Source of the DNA: a bacterium | GTDB taxonomy: Bacteria; CAIWAD01 | Assembly (NCBI GenBank): GCA_030685015.1 | Contig: JAUXWS010000020.1 | Location: 1 to 60,084 of the forward strand | Direction: 5' to 3' | DNA length: 60,084 nucleotides | Shown here: positions 1 through 60,084 of the stretch, in pieces | Position numbering within the stretch: the stretch's first letter is position 1 | Layout of the letters: each line of letters opens with the position of its first letter | The notes under the pieces: model-generated | What the model was told of the DNA's origin: nothing | Seen by the model: only the letters and a program-made list of their open reading frames with translations | The model's database searches: none | Made by a program: the position numbers and the translations under genes

Positions 1-2
1 TG

Positions 3-665
3 ATCCGGACTTTCTGGGAGGACCGCGCAGAGCTGGACCTGCGGCCCTGTGCGCTGGAGGAGGCGATGCGGGAGGAGCGCCTGCCCGCCTGCGATTGGCT
101 GATCCTGGCCACGGACAACCACTCGTCCCGGCTGCGGGCGCTGGAGCTGTGGCGGCGCTGGGACTGCCGCCTGCTCAACCTGGCCACGGACATCCAGGTG
201 CGGGAAGGCGGCGCCCGCATGTGGGCGCGCGTCACCCTGCTGCCCCGGGACCGCAGCTGGTGCCTGGTCTGCGCCGAGGCGGTCAGCGCCGAGGAGGCGG
301 CCCGGGAAGAGGCGGGTCCAGACCTGCGCGAGCGCCTGCGGCGGGAAGGCTACCTGACCGGGGTGAAGGCGCCGGCTGTCTATCACTTGAACGGCCTGTG
401 CGCGTCCTGGGGGGTTGGCCTGCTGCATCAGGCCCTGTTGGACGGCGGCCTGGCCGAAGGGCGTGACCTCCTGCTCAACCCCGTCGACAGCCTGCTGATG
501 GAGGTGGAGCCGCCGGCCCGGGGCTGCTGGCACTGCGCCCCCGGCGAGGCCGCGGCGGCGCCGGACTCCCTGCCCAGGCTGACGCTGCCCGCGGGGCCGG
601 GGCGGTCCATGGAAGAGGGGCGCACCGCCCGCCGGGGGCCTGGCGGCGGCGCGCGCGGCTTGTGA
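3..665 (+). CDS. ThiF/MoeB/E1-like adenylyltransferase, C-terminal part (5' end outside window)
   Basis: The frame is open to the left edge, so the N-terminal half with the nucleotide-binding loop is missing. What remains looks like the second half of a ThiF/HesA/MoeB (ubiquitin E1-like) fold: a CDWLILATDNHSSR stretch matching the family's 'D.(V/I)..atDn..sR' strand and helix, then a strand ending in WCLVC, and a later CWHC. Two CxxC pairs are the usual structural zinc site of this family. Members adenylate the C-terminal glycine of a ubiquitin-like or sulfur-carrier protein. The last ~25 residues are Gly/Arg-rich and probably disordered. The Cas6-like gene follows within about 70 bases, so the two are likely co-transcribed. 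No carrier protein, E2 or JAB protease is visible. The family assignment is fairly safe; the substrate is unknown. Confidence 0.7.
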   Translation: MRTFWEDRAELDLRPCALEEAMREERLPACDWLILATDNHSSRLRALELWRRWDCRLLNLATDIQVREGGARMWARVTLLPRDRSWCLVCAEAVSAEEAAREEAGPDLRERLRREGYLTGVKAPAVYHLNGLCASWGVGLLHQALLDGGLAEGRDLLLNPVDSLLMEVEPPARGCWHCAPGEAAAAPDSLPRLTLPAGPGRSMEEGRTARRGPGGGARGL

Positions 666-737
666 GTGCAGGGGCGCTTTTCGACGTTCGCTTGGCCGAA
701 GGGCTCACCTGCCCGCGCCATCCATCGTGAGGACGCC

Positions 738-1733
738 GTGACACAAACCGACCTGCCCAACACCGATTCCGCCACGTGGAGCGATCTGACCACCCTGCCC
801 GTCTTCTCCTGCCGTGTGCGCCTGCGCTTCCGCACGGCGGGACAGCTGCCGCCCTTCAAGGCCTCCACCGTGCGTGGCGCCCTGGGTCACGCGCTCAAGG
901 GCCTGGTCTGCGAACAGCGCGGCCGCCCCACCTGCGAGGGCTGTCCCCTTGAACCCGCCTGTTCCTATCCATGGCTCTTCGAAGGGCGCAGTCCCCGGCC
1001 CAATCCCTGGTATCAGCAGTCCAACGCCTCGCCGCCGCTGCGTGTGCAGGTGCCGGACGAGGCCCTGGGCCAGGTGCGGCCCGGGGACGGCCTGGATTTC
1101 CGGCTGACCGTGTTCGGGGACGGCATCGCCTACACCGGTCTGTTGCTGCGCGCCATCGACGAAGTGGGTCAGAAGTTCGGCCTGGGGCGAGACCATTTGC
1201 GCGGCGCCGGCCACTTCCACCGCCTGCAGGTCGTGGACGAGGACACGGGGGAGCCCATCACCGACGGGTACAAGCTGCCTGAGCGGGTGCAGGCCCGGCC
1301 GCTGCGGGAACGCCTGCGCCGCCTGGAGCCGACTCCCTGGCGGCGCCTCCTGCTGACCACTCCCCTGCAGATGAAGCTGGGCGGGCGCCTCTGGACGGAT
1401 CCCGGCCAGATCCCGCCGCTGAAGGATTGGATCGAGTCCATCCAGCGCCGCCTCTATCTGCTCTGCTGGCACCTCGTGCCGGGCTTCGCCCTGGCGCCGC
1501 CCGCCGCCGTGCCGCCGGCGGGGCGCCTGCTCGCCTCCGACCTGCGCTGGCAGGAGTTGAACCGCTACTCCCATCGCGACGAGCAGTTGAAACCCCTCTC
1601 CGGCATGACGGGCTGGATCCTCTACCACGTGGACGGGACGGCGCTGGACGAGCTGCTCGCCGCCGCCGAGTGGCTGGGTGTGGGACGCCAGACAGTGATG
1701 GGTCTGGGGGAAGTCCAGATCCTGGACCGCTGA
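738..1733 (+). CDS. cas6: Cas6-type CRISPR pre-crRNA endoribonuclease (RAMP)
   Basis: The protein resembles the CRISPR-associated Cas6 family (PF10040 type), which cuts precursor CRISPR RNA within repeats. Visible marks are an N-terminal PPFKASTVRGALGHALKG segment, a Cys cluster (C..CEGCPLEPAC) followed by YPWLFE, a central GLGRDHLRGAGHF segment, and a C-terminal SGMTGW...GVGRQTVMGLGEVQI segment corresponding to the RAMP glycine-rich loop. I chose the GTG at 738 because GAGGA sits 4 bases upstream; an in-frame GTG at 666, right after the previous stop, would add 24 residues. No CRISPR repeats or other cas genes are visible, so any array must lie to the left or elsewhere. The neighbours, an E1-like enzyme and a NYN nuclease, are unusual for Cas6. 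Confidence 0.8.
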   Translation: MTQTDLPNTDSATWSDLTTLPVFSCRVRLRFRTAGQLPPFKASTVRGALGHALKGLVCEQRGRPTCEGCPLEPACSYPWLFEGRSPRPNPWYQQSNASPPLRVQVPDEALGQVRPGDGLDFRLTVFGDGIAYTGLLLRAIDEVGQKFGLGRDHLRGAGHFHRLQVVDEDTGEPITDGYKLPERVQARPLRERLRRLEPTPWRRLLLTTPLQMKLGGRLWTDPGQIPPLKDWIESIQRRLYLLCWHLVPGFALAPPAAVPPAGRLLASDLRWQELNRYSHRDEQLKPLSGMTGWILYHVDGTALDELLAAAEWLGVGRQTVMGLGEVQILDR

Positions 1734-1942
1734 CAGGCCGCTGCCGCCCCCACTCCCCCGCTGGAAACATGGCCAGTTGCCGCCTGCCCCGGGCCTGTCC
1801 GCGCGCCGTTCACATCTCCCTCGCTGATCCGGCGACGCCCATGGCGCACCCCGTAGACTCACCGACGTGGCAGTCCATTGAAAGGGACGGGATCCAGCCC
1901 CTTGGTTGTTCGCAAGGGAGCGACACACAAGAGGAGGATCCC

Positions 1943-2536
1943 ATGAAGACGCAGCGCGTGTTGGTGCTGGTGGACGAGGCCAATCTGACCTGCACGGTGA
2001 GGGGCTTCGACCGCTGGGTGGACTGGAAGCGGTTGAGGGACTACCTGGCCTGCGCCGAGGAGGGCCGGCAGCTGTTGGAGATGGCCGTCTATGTGGGCAT
2101 GCCGCCCACCCACCCCGACTTCAACGAGGTCGAGGACAAGAAGGACCGCTTCGTCTACTGGCTGGAGACCAACGGCTTCCTGGTGGTGACCCGGGAGGGC
2201 GTGCCGGCGCCGGCCAACGGCAACGGTGCGCGCGGACCGGGCTACAAGGCCAACGTGGATGTGCTGATGGCCATGGACGCCGTGTCCCTGGCGGCGGAGA
2301 TGCGCCCCGACGTGGTGGTCCTCGTCACCGGCGACGCCGACTTCGCCCCCCTGGCGCGCCACCTGCGGCGCAAAGGCATCCGCGTGGAGGCGGCGGGCAT
2401 CGAGGGCAGCATGTCCCGCGCCCTGCGCAGCGCCTGCAACGACTTCATCGACTTGGCGGAACTCCTCGCCGAGTTCCCGGGGGTCAATGGGCAGGAGGCG
2501 CCGGCGCTGGGCACCGCCGGCGGCCTCTTCGCCTGA
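1943..2536 (+). CDS. NYN-domain (LabA/DUF88-like) putative ribonuclease
   Basis: This 197-residue protein has the PIN-like NYN fold signature: VLVDEANL at the N-terminus, a central VDVLMAMDAV helix carrying an Asp, and VVLVTGDADFAPLARHLRR followed by GIRVEAAG. The Asp residues at these three places form the predicted metal-binding nuclease site. A GAGGAGG ribosome-binding site lies 5 bases before the ATG at 1943, which fixes this start over the longer upstream frame. It follows cas6 after about 210 non-coding bases. NYN proteins act on RNA in several settings. A link to Cas6 or to the E1-like enzyme is inferred only from position. Confidence 0.8.
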   Translation: MKTQRVLVLVDEANLTCTVRGFDRWVDWKRLRDYLACAEEGRQLLEMAVYVGMPPTHPDFNEVEDKKDRFVYWLETNGFLVVTREGVPAPANGNGARGPGYKANVDVLMAMDAVSLAAEMRPDVVVLVTGDADFAPLARHLRRKGIRVEAAGIEGSMSRALRSACNDFIDLAELLAEFPGVNGQEAPALGTAGGLFA

Positions 2537-2596
2537 GGCCGGCAACCTGCCCAGCACCCACGGGCATGCGCCGCCTTTGCCCCCTGGCCTTTCGGG

Positions 2597-4747
2597 TCAG
2601 GGGGCGGTCGTGCTCGGCTCTGGAGTCAGGGCCCCCAAGAGGCGGATGCTCTCGCCCTGGTGCAGAGGCGTACCGCCAAGACCCTGAGACGACATCTGGT
2701 CAAGAGTCTGCCGCACGGCCTCGCTGGGTGCGACACCCCGCGATAGCCGGTAGAAAAGCGTTTCAAGCAGCTGCTTTCGCAACGGGCCACTGGCGCCCAC
2801 GCGGCGGCGATAGGCCAGCACGATGCGGGCGCCGCCCAGCAGCGCCGCCATGGCCGGACCCAGGTCGTTCTCCGTGCAAGGATCCTGGACGGAACCGCTG
2901 TGGCAGCAATCCAACACGACCAGGCGGCAACCGGCGGCCTGTGCGAACAAGTCGCCCACATCCAGGCCCGCATCGGCTTGGTTGTGCTTGATCATGGAGC
3001 GATGGGGCTGCTGCGGATGGCTTTCCCCGTGGCCGGAGAGCAGCCAGATACCCGCCTGGCTGGGTTTCCGGAAGAACCGTGTGACGGCTTCCACTGACGC
3101 GAAATCGGCGGGAGGACCCGTTCGCCGGGACGGCGGCTCGACGCTCGATGAAAGCGGGCGGAAGAGCCAGTTCAGGTTGGGGCACTCCAGGATCAGGAGG
3201 CGCCCGCCCCACAACCCGTCCCCGTGGGGCAGGGCGTGCCAGGCGATGTCCTCGGCCTGGCCATCTGCGATGACGTGGATGGTTTCACCTGCGGGATAGC
3301 CTTCGAACATGAGTTGCCCCAGTCGCCCGCGGGAAGACAGGGATGAATCGTTGATCCAGTCCGCCGCCAGGGTGCGATGCTCCAATGCGCCACCGCCCGG
3401 CGCCGTGCGGATCAGGTGCCACTCCCGCTCCCCCTGGATGAGGCGGACGAAGGCCGGACATCCCGCCGCGAGGACGGAGTACTCCGGCAGGCGGGGCGGC
3501 TCCTGGACATGGACGGTCCCCTGATCCAGCTCCCGCTCCGGCTGGGACCCCAGCAGAATGGCCAGCAGCTGCTCCTGCAGGTGGGGCTTGGCCACCAGGT
3601 CCAGCACGTGCCGGTTGCAGGGGTGCTCGGCCTCGGTCAGGGCATGGTGCAGGCGCTGTTCGGGCGCTTGGCGGCGTGGAGCCAGACCGGGTGACAGCCA
3701 CAGGTCGGCATGGCGCTGATAGAGGGGCCGGGCGTGTTCATAGAGACCGCGATCCAGCCAATCCAGCCAGTCCAGCTGATCCGTGCCCAGGCCGTCCACC
3801 TGGTGCAGCCTCCGCATCAGGCGGTCCAAGCCGCGCCGCTCCCAATCGAGCCTGCGCAATCCCCGTCTGACGGCCAGGCGCTTGATAGCCGCCACGTGAA
3901 GCAATCCCGGGGCATGCAAGGGTCGGTTTGACAAGGCAAGAGCGAGGGCCTCCTCCTCCGGCATGGGCAGCAACCCGGGCCGATCTCCATCCCACGCCAG
4001 TTGCAGGCGGCAGCGCATGAAGAAAGCCCGGTGGAAGAGAGGCAGGCGGGCCTCCGCGGCGGGGCCGGGCAAGCAGCGCGCCAGGTCGCCCCAACGTGCA
4101 TTCCTCTGCAGCAGGTCGCAGGTCTTGCGGACCTGTTCCAGACGGAAGCCGGGCGCCAAGCGCCGCCCAAGACGCAAGGCCAGGCGCAGCGCATCTTCGG
4201 CCGTGGGCGCCGTCGTGGAGGAAGCCAGTTCGCCACGCGGATCGTTGACCCGGATGTCGGCGACCAGGCTGAGAACCTGGGCGCGCAGGGCCGTCGGCAA
4301 GCCCTCTTCCGCCAACAGGTCTTCCAAGCCATGCATCGCTTCGCTGTGCTGATAGCGGAAAGATTGCTGGCGGGCCTGCTCCAGCTTCAACAGCCACAAC
4401 CACGTGGACCGACGGTCGCCTTCGCCCGGCTGGGCGGCGGCCGCCAGAAGATCCCGCCCGGTTTGGAGCAGGTGTTCGGCGGCCCGGTGCCGGCGGCAGG
4501 TGGATTGGATGCGGGCGGCCCAGTAGGCTTCCAGGGCATGGCGGGGTGCGCTCGATTCCAGGCGGCGGCGGGCCTCCTGCGGCCGGCCGTCCATGAGCAG
4601 GCGGATGGCGGGCAACCACGGGTGGCCGCCGGGGGGGGGGCCTTGCCGGCTGGGTTCCACCCGGCGCAAGGCCAGGGCTTCCAGAACGTGCACGTGATCA
4701 GTGGACAGGGGGCAGCCCACCAATGGTTTGCCTGATGGCTTGATCAT
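2597..4747 (-). CDS. CHAT-domain caspase-like protease with N-terminal helical repeats
   Basis: The C-terminal third is a CHAT (caspase-HetF-associated) peptidase domain. The catalytic His is His573 in LLSGHGES and the catalytic Cys is most likely Cys615 in VLDCCHSGS. The later stretch with LETLFYRLSRGVAPSEAV is also typical of CHAT proteins. Residues ~50-400 are Leu/Ala/Arg-rich helical repeats, TPR-like, the usual substrate- or partner-binding part. The gene is last in a minus-strand operon and overlaps the preceding unknown gene by 50 bases if the ATG at 4747 is used. No good ribosome-binding site precedes this ATG; a GTG at 4693 is an alternative. A run of ten C in the coding strand (4631-4640) lies close to the 5' end. 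CHAT proteases act in conflict and cell-death systems, including with type III CRISPR effectors. Confidence 0.85.
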   Translation of the reverse strand: MIKPSGKPLVGCPLSTDHVHVLEALALRRVEPSRQGPPPGGHPWLPAIRLLMDGRPQEARRRLESSAPRHALEAYWAARIQSTCRRHRAAEHLLQTGRDLLAAAAQPGEGDRRSTWLWLLKLEQARQQSFRYQHSEAMHGLEDLLAEEGLPTALRAQVLSLVADIRVNDPRGELASSTTAPTAEDALRLALRLGRRLAPGFRLEQVRKTCDLLQRNARWGDLARCLPGPAAEARLPLFHRAFFMRCRLQLAWDGDRPGLLPMPEEEALALALSNRPLHAPGLLHVAAIKRLAVRRGLRRLDWERRGLDRLMRRLHQVDGLGTDQLDWLDWLDRGLYEHARPLYQRHADLWLSPGLAPRRQAPEQRLHHALTEAEHPCNRHVLDLVAKPHLQEQLLAILLGSQPERELDQGTVHVQEPPRLPEYSVLAAGCPAFVRLIQGEREWHLIRTAPGGGALEHRTLAADWINDSSLSSRGRLGQLMFEGYPAGETIHVIADGQAEDIAWHALPHGDGLWGGRLLILECPNLNWLFRPLSSSVEPPSRRTGPPADFASVEAVTRFFRKPSQAGIWLLSGHGESHPQQPHRSMIKHNQADAGLDVGDLFAQAAGCRLVVLDCCHSGSVQDPCTENDLGPAMAALLGGARIVLAYRRRVGASGPLRKQLLETLFYRLSRGVAPSEAVRQTLDQMSSQGLGGTPLHQGESIRLLGALTPEPSTTAP
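4631..4640. repeat. G10/C10 homopolymer inside the CHAT gene
   Basis: Ten consecutive G on the plus strand, that is ten C in the coding strand, at about codons 36-39 of the CHAT protease gene (PPP flanked by Gly). Tracts of this length near a 5' end are prone to slipped-strand length change, which would shift the frame and switch the protein off. The present length leaves the frame open. It could equally be a site of assembly error. Confidence 0.9.
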
Positions 4748-5489
4748 CCCCAGACAGCACGGCGTGCACGGCCCGGAGCCAGGGATCGCGGCTGGCCTCC
4801 ATCTCCGCCAGGTGTTCCTGGGGGGAAAGGAACTCCGGACCGGCCGCCCGCCTCGCCTCGTCCGCCTGCTCCGCCAGATGCTGGCCCAAGACGATCAACT
4901 TGGCCTGTTTTGACTGTCGCAAATCGTCCGGTACTCGTTCCACCAAGCCGAAGAACTTGTCGTGCAGGGCCATGTCCAGTGTCCGCGCCAGGGGCGCCAT
5001 GCGCAGGCTCGTCTGCACCAGGCGCAGGTTGCGCACATCCCGCGTGCTGGGCAAGCCCGTCGCCGGATCCAGGGGAATGGGCCATCCGCTGTCCCAGGCC
5101 AGGGTCGGCGGGAAGTCCTCCGCCTTTGGGCGGTCCGCCAGGGCCAGCACGCCCTTCCAAAACGCGCCAAGCAGTGGCAGGGCCGCCGGGGTCAGCTCGC
5201 CATCCAGTTCGGCCAGGTCACCGGCCAGGACGCTTTGGAAGTTGCTGAACTGGAGCAGCACGGGTTCCAGGTCGACCGGGACAAAGGGCGCCCACAGCAC
5301 CAGGTCGCTGTCCACCAGTTGATGGGCGCTGCCATCCGCCAGCGGCACCACGGTGACGGCCTCCAGACCGCAGGGCAGTTCCTCGGGACCGGTCAACACC
5401 AGCAGGCGGGGCACCAGGCTGTTGGCGCCATCCGCATCCCGGGGGATCCAGATTCCGCCCGGTTTGATGGTTTGGGAAGTGGTCGTCAC
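4698..5489 (-). CDS. Unknown protein encoded in the CHAT operon
   Basis: I do not recognise the family. The predicted product is 263 residues, soluble, Leu/Pro-rich, with Trp-containing segments in the first half (GGIWIPRDADG, LVLWAPFVPV) and a charged helical second half (DDLRQSKQAKLIVLGQHLAEQADEARRAAG). The GTG at 5489 is preferred because GAGGA lies 7 bases upstream and it follows the previous stop by 13 bases; a longer frame starting at 5618 would overlap the upstream gene by over 100 bases. The 3' end overlaps the start of the CHAT protease, so the two are probably translationally coupled. It may be a partner or a regulated target of the protease; that is inference from gene order only. 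Confidence 0.7.
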   Translation of the reverse strand: MTTTSQTIKPGGIWIPRDADGANSLVPRLLVLTGPEELPCGLEAVTVVPLADGSAHQLVDSDLVLWAPFVPVDLEPVLLQFSNFQSVLAGDLAELDGELTPAALPLLGAFWKGVLALADRPKAEDFPPTLAWDSGWPIPLDPATGLPSTRDVRNLRLVQTSLRMAPLARTLDMALHDKFFGLVERVPDDLRQSKQAKLIVLGQHLAEQADEARRAAGPEFLSPQEHLAEMEASRDPWLRAVHAVLSGDDQAIRQTIGGLPPVH

Positions 5490-5502
5490 GGGTTGATCCT
5501 CA

Positions 5503-6690
5503 TCAGTCAAGAGACGTGTGCCGGGGAACATCGATGGGTTGCCGACGGGCGCAGGCGAGCAGGCTCTCATACATCTTGCGCTGGTCATCTTGCATACTGA
5601 GCACTCGGCACAAGTCATTCAAAGCCGGCTGGATATGCCGTCTCCATTGCTCATCCAGCGCCCGCCAGCTGACTCCGAACTCGGGAGCAACCGACTTCAT
5701 GATGGTCGTCAGGGCGATCTTCTGATCTTCGCCAAGTAGTTGATTCTCCAGTTCAGGCACCACCCGCAACAGCAAGCGACGGTGCTCGGTGCGCATGCGC
5801 CGCAGGAAGTGGACCACGACCCGGTCCAGCTCTTCGTGCTCCCCTGCCCCCTCCGCGCTAGCCCCTGCATCTCGCCGGGCATTTCGAACGCCGTCCCCCG
5901 CCTCACCTGATTCATCCAGCGTTGGCTGTTGTCCAATCAATCTATCCCCCGGCTGCGGTTGGGACGATCCATCCTCGGAGCCGGAATGCAGCCAGGTCGA
6001 ATCCAAGGAGCTTGGCATGTGCATGAACGCCCCTTGGTAATCCAGCACGGTCATGAACTGCTGGCATTGGTGAGCCTGCAAGGTGAATTCGAAGGTTGTG
6101 TCGATGAACCCGTTCAGCCTGGCGCGCTCCACGTCCAATTCCGGCAGAAGTCCGTTGTCCAATTGACGGGCCAGGCTTTCCAGGTCCGCGTTGTACTTCG
6201 CGACCGGCAACGACCACGCGCTGGGCGCCTTCCATGGATCTCTGGCTTCCTCGATGGTCTGGTAGGTCGGTTGGGCCAAGATCTCCCGAATGCGTCGGTT
6301 GGCCGTCTTCCATCGCTCCTGAGTTCCCTGCTCATCAGGGATGATCTTGAGGCTGTTGCGCAGGCACTGGCGCAGATAGGCCGCCAAGCTAGTCTCGCGC
6401 TCCACGGCACTCCACTTGGAGACGTAATCCCGCTCGAAGATCTCACCCTGGAAGCGATGCAGGACACTTTCCATCAAGGCAAGCCAGGTGGGTGGAGAAT
6501 CGAACTCGATGTAGCGGGCCAACTGCACGTCCAAGCGAGTTGAACAAACCCCCCGGACCACCTGATGGCGCAGGGCCAGCAGCCAAGCGTTGTAGTCCGG
6601 ATCCGCCGCCCCCCCTGCGTCGCCCTTGGCCCGCCACCTCAGCCAAAGGGCATGGAGGTTCTGCTCATGTGCTGGGAGATAAGTGGGCAT
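5503..6690 (-). CDS. Unknown two-part protein, possibly a divergent sigma-like factor
   Basis: This 395-residue protein has a helical N-terminal part (1-230), an acidic Ser/Gly/Glu-rich linker (~235-295), and a basic helical C-terminal part (~297-395). The segment around SLAAYLRQCLRNSLKI resembles the region-2 helix of sigma-70 proteins ('.aYL...arN'). The C-terminal ALTTIMKSVAPEFGVSWRAL stretch could be a region-4-like helix-turn-helix. Both resemblances are weak and need a profile search. AAGGAT lies 8 bases upstream of the ATG at 6690. The gene overlaps the previous one by 26 bases and is followed after 12 bases by the next unknown gene, so it belongs to the CHAT operon. The disordered linker would suit proteolytic release by the CHAT enzyme, which is speculation. 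Confidence 0.65.
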   Translation of the reverse strand: MPTYLPAHEQNLHALWLRWRAKGDAGGAADPDYNAWLLALRHQVVRGVCSTRLDVQLARYIEFDSPPTWLALMESVLHRFQGEIFERDYVSKWSAVERETSLAAYLRQCLRNSLKIIPDEQGTQERWKTANRRIREILAQPTYQTIEEARDPWKAPSAWSLPVAKYNADLESLARQLDNGLLPELDVERARLNGFIDTTFEFTLQAHQCQQFMTVLDYQGAFMHMPSSLDSTWLHSGSEDGSSQPQPGDRLIGQQPTLDESGEAGDGVRNARRDAGASAEGAGEHEELDRVVVHFLRRMRTEHRRLLLRVVPELENQLLGEDQKIALTTIMKSVAPEFGVSWRALDEQWRRHIQPALNDLCRVLSMQDDQRKMYESLLACARRQPIDVPRHTSLD

Positions 6691-7093
6691 CGATCCAATC
6701 CTTCAGCAAATCGACCACTTGTTTGGCAATGTCGGGCGATGCTTGCGCGATGAAGCGCGGGTGCGACCAGGCCGCTTCCCAGGCGGACAGCTCCTGCCAG
6801 CAATGAACCAGCAGCAGGGAATCCCCCTCCAGTCCAGGCACGCTGCCTTCCGGTAGGTAGAGCACCCACTTGCGGCGCTTCGATCGTCCCTTGAGCGGCT
6901 CGCCGCGTTCATAACTCGACAAGGGCACGGCGCGCAACGCCGGCCCCGCCACGCCCATGGTGTATCCGGGCCGGTGATAGGCTTTCGCCTCCCGCTCGGC
7001 CATGCCGAAGGTGAAGAGCCGATCCGGCAGCCACCACAGGTTGTGGGGACGGAAAAAACTCTTCGCTCCTGGCGGCGGCGCATGCATGTCCAT
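6665..7093 (-). CDS. Unknown protein (142 aa) in the CHAT operon
   Basis: I do not recognise a family. The protein is basic and Trp-rich, beginning with a Pro/His-rich stretch (PHNLWWLPDRL), with a basic GRSKRRKWVLYLPEG strand and a C-terminal amphipathic helix (IAKQVVDLLKDWIDAHL). No signal peptide or membrane segment is seen. The ribosome-binding site is weak (GAGAA). Its 3' end overlaps the next gene by 26 bases, which indicates co-transcription and coupling. With the two small genes upstream it makes up the first half of the CHAT operon. Confidence 0.65.
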   Translation of the reverse strand: MDMHAPPPGAKSFFRPHNLWWLPDRLFTFGMAEREAKAYHRPGYTMGVAGPALRAVPLSSYERGEPLKGRSKRRKWVLYLPEGSVPGLEGDSLLLVHCWQELSAWEAAWSHPRFIAQASPDIAKQVVDLLKDWIDAHLSPST

Positions 7094-7183
7094 GATGGTT
7101 CTCGTTCGCTGTGTCCTGTGACGAGGGGCAAGTTAGCGAGAAACACGCAACGTCGCCCCCGCCTGCGTCCATCCCGCCCATGA

Positions 7184-7369
7184 TCACACCAACCAGCGGG
7201 CCAGCTTGTACACACCATAGCCCAACGCCACCGCGGCGGCCGCTGGGGCTGCCGTCACCAGCAGGGTCCCGGCTGCCATGCCACCCTCATGCCAGAAATG
7301 ATTGCCGTGATGAGTGTAGCCCGTACGCCCCGTGACGAGGTGGTCACCGATGCGGTAGCGGATGGACAT
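7184..7369 (-). CDS. Small putative membrane protein (61 aa) in the CHAT operon
   Basis: The product is only 61 residues. Residues 1-29 are polar and His-rich (GYTHHGNHFWHEGG), and residues ~33-60 form one hydrophobic Ala-rich helix (GTLLVTAAPAAAAVALGYGV) ending in a basic anchor. AAGGAG lies 8 bases upstream of the ATG, which supports a real gene despite its size. It lies 90 bases before the 142-residue protein in the same direction. A membrane-located small partner is plausible for a conflict system, but no function can be assigned. Confidence 0.55.
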   Translation of the reverse strand: MSIRYRIGDHLVTGRTGYTHHGNHFWHEGGMAAGTLLVTAAPAAAAVALGYGVYKLARWLV

Positions 7370-7471
7370 GCCTGCTCTCCTTCACTTCTGAAACGGCCCC
7401 TGCGACCGGTTCACCCAGGGCAAGGGGCCGGCGGGCAGTTTTTCAAACAGGCGGGTCGAATCCTTGTGTGC

Positions 7472-7825
7472 TCAGCCGGCATTCGCCGCATCACCCCGGT
7501 CAGACCCAGACTGGATGCGCCGGATCTGCCTGCTCCATCCCTCCTCGGTGCAGAAGAAGAGGGTTGTCGCCAGGTTGAGGCGGAACAGGGTCTCCACCGG
7601 GCACAAGGCGTGGGTGCCCAACAGGGGGACGCACTCCGGATCGATGCGCTGGACGCGGACGGCGCCGGGCACCGGCGGATCGTTGCTGTATCCGGGCGCG
7701 GCGGGCATGGTCGGGTCCGGCAGGATCGTGCAGGAATAGCCGGGCTTGGCCACGCGCCTGACATGGGCCAGGACGCGCTGCTTGCCACCCATCAGCATGC
7801 CGTGTTGATCGAATAGAAAGGCCAT
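7472..7825 (-). CDS. Unknown protein (117 aa), first gene of the CHAT operon
   Basis: A 117-residue protein of no recognised family, with a Pro-rich middle (LPDPTMPAAPGYSNDPPVPG) and three Cys. The ATG at 7825 is chosen because AAGGAG stands 8 bases upstream; the open frame extends further but without another site. A TATACT hexamer on the minus strand (7876-7881) could be the -10 box of the operon promoter, but no clear -35 box was found. It is the most upstream intact gene of the minus-strand set that ends with the CHAT protease; beyond it lie only mobile-element remnants. Confidence 0.6.
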   Translation of the reverse strand: MAFLFDQHGMLMGGKQRVLAHVRRVAKPGYSCTILPDPTMPAAPGYSNDPPVPGAVRVQRIDPECVPLLGTHALCPVETLFRLNLATTLFFCTEEGWSRQIRRIQSGSDRGDAANAG

Positions 7826-7959
7826 GGTCGACTCCTTGCTTTCACAATGCAAGGGGCTGACCGGTTGAGTTTTCAAGTATATTTCGGCTACAACGTGCGC
7901 CGGTTGGCTGGACCTGCTGTTTGTCTGCCAGTCAGGCTGTTTCACGATGGCGGTGGCTC

Positions 7960-8340
7960 CTCAAGTGGGCGCATCCAGCGGGCGGACGGCGAAGTCGCCT
8001 GCGCCGACCGCGGTGGCCATGGCGCGCGTGCTTCAGTGCGTGGCCTGCGGTGCCACGATCTGGGGGGTCGCTCGCACGATCTCCGCTTCGTCGACGGTTC
8101 AGGGCTTGCCCGGGCGCAGTTTCCTCCCGCGATGCCCTTGACCAGACCGATGCCAAATCGCCGGGCGATTTCCTTGTTCAGCAAATCTTCGGCGGCCAGC
8201 AGGAAGATCCGGGCGCGCTCATTGAAGCGAACGGCCGACCTCGTCGGGTCCGACCCTCGTGCAGCTTGCGCTCCTCGGCGCTCAGCGTGTTGGTCGGCGC
8301 GGCGCACATGGATGGCGTGTTCCTGGTTGTGAAGCGCTTT
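7960..8340 (-). pseudogene. IS630-family transposase remnant, N-terminal half
   Basis: Pieces of an IS630-type transposase are spread over three minus-strand frames. LSAEERKLHEG is in one frame, RARIFLLAAEDLLNKEIARRFGIG in a second (the family's helix-turn-helix), and VDEAEIVRATPQ...ATH*STRAMA in the third, matching the family's 'ATHWSTR.MA' with the Trp changed to a stop. At least two frameshifts and stop codons are present. The catalytic DDE half is absent. It is a dead fragment and marks past insertion next to the CHAT operon promoter. Confidence 0.75.
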
Positions 8341-8489
8341 GAACCAGGAGAGCGAAACACATTCGCGCCCACAATCGCGCGGCACGAACACCCAGCATGG
8401 AAGGATAAAAGGGCGATTCATTGTCCTTCCCAAACGGATGAATGACGGAAGGGCAAGCGCCGCGCTTGATCCCGGCGCGACCGTCCCGA

Positions 8490-8733
8490 ATGGCGCAGCA
8501 TCCCGCCCGTGGCCTTTTCCAGGCTCAGCCGCACGGGCTCCATGGCCAGCCTGGCATAGGTCTCCGTCGTCGTCTTCGATTCGTGTCTCAGGATATTTTT
8601 GATAACCTCCAGCGGCCTGCCCGTGTCGATCTGGAAGGTGGATAGCCTGCGCCTGAGGTTGTGCATGCGGGCCCATCAGGCCGGCGCGCTCCAGGAGGCG
8701 GATCCGCCCGACCTTGGGATTGGTCATGGGTTT
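8490..8733 (-). pseudogene. Tyrosine recombinase (integrase) C-terminal remnant
   Basis: One minus-strand frame contains HNLRRRLSTFQIDTGRPLEV, followed by ILRHESKTTTETYARLA. This is the C-terminal catalytic part of a phage-type integrase (HxLR, the second H, and the Tyr nucleophile in ETYA). The preceding residues (VGRIRLLERAGLMG) are in another frame, so a frameshift separates them. The rest of the gene is missing. It suggests that this stretch was once the edge of an integrated element. Confidence 0.7.
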
Positions 8734-8868
8734 GCTTGGGTTGCGCCCCGGAAAGACCCACGAGCTGACGGCCCGGGCGCGGCGGGCAAGGAGAATCTGC
8801 CGCACCGCTCCACCCGCACCACGGCAGCTCGCCGTCCGCCCATCACGGCTCTTCCTTTTTGCATGCTG

Positions 8869-8927
8869 CACGCCGCTTGCCCCAAGGTTCCGCATCCTCG
8901 ATGCGTCACGCATGATCCCGGACCTGG
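8869..8927. repeat. Dispersed 59-bp palindromic repeat, copy 1
   Basis: This sequence recurs at 13725-13783 with the same length and about 80% identity by eye. The core is the hairpin CGCATC-CTC-GATGCG, overlapped by a second palindrome ATGCGT-C-ACGCAT, and followed by GATCCCGGACCTGG. Conservation of the stem, with a changed loop in copy 2 (GTC), suggests a REP/MITE-like element. Confidence 0.65.
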
Positions 8928-9575
8928 AACAGTGCCTTGGCGCTTGGGTTGTGGGCAGTGGATGCGCCTTTGCTCCTTACGCTTCGGGACAGCCGGGTAC
9001 TGCGCATCTCTGTACTGCGCATCTCTATCCAATCCGGGCCAGCTGCTTGCGCTTGGTCACCGCACGGGCCATCGAGCTGGAGGAGGACTGGCTGACGGAT
9101 CGGCGCAATCTCAACATGGCGCTATTGCTGGAAGCGATGGGCGAGGCCGGGAGGATGGCCGGCTGATTTTGCGCAAGATCCCCGACTTGTCTTTGCCAAC
9201 GACCAGTACACCCAGCATGACAAGGCGGCCGACATCCCCGCTCCGGACATGTCCTTGCCAGCTGATGACGCTGGTTCCATCGTTTTGATCGGGCAGCCAC
9301 TACATCTTGAAGGACAGGATGGTCGCCAGACCACAACATCCTGCGCAAGTACTTGACTGACAACAAATGCCGCGATGGCGTGATTTGTGCACGCCGTGCC
9401 TTGTCGCGGAGGTGGTGCTTGCGCACGCCATGCGGACCAGGAAACGCAGCTTTGAACAGAGTCTGCCGCCATCCCGCTGGGCTTGATCTCGTGCGGTGCG
9501 GCAAGAGGTCGTGCGCACCCATGTTCCATGTTGCGGAAGCGCCCCCGCTGGAAGGTGGCGCGGGAAGGGAGCCCA
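8928..9575. other. Gene-free, degenerate stretch between element remnants and copA
   Basis: No intact gene is supported here. A 15-base direct repeat (TACTGCGCATCTCTG/A) occurs twice in tandem at 8998-9027. A short plus-strand reading frame near 9060-9166 ends with ARAIELEEDWL...NMALLLEAMGE and looks protein-like, but it has no start signal and no recognised family, so it may be a decayed gene tail. The copA ribosome-binding site lies at the right end. Confidence 0.5.
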
Positions 9576-11885
9576 ATGATCCAACCCGGCCAAGCCGACA
9601 CGGCCGTCGACCCCATCTGCGGCATGAGGGTGGAGACGGCCACCGCGCTGATTGCCGAGCGCAATGGACTGACCGCCTACTTCTGCAGCGAGCACTGCCG
9701 TCAGACCTTCCTGTCACATCCGCCTGATGCGGGGCGGGTGAAGCAGGTGGCAAGGGCGGGGGGGACGGTCGCCTATACATGCCCCATGCATCCCGAGGTG
9801 CTGCAGGACCATCCCGGCAGTTGCCCCACCTGCGGCATGGCGCTGGAACCAAGGACGGGCATGACGGGCACGGACGACCAGGCGAATCCCGAGCTGCTTG
9901 ACATGAGCCGGCGCTTGTGGTTCGCCGCCGCGCTGACCGCGCCGCTTGTCCTCGTGGCGATGGGCCACCTGATTCCCGGCCAGCCGATCTCGCACATGCT
10001 CACCCTGCGGGCCCAGACGCTGCTCCAGCTGGCCCTGGCGACGCCGGTCTGCACATGGGCGGCGTGGCCCTTTTATGTCCGCGCGGTGCAATCCGTCAAG
10101 AACAGAAGCCTCAACATGTTCACGCTGATCGGCCTGGGCGTGGGCGTAGCTTTTGCCTACAGCGTGGTGGCCGCCTTGCTTCCAGGCCTCTTTCCAACGT
10201 CCTTCCGCATGCACGGCGAAGCGGCCGTCTACTTCGAATCCGCCGGCGCCATCGTGACACTGATCCTGCTGGGCCAGGTGATCGAGCTGCGCGCGCGCAG
10301 CCGGACGGGACAGGCCGTACGGCTGCTGCTCGGCCTGCAGGCCAAGACCGCGCGGCTGCTCATGGATGACGGCACAGAGCGGGATGTGGCCCTGGACCAG
10401 GTGCAGGTCGGACAGCGTCTACGCGTGCGGCCGGGCGAGAAGGTGCCGGTGGACGGAGTCGTCCTGGAAGGCTCCAGCTCGCTGGACGAGTCCATGGTCA
10501 GCGGCGAGGCGATCCCGGTGGAAAAGGGCGTGGGCGATCGGCTCATCGGTTCGACCGTGAACGGTGGCGGCGGCCTCGTCATGCGCGCGGAGAAGGTGGG
10601 CGCCGAGACCCTGCTGGCGAGGATCGTGGCGCTGGTCGCCGAGGCCCAGCGCAGCCGTGCGCCGATCCAGCGACTGGTCGATGTCGTGGCCGCCTGGTTC
10701 GTGCCGGCCGTCATCCTCTGCGCCGTCCTGACCTTCATCGCCTGGTCCCTTCTGGGACCCGAGCCGCGTCTGTCCCACGCCCTCATCAATGCGGTGGCGG
10801 TGCTCATCATCGCCTGTCCCTGCGCTCTGGGCCTGGCCACGCCCATGTCGATCATGGTGGCCACGGGCAAGGGCGCTGGCATGGGCATCCTGTTCAGGAG
10901 CGCCGAGGCCATCGAGCTGCTGCGCCAGGTCGACACGCTGGTGGTCGACAAGACGGGCACGCTGACGGAGGGAAAGCCCAAACTCGTCAGTGTCGTGGTG
11001 GCGCAGGGCGGGGAGGAGCGCTCCCTGCTGCGGCAGGCGGCCAGCCTGGAACGGGCCAGCGAACACCCCCTCGCCGCCGCCATCGTCGCGGGCGCCGAGG
11101 AGCGAGGCCTGGTGTTGACCGATGTGCGGGACTTCTCATCCAGCACCGGCCTGGGGGTCAAGGGGCGGGTGGAGGAGCGCGAGGTCGCGCTGGGCAACCT
11201 GTCCTTCATGGCGAGCCTGGGAGTCCTGCCCGGCGAGCTGGCGACCCGCGCGGACGAGATGCGGCGCGATGGCCGGACCGTCCTGTTCGTGGCCGTCGAC
11301 GGCCAGGTGGCGGGCCTGCTCGGCGTGGCCGATCCGCTCAAGGCCACGACCGCCGAGGCCATTCGCACCCTGCACGCCGAAGGCGTCCGGATCGTCATGC
11401 TGACAGGAGACAACCGCACCACGGCCGAAGCCGTCGCGCGAAGCCTGGGCATCGACGAGATCCTGGCTGATGTGCTGCCCGGCCAGAAGGCCGACGTGAT
11501 CAAGCGCCTGCAGGCGGAAGGGCGCGTCGTGGCCATGGCCGGCGATGGCGTCAACGACGCCCCGGCGCTGGCCCAGGCGCAGGTCGGCATCGCCATGGGC
11601 ACGGGGACGGACGTGGCGATGGAGAGCGCGGGCGTCACCCTCGTCCAGGGCGACCTGCGGGGCATCGCGCGGGCCCGCCGGCTCAGCCGCCGCACCATGT
11701 CGAACATCAAGCAGAACCTGTTCTTCGCCTTCGTCTACAACACGGTGGGCATCCCCGTCGCCGCGGGTGTGCTCTATCCGTTGTTTGGCGTGCTGCTCAG
11801 CCCGGTGATGGCCGCGGCCGCCATGAGTCTCAGTTCGGTTTCGGTGATCGCCAACGCCCTGCGCCTGCGTGGTGCGAAGCTGTAG
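9576..11885 (+). CDS. copA: Copper-exporting P1B-type ATPase
   Basis: This 769-residue pump exports Cu(I) from the cytoplasm at the cost of ATP. In order: a YHS metal-binding domain (DPICGM...YFCSEHC, residues ~10-50), a heavy-metal-binding domain (YTCPMHPEV...CPTCGMAL, ~68-95) in place of the classical HMA domain, eight predicted membrane helices, the A-domain SGEA motif, the ion-site Cys414-Pro-Cys416 in [11 protein letters not shown], the phosphorylated Asp458 in [11 protein letters not shown], the SEHPLA motif, and [17 protein letters not shown] indicates a copper/silver type. The ATG at 9576 is preceded by a GGAAGGGAG site. A small DUF302 protein and a membrane protein follow and probably belong to the same metal-resistance group. 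A short GC hairpin follows the stop codon (near 11908-11920), only weak as a terminator. Confidence 0.92.
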
Positions 11886-12040
11886 GATGCGACTTGGGAC
11901 GAGTCGTCCCCGGAGCGGGGGCTTTCCCGGCGTCAGACGGGACGCCCACTCGTGTCACACAAGGGTGCCATGGCGCCCCAGCGGAGGGGGTAAAGCGGCG
12001 TGATGAGGTAGGAAACAAGGGGTGAAAAGGAGAGCCAAGG

Positions 12041-12436
12041 ATGCCAACCCAATTCGGCATGCGTGCAAGTTTGAATCTGCCGTACGAGCAGGCCATTGAG
12101 AAAACCGTGGCCGCCCTGCTGGCGGAGGGCTTTGGCGTGCTGACCCAGATCGATGTGAAGGCCACGTTGAAGCAGAAGATCAACGAGGACTTTCGCCGCT
12201 ATGTGATTCTGGGCGCCTGCAATCCCGCACTTGCCCACCGCGCGCTTTCGGCCAACCTGAACGCGGGCCTGCTGATGCCCTGCAATGTCACCGTCTACGA
12301 GGAGGCTGACGGATCGATCGTCACGGCCGTGGACCCGCTGGAGACGTTGGGTTCCCTCAAGGAGGACAACGTGGCGAAGGACGTCGCCATGGAAGCCAGG
12401 GCCAAGCTGCAACGCGTCGTGGCGCGCCTCACGTGA
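12041..12436 (+). CDS. DUF302 family protein
   Basis: The 131-residue sequence matches the DUF302 pattern: an N-terminal strand, EQAIEKTVAALLAEGFGVL, then IDVKATLKQK, then YVILGACNPALAHRAL, then a C-terminal strand-rich half with MPCNVTVYEE. It is a soluble cytoplasmic protein. DUF302 genes are often found beside metal-resistance and sulfur-metabolism genes, and here it follows copA by 155 bases. The biochemical role is unknown; a helper in copper or redox stress is inferred from context. Confidence 0.85.
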   Translation: MPTQFGMRASLNLPYEQAIEKTVAALLAEGFGVLTQIDVKATLKQKINEDFRRYVILGACNPALAHRALSANLNAGLLMPCNVTVYEEADGSIVTAVDPLETLGSLKEDNVAKDVAMEARAKLQRVVARLT

Positions 12437-12469
12437 ACCGTGAATGATCTATAGAAGGAGATTGGCTTC

Positions 12470-12685
12470 ATGAACAACAAGGACAGAACCGGCCTGATCA
12501 TCGGTCTGGTTGTTGTGGGCGTGCTCATCCTGCTATTCGGAGGCGGGGCCATGAGCGGCTCCCAAATTGGCAGTGGCATGATGGGGAATGGCCGCATGGG
12601 CGGCATCCATTGGATGTGGTTCCCCACTGTCGTCATGGTCGGGGTGGGCGTGCTGCTGGGCTGGGTCATCTTTGGGAAGAAGTAG
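12470..12685 (+). CDS. Small two-helix membrane protein, Met/Gly-rich
   Basis: The product is 71 residues with two predicted membrane helices (LIIGLVVVGVLILLFGGG and FPTVVMVGVGVLLGWVIFG). The loop between them is rich in Met and Gly (GSGMMGNGRMGGIHWMW). AAGGAG lies 7 bases before the ATG. It follows the DUF302 gene by 33 bases. Met-rich loops can bind Cu(I), so a role with CopA is plausible, but no family was recognised. Confidence 0.7.
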   Translation: MNNKDRTGLIIGLVVVGVLILLFGGGAMSGSQIGSGMMGNGRMGGIHWMWFPTVVMVGVGVLLGWVIFGKK

Positions 12686-12825
12686 GTGGTCTGCGGAGAT
12701 GCCCTGATGTGTTCCCGGCGGCAGCACCTGCCACTGCCAAGGGCGATGCATGCCTCGGCCCGAGCCGTCACGCAATAGAACTGAAAGCATGTTGGCTGGG
12801 TGGAAACACACGTGGCCACGATTGA

Positions 12826-13299
12826 TCATTGAATCCTCCACCTCCGGGCTTTGTCCAGGGCGGGGCCGGTCGAGGAGCCACCCACGGACGTCAGGAATTC
12901 GGACAACTTGGCCGACAAGGCCTCCAAATCGCGGGTCTCGCACTCCCAGACGACCAGCGTGTCCCAACCGGCATGGCGCAAAGTGGCCAGCGCACTGCGG
13001 TCCCGGGCGCGGTTGCGGTCGTGCTTTTCCTTCCAAAATCCTCGGTTGGACTTCGGCAACCGGTAGCCGGCACAGCCTTTGTGTGAATGCCAGAAACAGC
13101 CGTTTACGAAGATGACCTTCCGCCGTGCAATGAACGCGAGATCTGGTGTGCCCGGCAAGTCTCGTCGATGCAGGCGGAACCGGAATCCCATGGCATGGAC
13201 AAGACTGCGTACCAAGAGCTCGGGCTTGGTACCCTTGCCTTTGATCCGGGCCATCAACGCGCTGCGGGCCTCGGGTGTGATCACGTCCGTCGCGGCCAT
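12826..13299 (-). CDS. vsr: Very-short-patch mismatch repair endonuclease (Vsr)
   Basis: Vsr nicks 5' of T in T:G mismatches that arise by deamination of 5-methylcytosine. The 157-residue protein shows the family signatures: RSALMARIKGKGTKPEL, FRFRLHRRDLPGTPDLAF with the catalytic Asp, VIFVNGCFWHSHKGC with the metal and catalytic His residues, then WKEKHDRNRARD. Start chosen at the ATG at 13299, with GAGAAG just upstream; the frame extends further but without a signal. No cytosine methyltransferase gene is next to it, which is the usual partner, so it is an orphan here. Confidence 0.9.
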   Translation of the reverse strand: MAATDVITPEARSALMARIKGKGTKPELLVRSLVHAMGFRFRLHRRDLPGTPDLAFIARRKVIFVNGCFWHSHKGCAGYRLPKSNRGFWKEKHDRNRARDRSALATLRHAGWDTLVVWECETRDLEALSAKLSEFLTSVGGSSTGPALDKARRWRIQ

Positions 13300-13485
13300 G
13301 TGCTTCTCGCAGGAAGAAGGTGTCCGAGGGGTGGGACATCCACTCGGTATCCCGATGACAGGAGAATACTGAATCCGGGCCGAAGAGGCAGGATTGGGAG
13401 CTGATGACTCTGTGTGCAAGTAGGCGGGAGGCTTTGTCCGATCGACTGAGTCCTGTTTCCTATCGATCAGACAAGGAGGTGTGGG

Positions 13486-13664
13486 TCAGTCGCGATCAAG
13501 TTTGTGGCTGTACCTGGGTCGACCCAGGATGCTGGCAGCCAGCTGCTTGTTGTGCACGGATGAAGTGGCATCGATGCGCTCCAGGGCGATGCGAACATCC
13601 CGGTGCCAGCCTTCATTGTCCAGCCAGTCGAGACGCCAATGCCAAGTGGATCCAGGCTTCTATC
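13486..13664 (-). pseudogene. Possible gene C-terminal fragment
   Basis: A minus-strand frame of about 58 codons runs from just after an in-frame stop to a TGA at 13488-13486. Its translation (WHWRLDWLDNEGWHRDVRIA, then LERIDATSSVHNKQLA, ending in HKLDRD) has the residue mix of a real protein, not of a shadow frame. There is no start or ribosome-binding site, and the family is not recognised. It is probably the tail of a decayed gene. Confidence 0.3.
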
Positions 13665-13724
13665 CAGAGGGAGCTGAGTTCGGGGCAGCCACCCGCAGGC
13701 GCTGGACCTCGCCTTGCGCCCTAT

Positions 13725-13783
13725 CACGCCCCATGCTCCCAAATCCCGCATCGTCGATGCGTCGCACATGATCCCGCACCTGG
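13725..13783. repeat. Dispersed 59-bp palindromic repeat, copy 2
   Basis: Second copy of the element at 8869-8927. The stem CGCATC-GTC-GATGCG is kept with a changed loop, and the tail GATCCCGCACCTGG differs by one base. The second, overlapping palindrome of copy 1 is imperfect here. Apart from this repeat and the fragment at 13486-13664, the gene-free stretch 13300-13931 shows nothing recognisable; its right end is unusually AT-rich for this window. Confidence 0.65.
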
Positions 13784-13931
13784 CAGTCACCTCTACAAAA
13801 ATGAGTTCAATCAGAAATCAACGATCAAACATCGATAACATGATGCAGCTCATGTGGGATCCAAGGCAGCTGGCGACGGGTGCGATCCGGTCGGCCGGCG
13901 ACATGAGAGTTTCTTGACCAGGAGGCGCATC

Positions 13932-14522
13932 ATGTCCCGCTCACCCTTTGCCGGCCCGACCCTGACCTTGTTCACCCTGGCCCTGCTCGTCGCGCTGGGT
14001 GGTCTTGGCTGCGGCCAGTCCACCTCCATCGTCCGCAACCAGGCCATCGGCAATAACGGCAGCTTCGAGCATGACCGCTCGGGACGGCCCGTCAACTGGC
14101 ACGTCCACCAGAAGGCCGTGAAGAAGAGCCGCACGGAGCTGAGCCTGGACAAAACGGAGGTGCGGGACGGCGGCCAGTCCCTCAAGTTCAGCGTGGGCAC
14201 CGCCTCCGGCAATGGGGCGGGGGAGTCTCCCGGGATCTACCAGGACTTCGCCACCCGGCCCAACCGCACCTATCGCGTCTCCTTCTGGCTGAAGAACAAC
14301 CAGACCCGCTTCAAGGTCTTCGTGACCGGCCTCTCGCCCAAGACCACGCCCACCCGCCAGCTCGTCCTCAGCGAAGAAGGCCTGGAGGACGACTGGTCCC
14401 AGTTCAATGTCAACCACACGACCACCGGCGCCCAGACGGCGATCCGCTTCGAGCTGAACATCACCGGTCCGGGCACTCTCTGGATCGACGGCGTGGAGAT
14501 CCAGGAAGTGGACGGCAACTAA
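13932..14522 (+). CDS. Secreted lipoprotein with a CBM4/9-like beta-sandwich domain
   Basis: The 196-residue product has a 28-residue N-terminal lipoprotein-like signal (hydrophobic run ending LVALGGLGC; the -3 position is Gly instead of Leu, so the lipobox is imperfect). The mature part looks like one jelly-roll domain of the carbohydrate-binding-module 4/9 or DUF642 kind: NGSFEHDRSGRPVNWHVH, DGGQSLKFSV, YQDFATRPNRTYRVSFWLKN, and a C-terminal PGTLWIDGVEIQEV. AGGAGG lies 7 bases before the ATG. It is monocistronic. Ligand unknown. Confidence 0.75.
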   Translation: MSRSPFAGPTLTLFTLALLVALGGLGCGQSTSIVRNQAIGNNGSFEHDRSGRPVNWHVHQKAVKKSRTELSLDKTEVRDGGQSLKFSVGTASGNGAGESPGIYQDFATRPNRTYRVSFWLKNNQTRFKVFVTGLSPKTTPTRQLVLSEEGLEDDWSQFNVNHTTTGAQTAIRFELNITGPGTLWIDGVEIQEVDGN

Positions 14523-14560
14523 GCGCCCGGTACGCCTGGGGAGGCATCCGTGTCTCGGCC

Positions 14561-14688
14561 CAGGGCATCACCAGGGCATCACCAGGGCAACACCAGGGCA
14601 TCACCAGGGCATCACCAGGGCATCACCAGGGCATCACCAGGGCAACACCAGGGCAACACCAGGGCATCACCAGGGCATCACCAGGGCA
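14561..14688. repeat. 11-bp tandem repeat, 11 full copies plus a partial one
   Basis: The unit is CAGGGCATCAC. Copies 3, 8 and 9 read CAGGGCAACAC; all others are identical. Eleven full units cover 14561-14681, followed by CAGGGCA. Because 11 is not a multiple of 3, all three frames are read in turn and the open frame across it (about 14550-14963) is not a credible gene. It lies 38 bases after the lipoprotein stop codon. The near-identity suggests recent expansion. Confidence 0.95.
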
Positions 14689-14790
14689 CTGTCCATTTCT
14701 TCTCACAACCCATGTCCGTCTCAGCTGCAACTCAGCACTTTATCCAGCCTGCCTTACAAGCTCCCAGGCCGGTGCCAGGTTGGTGCCAGT

Positions 14791-14846
14791 GCCAATGGTG
14801 CAGGTTCTGCACCATTGGCCTTAGCAGAAGCGCGGGGCGCTTCTGC
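14791..14846. terminator. Two adjacent perfect hairpins between convergent genes
   Basis: The first hairpin has a 12-bp stem (GCCAATGGTGCA / TGCACCATTGGC) with a 5-base loop at 14791-14819. The second has a 10-bp stem (GCAGAAGCGC / GCGCTTCTGC) with a GGG loop at 14824-14846. They lie between the plus-strand lipoprotein gene and the minus-strand exporter genes, so a two-way terminator is the simplest reading. There is no U-tract after either stem, so they may instead be part of a repeat element or an RNA. Confidence 0.45.
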
Positions 14847-14941
14847 CTGCAATCGGCTCGGCTGATCGACACGAAGCCTTCAAGAACCAACTCGTCCTCT
14901 CGGGATTACAAGCATTCCTGTGACCGTCCGCCCCGCGCCCC

Positions 14942-15730
14942 TCAAGAGGAGGCCGAGGCGTAGTTGCGCAGGGCCAGCCGCCAGAAGCCGAGGACGGCCA
15001 GGAAGAAGAGGGCCGTCACCCCCAGCACGTGACCCAGCAGGGCGGGGGAGACGCCCTCGAAGAGCAGGGCGGTGGGGAAGGAGCTGATGAGGGCGAAGGG
15101 CAGGGCCGTCACCAGGATGCGCCGCACCCAGCCGCGGAAGATGCGGTCCGGCCGTTCGCTGTACTTCTCCAGCACATAGAAGGTCTCGCCCAGGCCGCGG
15201 CTCGAATGGAGCCAGAAGACGGGGATGAGGAAGGCGAGGTGCACCAGCCAGTAGAGGATGGCGCCGTTGAGCAGGAGCAGGATGAAGACGCCGGCGGCCA
15301 GGGGGTCGAGGGGGCCGGGGTAGCGGCCCAGGGCCCAGGCCAGCAGGGCGACGGCGATGAGCAGGTTGACGAAGGAGTTGGCGGCGAAATCGCGCAGGCT
15401 GAGGAAGAAGAGGGGGCTGACCGGGCGCGTCAGGTAGTAGTCCAGGTCGCCCTTGTTGACGAAGATGGGCAGCCACCACATGTTGTTGGCGAAGATGGTC
15501 ATGTGCAGGGCGTCGATGAGGAAGAAGCCGCAGGCGAAGACGATGGCCTGGTCCAGGTCCCAGCCTCCCAGCAGGGCCGTGTGCCGGTAGAGGACGCCGA
15601 AGAAGGCCAGCTGCACGGCGTAGAAGGCGGCGTCCATCACGATGCGGAAGAAGAAATCGACGCGGAACTCCATGGCGCGGCTGAAGGAGAAGCGCAGGAA
15701 GTGCAGGTAGAGGCGCAAGTGGCGGCCCAT
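14942..15730 (-). CDS. ABC-2 type exporter, permease subunit 2
   Basis: The 262-residue protein has about six membrane helices and matches the ABC-2 permease family of the DUF990 type (early FSFSRAMEFRVDFFFRIVMD, then YYLTRPVSPLFFLSLRD, and a late ALPFALISSFPTALL). Its ATG overlaps the stop codon of permease 1 (TGATG), so the two are translationally coupled. Together with permease 1 and the ATPase it forms a three-gene exporter. The substrate is unknown; related sets are often annotated as drug or lipid exporters. Confidence 0.88.
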   Translation of the reverse strand: MGRHLRLYLHFLRFSFSRAMEFRVDFFFRIVMDAAFYAVQLAFFGVLYRHTALLGGWDLDQAIVFACGFFLIDALHMTIFANNMWWLPIFVNKGDLDYYLTRPVSPLFFLSLRDFAANSFVNLLIAVALLAWALGRYPGPLDPLAAGVFILLLLNGAILYWLVHLAFLIPVFWLHSSRGLGETFYVLEKYSERPDRIFRGWVRRILVTALPFALISSFPTALLFEGVSPALLGHVLGVTALFFLAVLGFWRLALRNYASASS

Positions 15731-16548
15731 CAGATCCCCACTCCCGTGTAGCTTAGCTCCCCGCGCCGCCAGACCAGCCGCGACAGGGCCCACAGCAGGC
15801 CGCACCACAAGCCGATCAGGCCCATGCCCGCCGCCCACTCGCCGAAGGCGAGGCGGCCCATCAGGGCGCTCACCGGGAAGTCGAAGAGGAAGCGGAAGGG
15901 GAGCAGGTCCAGCACCGCCCGCGCCTCGTCCGGGAAGAGGCTGAGGGGCAGCAGGGCCCCGCCCAGCAGGCCGCTGCCGAAGCGCACCAGCACGGCCAGG
16001 CTCCACACGTTGTCCGCCCAGAAGGCCACGGCCTGGATGGGCAGCAGGAGCAGGAAGTAGAGCAGGTTGCCCGCCGCCAGGGCGATGGCGCCCATGGCCA
16101 GTTCGGCCGGCCCCGGGCGGAAGGCGCCGATGCTGCCGGAGAAGAGGGGCATGAGCGCCATGAAGAGGACGAGCTGCACCAGGGCCGGGAGCAGGGCGCC
16201 CACATGCTGGGCGTACTTGACGCTCCAGTAGTCGACGGGGTAGAGCAGGTAGCGGCTCAGGCCGCCGTCGTAGATGTCCTGGGAGAGGCCGGCCATCATC
16301 TCCTGGCCGCGCACCAGCTTGCCGCAGAGAATGACCAGCACGTAGTACTGCAGCATGGAGGGCAGGTCCCAACCGCCGATCAGCGCTTGGCCCGTGCTGC
16401 GGAAGATGGCCTCCCACAAGTACCAGACCACGCCCAGCTGGGCGAAGAAGCTCACCACGACGTTGATCCAGAAGTCGGCGCGGTAGCTCATCGCCTTGCG
16501 CGCCTCCACGCTGGCCACGTGGCTGAAGAGGCGGGCGCGCTGCCTCAC
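15730..16548 (-). CDS. ABC-2 type exporter, permease subunit 1
   Basis: A 272-residue integral membrane protein with six predicted helices. It begins with a cytoplasmic SVEARKAMSYRADFWINVVV segment, has LSRYLLYPVDYWSVKYAQHV in the middle, and near the C-terminus LLPFRFLFDFPVSALMGRL, typical of paired ABC-2 permeases. The start is a GTG overlapping the stop of the ATPase gene (GTGA at 16548-16545). It is paralogous in layout to permease 2, so the channel is likely a heterodimer. Confidence 0.88.
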   Translation of the reverse strand: MRQRARLFSHVASVEARKAMSYRADFWINVVVSFFAQLGVVWYLWEAIFRSTGQALIGGWDLPSMLQYYVLVILCGKLVRGQEMMAGLSQDIYDGGLSRYLLYPVDYWSVKYAQHVGALLPALVQLVLFMALMPLFSGSIGAFRPGPAELAMGAIALAAGNLLYFLLLLPIQAVAFWADNVWSLAVLVRFGSGLLGGALLPLSLFPDEARAVLDLLPFRFLFDFPVSALMGRLAFGEWAAGMGLIGLWCGLLWALSRLVWRRGELSYTGVGI

Positions 16549-17585
16549 GCCGCCTCCACCGCGGGCGGGGACTCGGCGGCCGGCAGGTCGCCTTGGGCGC
16601 GGCGGGCGTGGAGCAGGCCCTCGATCACGGTGCCGATGTCCATCTCCTCGATGGCGAGGTCGTGCACGGCCAGTTCCGTCACCAGGCGGCCGGCCAGGCT
16701 GGGGATCTCGTCCCGCGGCGCCTGGATGCGCAAGCGCTCCGGCCCCTCCTCGAGCACCTCGAGATCCAGGCCCCGCCCCAGCAGGCGGCGCAGGTCGGGC
16801 GGCGGCGCCCCCGGCTTGAGCTGCACGGCCACCACCTTGTGCCGGGCGTGGGTGCGCATCACCTCGGCCAGCGGCCCGTCGAAGACCAGCTCGCCTTCGC
16901 GGATGATGAGGATGCGCGCGCAGAGCCGCTCGATGTCCTCCATGTAGTGGCTGGTCAGCAGCATGGCCGGGCGGTGCAGCTGCCGGTAGTCGAGGATGAA
17001 GTCGCGGATGGCGCGCTGGGCGCTGAGGTCGAGGCCGATGGTGGGCTCGTCCAGGAAGACCACGCGCGGCCGGTGGAGGAGGGCGGCGATCAGCTCCATC
17101 TTCATCCGCTCCCCCAGGCTGAGGCGGCGGATCTGGATGTGCAGCTCGCCCTTCACCTGCAGGGTCTCGCTGAGGAAGGCGAGGGTCTCGCGGTACTGGC
17201 GCTCGGGGATCTGGTAGATCTCCTTGAGCAGGAGGAAGCAGTCCGCCGCCGGCAGGTCCCACCACAACTGCGCCTTCTGGCCCATGATGAGGGCGATGCG
17301 GCGCTGGAAGTCCCGCGCCCTCTCCCAGGGCTTGTGCCCCAGCACCCGCGCCTCGCCTGAACTGGGGTGGATGATCCCGGCCAGCATCTTGACCAGCGTG
17401 GTCTTGCCGGCGCCGTTGGCCCCCACCAGGCCGAGGATCTCGCCTTCGCCCACGTGGAAGGTGGCCTCGCGCACAGCGTGCTTGACCACCGTCTCCCGCC
17501 TGACCAGCGAGCGCAGGCTGCCCCAGAGACCCTCCTGCTTGCGGTGGACATGGAAATCCTTGCTGAGGGATCGCACCTCGATCAT
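16545..17585 (-). CDS. ABC-2 type exporter, ATP-binding subunit
   Basis: The 346-residue ATPase has Walker A GANGAGKTT, Q-loop IALIMGQKAQLWW, signature LSLGERMKMEL (a variant of LSGGQ), Walker B VVFLDEPTIGLD and the switch His in LLTSHYME. The C-terminal ~100 residues (after GELVFDG) are an accessory domain as in DrrA-like exporters. It starts at the ATG at 17585, first of three minus-strand genes, divergent from the metal-uptake operon across a 158-base gap that must carry both promoters. Confidence 0.93.
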   Translation of the reverse strand: MIEVRSLSKDFHVHRKQEGLWGSLRSLVRRETVVKHAVREATFHVGEGEILGLVGANGAGKTTLVKMLAGIIHPSSGEARVLGHKPWERARDFQRRIALIMGQKAQLWWDLPAADCFLLLKEIYQIPERQYRETLAFLSETLQVKGELHIQIRRLSLGERMKMELIAALLHRPRVVFLDEPTIGLDLSAQRAIRDFILDYRQLHRPAMLLTSHYMEDIERLCARILIIREGELVFDGPLAEVMRTHARHKVVAVQLKPGAPPPDLRRLLGRGLDLEVLEEGPERLRIQAPRDEIPSLAGRLVTELAVHDLAIEEMDIGTVIEGLLHARRAQGDLPAAESPPAVEAA

Positions 17586-17743
17586 GGCCGGCTCCTTGGA
17601 TGCCTGAATATGATGAAGCGGGACGGGGGGTGGGCGGGCGGCCGGCGCTTTGTCCGCCACCGCCGGTCAGCCTGTCCTCGGGACCTGTGGACGGTCCCGG
17701 CGGCGACGCGTGGATTTCCTTTTGCCAAGAGCGACCTTCCGGC

Positions 17744-18699
17744 ATGATACACGCCACCCGTCAACCCGCGGCCGGTTCCGGCCTGGTCCTGGCCAGCCTG
17801 TTGTCGCTCCTGCTCCTGCTGGCCGCCTGCGTCGGGGGGGAGCCGGCGGCGGACCGGCCCCGCGTCGTCTGCACCACCGGCATGATCACCGACCTGGCAG
17901 CCCGCATCGGGGGTGACCGCCTCCAGGTGGACGGCCTGATGGGGCCGGGGGTCGATCCGCACCTCTACAAGGCGAGCGCCGGCGATCTCCACCTGCTCAG
18001 CCGCGCCGATCTCGTGCTCAGCAACGGCCTGCATCTGGAGGCCCGTCTGGGGGAGGTGCTGGCCAACCTGCGTGAGGCTCGCGCCGTCGCCCTCTGCGAG
18101 GGATTGGAGGGAGTCGACCTGCTGGTCGCCGCCGGGGGCGGCGATCTGCCTGATCCGCATCTCTGGTTCGACGTGGCGGCCTGGAGCCGCGTCGCCCGGC
18201 GCATCGGCGAGGAGCTGGCCCGCCTCGATCCGCCGGGGGCCGCCAGCCACCGGGAGCGCGCCGCCCGCCTGGCGGAGGGCCTGGACAGCCTGGACGCCGC
18301 CATCCGCGCCCGCACGGCCGCCCTGCCGCCCGAGCGCCGCGTCCTGGTCACCGCCCACGACGCCTTCCAGTACTTTGGCCGCGCCTACGGCTTCGAGGTG
18401 CGGGGCCTGCAAGGCATTTCCACGGTGGCCGAGGCGGGGGCGCGGGACGTGCAGGAGCTGGCCGCCTTCCTGGCCGAGCGGCGCATCCCGGCCATCTTCG
18501 TGGAGTCCAGCGTGCCACGCCGCACCCTGGAGGCCGTGCGCGAGGCGGCCCAGGCCGCCGGGCACGAGGTGGCCATTGGCGGCGAACTCTACTCCGACGC
18601 CCTGGGCAGCGCCGGCACGCCCGCCGCCACCTACGAGGGGATGGTGGCCCACAACGTGGACACCATCCTCCAGGCGCTCGCCGTGCCAAAGGAGGCGCC

Positions 18700-18703
<4 letters not shown>
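17744..18703 (+). CDS. Metal ABC importer, substrate-binding lipoprotein (TroA/ZnuA family)
   Basis: A 319-residue cluster A-I (ZnuA/TroA/MntA) binding protein. It has a lipoprotein signal ending in LLLAAC. Metal ligands are visible as His in [12 protein letters not shown], His in DPHLWFDV, an acidic residue in FVESSVP, and Asp in GELYSDALG. Unlike typical ZnuA it has no long His-rich loop, which fits a Mn/Fe/Zn TroA-like protein better. It is the first gene of a four-gene importer; its stop overlaps the ATPase start (ATGA). Confidence 0.9.
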
Positions 18704-19457
<754 letters not shown>

Positions 19458-19461
<4 letters not shown>

Positions 19462-20354
19462 CGGGCCTGGACCACACCGCCCGCGTCGTGCTGTCCGGCT
19501 GCGCCCTCATCGGCCTGCTGGGCGGCGTGCTGGGCGTCTTCGTCGTGCTGCGCCGCCAGAGCCTGGTGGGGGACGTGGTCTCCCACGCCGCCCTGCCCGG
19601 CATCGTGCTCGCCTTCTGGCTGCTCGGCAGCCGCGCCGCCCCCGTCCTGGCGGCCGGCGCCATCGTGGCCGGCCTGGCCGGCATGTTGGTGGTGACCTTC
19701 ATCCTGCGGCACTCCCACATCCGCGAGGACGGCGCCCTGGGCCTGGTCCTGGCCGGCTTCTTCGGCTTGGGCGTCATGCTCCTCACCTGGATCCAGGGAC
19801 GCCCCGACGCCGCCCAGGCCGGGCTCGACCGCTACCTCTTCGGCAGCGCCGCCTCGCTGTTGGTGCGCGACCTGTGGTGGATGGGCGGCGCCGCGCTGGC
19901 CGTGGTCGGCGTGCTGGTCCTCCTGTGGAAGGTGTTCGCGCTGACCGCCTTCGACCCCGACTTCGCCGCCCAGCTGGGCTGGCCCACGGTGCGGCTGGAC
20001 TTCATTCTCACCCTGCTCACCGTGCTGGTGATCGTGCTGGGGCTGCAGACGGTGGGCGTGGTGCTGATGAGCGCCCTGCTCGTCGCCCCGGCTGTCGCCG
20101 CCCGCCAATGGACGGACCGCCTGGGCGCCATGACCCTCCTCGCCGCGCTGGCGGGGGCCCTGGCCGGCCTCCTGGGTGGCTGGGCCAGTTTGACGGTGGA
20201 GCGGATGCCCACCGGCCCCGCCATCGTGCTGGCCGCCGCGCTGCTGGTGGCCCTCTCGCTGCTTGCCTCGCCCCGGCGCGGCTTGCTGGGGGTGCTGCTG
20301 GCGCGGCGTCGGGCGAGGCGCGGAGGGGAGGCGCTGCCGGCCGGCCGGGCCTGA
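19458..20354 (+). CDS. Metal ABC importer, permease 1 (ABC-3 family)
   Basis: A 298-residue permease with eight or nine predicted helices. It carries the ABC-3 family signature: [20 protein letters not shown] near the N-terminus, [11 protein letters not shown] with the conserved acidic coupling region, and [20 protein letters not shown] late. It starts at GTG 19458, overlapping the ATPase stop. The end of the gene lies inside copy 1 of a 315-bp tandem duplication, so its last few codons have a partner sequence in the intergenic region. Confidence 0.93.
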
Positions 20355-20960
20355 GCAGCGATCCGCCCTGCCTTCCCCCGCTGGGCGGCTGGTGGGACCT
20401 GTCCACCGCCGCGGGCAGGGCGCCCCTTTGGCCGAAGCTATGGGGGCGCGCTGTCCAGGCCGCGTGACCCGGCGTGAATCTGGATGGCCGGGGAGGCTGG
20501 ATACAGCGAACTTTTCGGGAAAACCCAGGTGCCCCGGGAGGGTGGGGTGGCGGTGGGAGGGAAAACTGGGGTTCTTCGGAAAACTGTCCCGAGGCCGGGC
20601 TGCCTCTGCAGCACGCCCGGGCAGCCATCCCCGCCCTGGATGATGGCGCGGCCGGCCGGCCGCGCCTGAGCAGCGATCCGCCCTGCCTCCCCCGCTGGGC
20701 AACTGGAGAGACCTGTCCGCCGCCGCAGGCAGGGCACCCTTATGGGAGGCGTGGCGGGGGCGCGCTGTCCAGGCCGCGTGACCCGAGGTGAATCTGGATG
20801 GTTGGAGAGGCCGGGTACAGCGAACTTTTCGGGAAAACCCAAGTGCCCCGGGAGGGTGGGGTGGTGGTGGGAGGGAACACAGGGATTTTTCGGAAAACTG
20901 TCCCGTGGCCGGCCTGCCTCCCCGGCACACGCGGGAGGCCATCGCCGGCCCGGATGATTG
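20341..20960. repeat. Tandem duplication of ~305 bp at 315-bp spacing between two permease genes
   Basis: Copy 1 is about 20341-20646 and copy 2 about 20656-20960. Both run from CCGGCC(G)...GCCTGAGCAGCGATCC through GCGCGCTGTCCAGGCCGCGTGACC, TACAGCGAACTTTTCGGGAA, GTGCCCCGGGAGGGTGGGG and TTCGGAAAACTGTCCC, to a GATGAT(T)GG end. They differ at scattered sites. Copy 1 starts inside the last codons of permease 1. No coding capacity is convincing, so this 640-base gap inside an operon is non-coding. It could carry a regulatory RNA element or be a duplicated intergenic repeat. Confidence 0.85.
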
Positions 20961-20997
20961 GATTCAGTGTCCGATGGAAGGAAGGCCCAGGCCTGTC

Positions 20998-22164
20998 ATG
21001 ACTCCCGTGCTTGAAGTCCAGCTCATCGCCGTCGTGGCGGCCCTGGCCTGCGCCCTCCCCGGCGTCTGGCTGCTGCTGCGTCGCCAGGCGCTGCTCAGCG
21101 ACGCCATCAGCCACAGCGTGCTGCTCGGCATCGTGCTGGGCTACCTCTGGTTGGGCCGTCTGGACTCCCCCTGGCTGGTGGCTGCGGCGGCCCTGAGCGG
21201 CCTGGCCATGGTCTGGCTGGTGGAGCTGCTGCGGCGCAGCGGCCGCATGAAGGAGGACGCCGCGTTGGGCCTTGTCTTTCCCGTCATGTTCAGCCTGGCC
21301 GTCGTCCTCGTCACGCGCCTGGCCGGCGGGGTGCATCTGGACACCGACGCCGTGCTGCTCGGCGAACTGGCTTTCGCCCCCTTTCGCCGGCTCGCGCTCT
21401 TCGGCCTCGACCTGCCCCACGCCCTCTGGCAGATGGGCGGCCTCCTGCTGGCCAACCTTCTCTTCCTCCTCGTCTTCTGGAAGGAATTGACCGCCTCCGC
21501 CTTCGACCCGCTGCTGGCATCCGCCCTCGGCTTCCTGCCGGCCCTGCTGCACACCGCGGAGCTGGGCCTGCTTTCGCTTACTTGCGTGGGCGCCTTCGAC
21601 GCGGTGGGTTCCGTCCTGGTGGTCGCCCTGGTCGTCACGCCCGGCGCCGTCGCCCTGCTGCTCAGCGAACGGTTGCCCGCCGTCTTTGCCTGGGCCGCGC
21701 TGGCCGCCGTGGCCATGGCCCTCCTTGGCTGGCAGATCGCCTGGCGCCTGGATGCCTCCATCGCCGGGTCCATGGCGGTGGCGGGCGGCGTCCTCTTTGG
21801 ACTGGCCCTCCTCCTCTCCCCGGAGCACGGGCTGGTGGCGACCCGGCGACGCAGCCGCCAGCAGAGCCGCCTCTTCGCCCGGCGCGTGCTGGCCATCCAT
21901 CTCTTCAACCACGAAGGGACGGCGGAGGAGGAGCGCGAATGCCGCCTGGGCCACCTGAGCGAGCACCTGGGCTGGTCGGCCGAGACGGCGGGACGCGTGG
22001 TGCGCTGGGGGGAGGCGGAGGGGGATCTGGCCTGCCGGGGCGAGTATCTTGGCTTGACGAATCAGGGGCGGCGCCTGGCCCGCCAGGCCCTGGAGGACCT
22101 GCCCCTGCAGATGACGGGACGCGGCACGGAGGCATGGGCCTGTCCCTGGCCGCGCCGGGGATGA
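20998..22164 (+). CDS. Metal ABC importer, permease 2 with C-terminal DtxR-like domain
   Basis: The first ~285 residues are an ABC-3 metal permease (LLLRRQALLSDAISHSVLLGI, MKEDAALGLVFPVMFSLAVV, GAFDAVGSVLVVALVVTPGA). The last ~100 residues are soluble and look like a winged-helix/DtxR-type segment: FNHEGTAEEERECRLGHLSE, then GWSAETAGRVVRWGEAEGDL, then LGLTNQGRRLARQAL. This arrangement is known for some MntD/TroD proteins. The tail may sense metal or bind DNA, which is inference. The gene is 640 bases after permease 1, across the tandem duplication, but still in the same direction. Confidence 0.88.
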   Translation: MTPVLEVQLIAVVAALACALPGVWLLLRRQALLSDAISHSVLLGIVLGYLWLGRLDSPWLVAAAALSGLAMVWLVELLRRSGRMKEDAALGLVFPVMFSLAVVLVTRLAGGVHLDTDAVLLGELAFAPFRRLALFGLDLPHALWQMGGLLLANLLFLLVFWKELTASAFDPLLASALGFLPALLHTAELGLLSLTCVGAFDAVGSVLVVALVVTPGAVALLLSERLPAVFAWAALAAVAMALLGWQIAWRLDASIAGSMAVAGGVLFGLALLLSPEHGLVATRRRSRQQSRLFARRVLAIHLFNHEGTAEEERECRLGHLSEHLGWSAETAGRVVRWGEAEGDLACRGEYLGLTNQGRRLARQALEDLPLQMTGRGTEAWACPWPRRG

Positions 22165-22183
22165 AACACGGAAGGGAGACGAC

Positions 22184-23152
22184 ATGGCGATGAGCTACCG
22201 GCCGCTGGGCCGCTGCGGCACCAAGGTGAGCACGCTGGGTCTGGGGGGCTGGACCACCTTCGGCGGAACCCTCAAGGAGCAGTCCCAGGTGGACCGCATC
22301 CTGCACGCGGCCTTCGAGCACGGCGTGAACTTCTTCGATTCGGCGGACATCTACGCCAAGGGCGCCGCCGAGGAGGCGATGGGGCGCGCCCTCGCCGCCC
22401 TGCCCCGCCACCGACTGGTCATTTCCTCCAAGGTCTTCTGGCCCATGAGCGATGACGTCAACGACCGCGGCCTCTCGCGCAAGCACATCATCGAGTCCGT
22501 CGAGAAGAGCCTGCGCCGGCTGGGCACCGACTACCTGGACATCTACTTCTGCCATCGTTTCGACAGCGAGACGCCGGTCCTCGAGACGCTGCGCGCCATG
22601 GACGACCTGGTGCGCCAGGGCAAGGTCCTCTATTGGGGCACCAGCGAGTGGAGCGGCGAGAACCTGCGCCAGGCCCACCGCCTAGCCCGCGAGTGGCTGG
22701 TCCATCCCCCCCAGGTGGAACAGCCCCAGTACTCCCTCCTCGCCCGCGGCCGCTTCGAGTGGGATGTCCTGCCCACCTGCCTGGAGTTGGGCATGGGCAC
22801 GGTCGTCTGGAGCCCGCTGGCCAGCGGCCTGCTCAGCGGCAAGTACGACGGAGGCATCCCCGCCGGCAGCCGCCTGGAGATGCAGGAGTGGTTGCACCGG
22901 AGCCTGCTCAAGCCGGACAACCTGGAACGTGTCCGCCGCTTGGGGGAGCTGGCCGCCGCCCGCGGCCTGGGCCGCGCCCAACTGGCCCTGGCCTGGGCCG
23001 CCGACCGTTTCGGCGTGTCCAGCGTCATCCTGGGAGCCACCAGCGAGGCCCAGTTGCTGGAAAACCTCGGTGCGCTTGACCTGGTCATCGACGAGGAGCT
23101 GCGCGGCGGGTTGGAGGCCATCTTCCCCGCCGGCCTGCAGGGCACCGACTGA
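22184..23152 (+). CDS. Aldo/keto reductase, Kv-beta/YghZ-like
   Basis: A 322-residue NADPH-dependent carbonyl reductase of the aldo/keto reductase superfamily. Conserved parts are LGLGGWTTFGG, FFDSADIYAKGAAEE with catalytic Asp and Tyr, VISSKVFW with the catalytic Lys, LDIYFCHRFD with the catalytic His, and a late SSVILGATSEAQLLENL phosphate-binding loop. A GGAAGGGAG site precedes the ATG. Its stop overlaps the next start (TGATG). Substrate unknown; it shares an operon with fumarylacetoacetase. Confidence 0.92.
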   Translation: MAMSYRPLGRCGTKVSTLGLGGWTTFGGTLKEQSQVDRILHAAFEHGVNFFDSADIYAKGAAEEAMGRALAALPRHRLVISSKVFWPMSDDVNDRGLSRKHIIESVEKSLRRLGTDYLDIYFCHRFDSETPVLETLRAMDDLVRQGKVLYWGTSEWSGENLRQAHRLAREWLVHPPQVEQPQYSLLARGRFEWDVLPTCLELGMGTVVWSPLASGLLSGKYDGGIPAGSRLEMQEWLHRSLLKPDNLERVRRLGELAAARGLGRAQLALAWAADRFGVSSVILGATSEAQLLENLGALDLVIDEELRGGLEAIFPAGLQGTD

Positions 23153-24105
23153 TGGAAGCTTCCGCCCGGCGCGCCCTGCTCGATGGCATCATCGACTACG
23201 CCGGCCTCTTTCCGCCCGCCACCCTGCCCATGGCGGAGGCGTGGCGCGAGTACGGCCGCCACCGGGCCTCGCCCCAGGCCTGGATGCTGGGCCGCTTCAT
23301 CTGCCCCGCCGCCCGGCTGGAGGAGTTGGCGGCCTGTCTCCAACCGGAGGAAAGCGGCGTGTCGCTGGCTCTACTGGCCGCTCGCGCTCCCGAGGCCGCG
23401 GCCCTGTCGGAAACCCTCGCCGCGGATGAAGCGGGCTGGGCGCGCTTCAGGACCGGGCAGTCCGGTCGGGCCCGGGTGGAGGCCTGGGAGCTGCGCCTGC
23501 CGGAGGACTCGCCCGACGGAGACGCGCTGGAGGCCATGCTGGCGAAGGGGAGGGCGCTGCTTTCCCCGGACATGGACACCTTCTGGGAGGCGGGGCCGGA
23601 CTGGGATCGCGGGCGGCTGGAGGCCCTGGCCGAGGTCCTGGTCCGTCTGAACGCCGGTGGCGGACGACACGGCCTCAAGCTGCGCTGCGGCGGCGTGACG
23701 GCGGCCGAGTTCCCCACTCTTGACCGCGTGGCGATGGTGATCACCCTCTGCCGCGACCACGGCCTGCCCCTGAAGCTCACGGCGGGGCTGCATCACCCCT
23801 TGCGCCATTGGCGACCCGAACCGGGCGTCTGGATGCACGGATTTCTCAACGTCTACTTCGCCGCCATGGCGGCCCTGACCCACGGACTGGCGGAGCGCGA
23901 CCTGCTCCCCATCCTGTCGGAGACCCGCCGGGATCTCTTCCGCTTGCGGGAGGGCGAGCTGTCGTGGCGTGAGTTGCGGGTGGAGACCTCGGAGGTCCGC
24001 GAGGCCCGCCGCCTCCTTCCCGGCCATGGAAGTTGCAGTTTCGATGAACCGGTGGCCGACCTGCGCGCGCTGGGTTGGCTGGAATCAGGGGGAGAGGGAG
24101 GATGA
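23152..24105 (+). CDS. Conserved unknown protein between aldo/keto reductase and fumarylacetoacetase
   Basis: The 317-residue soluble protein has features of a conserved but uncharacterised family. There is an N-terminal [19 protein letters not shown] followed by [16 protein letters not shown], a C-terminal [19 protein letters not shown] with [20 protein letters not shown], then LHHPLRHW and [11 protein letters not shown]. The alternating strand/helix pattern with Lys and His at strand ends suggests a TIM-barrel enzyme. It overlaps both neighbours (TGATG and ATGA), so it should work in the same pathway as fumarylacetoacetase, possibly on an aromatic or beta-diketone compound. That role is inferred from context. 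Confidence 0.8.
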
Positions 24106-25394
24106 GCGACCAGGACTTCAACGCGCTGCGTTCCTTCGTGCCGGGCGCCCAGGAGACGGACTTCCCCATCCAGAGCCTGCCCTTCGGCGTCTTCGTGCCG
24201 GTGGCGGGCGGCGCGCCGCGGGTGGGCGTGGCCATCGGCGACCAGGTGCTGGACCTGGCCGCCCTGGAGGAGGCGGGCTGCTTCAGCGGACCCCGGCTTG
24301 AGGGGAAGCGCGTCTTCGCCGCCGACGCCCTCAACGCTTTCATGGCCCTGGGCCCGGCCGCCTGGGCCGAAGTCCGCGCCCGCCTGCAGGACCTGCTGCG
24401 CGAGGACAACCCCGAGCTGCGCGACCGCGCCCCCCTGCGCGACGCCGCCCTCTTCCCGCAGTCCGCCGTCCGCCTGCTCCTGCCCGCCCGCATCGGCGAC
24501 TACACCGACTTCTACTCCTCCCGCGAGCACGCCACCAACGTGGGTGTCATGTTCCGCGGCAAGGAGAACGCGCTCATGCCCAACTGGCTGCATCTGCCGG
24601 TGGGCTACCACGGCCGGGCCAGCAGCGTGGTGGTGTCGGGCACGCCGGTGCGCCGCCCCTGCGGCCAGACCGAGGCCCCCGAGGGCGGGCGGCCCCTCTT
24701 CGGCCCCAGCCGCCTGCTCGACATCGAGCTGGAGATGGGCTTCTTCACCGGCCCGGGCAACGAGCTGGGCGCGGCCATCCCCATCGAGCAGGCCCGCGAG
24801 CACATCTTCGGCCTCGTGCTGGTCAACGACTGGTCGGCGCGGGACATCCAGAAGTGGGAGTACCAGCCCCTGGGTCCCTTCCTGGCCAAGAACTTCGCCA
24901 CCACCATTTCGCCCTGGGTGGTGCCCCTGGCCGCCCTCGAACCTTTCCGCATCCCGGGTCCGGCGCAGGACGACCCCCAGCCACTGCCATACTTGCGCCA
25001 GCCCGGCCCCGGCGCCTTCCAGGTCGAGCTGGAGGTCTGGCTGCGCGGCGCGCGCATGGACCGGCCGGCGCGCATCATCGCCAGCAACCTCAAGCACCTT
25101 TACTGGAGCATGGAGCAGCAGCTGGCCCACCACACGGTGACCGGCTGCAACCTGCGGCCGGGCGACCTGCTGGCCAGCGGCACGATCAGCGGGCCGGACA
25201 AGGAGTCACGCGGCAGCCTGCTGGAACTGACCTGGCGCGGCACGGAGCCCCTGGACCTGCCCGGCGGCGAGACGCGCCGCTTCCTGGAGGACGGCGACAC
25301 GGTGACCATCACGGGCCAGGCCCAAGGTCCGGGCTGGCGCATCGGCTTCGGCGAGGCGGTGGGAACCATCCTGCCCGCCCGTCCATCGGCCTGA
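24102..25394 (+). CDS. fahA: Fumarylacetoacetase
   Basis: This 430-residue enzyme splits fumarylacetoacetate to fumarate and acetoacetate, the last step of tyrosine/homogentisate breakdown. Signatures: [39 protein letters not shown], the metal ligands in [32 protein letters not shown], and [12 protein letters not shown]. Length and motifs fit the full FAH enzyme, not the shorter FahA-like hydrolases. The start overlaps the previous stop (ATGA). No homogentisate dioxygenase or maleylacetoacetate isomerase gene is nearby. Confidence 0.95.
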
Positions 25395-25447
25395 TTGCCG
25401 CGGCCCCCTTGCTTTGCTACCCTGGACGCCACGGATTGAAAGGAGCC

Positions 25448-25831
25448 ATGAGCGGCCTGCCCACCACCAAGCCCCGTGCCTGTCGCGGGATGCAGCCGGC
25501 CCACAGCCCCCTGCGGCGCTTCCTCGCGCAGCTCGTGCTGCTGGTGTGGTGCGTGCAAAGCCTGGCGCTGGTGCCCCTGGTCGCCCATTGGACCAGCGTC
25601 GACCATGGCCACGATGTGGCGGACTGCCACCCCGCCGCAGGGGAGGGGGATGACGGCTGCGACCCGTCTTGCGCCTGCCTGGGTTGTCCGGCCCATGGTG
25701 GCGGTCTGGCCTTGCTCGTCACGCTGAACGGCCTGGGTCCGCTCCCCATCGCCCCGCCGGAAGGCCGCGTGCACCAAGTGCCGCCTGTGCTGCTCCTCGT
25801 CCACTCCGTCTTCCGACCACCCGCTGCCTGA
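25448..25831 (+). CDS. Small Cys/His-rich secreted or membrane protein ahead of the metal efflux genes
   Basis: The 127-residue protein has a basic N-terminus, a hydrophobic segment (~residues 24-47, FLAQLVLLVWCVQSLALVPL), then a His/Cys-rich stretch (DHGHDVADCHP, DGCDPSCACLGCPAHGG) and a second hydrophobic region. It resembles the short metal-binding proteins often found first in heavy-metal RND efflux operons; I cannot name the family. AGGAGCC precedes the ATG at 25448. The outer-membrane channel gene follows after 97 bases. Confidence 0.65.
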   Translation: MSGLPTTKPRACRGMQPAHSPLRRFLAQLVLLVWCVQSLALVPLVAHWTSVDHGHDVADCHPAAGEGDDGCDPSCACLGCPAHGGGLALLVTLNGLGPLPIAPPEGRVHQVPPVLLLVHSVFRPPAA

Positions 25832-25928
25832 TCTCTTCTTCTCAATCCTGACCTGAGACCGCTGCCCTCTGCCGGGCGGGGGAATCAGGACACTCCGCAA
25901 CCAAAGCCACGTAGCGAGGAAGACCACA

Positions 25929-27185
25929 ATGCGAATACGACCGCCCCGTGGGGGGTTCGGGCGTAGCGCCCTGCTGCTCCCCCTTGTGCTCCTGGTGAAC
26001 GGGTCCATCCCCGCCGCGCCTGTCGCCGACGCTGGCGACACGCTGCGCGTCACCTGGAACGACTGTCAACCCTTGGTCGAGGCCCACCCTCGCCTGGCAG
26101 CGGCCCGCGCTTCCGTCCAGGCCGCCGCCGGAGCCGTGCGGGAGGCGGCCGCGCTGCCCAACCCGGAGGGGGACCTGCGCCTCCTCAGCGTGGACCCGCG
26201 CCACGGAGGTGAAGCGGCCCGGGAAGAGGAGTTCGCGCTGGGATTGCCCCTGGACTGGATCTGGACCAGGCCGGGACGCCTGAGCTCGGCGCGGGCGGGC
26301 GAAGCACTGGCTGCCGTTGAAGCGGAGCTCGTGACGCGCGAGCTGACGCTCGAACTGGCGGAGGCGTTCTGGGTCCTGGCCGGCGACCAGGCACGGGCGG
26401 CGACGCTGGACGACCTGGACCGGCACATGCAGGACCTGCGGCGTGCCATCGCCATCCGCGTCCAACTGGGCGAATCCCGGCCGGTGGAGGCGGCGCGCAT
26501 CGATGTGGAAGCCCTGCGCCAGCAAGCCGAGGCGGACGCGGCCCGGCGCGCCCTCGAACTCAGCCGCCGGCGGCTGGCACAGTGGCTGCCCGCGGCGGCG
26601 GGCGTTCCGCTGGTGGTGGAGACGGACATTTTTCAGCTGCCGGCGCCACCGGACGAAGGGGCGCCCGGGGAGCACGCGCGCTTGCGCGCGGCGCAGGCCA
26701 GCATCAGGGCGGAACGCGGGGCGCTCGCCGCCGAACGGGCCGGCCTGCTGCCCCGCCTGGAGCTGCACGGCAGTCTCGAGCGCGCCGACGACCGCCTGGC
26801 CCGGGGGGTGGGACTGACCCTGGACCTGCCGCTGTTCAATTGGAACCGCGGCCGCATCGGGCAGGCCCGCGCCCGCCTGCGGGAGGCGCAGGCCGGGCTG
26901 GACGAGGAGCGCCGCCGGCTGGCCATGGACCTGGCGGAGGCGGAGTCCGCCTGCGGCACGTCCCTGGCGACGGCCCGCAGCTACCGGGACGAGATCCTGC
27001 CCCGCGCCGAGGAGGCCGCACTGGCCCTGGAGAAGGGCTGGCGGCTGGGAGAGGCCAACCTCTTCGAATTGATCGACGCCCGCCGCCTGCTGGGGAGCAT
27101 CCGACGCGAGGCGATCGAGGCCTGTGTCCAGGCTCAGGTGGACAGGCTCCGCCTGGGCATGCTGCTTGAGAAGGAGATCTACTGA
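25929..27185 (+). CDS. TolC-family outer-membrane efflux channel (CzcC/CusC-like)
   Basis: A 418-residue outer-membrane factor for a tripartite RND pump. It begins with a signal peptide (LLLPLVLLVNGSIPAA) and continues as long Ala/Glu/Arg-rich coiled-coil helices in two similar halves, the pattern of OEP/TolC proteins, with the typical GVGLTLDLPLFNWNRGRIGQ and GEANLFELIDARRLLG segments. The stop codon overlaps the adaptor start (TGATG). Confidence 0.9.
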   Translation: MRIRPPRGGFGRSALLLPLVLLVNGSIPAAPVADAGDTLRVTWNDCQPLVEAHPRLAAARASVQAAAGAVREAAALPNPEGDLRLLSVDPRHGGEAAREEEFALGLPLDWIWTRPGRLSSARAGEALAAVEAELVTRELTLELAEAFWVLAGDQARAATLDDLDRHMQDLRRAIAIRVQLGESRPVEAARIDVEALRQQAEADAARRALELSRRRLAQWLPAAAGVPLVVETDIFQLPAPPDEGAPGEHARLRAAQASIRAERGALAAERAGLLPRLELHGSLERADDRLARGVGLTLDLPLFNWNRGRIGQARARLREAQAGLDEERRRLAMDLAEAESACGTSLATARSYRDEILPRAEEAALALEKGWRLGEANLFELIDARRLLGSIRREAIEACVQAQVDRLRLGMLLEKEIY

Positions 27186-28522
27186 TGAAGGCGATCGCCA
27201 AGCGGGCGGCGCTGTTGGCGCTGCTGTCCCTGGTTCACTCCTGCGGTCGGCCGCCCACCGCGGAGGACCATGGGGAACATGACGGCCATGAACACGCGTC
27301 CCAGGACGCGACGGCGGAAGGGCATGGACAGGATCACGACCACGGCGCCGAGGAATCCGACCTGGACCGCCCGGTGGAGGAGTTGTTCGCGGCCGGCTGC
27401 GAGCATGGCGTGAAGACCCACCAGTGCGAGGAATGCCGCTACGAGGTGGGCGTGGCACGGGCACCCGGGCGCCTCTTCGAGGAAGGGCTGCTCCACCTGG
27501 GGCATGTGGAGGCCCGCGCGGTCGAGACCACCCTCACTCTCACGGGTGAGATCGTCTTTGATGCGCAACGGGTGGCCGATCTGGGCACGACGGCGCCGGG
27601 CGTCGTGCGCCAGGTTCGTGTGGCGCTGGGCGAGCGCGTGCGGCGCGGCCAGGTGCTGCTGGAGCTGGAGAGCGCCGAGGCGGGCGAGGCCGAAGAGGCT
27701 CTTCTTGAGGCCGCGGCCCAGTTGAAGATCGCGGAGCGGGGCGTCGCGCGCATCGACGAGCTGCGCCGGGAGGGGATCAGCTCCGAGCGGGAGCATGTGC
27801 TTGCCGCCAAGGACCTGGAGGCGTCGCGGAACCGGGTCGCCACCGCCCGCCAGCGCCTGGCCATGATGGGGCAGGACACCACGGGCGAGCGCCTCCCGAG
27901 CGCGGAGGAGCCCCGCGGCCGTCTGGTGGTGAAGGCGGCCGGCGACGGCGCCATCATCGCCCTGCACGCCGCGCCGGGCGAGAGCGTCCAGCCCGGGGAC
28001 GTGCTTGTCACCCTGGCGGACAACAGCTCGCTGTGGGTCTGGTGCGACCTCCACGAGCGGGATCTCGCCGCCTTGCACGGCCTTGTCCCCGGGGCCGGAT
28101 GGCGGGCGGTGGTCACGGTCAAGGCCTGGCCCGGCGAGGAGTTCACCGGCGTCGTCGATCTCGTCAGCCCGGTGATGGACGCCGCGACCCGCACCGTCAA
28201 GGTGCGCGTGGCCGTGCGCAACCCCGCGGGGCGACTCCTGGCCGGCATGTTCGCCCGTGTGGGGATCCTGCTGCCCGGCGGCGAGATGGTCGCCGCGGTG
28301 CCACGCGCCGCGGTCTGCGAGGACGAGGGCCGCGCCTTCATCTTCGTGCCCCACCATGAGGACTACTTCGTGCGGCGCCCGATCACCACGGGCCGCGCCT
28401 GGGGGGACTGGGTCGAACTGCTGCAGGCGCCGGACGGCGTCTCCACCGTGGTGACGGAGGGGGTCTTCCTGCTCAAATCCGACGTGCTGCGCTCCAAGAT
28501 GGGCGCCGGTTGCGCCGACTAG
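27185..28522 (+). CDS. RND efflux periplasmic adaptor (HlyD/CzcB-like), His-rich
   Basis: A 445-residue membrane-fusion protein that links pump and channel. The start of the protein is lipoprotein-like (LLSLVHSCG). It is followed by a His/Asp-rich stretch (EDHGEHDGHEHAS, GHGQDHDHGAEE) and a Cys/His cluster (CEHGVKTHQCEECRYEVGVA) that resembles metal-binding N-termini of CzcB-type adaptors. Then come the barrel-sandwich (TAPGVVRQVRVALGERVRRG), a helical hairpin, a second lipoyl half (APGESVQPGDVLVTLAD) and beta-barrel domains. The His-rich part points to divalent metals such as Zn or Co. Confidence 0.92.
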   Translation: MKAIAKRAALLALLSLVHSCGRPPTAEDHGEHDGHEHASQDATAEGHGQDHDHGAEESDLDRPVEELFAAGCEHGVKTHQCEECRYEVGVARAPGRLFEEGLLHLGHVEARAVETTLTLTGEIVFDAQRVADLGTTAPGVVRQVRVALGERVRRGQVLLELESAEAGEAEEALLEAAAQLKIAERGVARIDELRREGISSEREHVLAAKDLEASRNRVATARQRLAMMGQDTTGERLPSAEEPRGRLVVKAAGDGAIIALHAAPGESVQPGDVLVTLADNSSLWVWCDLHERDLAALHGLVPGAGWRAVVTVKAWPGEEFTGVVDLVSPVMDAATRTVKVRVAVRNPAGRLLAGMFARVGILLPGGEMVAAVPRAAVCEDEGRAFIFVPHHEDYFVRRPITTGRAWGDWVELLQAPDGVSTVVTEGVFLLKSDVLRSKMGAGCAD

Positions 28523-28531
28523 GAGAAAGCG

Positions 28532-31500
28532 ATGAAACTCACCCTTCTGCTCCTGCGCCACCGCCTGCTGGTGGTGCTGGCGGCGGCCGTCCTGGCCGTC
28601 GCCGGCGCGATCGCCTGGCGCGCCCTGCCCATCGACGCCTTTCCCGATGTCACCAACACCCAGGTGATGATCCTCAGCCAGGCTCCGGGCCTGGCCGCCA
28701 CCGATGTGGAGGACCGCATCAGCTATCCCATCGAGCAGGTGATGCGCGGCCTGCCCCGTGTCACCGAGGTGCGCTCCCTCTCCAAGGCCGGCCTCTCCCA
28801 GGTCGTGGTCATTTTCGAGGATGGCGTGGACACCTATTGGACGCGCCAGCAGGTCTTCGAGCGGCTCTCCATCGCCCGCGAACAGCTGCCGCCCGGCGTC
28901 GAGCCGGAGCTGGGCCCCATCAGCACGGGGCTGGGCGAGATCTTCCAATACACCCTCGAGAGCGACGCGGCCGATGCCATGGAACTGCGCACCATCCAGG
29001 ACTGGCTGGTGGCGCCCCTGCTCAAGCCGGTGCCCGGCGTCAATGAGGTCAACAGCTTCGGCGGACAGGTGCGGCAGGTCCAGGTGCTGGTCTCGCCGGA
29101 CCTCCTGCTCGCCCACGGCCTGACGCTGGAGGAGGTGGCGGACGCGCTGGAGGCCAACAACGCCAACGCCGGGGGCGGCGTCATCGTGCGGGGCTGGGAG
29201 CAGGTCTACCTGCGCGGCGTGGGTCTTCTGCAGGGGCCGCAGGATGTCGAGAACGTGGTGCTGCGCGCCCGGGACGGCACCCCCGTTCTGGTGAGGGACA
29301 TCGCCGAGGTGGTGATCGGCGCCGAGACGCGCCAGGGCGCGGTGACGCGCGACGGCAAGGGCGAGGCCGTGGCGGGCATGATCATCATGTTGAAGGGCGA
29401 GAACGCCCGCGACGTGGTCGACCGGGTGAAGGCCGCCATGGACGGCATCCGCGACAACCTGCCCGCCGGCGTCCGGCTCAACGTCTTCTACGACCGCACC
29501 GACCTGATCCAGGCCTGCATCCGCACGGTGCAGAACGCCCTGCTCGAGGGCGGCTTGCTCGTCATCATCGTTCTCTTCGTCTTCCTGGCGGAATTGCGCA
29601 CGGCCCTCATCGTCCTCGTCAGCCTGCCCCTCACCTTCCTGGCCAGCTTCATTGTGATGGGCTGGACCGGCATCAGCTCCAACCTGATGAGCCTGGGCGG
29701 GCTGGCCTTCTCCGTGGGCATGGTGGTGGACGCCTCCATCGTCGTGGTGGAGAACGTGCGCCGGCACCTGGCCCACGCCCTGCCGGAGACGCCGACCCGG
29801 GAGGTGGTCGCGCGGGCCGTGACGGAAGTGGCCCGGCCCGTTTCTTTCTCGGTCCTCATCGTCGTCATCATCCTGGTGCCGCTCTACACCCTGCAGGGCA
29901 TCGAGGGGAAGATGTTCGCCCCCCTCGCCTCGACCATGCTCATCGCCCTCCTCGCCTCGTTGCTCATCGCGTTCACCGTCATCCCCGTCCTGTCCGAACT
30001 CGTGTTGCGGCGGCGGCCGGATCGCGAGTTCGCTGTCACGCGCCGCCTCCACACCGGCTACATGCGCCTGCTGGACCGCGCCCTGCGCCGCCCGGGCCTG
30101 ACCATGGGTATTTCGACCGCTTTCCTGGCAGGGGCGTTGGCGCTGGTGCCCTTCATCGGGACCGAGTTCATGCCGGACCTCGACGAGGGGGCGATCGCCG
30201 TCAACGTCGTGCGCCTGCCCAACGCCTCGCTCGAGGGCTCGGTGGCCGTGGCCACGGCCATCGAAAAGCGCCTGGCGGCCTACCCTGAGGTGGCGACGGT
30301 GGTGAGCAAGACGGGTCGCGCCGAGATCTCGGAGGATCCCATGGGGCCGGAGCAAACCGATGTCATCATCATGCTCAAGCCGCGCGGAGCCTGGGGCCGG
30401 GGACGCCACCGGGCAGAGCTGGTGGCGGCCATGCAAAACGACCTGGCGACCATCCCCGGCCTGCGCTACTCCTTCTCCCAGCCCATCGCCCTGCGCGTCA
30501 ACGAGCTGATCTCCGGCGTCAAGAGCGATCTCGCCGTCAAGATCTTCGGCCCCGACCTGGACGTCCTCAAGAAGCTGGCCGACCAGGCGGCCGCCGTGTT
30601 GCAGAACACGCCGGGCGCCAGCGACGTCAAGGTGGAGCAGGTCTCGGGCATGGAGCAACTCGACGTGCGCGTCGACCGCCAGGCCTCGGCACGCCATGGC
30701 ATCAACATGTCCGACATCAACGCGACCATCGAGCTGGCTGTCGCCGGCCGCCAGGCCACCATCCTGATCGAGGAGCAGCGGCGCACGGCCGTGGTGCTGC
30801 GCTATCCCGAGGCCGAGCGCGGCTCCCGGCATCAGGTGGAGCGTTTGCTGGTGGCGGCGCCGGGGGGCGAGCGCGTCCCCCTCGCCCAGCTGGCGGAATT
30901 CGCACTGGTGGAGACGCCCATGCAGGTGAGCCGCGAGAACGGCATGCGGCGGGTGGTGGCGGAGGCGAATGTGCGGGGGCGGGATCTGGGCGGTTTCGTC
31001 GCCGAGGTCCAGGAGCGGCTCCAGCCGCTGGTGAAATCCATGCCCACCGGCTACCACCTGGCGTACGGCGGCCAGTTCGAGAATCAGCAGCGCGCCATGC
31101 GCCAGCTAAGCCTGGTGGTGCCCGTCGCCCTGCTTCTCATCCTGGTTCTCCTCTTCCTGGCCCTGGGCTCGCTCCCCGTCTCCCTGCTCGTTCTCCTGAA
31201 CCTGCCCTTCGCCCTGGTCGGCGGCGTCATTGCCGTCGTGCTGTTCCAGATGCCGCTCTCGGTCTCGGCGGCCGTCGCCTTCATCGTCCTGCTCGGAGTG
31301 GCCGTGCAGAACGGCGTGGTGCTCGTCGCCTTCTTCCGCCAGCTGCGGGAGCAGGGAGAATCCGTGGCGGACACCGTCCGCATCGGTTGCGACCTGCGTT
31401 TCCGGCCCTTGCTGATGACGGCCTTGACCAGTTTCATCGGCCACCTGCCCATGCTCTACGCCACAGGTTCCGGGGCCGACATCCAGAAACCCCTGGCCGT

Positions 31501-31615
31501 GGTGGTGATGGGCGGCCTCGTCACCTCGACGCTGCTGACCCTGATCGTCCTGCCCACGCTCTATCTTTCCGCCCATCGCTGGCGGGAGGGCCGGAGGGCG
31601 CGGCGGGCCGCCTGA
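28532..31615 (+). CDS. Heavy-metal RND efflux pump (CzcA/CusA family)
   Basis: This 1027-residue proton-driven inner-membrane pump has twelve helices and two large periplasmic loops. HME-RND signatures are WRALPIDAFPDVTNTQVMIL, PGLAATDVEDRISYPIEQVM, GLPRVTEVRSLSKAGLSQVV, TYWTRQQVFERL and, in helix 4, GMVVDASIVVVENVRRHL with the essential Asp. The helix-4 form differs from the classical CusA motif, so I do not assign the metal from it; the His-rich adaptor favours divalent cations. It follows the adaptor by 9 bases. Confidence 0.94.
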   Translation: MKLTLLLLRHRLLVVLAAAVLAVAGAIAWRALPIDAFPDVTNTQVMILSQAPGLAATDVEDRISYPIEQVMRGLPRVTEVRSLSKAGLSQVVVIFEDGVDTYWTRQQVFERLSIAREQLPPGVEPELGPISTGLGEIFQYTLESDAADAMELRTIQDWLVAPLLKPVPGVNEVNSFGGQVRQVQVLVSPDLLLAHGLTLEEVADALEANNANAGGGVIVRGWEQVYLRGVGLLQGPQDVENVVLRARDGTPVLVRDIAEVVIGAETRQGAVTRDGKGEAVAGMIIMLKGENARDVVDRVKAAMDGIRDNLPAGVRLNVFYDRTDLIQACIRTVQNALLEGGLLVIIVLFVFLAELRTALIVLVSLPLTFLASFIVMGWTGISSNLMSLGGLAFSVGMVVDASIVVVENVRRHLAHALPETPTREVVARAVTEVARPVSFSVLIVVIILVPLYTLQGIEGKMFAPLASTMLIALLASLLIAFTVIPVLSELVLRRRPDREFAVTRRLHTGYMRLLDRALRRPGLTMGISTAFLAGALALVPFIGTEFMPDLDEGAIAVNVVRLPNASLEGSVAVATAIEKRLAAYPEVATVVSKTGRAEISEDPMGPEQTDVIIMLKPRGAWGRGRHRAELVAAMQNDLATIPGLRYSFSQPIALRVNELISGVKSDLAVKIFGPDLDVLKKLADQAAAVLQNTPGASDVKVEQVSGMEQLDVRVDRQASARHGINMSDINATIELAVAGRQATILIEEQRRTAVVLRYPEAERGSRHQVERLLVAAPGGERVPLAQLAEFALVETPMQVSRENGMRRVVAEANVRGRDLGGFVAEVQERLQPLVKSMPTGYHLAYGGQFENQQRAMRQLSLVVPVALLLILVLLFLALGSLPVSLLVLLNLPFALVGGVIAVVLFQMPLSVSAAVAFIVLLGVAVQNGVVLVAFFRQLREQGESVADTVRIGCDLRFRPLLMTALTSFIGHLPMLYATGSGADIQKPLAVVVMGGLVTSTLLTLIVLPTLYLSAHRWREGRRARRAA

Positions 31616-31675
31616 CCGCTTCGCCTCCCGGGCGTGGTGCGCGCAAGGCCATGATGCGAAGTGGATGGAGGTGGC

Positions 31676-32461
31676 ATGAACGAGGTGCTTGAGCAGATCT
31701 GGGCGCACCGCTCCATCCGCGCCTACCGGCCCGACCCGCTGGCGGAGGAGACCCTGCGCGAGATCCTGGAAGCCGGCTTGCGGGCGTCCTCAAGCGGCAA
31801 CATGCAGACCTGGTCCGTCATCGTGACGCGGGAGGAGGAGCGCAAGCGCCGCCTCTGGGAGCTGCATCTCAGGCAGGACATGATCCTCCAGGCGCCGGTC
31901 GTGCTCTGTTTCTGCGCCGACTTCCACCGCATGGGCCGCTGGTGCCGGCGGCGCGACGCCGTCCCCGGCTACGACAACCTGCTCAGCTTCCTGGTGGCCA
32001 CCGGGGACCTCTTCCTGGCCGCGCAGAACAGCGTCTTGGCCGCCGAAAGCCTGGGCCTGGGCGCCTGCTACATGGGCACCACGCTCAACGCCATGGAGGA
32101 GCTCTGCCTCTTCTATGAGCTGCCCCCCGGCGTGGTGCCGGTCACCAGCGTCGTGCTGGGCCATCCCGCCGAGGACCCCGCGCCCCGCATGCGCCTGCCC
32201 CTGGATGGCCTCCTGCACCAGGAGCGCTACCGGGACTACGACGACGCCGAGATCGACGGGATCTACCAGCTGCGCGACACGGAGGGCTGGCTGCGCTATC
32301 TGGCCATTCCGGAACTGGCGGAGCGCATGGGGCGGGACGGCATCACCAACCTGGCCCAGGTCTACACCCGGCTCAAGTACCGCAAGGCCGATTTCGACGA
32401 AGCCTCCCGCCGCATCCTGGCCCTCCTGCGCCGACAGGGCTTCATGGCACAGGACGACTGA
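31676..32461 (+). CDS. Nitroreductase family flavoprotein (NfsA/FRP-like)
   Basis: A 261-residue FMN-dependent NAD(P)H oxidoreductase. The N-terminal HRSIRAYRPDPLAEETLREIL, the ASSSGNMQTWSVIVT FMN-binding segment and the central LGLGACYMG are family signatures. The C-terminal extension (YRKADFDEASRRIL) is the NfsA/FRP-type tail. GGAGGTGGC precedes the ATG at 31676. It lies 60 bases downstream of the RND pump and may be in its transcript; its natural substrate is unknown. Confidence 0.9.
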   Translation: MNEVLEQIWAHRSIRAYRPDPLAEETLREILEAGLRASSSGNMQTWSVIVTREEERKRRLWELHLRQDMILQAPVVLCFCADFHRMGRWCRRRDAVPGYDNLLSFLVATGDLFLAAQNSVLAAESLGLGACYMGTTLNAMEELCLFYELPPGVVPVTSVVLGHPAEDPAPRMRLPLDGLLHQERYRDYDDAEIDGIYQLRDTEGWLRYLAIPELAERMGRDGITNLAQVYTRLKYRKADFDEASRRILALLRRQGFMAQDD

Positions 32462-32504
32462 TTCCCGCTCCGGTCCGCCCCCGGCCGTGGTGGTCGCCGG
32501 CTTG

Positions 32505-33044
32505 TCAGCGGGCGGGGGGCAGCAGCACCGCGTCGATGACGTGGACCATGCCGTTGGAGGCCTTGACCGAGCCCAGGATGCGGTGGCCGTCAATGAGGAC
32601 ATCCCCGCCCCGCCGCGTGATCAGCGCGGCCGTGCCGTCCACCATGCCCAGGCTCTGCCCGTCCCGGAAGCTCTCGAGGGCCAGGGCCGAGGTGGTCACA
32701 TGATGGTAGAGGATCGTCTTCAGCTGGTTCTTGTTCTCCGCCTTGAGCAGATTGGCCAGGGTCCCCGCCGGCAGCTGGTCGAAGGCGGCGTTGATCGGGG
32801 CGAAGACGGTGAAGGGTCCGGCGTTGGAGAGGGCGTCCACCAGTCCGGCCGCCTGCACGGCCTTGACCAGGGTGCCGTGGTCCGGCGAGGCGACGGCCAC
32901 CTTGACGATGTCCTTCTGCGAGACATCGTCCTGCACGGCGGATTGTCCGGCCGAGGCCGACGGGGCGGCGGACTGCTCGGCGGGCGGGGCGCCGCAGCCG
33001 ATCCACAGCGAGACGGAGATGATCAGCGGAAACAGCCTGCTCAT
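32505..33044 (-). CDS. Fasciclin-domain (FAS1) lipoprotein
   Basis: A 179-residue surface or periplasmic lipoprotein with a signal ending in SLWIGC (lipobox), a Ser/Ala-rich spacer (to ~45), then one FAS1 domain with its H1 motif (FTVFAPINAAFDQLP), the central YHHVTTSALALE and the H2 motif (MVHVIDAVLLPP). Of two ATGs 6 bases apart, 33044 fits better because GGGAGG lies 6 bases before it. FAS1 domains bind matrix or membrane partners. It is convergent with the nitroreductase gene. Confidence 0.92.
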   Translation of the reverse strand: MSRLFPLIISVSLWIGCGAPPAEQSAAPSASAGQSAVQDDVSQKDIVKVAVASPDHGTLVKAVQAAGLVDALSNAGPFTVFAPINAAFDQLPAGTLANLLKAENKNQLKTILYHHVTTSALALESFRDGQSLGMVDGTAALITRRGGDVLIDGHRILGSVKASNGMVHVIDAVLLPPAR

Positions 33045-33220
33045 GTGCATCCTCCCATTGGTCTGGACAGCCACTGCCTGCGGGCGGCTTTGCAACGCGT
33101 GAAAATCGCACCTGAAGGTAGGATTAAAGTTCAAGAATACCAGTTGGATGGACCCGCGGGCCTGGGGCAGGGCTCGGGTTGGATGATGAGGGCGGTGACG
33201 CGACCAGGTCCAGCGGACTC

Positions 33221-33937
33221 TTAGCGCAGCTCCCGCCTCAGCCGGCGCAAATCGGGGATGGTCACGGCCCGGCCGTTGAAGCGGGCCAGATCCAGGGCGC
33301 CCAGCTGGCGCAAGGCGCGGGCCACCGTCTCCGGACGCACGCCCAGCATGGCGGCCAGGTCGCGGCGGGACAGGGGCAGATCGAGGCGCGCCAGGTTGCC
33401 GTCCCCCTCCACCAGGCCGCAGCCGGGCAGGAGCTGCAACAGGAGATCAAGCAGGCGCCATTCCAGGGTGCGGGTGGCCATGCGCAGCCGGGCCTCCCCG
33501 TAACTGCGCAACTCCAAGGCCAGCAGGCGGGAGAATTCGGCGCGCAGCTCCGGGTTGCGGGTGAGGATCTCGTCCAGCAGGCGGGCCGGGAAGAAGCAGG
33601 CGCGGGACTGGCGCAGCGCCTCGGCCCCGGCCGTGTAGTCCATGCCGCCGAAGTAGGCGGGGAAGCCCAGGGTCTCCCCGGGATGGGCCAGGCGCAGGAT
33701 GACCGAATTGCCCTGCTTGTCCGACTTGCGCAGGGCGAGCAGGCCGGACTCGATGCAATGCAGGCCGTGGCAGGGGTGGTGTTCGTGGAAGAGGATCTGG
33801 CCCGGGGCCAGGATCAGGTCCGTGCGGAACTCCTCGAGCAGCCGCTGGTCCCGATCGTCCAAGTGGCTCCAACACGAGGCGGGAAAGAGCCGGCACATGC
33901 GGCAGGCGCTCACCGCCAGAAGGTCGACTTGGCCCAC
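33221..33937 (-). CDS. FNR-like transcription regulator (Crp/Fnr family) with N-terminal Cys cluster
   Basis: A 238-residue Crp/Fnr regulator: N-terminal Cys cluster C12-x2-C15-x6-C22, cyclic-nucleotide-binding-like barrel with GQILFHEHHPCHGLHCIESG and GETLGFPAYFGG, dimer helix, and C-terminal helix-turn-helix (LSRRDLAAMLGVRPETVARA). The cluster is like the C-x2-C-x5-C of oxygen-sensing FNR, which binds a [4Fe-4S] cluster with a fourth Cys in the barrel; here C56 or C61 could be the fourth. It is divergent from the cbb3 oxidase operon with a perfect FNR box in between, so it very likely regulates that operon. The exact spacing differs from E. coli FNR, so cluster binding is inferred. Confidence 0.88.
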   Translation of the reverse strand: MGQVDLLAVSACRMCRLFPASCWSHLDDRDQRLLEEFRTDLILAPGQILFHEHHPCHGLHCIESGLLALRKSDKQGNSVILRLAHPGETLGFPAYFGGMDYTAGAEALRQSRACFFPARLLDEILTRNPELRAEFSRLLALELRSYGEARLRMATRTLEWRLLDLLLQLLPGCGLVEGDGNLARLDLPLSRRDLAAMLGVRPETVARALRQLGALDLARFNGRAVTIPDLRRLRRELR

Positions 33938-34201
33938 ACCGGCTCCTTGCGTCTAGTGGACTGATTCTCGTGAGATGACGGATGATGACGTGCATAGGCC
34001 GTCCAGCGCAAGGCGTCCGCGCCGCCGGCGCAGTGGGGCTGCGTCAAGGCGCGGCAACGCGGCGATGGGCGGCCTGGGCGCTTCCCGTAGGGTTTGCGGG
34101 GTTACCAACGTTCCATCTCCCATGCATTGTGCAGCAAACAGCATCCGGCAGATCACGGGAATCGGTCCACCAGTCTGGTCGTCACCAACTTCGCCAGACA
34201 C

Positions 34202-34215
34202 TTGATTTTTATCAA
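34202..34215 (+). promoter_or_regulatory. FNR/ANR box upstream of the cbb3 oxidase operon
   Basis: TTGAT-TTTT-ATCAA, a perfect match to the FNR consensus TTGAT-N4-ATCAA. The palindrome extends one further base on each side (C...G). It lies 107 bases upstream of ccoNO. A TAAACT hexamer at 34260-34265 could be a -10 box, which would place this site near -61.5, a class I FNR position. The rest of the 385-base gap (33938-34322) shows no gene. Confidence 0.85.
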
Positions 34216-34322
34216 GCGGGAGAATGACAAAAGCCGTTCGCCGGACACCTGTTGTTCCTTAAACTATCCGCCAGCCATCCAGCGCTTGTCACGACGCAAC
34301 AGACCCCAGTCCGGGAGGTGCC

Positions 34323-36560
34323 ATGAGCGAACGCATCGAGTCCTTTGCCTACAACGATGACGTCGTCCGCAAGTTCGTGATGGCCACGCTGCTGTGGGGC
34401 GTGGTCGGCATGCTGGTGGGCCTGCTCATCGCCTTGCAGCTGATCTGGCCCGCCTTGAACTTCGACCTGCCCTTCCTCACCTTCGGCCGGCTGCGTCCGC
34501 TGCACACCAATGCCGTCATCTTCGCCTTCGTGGGCAACAGCATGTTCGCCGGCATCTATTACTCGACCCAGCGCCTGCTCAAGGCCCGCATCTTCAGCGA
34601 TCTCCTGTCGCGCATCCACTTCTGGGGGTGGCAGGCCATCATCGTCTCGGCGGCGCTTACCCTGCCCTTCGGCTTCACCCAAAGCCGCGAGTATGCGGAG
34701 CTGGAGTGGCCCATCGACATCGCCATCGCCGTGATCTGGGTCGTCTTCGCCGTCAACTTCTTCATGACCATCGCCCGGCGGCGCGAGCGCCACCTCTACG
34801 TGGCCCTCTGGTTCTACATCGCCACCCTCATCACCATCGCCATCCTGCACATCTTCAACAACCTGTGGGTGATCGCCGGCCCGCTCAAGAGCTACTCCAT
34901 CTACGCCGGCGTGCAGGATGCCTTCATGCAGTGGTGGTACGGCCACAACGCCGTGGCCTTCTTCCTCACCACGCCCATCCTCGGCCTCATGTACTACTTC
35001 CTGCCCAAGGCGGCGGAGCGCCCGGTCTTCAGCTACCGGCTCTCCATCCTCCACTTCTGGACCCTCGTCTTCATGTACATCTGGGCCGGGCCCCACCACC
35101 TGCACTACACGGCCCTGCCGGGCTGGGCCTCCACCCTGGGCATGGTCTTCAGCATCATGTTGTGGATGCCTTCCTGGGGCGGCATGATCAACGGCCTGCT
35201 CACCCTGCGCGGGGCCTGGCACAAGGTGGCCGAGGATCCCATCCTCAAGTTCTTCGTGGTGGCCGTCACCTTCTATGGGATGAGCACCTTCGAGGGGCCC
35301 CTCTTGAGCGTGAAGACGGTCAACGCCCTGTCCCACTACACGGACTGGACGGTGGGGCACGCCCATGCCGGCGCCCTGGGCTGGAACGGCTTCATGGCCT
35401 TCGGCATGCTCTACTGGCTGGCGCCCCGCCTCTTCCAGACGGGCCGCCTCTACAGCCGCAAGCTGGCCGAATGGCACTTCTGGCTGGGCACGGTGGGCAT
35501 CCTGCTCTACGTGGTGGCCCTCTACTCGGCGGGCATCACCCAGGGCCTCATGTGGCGCGCCTTCGACCAGACGGGCCGCCTGCTCTACCCCGATTTCGTG
35601 GAGACGGTGCTGCGCCTGGAGCCCATGTACATGGCCCGCGCTCTGGGCGGCAGCCTCTACCTGCTGGGCGCCCTCATCGGCGCCTGGAACATCCTCATGA
35701 CCTGGAGCCGGCGTCCGGCCGTCTACGAGGAGCCGGTCTACGAGGCGGCCGCCCTCGTCAATGTCAAGGAAGAGGCCGACTACAGCCGCCTGGGCGAGGC
35801 GGGCACGCCCATGCCCGGCCTCGGGCACGCCGCGCGCCGCTTCACCAGCCTGGCCTGGCACCGCGTGTGGGAGGGTCGCGGCCTGCTCTTCACCGTCTGG
35901 GTGGCCGTGGCTGTCATCGTGGCCAGCCTCTTCGAGATCATTCCCACCTTCCTCATCAAGTCCAACGTGCCCACCATCGCCTCGGTCAAGCCCTACACGC
36001 CGCTGGAGTTGTACGGGCGGGACATCTACGTGGCGGAGGGCTGCTACAACTGCCACAGCCAGATGATCCGGCCCTTCCGCGCCGAGGTGCTGCGCTATGG
36101 CGAATACTCCAAGCCCGGCGAGTTCGTCTACGACCATCCCTTCCAGTGGAGCAGCCGGCGCATCGGTCCCGACCTGCACCGCGAGGGCGGCAAGCGCAGC
36201 GACTTCTGGCATCTGGAGCATTTCCGCGACCCGCCGCGCATGACCCCGGGCTCCATCATGCCGGGCTACCCCTGGTTCGAGACGAGCCTGATCGATTTCG
36301 CGGCCATCCAGAAGCGGGTGAAGGCCATGGTGATCCTCGGCGTGCCTTACGGGGACGAGGCCGCCCGGGCCGCCGAGCTGGCCCGCGAACAGGCCGGCCG
36401 CGTGGCGCGCGCCATGGCCGAGGCGGGCGGTCCCGCGAACCTGGAGGACAAGCAGGTGGTGGCCATGATCGCCTACCTGCAGCGTCTGGGCACCGACATC
36501 AAGTCCTCGGCGGCCGGCGGCGCGGGCGTGCTCCTCCCGCAGAGCCGGGCGGAGAACTGA
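34323..36560 (+). CDS. ccoNO: cbb3-type cytochrome c oxidase, fused subunits I and II (CcoN-CcoO)
   Basis: One 745-residue protein joins two normally separate subunits. Residues 1 to ~475 are CcoN, with twelve helices and His ligands for two hemes b and CuB (RPLHTNAVIFAF, WWYGHNAVAFFLT, GPHHLHYTALPGW, GHAHAGALGW). Residues ~505-745 are CcoO, with one membrane helix and a heme c site CYNCH starting at Cys574, then SQMIRPFR and SIMPGYPWF. It reduces O2 to water with proton pumping at low oxygen. The fusion is known in some lineages. It is the first gene of the oxidase operon. Confidence 0.95.
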   Translation: MSERIESFAYNDDVVRKFVMATLLWGVVGMLVGLLIALQLIWPALNFDLPFLTFGRLRPLHTNAVIFAFVGNSMFAGIYYSTQRLLKARIFSDLLSRIHFWGWQAIIVSAALTLPFGFTQSREYAELEWPIDIAIAVIWVVFAVNFFMTIARRRERHLYVALWFYIATLITIAILHIFNNLWVIAGPLKSYSIYAGVQDAFMQWWYGHNAVAFFLTTPILGLMYYFLPKAAERPVFSYRLSILHFWTLVFMYIWAGPHHLHYTALPGWASTLGMVFSIMLWMPSWGGMINGLLTLRGAWHKVAEDPILKFFVVAVTFYGMSTFEGPLLSVKTVNALSHYTDWTVGHAHAGALGWNGFMAFGMLYWLAPRLFQTGRLYSRKLAEWHFWLGTVGILLYVVALYSAGITQGLMWRAFDQTGRLLYPDFVETVLRLEPMYMARALGGSLYLLGALIGAWNILMTWSRRPAVYEEPVYEAAALVNVKEEADYSRLGEAGTPMPGLGHAARRFTSLAWHRVWEGRGLLFTVWVAVAVIVASLFEIIPTFLIKSNVPTIASVKPYTPLELYGRDIYVAEGCYNCHSQMIRPFRAEVLRYGEYSKPGEFVYDHPFQWSSRRIGPDLHREGGKRSDFWHLEHFRDPPRMTPGSIMPGYPWFETSLIDFAAIQKRVKAMVILGVPYGDEAARAAELAREQAGRVARAMAEAGGPANLEDKQVVAMIAYLQRLGTDIKSSAAGGAGVLLPQSRAEN

Positions 36561-36561
36561 C

Positions 36562-36774
36562 ATGGGCCTGTCCGCCATCATGGGACATGCCGGCCTCTCG
36601 GGCTATGCGATCGTGGCGATGCTGCTCTTCATCGCCGTCTTCGCCAGCCTGATGGTGCGCCTCTGGCGCCAGGGACGCTCGGGCCGCCTCGAGGAGGCGG
36701 GCCGGCTGCCCCTCGATGACGGCCGGCTGGCCACGCTCGTTGATCCATCGACCCGCAGGCGCAAGGAGGGGTGA
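36562..36774 (+). CDS. ccoQ: CcoQ-like small oxidase subunit
   Basis: A 70-residue protein with one N-terminal membrane helix (ALSGYAIVAMLLF-type segment, residues ~10-32) and a basic cytoplasmic tail, in the ccoQ position between ccoNO and ccoP. Sequence conservation of CcoQ is low, so the assignment rests on size, topology and place. It starts 1 base after the ccoNO stop and overlaps ccoP (TGATG). Confidence 0.7.
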   Translation: MGLSAIMGHAGLSGYAIVAMLLFIAVFASLMVRLWRQGRSGRLEEAGRLPLDDGRLATLVDPSTRRRKEG

Positions 36775-37364
36775 TGAAGGACCGGACTCCCAACCAGCTG
36801 TTGGACCACAACTACGACGGCATCGAAGAGTACGACAACCCGCTGCCCCGGTGGTGGGTGTGGATCTTCTGGGCCACCATCATTTTCGCCGAGCTCTACT
36901 TCATCTGGTTCCATCTTGGTCCCGGGCGCAGCATCCACGACGAGTACGCCGAGGAGATGGCCACCTGGGACGCCCGCTTGGCCGAGCTGGCTCCCGCCGC
37001 GGTCAGCGAGGCCGACCTCCAGAAGATCCTCGGGGATCCGGCCCGCGTCCAGGCCGGTGCCCTGGTCTTCGCCGGCAAGTGCATGCCCTGCCACGCCGCC
37101 GACGGCGGCGGCATGACCGGCCTGGGGCCCAATCTCACGGACGACTGGTGGAAGCAGGGGGACGGCAGCCTGGCGGCCATCTATCAAGTGGTGCGCGACG
37201 GCGTGGCCGGCACCGCCATGCAGGCCTGGGACCAGCAGTTGAAGCCGGGGGAGCTGCAAGAGGTGACGGCCTTCGTCCACTCCCTCCAGGGCACGACGCC
37301 GGCCAATCCCAAGGAGCCGGAGGGTCGGCAGCTGGGCGTGGCCGACCAGGCGGCCGGACAGTAA
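36774..37364 (+). CDS. ccoP: cbb3 oxidase subunit III, monoheme-type CcoP
   Basis: The 196-residue protein has a CcoP N-terminal region (HNYDGIEEYDNPLPRWWVWI and a membrane helix, ~30-50) and then one cytochrome c domain with CMPCH and GLGPNLTDDWW, and a Met ligand in GTAMQAW. Most CcoP proteins carry two heme c domains and are ~300 residues; this one has a single heme. The ATG at 36774 overlaps the ccoQ stop; a GTG at 36771 would add one residue. Confidence 0.92.
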   Translation: MKDRTPNQLLDHNYDGIEEYDNPLPRWWVWIFWATIIFAELYFIWFHLGPGRSIHDEYAEEMATWDARLAELAPAAVSEADLQKILGDPARVQAGALVFAGKCMPCHAADGGGMTGLGPNLTDDWWKQGDGSLAAIYQVVRDGVAGTAMQAWDQQLKPGELQEVTAFVHSLQGTTPANPKEPEGRQLGVADQAAGQ

Positions 37365-37497
37365 GCGCGCGAAGCCGCGACGGGCGGATCAGGGTCACGC
37401 CGGGGACCCCGCCCGCCGGCAGGGTGTGACACGGCGTCCTCTCGAAGTGGCGGCGCGGCCCCCGCGGCGGGCCGGCCGACGGCAGGAAGGGAGGCGC

Positions 37498-38943
37498 ATG
37501 AGCGAACACTCGGTCCTGGAGGCCCCGGAGCGGGTCCTCTCCACCCTGAACAAGGACGGCAGCCGGCGCTGGCTGCGTCCCCGCCTGGCGCGGGGACCCT
37601 GGCAGCGACGCCGCCTGGTGGTGGCTTGGCTGCTCATCGCGCTCTTCACCCTCATGCCCATCCTGCGCCTCAAGGGCAAGCCGCTCATGCTGCTGGACCT
37701 GGCGGCCCGCGAGTTCACCCTCTTCGGCGCCACCTTCCACGCCACGGACACCCTCTTCCTCATGTTGCTGATGGTGGGCATCCTGCTCTCCATCTTCCTG
37801 CTCACGGCGCTGTTGGGACGGGTCTGGTGCGGCTGGGGCTGTCCCCAGACCGTCTACATGGAATACGTCTTTCGTCCCCTCGAGCGCCTGATCGAGGGCG
37901 ACCACCTGCGCCAGCACGAGCTGGACCAGGGCGGCGGCGCCAGTCCGCGCCGGATGGTCAAGCATCTGGTCTTCCTGCTCATCTCCGTCTTCCTGGCCAA
38001 CACCTTCCTCGCCTATTGGGTGGGATGGGACCGGCTCCTGCACTGGATCAGCGGATCCCCGCTGGAACACTGGGCCGGCTTCCTGGTGATGGCGGTGACC
38101 GCCACCCTCGTGTTCGGCGATTTCGCCTGGTTCCGGGAGCAGACCTGCATCGTGGCCTGCCCCTACGGCCGTCTCCAGAGCGTGCTGCTGGACCGGCACT
38201 CCCTCATCGTGGCCTATGACGCCCGGCGCGGGGAGCCGCGCGCCAAATGGCGCCGGCAAACGGCGGAGCGTCAAGGAGGGGATTGCATCGATTGCCACCA
38301 TTGCGTGGTGGTCTGTCCCACCGGCATCGACATCCGGGCCGGCCTGCAGATGGAGTGCATCCATTGCACCCAATGCATGGACGCCTGCGACACGATCATG
38401 GACCGCATCGGCCGCCCCCGCCGCCTCATCCGCTACGGCAGCCAGGCCGAGCTGGAGACGGGCGTGCGCCGCTTCCTGCGGCCCCGCGTCGTGCTCTACC
38501 CGCTGGCCCTCGGCCTGGTCCTGGGATTGCTCGTGGTCAACCTGATGCGCCGGGAGGACACGGTGCTGACCATGCTGCGCGGTCTGGGCACACCCTACAG
38601 CGTGATGCCGGGCGACAGCATCGCCAACACGATCCGGCTCAAGGTGGACAACCAGCGGGGGGTGGATCGCCAATACTGGATCCGGCTGGCGGAGCCGGTC
38701 GGGGGACGGGCCATCGTCGCCCCCAATCCCCTGGCCGTGGCGGCCGGGCGCATGAACACGGCGACCATCGTGGTCCTGGTGCCGCGCACCGCCTTTGACG
38801 GCGGGGGCGCCGCGGCCGTCTTCGAAGTGGAGGACGGCCTGGGCTACCAGGCCCGCCTGGCGGGCGCCCTGCTCGGCCCGGCGTCGCATCTGGCGGGAAA
38901 GGCCGGCGAAGAGTCGATGGATCCGGGAGGAGACGATGACTGA
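37498..38943 (+). CDS. ccoG: Cytochrome oxidase accessory protein CcoG (FixG/RdxA)
   Basis: A 481-residue polyferredoxin-like membrane protein needed for cbb3 assembly, proposed to reduce Cu(II) for the oxidase. It has about five helices, GRVWCGWGCPQTVYMEYVFR, CIVACPYGRLQS, and two 4Fe-4S motifs (CIDCHHCVVVCP and CIHCTQCMDACD), then a C-terminal Ig-like domain typical of FixG. GGGAGG precedes the ATG. It overlaps ccoH by 8 bases. Confidence 0.95.
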   Translation: MSEHSVLEAPERVLSTLNKDGSRRWLRPRLARGPWQRRRLVVAWLLIALFTLMPILRLKGKPLMLLDLAAREFTLFGATFHATDTLFLMLLMVGILLSIFLLTALLGRVWCGWGCPQTVYMEYVFRPLERLIEGDHLRQHELDQGGGASPRRMVKHLVFLLISVFLANTFLAYWVGWDRLLHWISGSPLEHWAGFLVMAVTATLVFGDFAWFREQTCIVACPYGRLQSVLLDRHSLIVAYDARRGEPRAKWRRQTAERQGGDCIDCHHCVVVCPTGIDIRAGLQMECIHCTQCMDACDTIMDRIGRPRRLIRYGSQAELETGVRRFLRPRVVLYPLALGLVLGLLVVNLMRREDTVLTMLRGLGTPYSVMPGDSIANTIRLKVDNQRGVDRQYWIRLAEPVGGRAIVAPNPLAVAAGRMNTATIVVLVPRTAFDGGGAAAVFEVEDGLGYQARLAGALLGPASHLAGKAGEESMDPGGDDD

Positions 38944-39457
38944 GCAAACGCGGCGCGGCCGCTGGTGGCCCTGGGCCGTCGTCGCCCTGCTGGTCTTGAT
39001 GGGCACGATGATGGCCGTGCTCATCAAGGTGGCCGTCGACGACCCCACCCATGTGGTGGAGCCGGATTACTACCAGAAGGCCATGCGCTGGGACGACACC
39101 GCCGCCCTGCGCGATGCGAGCGCGCGGCTGGGCTGGCAGGTCCGCCTCGACTTCCGCGAAGTGCCGGGCGAGCTGCTGGCGGGGGCGGGCCATCCGCCTC
39201 CCAACACGCTGGTCGTGGCCATCCTGACGGACTCGACGGGGGCCGCCCTCGCCGGCCTCAACGTCCACCTGCGCGCCTTCTTCAGCGCCCGCGCCGACCG
39301 TGTCTACGAGGCGGATCTGCCGGAGGTGGCGGGAGGCTACGGCGCCGCCTTCCGCCTGGGGCCGCCCGGCATCTGGGACTTCGAGCTGAGCGCCCGCCGC
39401 GACAGCACGACCTTCGTCTGGAGCGGCACGCGGGAGCTGGGCGCCGTGCGCGAGTAG
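38936..39457 (+). CDS. ccoH: CcoH/FixH family oxidase assembly protein
   Basis: The 173-residue protein has one N-terminal membrane anchor (WWPWAVVALLVLMGTMMAV) and a periplasmic domain starting with the FixH signature VEPDYYQKAMRWDD. CcoH stabilises the cbb3 complex and works with CcoI and CcoS. The start lies within the end of ccoG. Confidence 0.9.
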   Translation: MTEQTRRGRWWPWAVVALLVLMGTMMAVLIKVAVDDPTHVVEPDYYQKAMRWDDTAALRDASARLGWQVRLDFREVPGELLAGAGHPPPNTLVVAILTDSTGAALAGLNVHLRAFFSARADRVYEADLPEVAGGYGAAFRLGPPGIWDFELSARRDSTTFVWSGTRELGAVRE

Positions 39458-39467
39458 GGAGGGGTTG

Positions 39468-40268
39468 ATGGAGGCTCTGTTCCTGGCCGTGTTGGCCGCC
39501 AGCCTGCTGGGCAGCCTGCATTGCGCCGGCATGTGCGGTGGTTTCGTCGCCTTCTACGCGGGGGGGGACCGCTCCCACGGCCGCTCGCGCCTCCTCTCGC
39601 ACGCCGCCTACAGCGGCGGCCGCCTGCTCACCTATGCCCTGCTGGGGGTGGCGGCCGGGATCCTGGGGCGGGCCCTCGACCTGGCCGGCGCCGCGGCGGG
39701 CTTGCAGCGCGGCGCGGCGGTGGCCGCCGGCCTCCTCATGATGCTGTGGGGCCTCGTCATGCTCTTGCAGGTGAAGGGCCTGCGCATCTCCACCCACCTG
39801 CCGCCCGTCTTCCAGCGCCTGGTCCAGGAGGCGCTGGGACAATTGGGGGACAAGCCGCCCGTGGTCAAGGCCCTGGTGCTGGGCCTGCTCTCGACCCTGC
39901 TTCCCTGCGGCTGGCTCTACGCCTTCGCCATCACCGCCGCCGGCACGGGGGATCCGGTCGCCGGGGCCCTGGTCATGGTGGCTTTCTGGCTGGGCACGCT
40001 GCCCGTGCTGCTGACGCTGGGCATGGGCGTGCAGGCGATGGCCGGACCGCTCCGCCGGCATCTGCCCGTGATCAGCGCCCTCCTCCTCATGGTGATCGGC
40101 GCCCTGACCGTGCTGGACCGCGCCAGCATCTCGGTGGAGCGCTTCCGCGGGATCGGGGCCGCCGTGGCGGTGGAGGCGGAACAGCCTGCCGCCACGGGGC
40201 TCAAACCCTGGGAACTGCCCTGTTGCCAGGCCCCGGGCGACAGCACCAGCTCGAAGCCGCACAAGTGA
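39468..40268 (+). CDS. TauE/SafE-like (DsbD-type) membrane protein of the cco operon
   Basis: A 266-residue protein with about six helices. It begins GSLHCAGMCGGFVAFYAGG and has STLLPCGWLYAFAITAAGTG in the second half. These Cys-containing motifs define the 'sulfite exporter TauE/SafE' group that commonly stands between ccoH and ccoI and is related to DsbD/CcdA membrane domains. It probably helps deliver copper or electrons for oxidase maturation. Ten bases separate it from ccoI. Confidence 0.88.
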   Translation: MEALFLAVLAASLLGSLHCAGMCGGFVAFYAGGDRSHGRSRLLSHAAYSGGRLLTYALLGVAAGILGRALDLAGAAAGLQRGAAVAAGLLMMLWGLVMLLQVKGLRISTHLPPVFQRLVQEALGQLGDKPPVVKALVLGLLSTLLPCGWLYAFAITAAGTGDPVAGALVMVAFWLGTLPVLLTLGMGVQAMAGPLRRHLPVISALLLMVIGALTVLDRASISVERFRGIGAAVAVEAEQPAATGLKPWELPCCQAPGDSTSSKPHK

Positions 40269-40278
40269 GCGGGCAGGC

Positions 40279-42726
40279 ATGACGAGCGGGACCCCCACCC
40301 GCTGCACCCACTGCGGCCTGCCCGTCCCCGCCGGCCTGATCGAGCCGGGGGTGGAGCATCCGTTCTGCTGCAATGGCTGCCGCACGGTCCATGAGGTGAT
40401 CCACCACCACGGCCTGGAGCAGTTCTACCGCGTGGCCCAGGTCACCGGCGAGACGCCCTGGAAGGCCAATCCGAGCGGCCGCACCTTCGAGGACTTCGAC
40501 GACCCCGCCTTCCTCGAACTATATGCCCGCCCCCTGGCCGGCGGACTGCGGCAGGTGGAGTTCTATCTGGAGAATGTCCACTGCGCCGCCTGTGTCTGGC
40601 TGGTGGAGAAGACGCCCCTGGCCATCCCCGGCGTGGTGGAGGCCCGCCTGGACGTGCGGCGCTCCCAGGCCACCATTGTCTGGGACCCGGCCCGCAGCCG
40701 GCTCTCGGCGGCAGCCTGCTTCCTTGACCAGCTGGGTTATCCGCCCCATCCCTATCGCGGCATCAAGGTGCGGGAGATGCGCCGCATGGAGGATCGCCGC
40801 CTCCTGCTGCGCATCGGGGTGGCGGGGGCGGTGGCGGCCAACGTCATGATCATCGCCGTCGCCCTTTACGGGGGTTTCTTCCATGGGATGGAGGCCCAGT
40901 ACGAGACCTTCTTCCGCTGGGTCAGCCTGGCGGCCATCCTGCCCTCCATGTTCTACTCGGCCTCCGTCTTCTATCAGGGGGCCTGGGCCGCTCTGCGCAA
41001 CCGACGCCTGCACATGGACCTGCCCGTCAGCATCGGCCTGTCGGCAGGCTTTGTCAGCGGAGTGGTCAACACGGTGCGCGCCAGCGGCGACATCTATTTC
41101 GACTCCCTGGCCACTCTCATCCTTCTCCTGCTGGGTGGACGCTGGCTGGAGCGCCGCCGCCAGCGGGAGTCGGCCGACGCCGCCGAACTGCTCTACTCCC
41201 TGGCCCCCGCCGCCGCCCGCCGCATCGACGCGACGCCCGAGGGCGAGCAGGTGCGGGAGGTGCCGGTGGAGGCGCTCAAGGTGCAGGACCTGGTGGAGGT
41301 GCGGGCGGGCGACCTCGTGCCGGTGGACGGCCTGGTCGAGGAGGGCGTCAGCGAGCTGGACCTCTCCCTCCTCACCGGTGAATCGCGGCCGGTGGCGGTC
41401 CGCGGCGGCGAGGCGGTCCATGCCGGCACGACCAATCTGCTCTCGCCTCTGCGCGTGCGGGTGGAGGCGACGGGTGAGCAGACCCGCGTGGGCCGCCTCA
41501 TGCAGGTGGTGGAGGAAGCAGCCGGCCGCCGGGCGCCCATCGTGCGGCTGGCCGACCGCCTGGCCGCCTGGTTCACGGGCGTCGTCATCGTGCTGGCCGG
41601 GGGCACTCTCCTGCTCTGGCTGCAGATCGATCCCGCCCACGCGGTCAACCACACCGTGGCCCTCCTCATCATTACTTGCCCCTGCGCCCTGGGCCTGGCC
41701 ACGCCGCTGGCCATCAGCGTGGCGGTGGGCCGGGCGGCCCGGGCGGGCATCCTGGTCAAGGGCGGCGACGTGGTGGAGGCGCTCAGCAGGCCGGGCCTGC
41801 TGCTGCTGGACAAGACGGGCACCCTGACCGAGGGGCGCAGCAGTCTGCGCCTCCTCCTGGGAGACGAGGGCGCGCTGGCCGCCGCCGCCGCCCTCGAACG
41901 CCGCGTGCAGCACCCGGTGGCCCGCGCCCTGGTCAGCGAGGCGGACAGGCGGGCGCCGGGGGGCGAGGGGGAGCACCGCATCGAGGATCTGCGCCAGGAC
42001 CTGGGCGGCGGCATCAGCGGGCGGGTCGACGGCGTGGAGATCTGGGTGGGCAGCCCGGCCTGGGTGGAGTCCCGCCTGGCGGGACCTCTTCCCGCCCAGC
42101 TGCGCGGCTGGGTGGAACACGTGGTGGCGGAGGGCCTCAGCCCCGTCGTCCTGGCCCGCGCCGGCCGGCCGGTGGCCGTGGCCGGGCTGGGGGACGCCCT
42201 GCGCCCGGATGCCGCCGCCACCCTGGCCCGCCTGCGGGAACGGGGCTGGCGCTTGGGCATCCTCTCGGGGGATCATCCCCACATCGTGGCGGAGACGGCC
42301 CGCCGCCTGGGATTGGACCCGTCCTCCTGCCGGGGCGGCGTGCTGCCCGAGGAGAAGCTGGCGGCGGTGGAGGCGGCGGCGCGCCAGGGCACGGTGGTGA
42401 TGGTGGGAGACGGGGTCAACGACGCGGCGGCCCTCTCCGCGGCCACGGTGGGGGTCGGCGTCCACGGCGGCGCCGAGGCCAGCCTGGCGGCGGCGGACGT
42501 CTTCCTGACCAGGCCCGGCCTGGCCGCGGTGGCCGACCTGATGGAAGGCGCCCGTCGCACGGTGCGCGTCATCCGCCGCAATCTCATCTTCTCGCTGTGC
42601 TACAACGTGGTGGGGGCCGGCCTCGCCATCGCCGGGCACATCAATCCCCTGCTCGCCGCTCTGCTCATGCCACTTTCGTCCATCACGGTGGTGACCAGCA
42701 GCTTCCGTTCGCGTACCTTCGTCTGA
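40279..42726 (+). CDS. ccoI: Copper-transporting P-type ATPase for oxidase assembly (CcoI/FixI)
   Basis: The 815-residue pump supplies copper to the cbb3 oxidase. In order: an N-terminal Cys-rich zinc-finger-like domain (CTHCGLPVPAG...FCCNGCRTVHE), an HMA domain with VHCAACVWLVE, eight helices, TGESRPV in the A-domain, Cys467-Pro-Cys469 in [11 protein letters not shown], the phosphorylated Asp511 in DKTGTLTEG, the QHPVA motif and GDGVNDAAALSAA. The extra N-terminal finger and position in the cco operon distinguish it from the detoxifying CopA at 9576. Confidence 0.95.
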   Translation: MTSGTPTRCTHCGLPVPAGLIEPGVEHPFCCNGCRTVHEVIHHHGLEQFYRVAQVTGETPWKANPSGRTFEDFDDPAFLELYARPLAGGLRQVEFYLENVHCAACVWLVEKTPLAIPGVVEARLDVRRSQATIVWDPARSRLSAAACFLDQLGYPPHPYRGIKVREMRRMEDRRLLLRIGVAGAVAANVMIIAVALYGGFFHGMEAQYETFFRWVSLAAILPSMFYSASVFYQGAWAALRNRRLHMDLPVSIGLSAGFVSGVVNTVRASGDIYFDSLATLILLLLGGRWLERRRQRESADAAELLYSLAPAAARRIDATPEGEQVREVPVEALKVQDLVEVRAGDLVPVDGLVEEGVSELDLSLLTGESRPVAVRGGEAVHAGTTNLLSPLRVRVEATGEQTRVGRLMQVVEEAAGRRAPIVRLADRLAAWFTGVVIVLAGGTLLLWLQIDPAHAVNHTVALLIITCPCALGLATPLAISVAVGRAARAGILVKGGDVVEALSRPGLLLLDKTGTLTEGRSSLRLLLGDEGALAAAAALERRVQHPVARALVSEADRRAPGGEGEHRIEDLRQDLGGGISGRVDGVEIWVGSPAWVESRLAGPLPAQLRGWVEHVVAEGLSPVVLARAGRPVAVAGLGDALRPDAAATLARLRERGWRLGILSGDHPHIVAETARRLGLDPSSCRGGVLPEEKLAAVEAAARQGTVVMVGDGVNDAAALSAATVGVGVHGGAEASLAAADVFLTRPGLAAVADLMEGARRTVRVIRRNLIFSLCYNVVGAGLAIAGHINPLLAALLMPLSSITVVTSSFRSRTFV

Positions 42727-42789
42727 GAAGACCGTGCGGGGCAGGCCGGCGGGCGCTCCCCCGGTCGCCACAGCTTCGGGAGGCGTCCC

Positions 42790-43008
42790 GTGTCCGTCAT
42801 CTACCTCGTCCTGCCCCTCGCCCTGCTCATCGCCGCCGGCATGATCTGGGCCTTCATGCGCTCCGTCCGCCGCGGCCAGTTCGACGACCTGGACACACCG
42901 GCCCTGCGCATGCTCTTCGACGACCACCCGGCCCGCCGCGACAAGGCGGGGCAGGCCGGGGATCCGCCCACGAAAGCGGCCGACGAGGCGGAGCCCCCCT
43001 CCGCCTGA
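42790..43008 (+). CDS. ccoS: CcoS oxidase maturation protein
   Basis: A 72-residue protein with one helix (YLVLPLALLIAAGMIWAFMR) and the CcoS signature RRGQFDDLDTPALRMLFDD. CcoS is required for cofactor insertion into cbb3 oxidase. It starts with GTG at 42790, preceded by GGGAGG. It is the last gene of the oxidase operon. Confidence 0.92.
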   Translation: MSVIYLVLPLALLIAAGMIWAFMRSVRRGQFDDLDTPALRMLFDDHPARRDKAGQAGDPPTKAADEAEPPSA

Positions 43009-43081
43009 TCCTGATCCAACCTGGCTGCCACCTTTTGCCGCCCGCCGCACTCGTAGAGGCAGGGGACAGAAAGGCGACCTG

Positions 43082-43690
43082 ATGCATGCACCCGATCCAC
43101 CCCCGGCCGACCTCTTCTGGAGGCTGCTGGAGCCGCACTGGGAGAAGCTGTGCGCCCTGGCGCGGCAGCTGGCGCCTGCCGGCGAGGAGGGCGACCTCTT
43201 GCAGGACTGCCTGCTCAAGGGAGTGGGCGGACTGCCCGGTCTGCGCGACGTGGACCGCTTCATGGCCTGGATGGCCCGCATCCTGGTCCATGAAGCCCGC
43301 CGCCGGCACCGTCGGGGCCTGTGGCGGCGCTGGGGGACGAGGGCGGATCCGGCCGAGGCGATGGAGCTGCCGTCCGGCGGGGACGCGGGCGGCGAGGAGC
43401 ACCTGCGGCGCAGGCACCTCAAGTGTGCCCTGGCCGCCCTGGCGCCGGCGCGGCGCGAGGTGCTGCTCCTGCACTACCTGGGCGGCCTTTCGCTGGCCGA
43501 GGTGGCGCAGGCGCGCGGGGAGGCCCTCAGCGCCGTCAAGACGCGGATCAGCCGGGCGCGCCGGGAACTGCGGGGCATGCTGGAAGGCCGCCTCAACCTG
43601 GCCCTGATCGGACGACAGAGCGAGAAGGAGCTGGATCATGACTTCGAACAGCACCTGGAAGCCGCGCCTCTCCGCGGACAGGAGTCCTGA
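43082..43690 (+). CDS. ECF-family RNA polymerase sigma factor
   Basis: A 202-residue sigma factor with region 2 (EEGDLLQDCLLKGVGGLPGL, then FMAWMARILVHEARRRHRR) and region 4 (LAPARREVLLLHYLGGLSLA and SAVKTRISRARREL). Its gene overlaps the next one by 53 bases, as is usual for sigma/anti-sigma pairs. Target promoters are unknown; autoregulation is likely for this class. Confidence 0.9.
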   Translation: MHAPDPPPADLFWRLLEPHWEKLCALARQLAPAGEEGDLLQDCLLKGVGGLPGLRDVDRFMAWMARILVHEARRRHRRGLWRRWGTRADPAEAMELPSGGDAGGEEHLRRRHLKCALAALAPARREVLLLHYLGGLSLAEVAQARGEALSAVKTRISRARRELRGMLEGRLNLALIGRQSEKELDHDFEQHLEAAPLRGQES

Positions 43691-44654
43691 GCGGGAGGAC
43701 GAGGACCTGCGCGCCCTCTTCCACAGCCTGCGTCCACGATCCGGGGAGCTGCCCGACCTGGCGGAGGAGCGCCGCCGCCTGGAGGCGCGCCTGGCTCGGG
43801 GAAGGGCGGCGGCAAGCGGAGCGCGGGCGCCTGGGCTGGCCCGCCTGGAGAAAGGATGGATGGAGATGTGGAGACCTGCCAACTGGAGCCTGCTGCGCGT
43901 GGCGGGGGCTTGTGCCCTGCTGGCGGTGGTGCTGGCCTGCACCGTGCCTCTTGATTATGACCGCGAAGCCGGCCTCAACTTGCGCCTGACCATCAACGGG
44001 GAGCTGCAACCCGTGCTTGAGCTGTTGCGGGAAGGCCCCTGGAGCCTGGATGCCCTCCGCGTGGATGAGGGGGCGACGGCGAGCGTGGTGGAGGCCAGGC
44101 TGCGGGACGCCCGCGTGGAGGACCTGGAGATCCTGCGCACCCTGGCTGTGGTGGAGGAGCTGGAGAGCGGCCCGTGGGCCGAGGAACGGCGTGGCACGCT
44201 GTTCACCATGATGATGGACAACGTTTTCCATCTGCGCCTGGACATTTCGGGGATGAGCGACGAGCAGATCAACGAGGCCCTGGGCGAGCGCCTGCAGGCC
44301 GAGGGCTATCCCGGCCGCGTGACCGTGCGGCGCCAGGAGGGCATGCCGCAGGTGCTGGTGGAGGTCGAGGGCGACGAGGGAGCGACCCCCGGCCAGCTCA
44401 CCATCGAGCTGTCCGACCGGCGGGACAGCATCGCGACCGAGGGCGTCTGGGTGCAGGAGGGGCGCCCCCTCAACCTGGAGCTGGGCCAACTTGAAGGATT
44501 GAGCGAGGAGGAGATCCGGGCCCGGGTGCGCCAACAGCTGCAGGCGGCCGGCTTGCACCCCGATTCCAGCCAGATCTTCATCCAGCGACATGAATCAGGC
44601 GAAGGGCAGCGCCGTCAGGCCGAGCTGAAGGTGGAGGTGCGGGCCGGCGAGTAG
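43638..44654 (+). CDS. Probable anti-sigma factor or sigma-linked membrane protein
   Basis: The 338-residue protein has a charged cytoplasmic N-terminus (~1-80) containing GELPDLAEERRRLEARLARG, one membrane helix (~85-105, VAGACALLAVVLACTVPL), and a periplasmic domain of ~230 residues with repeated acidic helix/strand units (ISGMSDEQINEALGERLQAE and LEGLSEEEIRARVRQQLQAA are similar to each other). No HxxxCxxC zinc motif of ZAS anti-sigma factors is seen. The 53-base overlap with the sigma gene suggests it holds that factor at the membrane. The family was not recognised. Confidence 0.65.
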   Translation: MTSNSTWKPRLSADRSPEREDEDLRALFHSLRPRSGELPDLAEERRRLEARLARGRAAASGARAPGLARLEKGWMEMWRPANWSLLRVAGACALLAVVLACTVPLDYDREAGLNLRLTINGELQPVLELLREGPWSLDALRVDEGATASVVEARLRDARVEDLEILRTLAVVEELESGPWAEERRGTLFTMMMDNVFHLRLDISGMSDEQINEALGERLQAEGYPGRVTVRRQEGMPQVLVEVEGDEGATPGQLTIELSDRRDSIATEGVWVQEGRPLNLELGQLEGLSEEEIRARVRQQLQAAGLHPDSSQIFIQRHESGEGQRRQAELKVEVRAGE

Positions 44655-44691
44655 ATTCCTGGACGGCCGCCGGGTCGTCAGGACCGATCGA

Positions 44692-44727
44692 CAGGGCGGG
44701 GCGCCAGAGGGCCCCGCCCTGTTTGTT
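44692..44727 (+). terminator. Strong intrinsic terminator after the sigma/anti-sigma genes
   Basis: Perfect 11-bp stem CAGGGCGGGGC / GCCCCGCCCTG with an 8-base loop (44692-44721), followed by TTTGTTC. It ends the sigma operon and separates it from the sensor kinase. Confidence 0.85.
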
Positions 44728-44877
44728 CTCCATTCCATTGGATGATCCCCGCCCTTCTGCATGTCGGGTGTGAATTTCATCCCCATCCGACCGATAAGCA
44801 AGAGAGCAGAAGGGACATCCATTACGGGAAATGGAGCAGAGGTGGGCCGAAAAGGCGTCAGCCACAGCATAAAACGT

Positions 44878-47800
44878 ATGGCCCTTGCCTGGCGCCCGTG
44901 CTGGGCACTGCCGCTGCTCTGCTTTGTGGCGAGCGGATCCGCCTCCCCGGGGCGACCGCCGGTGGAGCACCTGTCCCCCTCCGACAACGGCTTCGCCAGC
45001 ACCTGTCTTTCCAGCAGCCACGCCGAAGGGGGCAGCGTCTTCGTGGGCGGGGCCGACGGACTGCTGGAGTTCGATGGACAGGAGTGGCGGGAGCTGACCA
45101 CGCCGGGCCGCACCCAGGTCAGAAGCGTCATGGCCTTGCCCGACGGCCAAGTGGCCTATGGCGCCGTCAACGAGTTCGGCATCTTCTTCGCCGACCAGCG
45201 CCGCGACTGGCAGGTGCGCCAGTTGTCCGACAGCCTGAAAGGTCGGGCGCCCTACTTCCGCGAGATCCGCGCGATCTGCGCCCTCTCCCACGGCCTCTAC
45301 TTCCAGAGCCAGGAGTTCCTGGCCCGTTGGCAGGACGGCCTGCTGCAGCTCTTCCTGCCCCCCGGATCCATTGGCGGCGCCGTGGCGGTGGGGGACACGC
45401 TTTATCTGCAGGTCGAGCAGCTGGGCCTCGTGCGGCTGGATCCACGCCTCATCCCCAAGGGCCAGCTGCAGATCCCCGACGCGGCGCTGCGCCCCGTGCT
45501 GGGTCCCGACCTCTTCGTCGGGGGCAACCGCCTGGTCCTCCTGCTGCCCATGGAAGGGGGCCTGATGCTGGGCACGCTCTACGGCGGCGTCCATCAGCTG
45601 GCGGCGGGACGGACCCGCCCGCTGGCCTCCCTTTCCACGCTGGTGCGTCCCCTTCAGCTGTTTCATGGTGTTCGCCTGGCCGACGGGGGGCTGGCCCTCG
45701 CCACCCTCCAGGGCGGCGTCCTTCTGTTGGACCGGCGGGGCGTGCTGCGGCGACAGCTGGGCGAGGAGGACGACCTGCCCTCGCCCATGGCCGTCCATCT
45801 CAGCGTGGACCCCCGCGGCGATCTGTGGATCGCCAGCACGGAAGGCCTGAGCCGGGTGGGCTTGTCGCAGAGCTGGACCGTGCTTGATCAGGCCGACGGC
45901 CTGCGGGGCCAGCCGCTCAGCCTGGCGCGGCACCAGGGCGAACTGGTGGTGGGCACGACCCAGGGGCTTTTCCGGCTGGAACAGACGCTGGACGGCCGCA
46001 GCGGATCCTTCCGCCCGCTGACCGGGACGCCCGGCATTGCCTGGCAGCTGCTGCCCACCGGCCCCTCGCTGCTGGCCATCCTCGGTGGGCGTCTCCTGGA
46101 GATCGGAGCTGGACCGGCGCGGGCGCTGCCAGGGGGACAGCCCACCTTCCTCCACCAGGACCGCCACCGCGCCGGGCGAGTCTGGGCGGGCGCGGAGGGC
46201 CGTCTGCGCTGGTTGGAGCACGGACTGGGCGGCTGGCAAGTGGCCGGCGAGGTGCCCGGCGTGCGCGGCATGGCCAACTCCATGGCTCAGGACGCGGGCG
46301 GCGCCCTGTGGGTGGGGTGCAACGACGTGGGCGTTTATCTGGTGGAGGAAGGGCCGGAGGGTTGGCGCGCCCGGCTCCATGGGGTGGACCAGGGACTGCC
46401 GCCGGGCAGCTGCCGGGTGGTGGGCTTGGGGGACTCCCTCGTCGTGCTGGCCTCTGGCGGCGCCTTTTCGCCGGACGCCGCGGGCCGCTTGCGCCCCGTG
46501 TCCTGGGTTGATCCCCCACCGGGCTGGACGCTGAACGCCGCCACGGAGTTGACCTTGGCCGAGGGCACGCTGTGGGGCCTCTTCCGCGAGGGGCTGGCCC
46601 GCCTGACCCTGGCGGACGGCCTGCGCGAATGGCGCCCCATCATCCCCACCCGTTCCGGACAACGACCGGGACCTTTGCTGGTCGAGGGCGATGAGCTGTG
46701 GGTGGGGGTGGACCGCGACCTGCGCCATTACCGGCGGCTGCCCGGTGGCGGGGAGCAGGCGGTGTGCGACCTGCCGGTGAAGCTGCGCAGCCTGGTGCTG
46801 GACGGGCGGGAGTGGGCCGGCAACGCCGGGGGCCTGCGGGGGCTGGAACGCATCCGCGGCTCCGGGCCGCTGGAGGTGCGGGTGGCGTGCGGGATGGCGG
46901 ACCGGGACGGCACGCAGTGGTCCTGGCGGGTGGAAGGCCTGGACGCCGCCTGGAGCGAATGGAGTCCTGACGCTCGCCTGAACATCTCATGGCTGCCGGG
47001 CGGACGCTACAAGGTGCTGGTCCGCCACCGGCAGGGCGAGTCCGCCTCCGCCCCGATCCTGCTTGCCCGCATCGTCGTTCCACAGCCCTGGCACAGCCAC
47101 TGGTGGGTGCGGGGACTGGCCCTGCTCCTGCTGGTGGGCGCCGTCTTCGGCTTGGCCCGGGGCCGGGCCCGCCACCTGCGCCGCATGAATGAGGCGCTGG
47201 AGGCGGAGATCCTGGAGCGACGACGCGCCGAAGCGGCCTTGCGTTCTTCCGAGTCGCGCTACCGCAACCTCTTCGAGCACGCCCTGGACGGCATCATCAT
47301 CATGGATGAGAGTTGCTTCCTGCAGGTCAACCCCTCCGCCTGCCGCATCTACGGGCGCTCGGCCAGCGATCTGGTGGGCCGCAGCCCGGTGGAGCTGTCG
47401 CCCCCCCTGCAGGCCGACGGCAGCCCTTCCGCCGAGCAGGCCCGGGCCATGCTGGACGCGGCGCTGGCCGGCGAGTGCCGCCATTTCGAATGGACCCACC
47501 TGCGGCCGGACGGCAGCCCCCTGCATGTGGAGGTCAGCCTCTCGCCGCTGGATCTGGGCGACACCCGGCTGGTGCTGGCCGAGGTGCGGGACGTGAGCGA
47601 GCGCCGCCAACTGGAGGAGCAACTGCGGCAGTCGCAGAAGATGGAGGCGGTGGGGCGGTTGGCCGGTGGCGTGGCCCACGACTTCAACAACATCCTCATG
47701 GTCATCCTGGGCCAATGCGACCTGCTCATGATGAGCCTGGACGCCAGCGATCCCATCCGCGAGGAGCTGCAGCAGGTGCGGGACGCCGCCCAGCGCGCCT

Positions 47801-48762
47801 CCCAGCTGACCCGCCAGCTGCTCGCCTTCAGCCGCCGCCAGACCCTGCATCCCCAGCGCATCTCCCTCAACATCGTCCTGGGCGACCTGGAGAAGATGCT
47901 GCGCCGGGTCATCGGCGAGACGATCGAGATCAACCTCAACCTCGCCACCGACCTGCTGCGGGTCAGCGTGGACCCGGGACAGATGGACCAGGTCATCATC
48001 AACCTGGCCGTCAACGCCCGCGACGCCATGCCGGCGGGCGGCGCGCTCAACATCAGCACGCGCAACATCCTGCTCACCGCCCAACGCGCCCGTGAGCTGG
48101 GCGTGCGGGAAGGCCCCCACATCCTGCTCAGCATCCGCGACAACGGACAAGGCATCAGGCCGGAGCTGATCGACCACATCTTCGAGCCCTTCTTCACCAC
48201 GAAGGACCATGGCAAGGGGACAGGGCTGGGCCTCGCCACGGTTTACGGCATCATCACGCAAAGCGAGGGCGCCATCCGGGTGGAGAGCCTGCCGGGCGAA
48301 GGCAGCTGCTTCGAGATCTACCTGCCCGCCTCCCTGGTGGAGGGGGAGGGCGAGCCGGGACCCGACGCGGCCCCCGCGCTGGAGTCCGGCGACCAGGAGC
48401 GCATCCTGCTGGTCGAGGACGAGGGGGCGGTGCGCGATGTGCTGCAGCGCACGCTGGAGAACCATGGCTACCAGGTCGAGACGGCGGTGGACGGACGCGA
48501 GGGGCTGGACAAACTGCTCAACGGCTGGCCGCCCGACCTCGTGCTCAGCGATGTGGTGATGCCCAACCTGGGCGGTTTCGAGCTGGTGCGGGCCATGCGC
48601 AAGGCCGGGTGCCGGCAGCCGGTGGTGCTGATGACGGGCTACACGGACCGCGATCTCAATCCGGAGGATCTGGACAGCCTGGCCATCACGGTGCTGATCA
48701 AACCATTCGGTCCGGGCGCCCTGCTGCGTGAGATCCAGCGCCGGCTGTTCGAGCTGCGCTGA
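44878..48762 (+). CDS. Hybrid sensor histidine kinase with periplasmic propeller domains
   Basis: This 1294-residue protein has a signal peptide (~1-23), a large periplasmic sensor (~30-640) with the two-component-regulator propeller look (repeats such as DPRGDLWIASTEGLSRVG and QDAGGALWVGCNDVGVYLVE), a Y_Y_Y-like domain (~665-735), one membrane helix (~741-760), a PAS domain (~790-905), a histidine kinase core with phosphorylated His934 in VAHDFNNIL, N box NLAVNARDAMP, G boxes IRDNGQGI and GKGTGLGLATVYG, and a C-terminal receiver with Asp1225 in VLSDVVMPN. The ATG at 44878 was chosen because the signal peptide follows it; the frame is open from 44761. It is monocistronic after a terminator; stimulus unknown. 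Confidence 0.92.
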   Translation: MALAWRPCWALPLLCFVASGSASPGRPPVEHLSPSDNGFASTCLSSSHAEGGSVFVGGADGLLEFDGQEWRELTTPGRTQVRSVMALPDGQVAYGAVNEFGIFFADQRRDWQVRQLSDSLKGRAPYFREIRAICALSHGLYFQSQEFLARWQDGLLQLFLPPGSIGGAVAVGDTLYLQVEQLGLVRLDPRLIPKGQLQIPDAALRPVLGPDLFVGGNRLVLLLPMEGGLMLGTLYGGVHQLAAGRTRPLASLSTLVRPLQLFHGVRLADGGLALATLQGGVLLLDRRGVLRRQLGEEDDLPSPMAVHLSVDPRGDLWIASTEGLSRVGLSQSWTVLDQADGLRGQPLSLARHQGELVVGTTQGLFRLEQTLDGRSGSFRPLTGTPGIAWQLLPTGPSLLAILGGRLLEIGAGPARALPGGQPTFLHQDRHRAGRVWAGAEGRLRWLEHGLGGWQVAGEVPGVRGMANSMAQDAGGALWVGCNDVGVYLVEEGPEGWRARLHGVDQGLPPGSCRVVGLGDSLVVLASGGAFSPDAAGRLRPVSWVDPPPGWTLNAATELTLAEGTLWGLFREGLARLTLADGLREWRPIIPTRSGQRPGPLLVEGDELWVGVDRDLRHYRRLPGGGEQAVCDLPVKLRSLVLDGREWAGNAGGLRGLERIRGSGPLEVRVACGMADRDGTQWSWRVEGLDAAWSEWSPDARLNISWLPGGRYKVLVRHRQGESASAPILLARIVVPQPWHSHWWVRGLALLLLVGAVFGLARGRARHLRRMNEALEAEILERRRAEAALRSSESRYRNLFEHALDGIIIMDESCFLQVNPSACRIYGRSASDLVGRSPVELSPPLQADGSPSAEQARAMLDAALAGECRHFEWTHLRPDGSPLHVEVSLSPLDLGDTRLVLAEVRDVSERRQLEEQLRQSQKMEAVGRLAGGVAHDFNNILMVILGQCDLLMMSLDASDPIREELQQVRDAAQRASQLTRQLLAFSRRQTLHPQRISLNIVLGDLEKMLRRVIGETIEINLNLATDLLRVSVDPGQMDQVIINLAVNARDAMPAGGALNISTRNILLTAQRARELGVREGPHILLSIRDNGQGIRPELIDHIFEPFFTTKDHGKGTGLGLATVYGIITQSEGAIRVESLPGEGSCFEIYLPASLVEGEGEPGPDAAPALESGDQERILLVEDEGAVRDVLQRTLENHGYQVETAVDGREGLDKLLNGWPPDLVLSDVVMPNLGGFELVRAMRKAGCRQPVVLMTGYTDRDLNPEDLDSLAITVLIKPFGPGALLREIQRRLFELR

Positions 48763-48897
48763 GCCTCCCCCCGCCCGCCCCTTCGCGGGTTGGCCGCTTT
48801 CCCTGGAGCCATCCTCCTCCCGGCTTCGCCGCCTGCGCCTCCTGTCGCGCGCTTTGCTATCCTTGGCCATCAAGGGGCAGCCAGCAGAGAGGAGTCC

Positions 48898-49920
48898 ATG
48901 AGCGCCAGCAAGGCCCACAAGATCACCCTCATCCAGGGGGACGGCATCGGTCCGGAAGTGACGGCGGCGGCCCGGCGGGTGATCGCCGCCACGGGCGTCA
49001 AGGTGGAGTGGGACTTGATGCCGGCCGGGGCCGGCGCGGCCGAGACCCACGGCAACACCCTGCCCGATGAGACGCTGGAGTCCATCCGCGCCAACAAGGT
49101 GGCGCTCAAGGGGCCGCTCACGACCCCCATCGGCGGCGGCTTCCGCAGCGTCAACGTGGCCCTGCGCAAGGAGCTGGACCTCTACGCCAACATCCGCCCC
49201 GTGCGCTCCTCCCTCGGCATCACCGAGCACCACAAGCCCATCAACCTGGTCCTCTTCCGCGAGAACACGGAGGACCTCTACGCCGGCCTGGAGCAGGACA
49301 TCGCCCCCGGCGTGGCGCAGAGCCTGAAGATCATCACGGAGAAGGCCTCCACCCGCATCGCCCGCGCCGCCTTCGCCTGGGCCGCGCAGAAACAGCGCCA
49401 CACGGTCCACGCCGTGCACAAGGCCAACATCATGAAGAAGTCGGACGGCCTCTTCCTGCAAAGCGTGCGCAAAGTGGCCAGCGAGTACCCGGACCTCCAG
49501 TACAAGGAGATCATCGTCGACAACTGCGCCATGCAGATGGTGATGCGGCCCGAGATCTTCGATGTGGTGGTGCTGGGCAACCTCTACGGCGACATCATCA
49601 GCGACCTCTGCGCCGGGCTGGTGGGCGGCCTGGGGGTGGTGCCGGGCGCCAACGTGGGCGACGACTGCGCCGTCTTCGAGTCCGTCCACGGCAGTGCGCC
49701 GGACATCGCCGGCCGCGGGATCGCCAACCCCATCGCCACCATCCTCTCGGGCAACCTCATGCTCCGCCATCTGGGCGAGGAGAAGGCGGCCGACCGCGTG
49801 CAGGCGGCGCTCACCCTCTTCATGGCGGACAAGAGCAACCTGACCCCCGACCTGGGCGGCACGGCCACCACCGACCAGCTGGTGGACGGCATCCTGCGCA
49901 AGCTGGACCTGCTGAAGTAG
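48898..49920 (+). CDS. NAD-type isocitrate/isopropylmalate dehydrogenase family enzyme
   Basis: A 340-residue beta-decarboxylating dehydrogenase: [58 protein letters not shown], the catalytic Lys in [14 protein letters not shown], the metal-binding Asp in [10 protein letters not shown] and [16 protein letters not shown]. The phosphate-site [20 protein letters not shown] pattern favours NAD-dependent isocitrate dehydrogenase over isopropylmalate dehydrogenase. It oxidises isocitrate to 2-oxoglutarate in the TCA cycle if so. It stands alone, convergent with the chemoreceptor gene. Confidence 0.88.
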
Positions 49921-49968
49921 AAGGAGCGCCCCACCCGACCGGCGCAGGGTCGAGCCGGGCGCCCCCTT
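49921..49968. terminator. Possible two-way terminator between convergent genes
   Basis: Outer arms AGCGCCC / GGGCGC (from 49925 to 49962) enclose an inner CGACC / GGTCG stem. The outer flanks AAGG / CCTT continue the symmetry loosely. The site sits between the dehydrogenase stop and the chemoreceptor stop. The pairing is imperfect and no long T-run follows. Confidence 0.35.
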
Positions 49969-50003
49969 CCATCAGGCCCCGGACGTCGCGGGACGGACGG
50001 GGC

Positions 50004-52157
50004 TCAGTTCTCGCGCACCCGCCGCAGGTAGGCCTGCACCTCGCTCGAGAGCAGCCCCGCATGCCGGCTCAGCTCCTGCGCGGCGCCCAGCACCTGGCTG
50101 CTGGCCGCCCCCGTCTCCTCGGCGGCGGTGCTGAGGGCGCCGACGTTGCCGCTCACCTCCCGCGTGCCCATGGCGGCCTGTTCCACGTTGCGGGCGATCT
50201 CATGGGTCGTGACGCCCTGTTCCTCCATGGCGCCGGCGATGCTGGTGACGATCTCGTCGTTCTGCCCGATCACCCGCGAGATGTCCCGGATGCTGCGCGC
50301 CGCCTCCTGGGTGTCCTGCTGGATGGCCAGGATCTGCTGGCGGATGTCCTCGGTGGCCTGGGTTGTCTGGCGGGCCAGGGTCTTCACCTCGTCGGCCACC
50401 ACGGCGAAGCCCTTGCCCGCCTCGCCGGCGCGCGCCGCCTCGATCGTGGCGTTGAGGGCGAGCAGGTTGGTCTGGTCGGCCACGCTCTTGATCAGGTCCG
50501 CCACCTCGCCGATGCGGGCCACGCTCTGGGTCAGGCGCTCCACGTTCTGGTCGGCTGTGCGGCTGCTGGCCACGGCCTGCTCGGCGATCTCGCTGGAGGT
50601 CCTCACCTGGCGGTTGATCTCGCCAATGCTGCCGGACAGCTCCTCCGAGGCGGCGGCCACGGCCCCCAGGTTGACGCTGCTCTGCTCGGCGGCTGCGGCG
50701 ACGCTGCCCGCCTGGGCGCTGGTCTCCACGCTCAGGGCGGACATGCTCTGGGCGGTGGCCTGCAACTCCTCGGCGGCGGCGGAGACGGCCTGCACCACCT
50801 GTCCCACGCTGGACTCGAACTCGGCGGCCAGTTGCAGGCGGAGGCGCCGGCGCTCCTCGGCCTCCTTGGCCTCGCGCTCCTGCTGGGCGGCCTCCAGGCG
50901 GCGGACTTCCAGCCCGTTCAGCTTGAACACCTCCACGGCCCGGGCCATCTCGCCCAGTTCGTCCCCGCGCTCGGTGAAGGGGATCGTGATCTCCAGCCGG
51001 CCCTCGGCCAGCGTGCTCATGTTCCCGGTCAGCGCCGTGATGGGTTGGACCAGGCCGCGGGCCAGGCGCCGCCCGATCCAGGCGATGATGAGGGTGGTGA
51101 TCAGGGCGAAAGCGCCAATCCGCAGCAACATGCTGCGAATGGGCGCCCTCACCTCGGCCAGGTCGATCTCGGCCAGCACGGCCCAGCGGTAACCCAGCAG
51201 CTCCAGGGGGCCATAGGCGCTCAACACCTTCTGATTGCGGTAATCCCGGGTGGTGGTCGTGCCGGACTGGCCGGCCAAGGCCGCCTGGACAACGTCCGTC
51301 CTCACCTCGCGGCCCAGGATGGTGCTCTCCTGCTGGAAACGGCTGTCGCTGTGCATCATGAAATCCGCCCCGACCAGGTAGCACTCGCCCGTCTCCCCCA
51401 GCCCGGTCGTGTCCTTCATGATGGAGTTGATCAGATCGGCGGGCAGTTGAATGGCCAGCGATCCAAGCAAGGCGCCGGAATCCGGGTCATGGATGGGGGT
51501 TGCCAGGAAGGCGGCCGGGGCGCCGGAGGAGGGGGCGTAGGCCTCGAAGGCGACAAAGGCCAGGCTGCCCGGCACCGGGTGGTCCAGCACCTGCCCCGCC
51601 ACCCGCGCCAACCCGGTCTCCTTCCAGGCTCCGTGGCGCAGATTGGTGGCGAAGTCCGCCTCCTTGTAGACCGTGAAGACAATGTTGCCGGCCTGGTCGA
51701 TCAGGAAGAGGTCGTAGTAGCCGTTTTCCAGGCAGAGGGAGCGCAGGCGGGGATGGTGCCGCTTGTGGAGGGCCGAGTAGGGCGATCCATCGCCGGCGTC
51801 GTCCAGGTGGTGCCGCTCGCCCAGTGGATGGGGATTTCCCTTGATGTAGAGCTCGGCCAGGCGGCTCTCCCCGTCCGCACCCAGCCGGCCGAACGCCTCG
51901 GCCAGGTCGACCACCGCCTCTTCGGCCTCCTGTCCGGCGGCCAGGGTGCGCACCTCGCGCGAGACACGCTCCAGCATCATGCCCAGTTGATTGATCCGGC
52001 TCTTGTGGGCGATGGACAGCTTCTCCCGGGCATCCTTGGCCAGGGCTTTCTCGCTGACGATGGCGGCGTTGCCGCCAAGCAGGAGGGCGATGATCACCGC
52101 CGGAAGGATGACCATCAAGGGGAGACGGGTTGAAATCCTCATGTCGCGATGAGCCAT
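50004..52157 (-). CDS. Methyl-accepting chemotaxis protein
   Basis: The 717-residue chemoreceptor has a first membrane helix ([20 protein letters not shown]), a periplasmic Cache-type sensor of about 300 residues, a second helix ([20 protein letters not shown]), HAMP, and a long cytoplasmic coiled coil with the signal hairpin [20 protein letters not shown] followed by [20 protein letters not shown]. Methylation helices flank it. The ATG at 52157 is chosen because a full AGGAGGTGA stands 6 bases upstream. It is divergent from the phosphate operon; whether it senses phosphate is not shown. Confidence 0.95.
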
Positions 52158-52376
52158 GTCGTTCACCTCCTGTCGCATGATGACGGATCTATCGGGTGAT
52201 CGATGGTTCACCTTCTATCCCTGAAAAAGCACTCGAGGCAGGCAATCAGCTGCCCACCGAGCAGGGATGGGGAAGGCGGGAGTCTCACCAAGCCTTAACA
52301 CTCCGAGGCGAAACTGGGTCCGGTGCAACACCTCACCCGGACCGGGCACCCGGCCGGAACAGCCAAGGAGACGGAC

Positions 52377-53354
52377 ATGATCACTCGAACCCTGTCGAAA
52401 GCCATCACCCTGGTGGCGGCGGCCGCCCTGGTGGGCAGCCTCCAGGCCGCGCCCGTCCAGGTGGACAAGGAGATCGCCCCCTACAAGAAGGTGGAGGGGA
52501 TCAAGGGCAATGCCACCAGCATCGGTTCGGACACCATGAACAACCTGATGACGCTGTGGCTGGAGGCCTTCCGCAAGTTCTACCCGCAGGTCACCATCCA
52601 GATCGAGGGCAAGGGCAGCTCCACGGCCCCCACCGCCCTGATCGAGGGCACGGCCCAGTTCGGTCCCATGTCGCGTCCCATGAAGAACAGCGAGATCGAC
52701 CAGTTCGAGGCCAAGTACGGCTTCGCCCCGACCGGCATCAAGACCTCCCTTGACGCCCTCGCCGTCTTCGTGCACAAGGACAATCCAATCAAGGGCATGG
52801 GCCTGGACCAGGTGGACGCCATCTTCTCCTCCACGCGCAAGCGCGGCCTTCCCGCCATCACCACCTGGGAGGGTGTCCTGCCCAACCACGCCCTGTCCAG
52901 CAAGCCCTTCAGCCTCTACGGCCGCAACAGCGCCTCCGGCACCTACGGCTACTTCAAGGAGCACGCCCTGAACAAGGGCGACTTCCTCAACGTGGTCAAG
53001 GAGCAACCGGGCAGCGCCGCCGTGGTGCAGGGCGTGGCCGGCGACAAGGCGGGCATCGGCTACTCCGGCATCGGCTACGCCACCAGCGGCGTGCGCGCCG
53101 TGCCCCTGGCCGAGACGGCCAAGGGTCCCTTCCACGAGGCGACTTACGGGAATGTGATCGCCGAAACCTACCCCCTGGCCCGTCCGCTGCTGCTCTACGT
53201 GGTGGTCGACCCGGGCAAGCCCATGGACACCCTCACCCGCGAGTTCCTCACCTTCATCCTCAGCAAGGAAGGTCAGGAGATCGTGGTGAAGGACGGCTAT
53301 CTGCCCCTGCCCGCCGCTGTGGTGAAGCAGGAGCTGGCCAAACTCGGCAACTAA
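52377..53354 (+). CDS. pstS: Phosphate ABC transporter substrate-binding protein PstS
   Basis: The 325-residue periplasmic protein has a signal peptide (ITLVAAAALVGSLQAAP) and the PstS-like ligand segments: GSDTMNNLMTLWLEAF, EGKGSSTAPTALIEGTAQFG with MSRPMK, the central VFVHKDNPI, and YGRNSASGTYGYFKE. GGAG precedes the ATG at 52377. It starts the pst operon; a clear Pho box was not seen in the 219-base divergent gap. Confidence 0.93.
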   Translation: MITRTLSKAITLVAAAALVGSLQAAPVQVDKEIAPYKKVEGIKGNATSIGSDTMNNLMTLWLEAFRKFYPQVTIQIEGKGSSTAPTALIEGTAQFGPMSRPMKNSEIDQFEAKYGFAPTGIKTSLDALAVFVHKDNPIKGMGLDQVDAIFSSTRKRGLPAITTWEGVLPNHALSSKPFSLYGRNSASGTYGYFKEHALNKGDFLNVVKEQPGSAAVVQGVAGDKAGIGYSGIGYATSGVRAVPLAETAKGPFHEATYGNVIAETYPLARPLLLYVVVDPGKPMDTLTREFLTFILSKEGQEIVVKDGYLPLPAAVVKQELAKLGN

Positions 53355-53357
53355 GGG

Positions 53358-55592
53358 ATGTCATCTCGTGACGGGAACTCCTCCGGCCGGCCGCCGGCCG
53401 GAGGAGCCTCATCCAGCCTGCGCCGGCGGATCCTGGCCGACCGCCTCGCGGCCTTCCTGATCGCTGGGGGCGGCATCGGCGTCGTCATCGCCATCCTCCT
53501 CATCTTCCTCTTCATCGGGCGCGAGGCCGTGCCACTCATCGCCGGCTCCCGGCTGGGCGAGCCCACGGCCCTGGCCCTGACAGGGGGCGGCGAACCCTGG
53601 CTGGTGGGCACCGATTCCTTCCAGGACCTCGCCTGGCACCTGGATGGGGAAGGCCACCTGGCGGTGGTGGACCGCACCGGTGGCGGCGTGCAGCAGCAGT
53701 TGGCGGTTGAGCTGGACAGTCGGGAGCGGATCACGGCCAGCGCCCTGGATGGCGGGGCGGGGGCCGAGCGCTTCCTGCTGGGCACCAGCGCCGGCCGCCT
53801 GCTGAATTGCCGCCTCAACGTGCGACGCGTTTCCACCGACGAAGGCCGGCACAGTGTCGCCGTCCTCCAGCAGGGGGCGATCGCACTGCCCCCCGACAGC
53901 CTGGCCGCCGCGGCCGGCCCGGTGGAGCGCCTGGCCTGGGCTCGGGGCGAGAACCGGTCCCTGGTGGTGTGGACGGCCGCCGGCCGACCCGCCGTGGCCA
54001 TCGAGGATCGCGACGAGGAGACGTGGAGCCGCCTGCCGCTGCCTGCCGGCCTGGCGGACCTGGCGCCCGTGGCCCTGGCCGTCGCCCCCTCCGGGGAACG
54101 TCTGGCGCTGGGGCTGGCCTCCGGCGAGCTGGTGGTGCTGGACCTGCGCGGCGGCGTGCCGGGTCCCGTCCTGCGCTGGGACTCCGGCCTGCAGAGGCTG
54201 ACCGCCCTGACCTTCCAGATCGGCAGCGGCCGGTTGGTGGCGGGGGACAACAGCGGTCGCCTCGCCTCCTTCATGGAAACCCGCGACAGCAGGGACCAAC
54301 CGGCCTGGATCCCCGCCCTGGGGCTGGAGCACCACCAGGCCCCCATCGTCCAATTGGCCCCCGGCCCGCGGGACCGCAGCCTGCTCTCGGTGGATGCCCA
54401 GGGGCTGGCCCTGCTCCACTACACGACCACCGGTCGCACCCTGCTCAGCGCCCAACTGCCCGCGGGGAGCCGCACCCTGTCCTTCAGCCCGCGCTCCGAC
54501 GCCGTGGTGGCGGGCGGCGCCGGCCTCCTCCAGGTGGCGAAGCTGGACAATCCCCACCCGGAGATCTCCTGGCGGGCCCTCTTCGGCCAGCTCCACTATG
54601 AGGGCTATGGCGAGGCGGCCTCGGTCTGGCAGTCCACCGGCGGCAGTGACGATTTCGAGTCCAAGTTCGGCCTGCTGCCCCTCATCTTCGGCACGCTCAA
54701 GGGCACCTTTTTCGCCCTGCTCATCAGCGTGCCTCTGGCCCTGCTGGGCGCCATCTACATCTCGCAGTTCGCGCCCACCTGGCTGGCCCGCACCATCAAG
54801 CCCGCCATCGAGATCATGGCCGCCCTGCCCAGCGTCATCGTGGGCTTCCTCGCCGGCCTTGTCTTCGCGCCCTACCTGGAGACGCACCTGAGTTCGGTGC
54901 TGGCCTTCATGGTGCTTCTGCCCCTCCTCGTGGTGTTGATGGTGCCGGTCTGGCAGCGCATTCCCGGCCACCGCCTGGGACCCAAGGGGCTGCCCCAGCT
55001 GGCCCAGGGCCTGGTCCTGACCCTGGCGGCGCTGGCGACGGCCTACGCGCTGGGTCCCTGGCTGGACGCCCACGTTTTCGGAGGCAGCCTCATCGGCTGG
55101 CTGCACGGCACCGGCGGCATCGTCTACGACCAGCGCAACAGCCTGGTGGTGGGTTTCGCCCTGGGCTTCGCCGTCATCCCCATCATCTTCACCATGGCCG
55201 AGGACGCCCTCTCCAACGTGCCCGAGGCCCTGGTCAACGCCTCGCTGGCGCTGGGGGCGTCCCGCTGGACGACGGTGGCCCGCGTCGTGCTGCCCGGCGC
55301 CGCGGCGGGCGTCTTCGCGGCGGTCATGATCGGGCTGGGCCGGGCCATCGGCGAGACCATGATCGTGCTGATGGCCACGGGCAACACGCCGCTGATGGAC
55401 GCCAGCCCTTTCAACGGCTTCCGCGCCCTCAGCGCCTGCATCGCCGTGGAGATCCCCGAGGCGCCCATGGGAGGCACCCTCTACCGCGTGCTCTTCCTGC
55501 AGGCCCTGCTCCTCTTCCTCTTCACCTTCGTGATCAACACGGCGGCCTCGTGGATCGGCGAGCGCCTGCGCAAGAGCCACGGGAGGTTCTAG
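53358..55592 (+). CDS. pstC: Phosphate ABC transporter permease PstC, long form
   Basis: The protein has 744 residues; E. coli PstC has about 319. After the first helix (~31-55) there is a periplasmic insert of ~360 residues with repeated strand-rich units (for example LAVAPSGERLALGLASGELV and LTFQIGSGRLVAGDNSGRLA) that looks like a beta-propeller. The permease core (from ~435) has the usual helices and the coupling loop ALVNASLALGASRWTTVARV, then GLGRAIGETMIVLMATGN. Long PstC forms exist in other Gram-negative groups. It starts 3 bases after pstS. Confidence 0.93.
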   Translation: MSSRDGNSSGRPPAGGASSSLRRRILADRLAAFLIAGGGIGVVIAILLIFLFIGREAVPLIAGSRLGEPTALALTGGGEPWLVGTDSFQDLAWHLDGEGHLAVVDRTGGGVQQQLAVELDSRERITASALDGGAGAERFLLGTSAGRLLNCRLNVRRVSTDEGRHSVAVLQQGAIALPPDSLAAAAGPVERLAWARGENRSLVVWTAAGRPAVAIEDRDEETWSRLPLPAGLADLAPVALAVAPSGERLALGLASGELVVLDLRGGVPGPVLRWDSGLQRLTALTFQIGSGRLVAGDNSGRLASFMETRDSRDQPAWIPALGLEHHQAPIVQLAPGPRDRSLLSVDAQGLALLHYTTTGRTLLSAQLPAGSRTLSFSPRSDAVVAGGAGLLQVAKLDNPHPEISWRALFGQLHYEGYGEAASVWQSTGGSDDFESKFGLLPLIFGTLKGTFFALLISVPLALLGAIYISQFAPTWLARTIKPAIEIMAALPSVIVGFLAGLVFAPYLETHLSSVLAFMVLLPLLVVLMVPVWQRIPGHRLGPKGLPQLAQGLVLTLAALATAYALGPWLDAHVFGGSLIGWLHGTGGIVYDQRNSLVVGFALGFAVIPIIFTMAEDALSNVPEALVNASLALGASRWTTVARVVLPGAAAGVFAAVMIGLGRAIGETMIVLMATGNTPLMDASPFNGFRALSACIAVEIPEAPMGGTLYRVLFLQALLLFLFTFVINTAASWIGERLRKSHGRF

Positions 55593-57175
55593 GTGGCCGT
55601 GAACACGTCGGCCCGGGACAGCGTGCCGGTGATGGTGACCAGCCTGGGCCTGGTGCTCATCCTCCTCATGCTGGGCCTTGTCTTGTGGCTGATCCTGTCG
55701 CGCGGACTGGCCTCCCTCTGGCCCCACCCGCTCGAGCGCTTCGACCTGCACGACGGCCGCGTCGTGTTGGGGGAGGTCTGGGAGGAACTGGAGGGACCGG
55801 AGGGCGCCCGCCTCCGCCTGCGGGTCGGCAACCGTGAACTGACCGGGCAGGATGTGGTGCTGCTCGATCTCAGCGAGGTCAGCGCGCGCCAGCGGCCCGC
55901 CGACGCCATCCTGGTCGAGCGCCACGAGAACGGAGTGTTCGTGGGCTGGCTGGCCGGGATCGAGGGGCCGGGGCTCTCGCTGGCGGGGGACAGCCCGGAA
56001 CTGCGCCGCCGGCTGGATGAGGCGATCCGCGCCAGCGGGCGCCTCGACGACCAGTTGCGGGAACGCCAGGAGCGGGCCCGACGCCTCTCCCTGAAGCGCG
56101 GACGCTGGGAGGAGAAGCTGGCCCGCCGGGACGGCCCCTCTCCTGGCGCGGACCGCCTGCAGGGCCGGATGGAGGCGGCGTCGGTGGAACTGCGCACCTT
56201 GGACGCGGAGCTGGACAGCCTTTATGTCCTGGCGGCGCAGTGGAGCCTGGTGATGCGCACGTCGTCGTCGGACAACGTGTCGCTGCCGCTGCTGCAGGTG
56301 GTGCGCTGGGTGCCGGTCAACGAATTGGGGACGCCGGCGCGCCTGGGGCTCTACCTCAAGCGCCTGTGGGGCTTTCTCAGCGAGGAGCCGCGCGAGTCCA
56401 ACACGGCGGGCGGCGTCTGGCCGGCCATCTTCGGCACGGTGCTCATGGTGCTGCTCATGTCGCTGGCGGCGGCCCCCCTGGGCGTGATGACCGCCGTCTA
56501 CCTGCACGACTACGCCAAGCAGGGCCTGCTCGTGCGCCTCATCCGCCTGGCGGTGAACAACCTGGCCGGGGTGCCCTCCATCGTCTTCGGCATTTTCGGC
56601 CTGGGCTTCTTCATCTACTTCACAGGCGGCAGCCTCGACCAGCTCTTCTTCTCCGAGCGGCTGCCCGAACCCACCTACGGCACCGGCGGCATCCTCTGGG
56701 CCAGCCTCACCCTCGCCCTGCTCACCTTGCCCGTGGTGGTGGTGGCCACCCTGGAGGGGCTCGCCGCCGTCTCCCGCACCACGCGCATGGCCGCCCTTGC
56801 CCTGGGCGCCACGCGATGGCAGATGATCCGCCAGGTGGTGCTGCCCAACGCCATGCCCGGCATCCTGACCGGCCTCATCCTGGCCGTGAGCCGGGCCGCC
56901 GGCGAGGTGGCCCCCCTCATGATCACGGGCGTGGTCAAGCTGGCGCCCAGCCTGGCCCTGGACGGGGACTTCCCCTTCCTGCACCTGGAGCGCAAGTTCA
57001 TGCACCTGGGCTTCCACATCTACGACCTGGGCTTCCAGAGCCCCAACGTGGAGGCGGCCAAGCCCATGCTCTACGCCACGGCCCTCCTTTTGATCTGCAT
57101 GGTGCTCTTGCTCAACCTGACGGCGATCCTGCTGCGCAACCATTTGCGCAAGGTCTACAAACAGGCGGCCTTCTG

Positions 57176-57176
<1 letters not shown>
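55593..57176 (+). CDS. pstA: Phosphate ABC transporter permease PstA, long form
   Basis: The 527-residue permease (E. coli PstA has ~296) carries an insert of ~220 residues between helix 1 (~10-35) and the core. The insert includes a coiled-coil part ([20 protein letters not shown]). The core has [20 protein letters not shown], the coupling loop [20 protein letters not shown] and [14 protein letters not shown]. It starts with a GTG immediately after the pstC stop and overlaps pstB (TGATG). Confidence 0.93.
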
Positions 57177-57982
<806 letters not shown>

Positions 57983-57998
57983 TGGATCCGGAGGAGAG

Positions 57999-58727
57999 AT
58001 GACCAAGCACATGCTGCGCGCCCTCAACCTGCTCAAGGACCGCGTCGAGGAGCTGGGCCGCACCGTGCAGCGGGCGACCGCCGACGCCGTGCGCAGCGTG
58101 ATCGAGGGCGACCAGGCCCTGGCCAAGCGCATCATCGAGGGGGACCGCCGCATCGACCAGGAGGAGGTGGAGGTGGAGGAGGAGTGCCTCAAGGTGCTCG
58201 CCCTGCACCAGCCGGTGGCCACCGACCTGCGCCTGCTGGTGGGCATTCTCAAGCTCAACAACGACCTGGAGCGCATCGGCGACCTGGCCGTGACCATCGC
58301 GGGCAACGCGGGCAAGATCGACCTGTCCGGCGACGCGCGCCTGGCGGACATCCTCCAGCGCCTCTCCGGCCGCAGCCAGGACATGCTGCAGCTGGGCCTG
58401 GACAGCCTCGTCCACCAGGACCAGGAGCTGGCGCGGCGGGTCTGTGCCGACGACGACGACGTGGACAACCTCTACTCGCTGTTCCGCTCGGCGATCCAGG
58501 AGACCCTGGCCGCGGAGACGGGCCACAACGACCTGACGCGCATCGAGAGCCTGATGCGGGCCATCAGCGTCAGCCGCAGCCTGGAGCGCATCGCCGACCA
58601 CGCCACCAACATCGCCGAGGACGTCATCTACATGGTGTCGGGGGAGATTCCCCGCCACGGCGCCCTGCGCGATCTGCGTCTGTGGAAGGACGCCACCCAC
58701 AGCCCGCCCGACGGGTCGGCGGGATAA
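57999..58727 (+). CDS. phoU: PhoU, phosphate signalling regulator
   Basis: The 242-residue all-helical protein is made of two PhoU repeats, each with an acidic metal-binding ExxxD-type motif (LKLNNDLERIGDLAVTIAGN and ISVSRSLERIADHATNIAED). It couples the Pst transporter to the PhoR/PhoB sensor pair in other bacteria; no phoR or phoB is in this window. AGGAG precedes the ATG. Confidence 0.95.
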   Translation: MTKHMLRALNLLKDRVEELGRTVQRATADAVRSVIEGDQALAKRIIEGDRRIDQEEVEVEEECLKVLALHQPVATDLRLLVGILKLNNDLERIGDLAVTIAGNAGKIDLSGDARLADILQRLSGRSQDMLQLGLDSLVHQDQELARRVCADDDDVDNLYSLFRSAIQETLAAETGHNDLTRIESLMRAISVSRSLERIADHATNIAEDVIYMVSGEIPRHGALRDLRLWKDATHSPPDGSAG

Positions 58728-58770
58728 GGTCGAAGCCAACGGATCATCCACCAATCACAAGGAGCAATCG

Positions 58771-59733
58771 ATGTCCAAGAGCATTTTGATGAGTGTCCTG
58801 CTGACCACGGCGGCCGTCCAGGCGGCGGACCTGAGCAGCCTGATCTTCTACGAGTACACGCACAACGCCACCGAGGGAGTGGCCGAGGACGGCAAGTTCG
58901 AGACGGGCCGCGCCTACCTGACCATCACGGGCAAGCCGGCCGACAACCTGGCCTACAAGCTGCAGTTCGACGTGGAGCGGGCCGGTTCGGACGCGGGCGA
59001 CCGGTCGCTGGAGGCCTATGTCAAGAACGCCTGCGTGGACTGGTCGACGGACTACGGCAAGTGGACCTTCGGCATGCAGGGCATGAACCTGTTCAACGTG
59101 CAGGAGAACACCTTCGGCAACCGCTTCCTGTCCAAGCCGCTTATGGACGAGCACAAGTTCAGCAGCAGCGCCGACATGGGCGTGGGCTACGCCAACTCCC
59201 TCGGCGGGCTGTTCAAGGCCAGCCTGCTCTGGACCAACGGCGCCGGCTACAAGAAACCGGAGAACGACAAGTACAAGAAGCTCTCGCTGCAGCTGGTGGC
59301 GGGCGAGACGGCGCTGAACAAGCATGACGGCTGGAACGCCGGCCTGGTCTACAGCCTGGAGCCCATCAACGCCGACGACGCCACCAACGTGATGGGCCTC
59401 TTCGGCGGCTGGGCGGGGATGGGCGCCCGGCTGGGCGTGGAGTTCGACACCAAGACGACGACGGGCGCCACCGACGTGACGGGCCAGATCATCGGCTTCT
59501 ACGTCAACTACCAGCTGCCCGTCGGATTGCCGCTGGATCTCTTCGCCCAGGTGGCGCTGGTGGATCCGGACACGGACACGGACGACGACGGCAAGACCGA
59601 TCTCATGGTCGGTGTCGCTTTCAAGCCGGCCAAGGGCCTGGTGATCGCCCCCAACCTGCGGACCATCTCCCACGAGGCCTCAGGCTCCGACCCCGACACC
59701 TGGTACCGGGTCAACTTCGAGTTCAAGATCTGA
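58771..59733 (+). CDS. Outer-membrane beta-barrel porin of the phosphate operon
   Basis: A 320-residue protein with a short signal peptide (LMSVLLTTAAVQAAD), then alternating amphipathic strands (RAYLTITGKPADNLAYKLQF, IIGFYVNYQLPVGLPLDLFA) and a C-terminal aromatic strand ending in YRVNFEFKI, the usual outer-membrane insertion signal. It resembles phosphate-selective porins (OprP/OprO) in layout. Its place after phoU suggests phosphate uptake across the outer membrane. Substrate selectivity is inferred. Confidence 0.8.
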   Translation: MSKSILMSVLLTTAAVQAADLSSLIFYEYTHNATEGVAEDGKFETGRAYLTITGKPADNLAYKLQFDVERAGSDAGDRSLEAYVKNACVDWSTDYGKWTFGMQGMNLFNVQENTFGNRFLSKPLMDEHKFSSSADMGVGYANSLGGLFKASLLWTNGAGYKKPENDKYKKLSLQLVAGETALNKHDGWNAGLVYSLEPINADDATNVMGLFGGWAGMGARLGVEFDTKTTTGATDVTGQIIGFYVNYQLPVGLPLDLFAQVALVDPDTDTDDDGKTDLMVGVAFKPAKGLVIAPNLRTISHEASGSDPDTWYRVNFEFKI

Positions 59734-59755
59734 GGTTGGCTGGCCAGCCTGGGCG

Positions 59756-59788
59756 GGACCCCGTGGACTCTGCCACGGGGTCCTTCTC
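59756..59788 (+). terminator. Intrinsic terminator of the pst operon
   Basis: Perfect 11-bp stem GGACCCCGTGG / CCACGGGGTCC with a 6-base loop, followed by TTCTC. It lies 22 bases after the porin stop codon and only 9 bases before the start of the group II intron. Confidence 0.9.
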
Positions 59789-59792
59789 ACTC

Positions 59793-60084
59793 GTGCGCCC
59801 AGCATGGGCGCCGTCCTGGAGGTGCAAGGCCTCCCGTAAGCAGACCATCGCGAACGAAGTGAAGCGCAACTGCGGAAGGGCAACCGACCGTGGGAAGGAA
59901 GCGTGGAGCGCAAACCGCGGGTGGATGAACAAGAACCGGATACGAGGCGACGCCGGACGGGGCGAGCGGGCGAGTGATCGCGAAACTCCGATGGTCAAGG
60001 TCCAGGCGGCGTAGATCCGGCCATCGTGCGGTGAAGGACGGCATGCTTAGCTGGGGAGATCCCGCCTTGGGCCTGAAAGGGCCA
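59793..60084 (+). mobile_element. Group II intron, 5' part, probably class IIC (runs off window)
   Basis: The sequence begins with the group II 5' consensus GTGCG and the hairpin GCGCCC-AGCAT-GGGCGC, followed by GGAGG-TGCAAG-GCCTCC. Further on, GGTGAAGGACGGCATGC and GCTTAGCTGGGGAGATCCCG resemble the 3' part of domain I in IIC introns such as the one of Oceanobacillus iheyensis. Class C introns insert just after terminator hairpins, as here, 10 bases after the pst terminator stem. The reverse transcriptase gene and 3' end must lie beyond 60084. The open frame 59736-60014 across it is part of the intron RNA and not a gene. Confidence 0.8.

What the first reader, a model, noticed from the sequence alone, without database searches (positions are those of the whole stretch)
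3..2536. E1-like enzyme, Cas6 and a NYN nuclease in one cluster without a CRISPR array
An E1/ThiF-type adenylyltransferase is followed by a Cas6-type endonuclease and a NYN RNase. Cas6 normally stands with an array and interference genes; none are in view here. An E1-like enzyme beside Cas6 hints at a ubiquitin-like modification step tied to RNA processing, or at a split locus whose type III/I genes lie to the left.
Basis: partly seen in the sequence, partly recalled or inferred. Interest (0 to 1): 0.65.

Follow-up and report, generated by a model that had tools for sequence, protein, structure and literature searches.

The report
Ubiquitin-like module tied to CRISPR immunity
The left edge of this contig holds the cut-off end of a gene cluster that, in dozens of related genomes, puts a complete ubiquitin-like protein-tagging system (tag, E2, and a combined tag-cleaving/tag-activating enzyme) together with an RNA-cutting enzyme inside RNA-targeting CRISPR loci, suggesting that a ubiquitin-like tag regulates this kind of bacterial immunity.

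Summary
The window starts at a contig end with the last ~184 positions of a JAB–E1 (ThiF) enzyme, followed on the same strand by a Cas6 and a NYN RNase. No array lies in the window, but the same genome carries, on contig C82, an 11-repeat array, Cas2, an RT–Cas1 fusion and type III-B Cmr/Cas10 genes, with no other detectable Cas6. The E1 is not a chance neighbour. Window E1 and window NYN, searched separately against 72,556 plasmids, give as their best hits the same three cyanobacterial type III-B loci. A scan of GTDB genomes returned 45 members of this E1 clade (43 cyanobacterial, 2 planctomycete). In 36 of 36 fully scorable loci the order is NYN–Ubl–E2–JAB/E1, and about 37 of 45 have cas genes in the fetched DNA. 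The Ubl is a ~65-residue β-grasp protein ending in an invariant KG, sometimes with a short tail to be trimmed; the E2 has YPxxPP and an invariant Cys; the E1 carries a JAMM protease. A Chromatium locus has array–NYN–E2–E1–Cas6, the E1–Cas6 neighbours of the window. E2 and the E1 N-terminus are missing from this assembly. The tagged substrate is unknown.

The parts
3..665 (+). C-terminal part of a JAB-E1 (ThiF/E1-like) adenylyltransferase, 5' end cut off by the contig end (about 273 N-terminal model positions missing)
   Evidence: Aligns to a profile of JAB-E1 sequences at E 1e-58, model positions 274-457 of 458 (the profile includes the window row); ATDNH, CLVC and CWHC retained; best plasmid hits are three cyanobacterial type III-B loci, found with the window sequence alone.
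666..1733 (+). Cas6 endoribonuclease (alternative start GTG at 738); the only PF10040 match in this genome
   Evidence: Pfam PF10040 E 2.9e-10; PADLOC Cas6 E 8e-57; no other PF10040 match in G000; 30% identical to the Cas6 that follows JAB-E1 in Chromatium locus L087.
1943..2536 (+). NYN-domain RNase of the CRISPR/Ubl-linked subfamily
   Evidence: Pfam NYN E 7.5e-26; 45-51% identical to the NYN of cyanobacterial and planctomycete Ubl-E2-E1 operons and 31-33% to the NYN of the distant group; best plasmid hits are the same three loci as for the E1.

Best explanation
The cluster is the truncated end of a type III-B CRISPR accessory operon that encodes a ubiquitin-like conjugation pathway. Inferred mechanism: (1) the JAMM protease domain at the N-terminus of the JAB-E1 fusion trims the Ubl precursor to its C-terminal Gly and can also remove conjugates; (2) the E1 domain adenylates that Gly; (3) the Ubl passes to the invariant Cys of the E2; (4) it is attached to a component of the CRISPR RNA machinery. 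My preferred target is the RNA-handling and adaptation side, meaning NYN and/or RT-Cas1-Cas2, because NYN is the steadiest partner and the module usually lies next to Cas1-Cas2 and the array. Conjugation would switch that component on or off, as CBASS conjugation primes its cyclase. In this genome Cas6 would cut the pre-crRNA of the C82 array and NYN would trim crRNA or RNA protospacers. Shown: the genes, their conserved order, conserved catalytic residues, and a type III-B locus with an array in the same genome. Inferred: catalytic activity, the substrate, and the physical link of C82 to the window.
For: E1 clade scan: 52 loci, 45 in the clade; 36 of 36 scorable loci have the order NYN-Ubl-E2-E1 on one strand; 37 of 45 have Cas1, Cas2 or Cmr/Cas10 genes, 34 of 38 on loci of 10 kb or more (one of these, L081, may be only an intron RT). 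Ubl: 65 residues, invariant C-terminal KG with short variable tails in some members; the model has the beta-grasp order, pLDDT 86; best fold matches are ubiquitin, with ThiS, MoaD and SAMP1 among the top 50. E2: 27 of 27 members match Prok-E2_E; YPxxPP and Cys118 conserved; profile hits in PDB are led by E2s; top fold match is BubB, then E2/UEV proteins. E1: JAMM residues and ATP site conserved; PDB match to Citrobacter BubCD, E 6e-51 over 7-415. Window E1 and NYN independently find the same three plasmid loci first. Distant loci: Chromatium array-NYN-E2-E1-Cas6; Methylococcaceae NYN-E1-E2-RT-Cas2; Dictyobacter arrays-NYN-E2-E1. Of seven JAB-E1 loci outside the clade, none has an annotated cas gene within 8 kb (6 kb for L091); six are annotated multiubiquitin operons and one is unannotated. 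Own genome: array, RT-Cas1, Cas2, Cmr.
Against: E2 was not found in this genome or its four held relatives, and only the C-terminal part of the E1 is present; an assembly gap explains this but is not shown. The window E1 sits on a long branch (3.34) and its placement in the clade (81/100) is not a starred one. The planctomycete locus L076 carries the module with no cas gene or array in 15.6 kb. C82 has lower GC (64%) than the window (69%) and shares no end sequence with it, although their tetranucleotide correlation is 0.98. No substrate, conjugate or phenotype is known.
Confidence: 0.68

Rival explanations
1. The E1-E2-Ubl module is a separate antiphage operon of the Bub/Bil type that often sits in the same defence islands as type III-B CRISPR but does not act on it.
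For: JAB-E1 operons of other clades occur on plasmids without cas genes; L076 carries the module without CRISPR.
Against: In this clade the module is wedged between array/Cas2 and Cmr genes in one orientation and order across cyanobacterial families; NYN, itself known from type III-B loci (PMC11346440), is part of the operon; a diverged second group again lies with arrays, RT-Cas2 or Cas6.
Confidence: 0.17
2. The Ubl is a sulphur carrier (ThiS/MoaD-like) and the E1 feeds sulphur into an RNA or cofactor modification used by the CRISPR system, rather than tagging proteins.
For: The Ubl's only weak Pfam match is ThiS-like and the fold search also returns ThiS and MoaD; E1/ThiF enzymes serve both roles (established knowledge).
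Against: An E2-fold protein with an invariant Cys and a JAMM protease accompany it, and some Ubls carry C-terminal tails that need trimming; I saw no sulphurtransferase in the operon.
Confidence: 0.07
3. In this particular genome the E1 fragment is a decayed remnant, and only Cas6 and NYN are in use.
For: No E2 or E1 N-terminus was found in the assembly; long branch; decayed copies exist in Hormoscilla loci L078, L080 and L081.
Against: The fragment starts exactly at the contig end, has an intact frame and keeps the conserved ATDN, CLVC and CWHC residues.
Confidence: 0.12

Closest known systems
Bacterial polyubiquitin-type operons (Bub; multiubiquitin protein, E2/UBC, JAB-E1 fusion, DUF6527; row 6e of Iyer et al. 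2006, PMC1779556)
   Same: JAB fused to the N-terminus of E1 (PDB BubCD, E 6e-51); an E2-fold protein (BubB is the top fold match); a small Ub-like protein.
   Different: Single ~65-aa Ubl instead of a multiubiquitin protein, E2 of the Prok-E2_E family, NYN and type III-B cas genes in the operon; none of these seen in the multiubiquitin controls.
Type III-B CRISPR-Cas with RT-Cas1 (PMC5513706, PMC5541045)
   Same: RT-Cas1, Cas2, array and Cmr/Cas10 genes in the own genome and in the related loci.
   Different: Addition of Ubl, E2 and JAB-E1; the two cited papers do not mention ubiquitin, NYN or ThiF in their main text.
CRISPR-associated NYN of Bacteroides fragilis type III-B (PMC11346440)
   Same: NYN gene next to Cas6 in a type III-B setting; non-specific Mn2+-dependent ssRNA nuclease with a proposed role in crRNA maturation or RNA-spacer trimming.
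   Different: The paper reports no E1, E2 or Ubl (ubiquitin is not mentioned); that locus has CorA and NrN instead.
CBASS type II Cap2/Cap3 conjugation (PMC10097602)
   Same: E1/E2/JAB chemistry attached to a nucleotide-signalling immune system, proposed here as the functional analogue (from its abstract and established knowledge).
   Different: No CD-NTase in the operon; the modifier here is a separate Ubl.
CRISPR auxiliary genes in the deep-clustering survey of Altae-Tran et al. 2023 (PMC10910872)
   Same: The Fig. 6 legend names ThiF, and NYN, ThiS and Prok-E2 among putative auxiliary genes, so parts of the association were seen.
   Different: No description as a ubiquitin-like pathway in the readable text ('ubiquitin' occurs 0 times); its supplement could not be read here.

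Membership tests
Cas6 | Cas6 C-terminal RAMP domain (PF10040) above the curated cut-off | tested here: met
   41.2 bits against a cut-off of 25; PADLOC E 8e-57.
Cas6 | Glycine-rich loop near the C-terminus | tested here: met
   GVGRQTVMGLGEV read directly in the translation.
Cas6 | Cleaves its cognate repeat | not testable with these tools
   Candidate repeat on C82; needs an assay.
NYN RNase | NYN domain with conserved catalytic aspartates | tested here: met
   PF01936 E 7.5e-26; D11, D106, D131 and D133 invariant in the alignment.
E1 / JAB-E1 fusion | E1 adenylation fold with ATDN and paired CxxC | tested here: met
   Profile E 1e-58 for the part present; ATDNH, CLVC, CWHC.
E1 / JAB-E1 fusion | GxGGxG nucleotide site and N-terminal JAMM protease | tested here: inconclusive
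   Conserved in the relatives, but this part lies beyond the contig end in the window.
Ubiquitin-like conjugation operon | Ubl with C-terminal glycine beside the E1 | tested here: inconclusive
   Met in 40 of 45 clade loci; in the window genome the upstream DNA is missing and the Ubl was not searched for separately.
Ubiquitin-like conjugation operon | E2 with catalytic Cys beside the E1 | tested here: inconclusive
   Met in 42 of 45 clade loci; no match in the window genome, whose upstream DNA is missing.
Multiubiquitin (Bub, row 6e) operon | Tandem-repeat multiubiquitin protein and DUF6527 | tested here: not met
   Clade Ubls are single domains of about 65 aa; no such genes are annotated in L031, L033 or L090.
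CBASS type II | CD-NTase in the operon | tested here: not met
   No CD-NTase annotated in L031, L033 or L090 and none of the three window genes is one.
Type III-B CRISPR-Cas (RT-Cas1) | cas10/cmr, cas1, cas2 and array in the same genome | tested here: met
   Contig C82.
Type III-B CRISPR-Cas (RT-Cas1) | Physical linkage to the window cluster | tested here: inconclusive
   C82 ends inside the array and C20 starts inside the E1; no end overlap.

The most novel reading that the evidence does not exclude
Reversible conjugation of a dedicated ubiquitin-like protein to NYN or RT-Cas1 controls RNA-derived spacer acquisition or crRNA maturation in type III-B CRISPR systems, which would be post-translational control of CRISPR immunity by a CRISPR-encoded ubiquitin-like pathway.
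Probability: 0.35. Interest if true: 0.92.

Novelty: new variant of a known kind. Interest (0 to 1): 0.76.

Why it matters
If the operon works as predicted, a ubiquitin-like pathway (modifier, E2, E1, protease) is an integral part of an RNA-targeting adaptive immune system in many cyanobacteria and in distant phyla. That would extend ubiquitin-like control in bacteria from CBASS and Bub/Bil-type systems to CRISPR, and it gives a ready model (cultured Nostoc, Microcystis and Calothrix carry the whole operon) for asking how RNA spacer acquisition and crRNA maturation are regulated. It also gives the CRISPR-associated NYN nucleases, whose role is open, a set of partners.

Tried and rejected
Searching genome contigs with Cas6 alone found nothing, and Cas6 has no match in the four other held genomes of the phylum. 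PF00899 does not detect the window's fragment or any ThiF in the own genome, so the assignment rests on the relatives. Profile searches for the missing JAB-E1 N-terminus and E2 in the own genome returned nothing beyond the window fragment. Viral contigs hold no E1 relative and only one weak E2 match. The idea that the minus-strand CHAT-like gene at 2597-4747 is a type III-E Csx29 was not supported by sequence. Cas6 in the cyanobacterial loci: none found with four Cas6 seeds; the PADLOC list was cut at 25 families, so its absence is not proven. Literature searches found no paper describing a ubiquitin-like pathway within type III CRISPR loci; only open-access text is held.

Full report
What is in the window. 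The window is contig C20 of a 3.6 Mb, 105-contig genome (97% complete) and begins at the contig's first base. The first frame (3-665) has no start. Cas6 (666-1733) and a NYN RNase (1943-2536) follow on the same strand. Cas6 and NYN are recognised by Pfam and PADLOC. The first frame is not named by Pfam or NCBIfam, but it shows the ThiF/E1 signature ATDNH...CLVC...CWHC and matches a profile of full-length relatives over positions 274-457 of 458 with E = 1e-58 (the profile contains the window row, but the plasmid search was made with the window sequence alone). It is therefore the end of an E1, cut by the contig edge.

The genome does have a CRISPR system. Contig C82 (47.7 kb) begins inside an array of 11 identical 35-nt repeats, followed by Cas2, an 892-aa RT-Cas1 fusion, a CARF membrane protein, Cmr6, Cmr4, Cas10/Cmr2 and Cmr1. 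The RT-Cas1 shows no Cas6 domain ahead of the RT (the RT match starts at residue 33), and PF10040 rings only once in the genome, in the window. The window's Cas6 is thus the only detectable candidate to process that array.

The E1 belongs to a CRISPR-linked clade. Searched against 72,556 plasmids, the window E1 matches only three, all cyanobacterial, all in type III-B loci with cas genes and, in two of the three, a separate annotated RT gene. Searched separately, the window NYN gives the same three records first, at 4e-48 or better, and then nothing better than 4e-12. A genome-collection scan with the E1 alignment returned 52 loci: 43 cyanobacterial and two planctomycete loci at 46-84% identity, and seven distant ones. 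Labelling their reading frames with seed proteins showed one conserved order, NYN - (coiled coil) - Ubl - E2 - JAB/E1, usually preceded by RT-Cas1-Cas2-array and followed by Cas10/Cmr genes. In 36 of 36 loci where all four core genes could be scored the order and strand agree. Cas1, Cas2 or Cmr/Cas10 genes are present in 37 of 45 loci, and in 34 of 38 with at least 10 kb of DNA (the one hit in L081 may be only an intron reverse transcriptase). Exceptions: short contigs, two decayed Hormoscilla loci (L078, L080), L065 (an array but no cas gene in reach) and the planctomycete L076 (neither).

The parts look like a working ubiquitin-like pathway. The Ubl is about 65 residues with an invariant C-terminal Lys-Gly. 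In most members that Gly is the last residue; in others 2-9 variable residues follow it, as in ubiquitin precursors that must be trimmed. Its predicted structure has the beta-grasp order of strands and helix (pLDDT 86), and the best fold matches are ubiquitin, with ThiS, MoaD and SAMP1 among the top 50 (E about 0.01, probability near 1). The small protein before the E1 is an E2: 27 of 27 members match Prok-E2_E, the YPxxPP motif and one Cys are conserved in all or nearly all, its profile finds eukaryotic E2s first in PDB (weak), and its model finds BubB, then E2/UEV structures (weak). The E1 carries an N-terminal JAMM protease: E35, HxH 100-102 and SxxD 111-114 are conserved at 90% or more together with the E1 ATP site. 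Pfam finds Prok-JAB in 7 of 14, and the nearest solved structure is the JAB-E1 fusion BubCD. In the planctomycete L075 and in the distant group (L084, L085, L087) the Ubl-like segment is fused to the E2.

Distant relatives repeat the association and the window's own arrangement. Chromatium L087 reads array - NYN - E2 - JAB/E1 - Cas6; its Cas6 (Pfam 5e-12) is the only relative of the window's Cas6 among all these loci, 30% identical. Methylococcaceae L084 reads NYN - JAB/E1 - E2 - RT - Cas2. Dictyobacter L085 has repeat arrays, then NYN - E2 - JAB/E1. Seven JAB-E1 loci outside the clade show no annotated cas gene within 6-8 kb: six are annotated multiubiquitin operons and one (Abditibacteriota) is unannotated. 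The CRISPR link is therefore a property of these clades, not of JAB-E1 in general. In the E1 tree the window groups with the planctomycete members (81/100), but on a long branch, so its exact place is unsure.

What is missing. The missing E1 N-terminus and an E2 were sought in the own genome with broad profiles and not found; the window's own E1 fragment rang as positive control for the first search. The Ubl was not searched for separately. The simplest reading is a gap between contig ends: C82 stops inside its array and C20 starts inside the E1, and in cyanobacteria the array is what usually precedes this operon. No sequence overlap supports the join, so it remains inference. Composition does not decide it: tetranucleotide correlation is 0.98, GC 64% against 69%.

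How it probably works. A dedicated Ubl is trimmed by JAB, activated by E1, carried by E2 and attached to a CRISPR component. NYN and the RT-Cas1-Cas2 adaptation proteins are the leading targets, because NYN is the steadiest partner and the module lies beside adaptation genes and array. In B. fragilis a type III-B NYN next to Cas6 is a non-specific Mn2+-dependent RNase for which roles in crRNA maturation or RNA-spacer trimming were proposed (PMC11346440), so a nuclease needing control is a plausible substrate. CBASS is the functional precedent: there E1/E2 conjugation enhances the immune enzyme (PMC10097602, title and abstract). Nothing here shows the substrate.

What is known. Bacterial JAB-E1/E2/Ubl operons were described in 2006 (PMC1779556), and type III-B RT systems and CRISPR NYN are known. 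The 2023 deep-clustering survey names ThiF, NYN, ThiS and Prok-E2 in its Fig. 6 legend as CRISPR-linked, without describing a ubiquitin-like pathway in the text I could read. The 2017 RT-CRISPR papers, a 2024 type III survey and the 2025 classification do not mention ubiquitin or ThiF in their main texts. I therefore call it a new variant of a known kind: a ubiquitin-like accessory module of type III-B CRISPR, partly glimpsed before.

Noticed in passing
window 2597-4747 (-): 716-aa protein with caspase/CHAT-like motifs (SGHG and DCCHSG), weak NCBIfam hit to an EACC1-associated caspase (E 0.005), followed on the same strand by two unnamed genes (4698-5618, 5503-6690); possibly another defence operon beside the CRISPR accessory genes.
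   Followed up: partly
window 14560-14688: 11-bp tandem repeat, about 12 copies (CCAGGGCATCA).
   Followed up: no
window 20330-20958: Two 314-bp tandem copies, 86% matching, with a strong GGCCGG palindrome.
   Followed up: no
L015 (G000:C82) 7915-10155 (-): 746-aa metallo-beta-lactamase/beta-CASP-like protein encoded inside the type III-B locus, without a PADLOC match; beta-CASP nucleases are otherwise the mark of type VII.
   Followed up: no
L015 (G000:C82) 17842-18723 (-): Protein matching PADLOC DHH_CorA (E 2e-7) at the end of the Cmr operon, hinting at SAM-AMP-type signalling, although a CARF membrane protein is also present.
   Followed up: no
L031, L037, L038, L041, L042, L043, L045, L051: A second, divergently encoded NYN gene with an N-terminal helical extension lies just upstream of the module in a subset of cyanobacteria.
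   Followed up: no
L076: Planctomycete copy of NYN-Ubl-E2-JAB/E1 with no cas gene or array in 15.6 kb: either array in trans or use outside CRISPR.
   Followed up: partly
L078, L080, L081: Hormoscilla symbionts carry broken E1 copies, a sign of decay of the system.
   Followed up: no
L094 (Bradyrhizobium guangxiense plasmid): Multiubiquitin operon with an extra phosphotransferase gene lies about 4-6 kb from CBASS genes (phospholipase, DncV-like cyclase).
   Followed up: no
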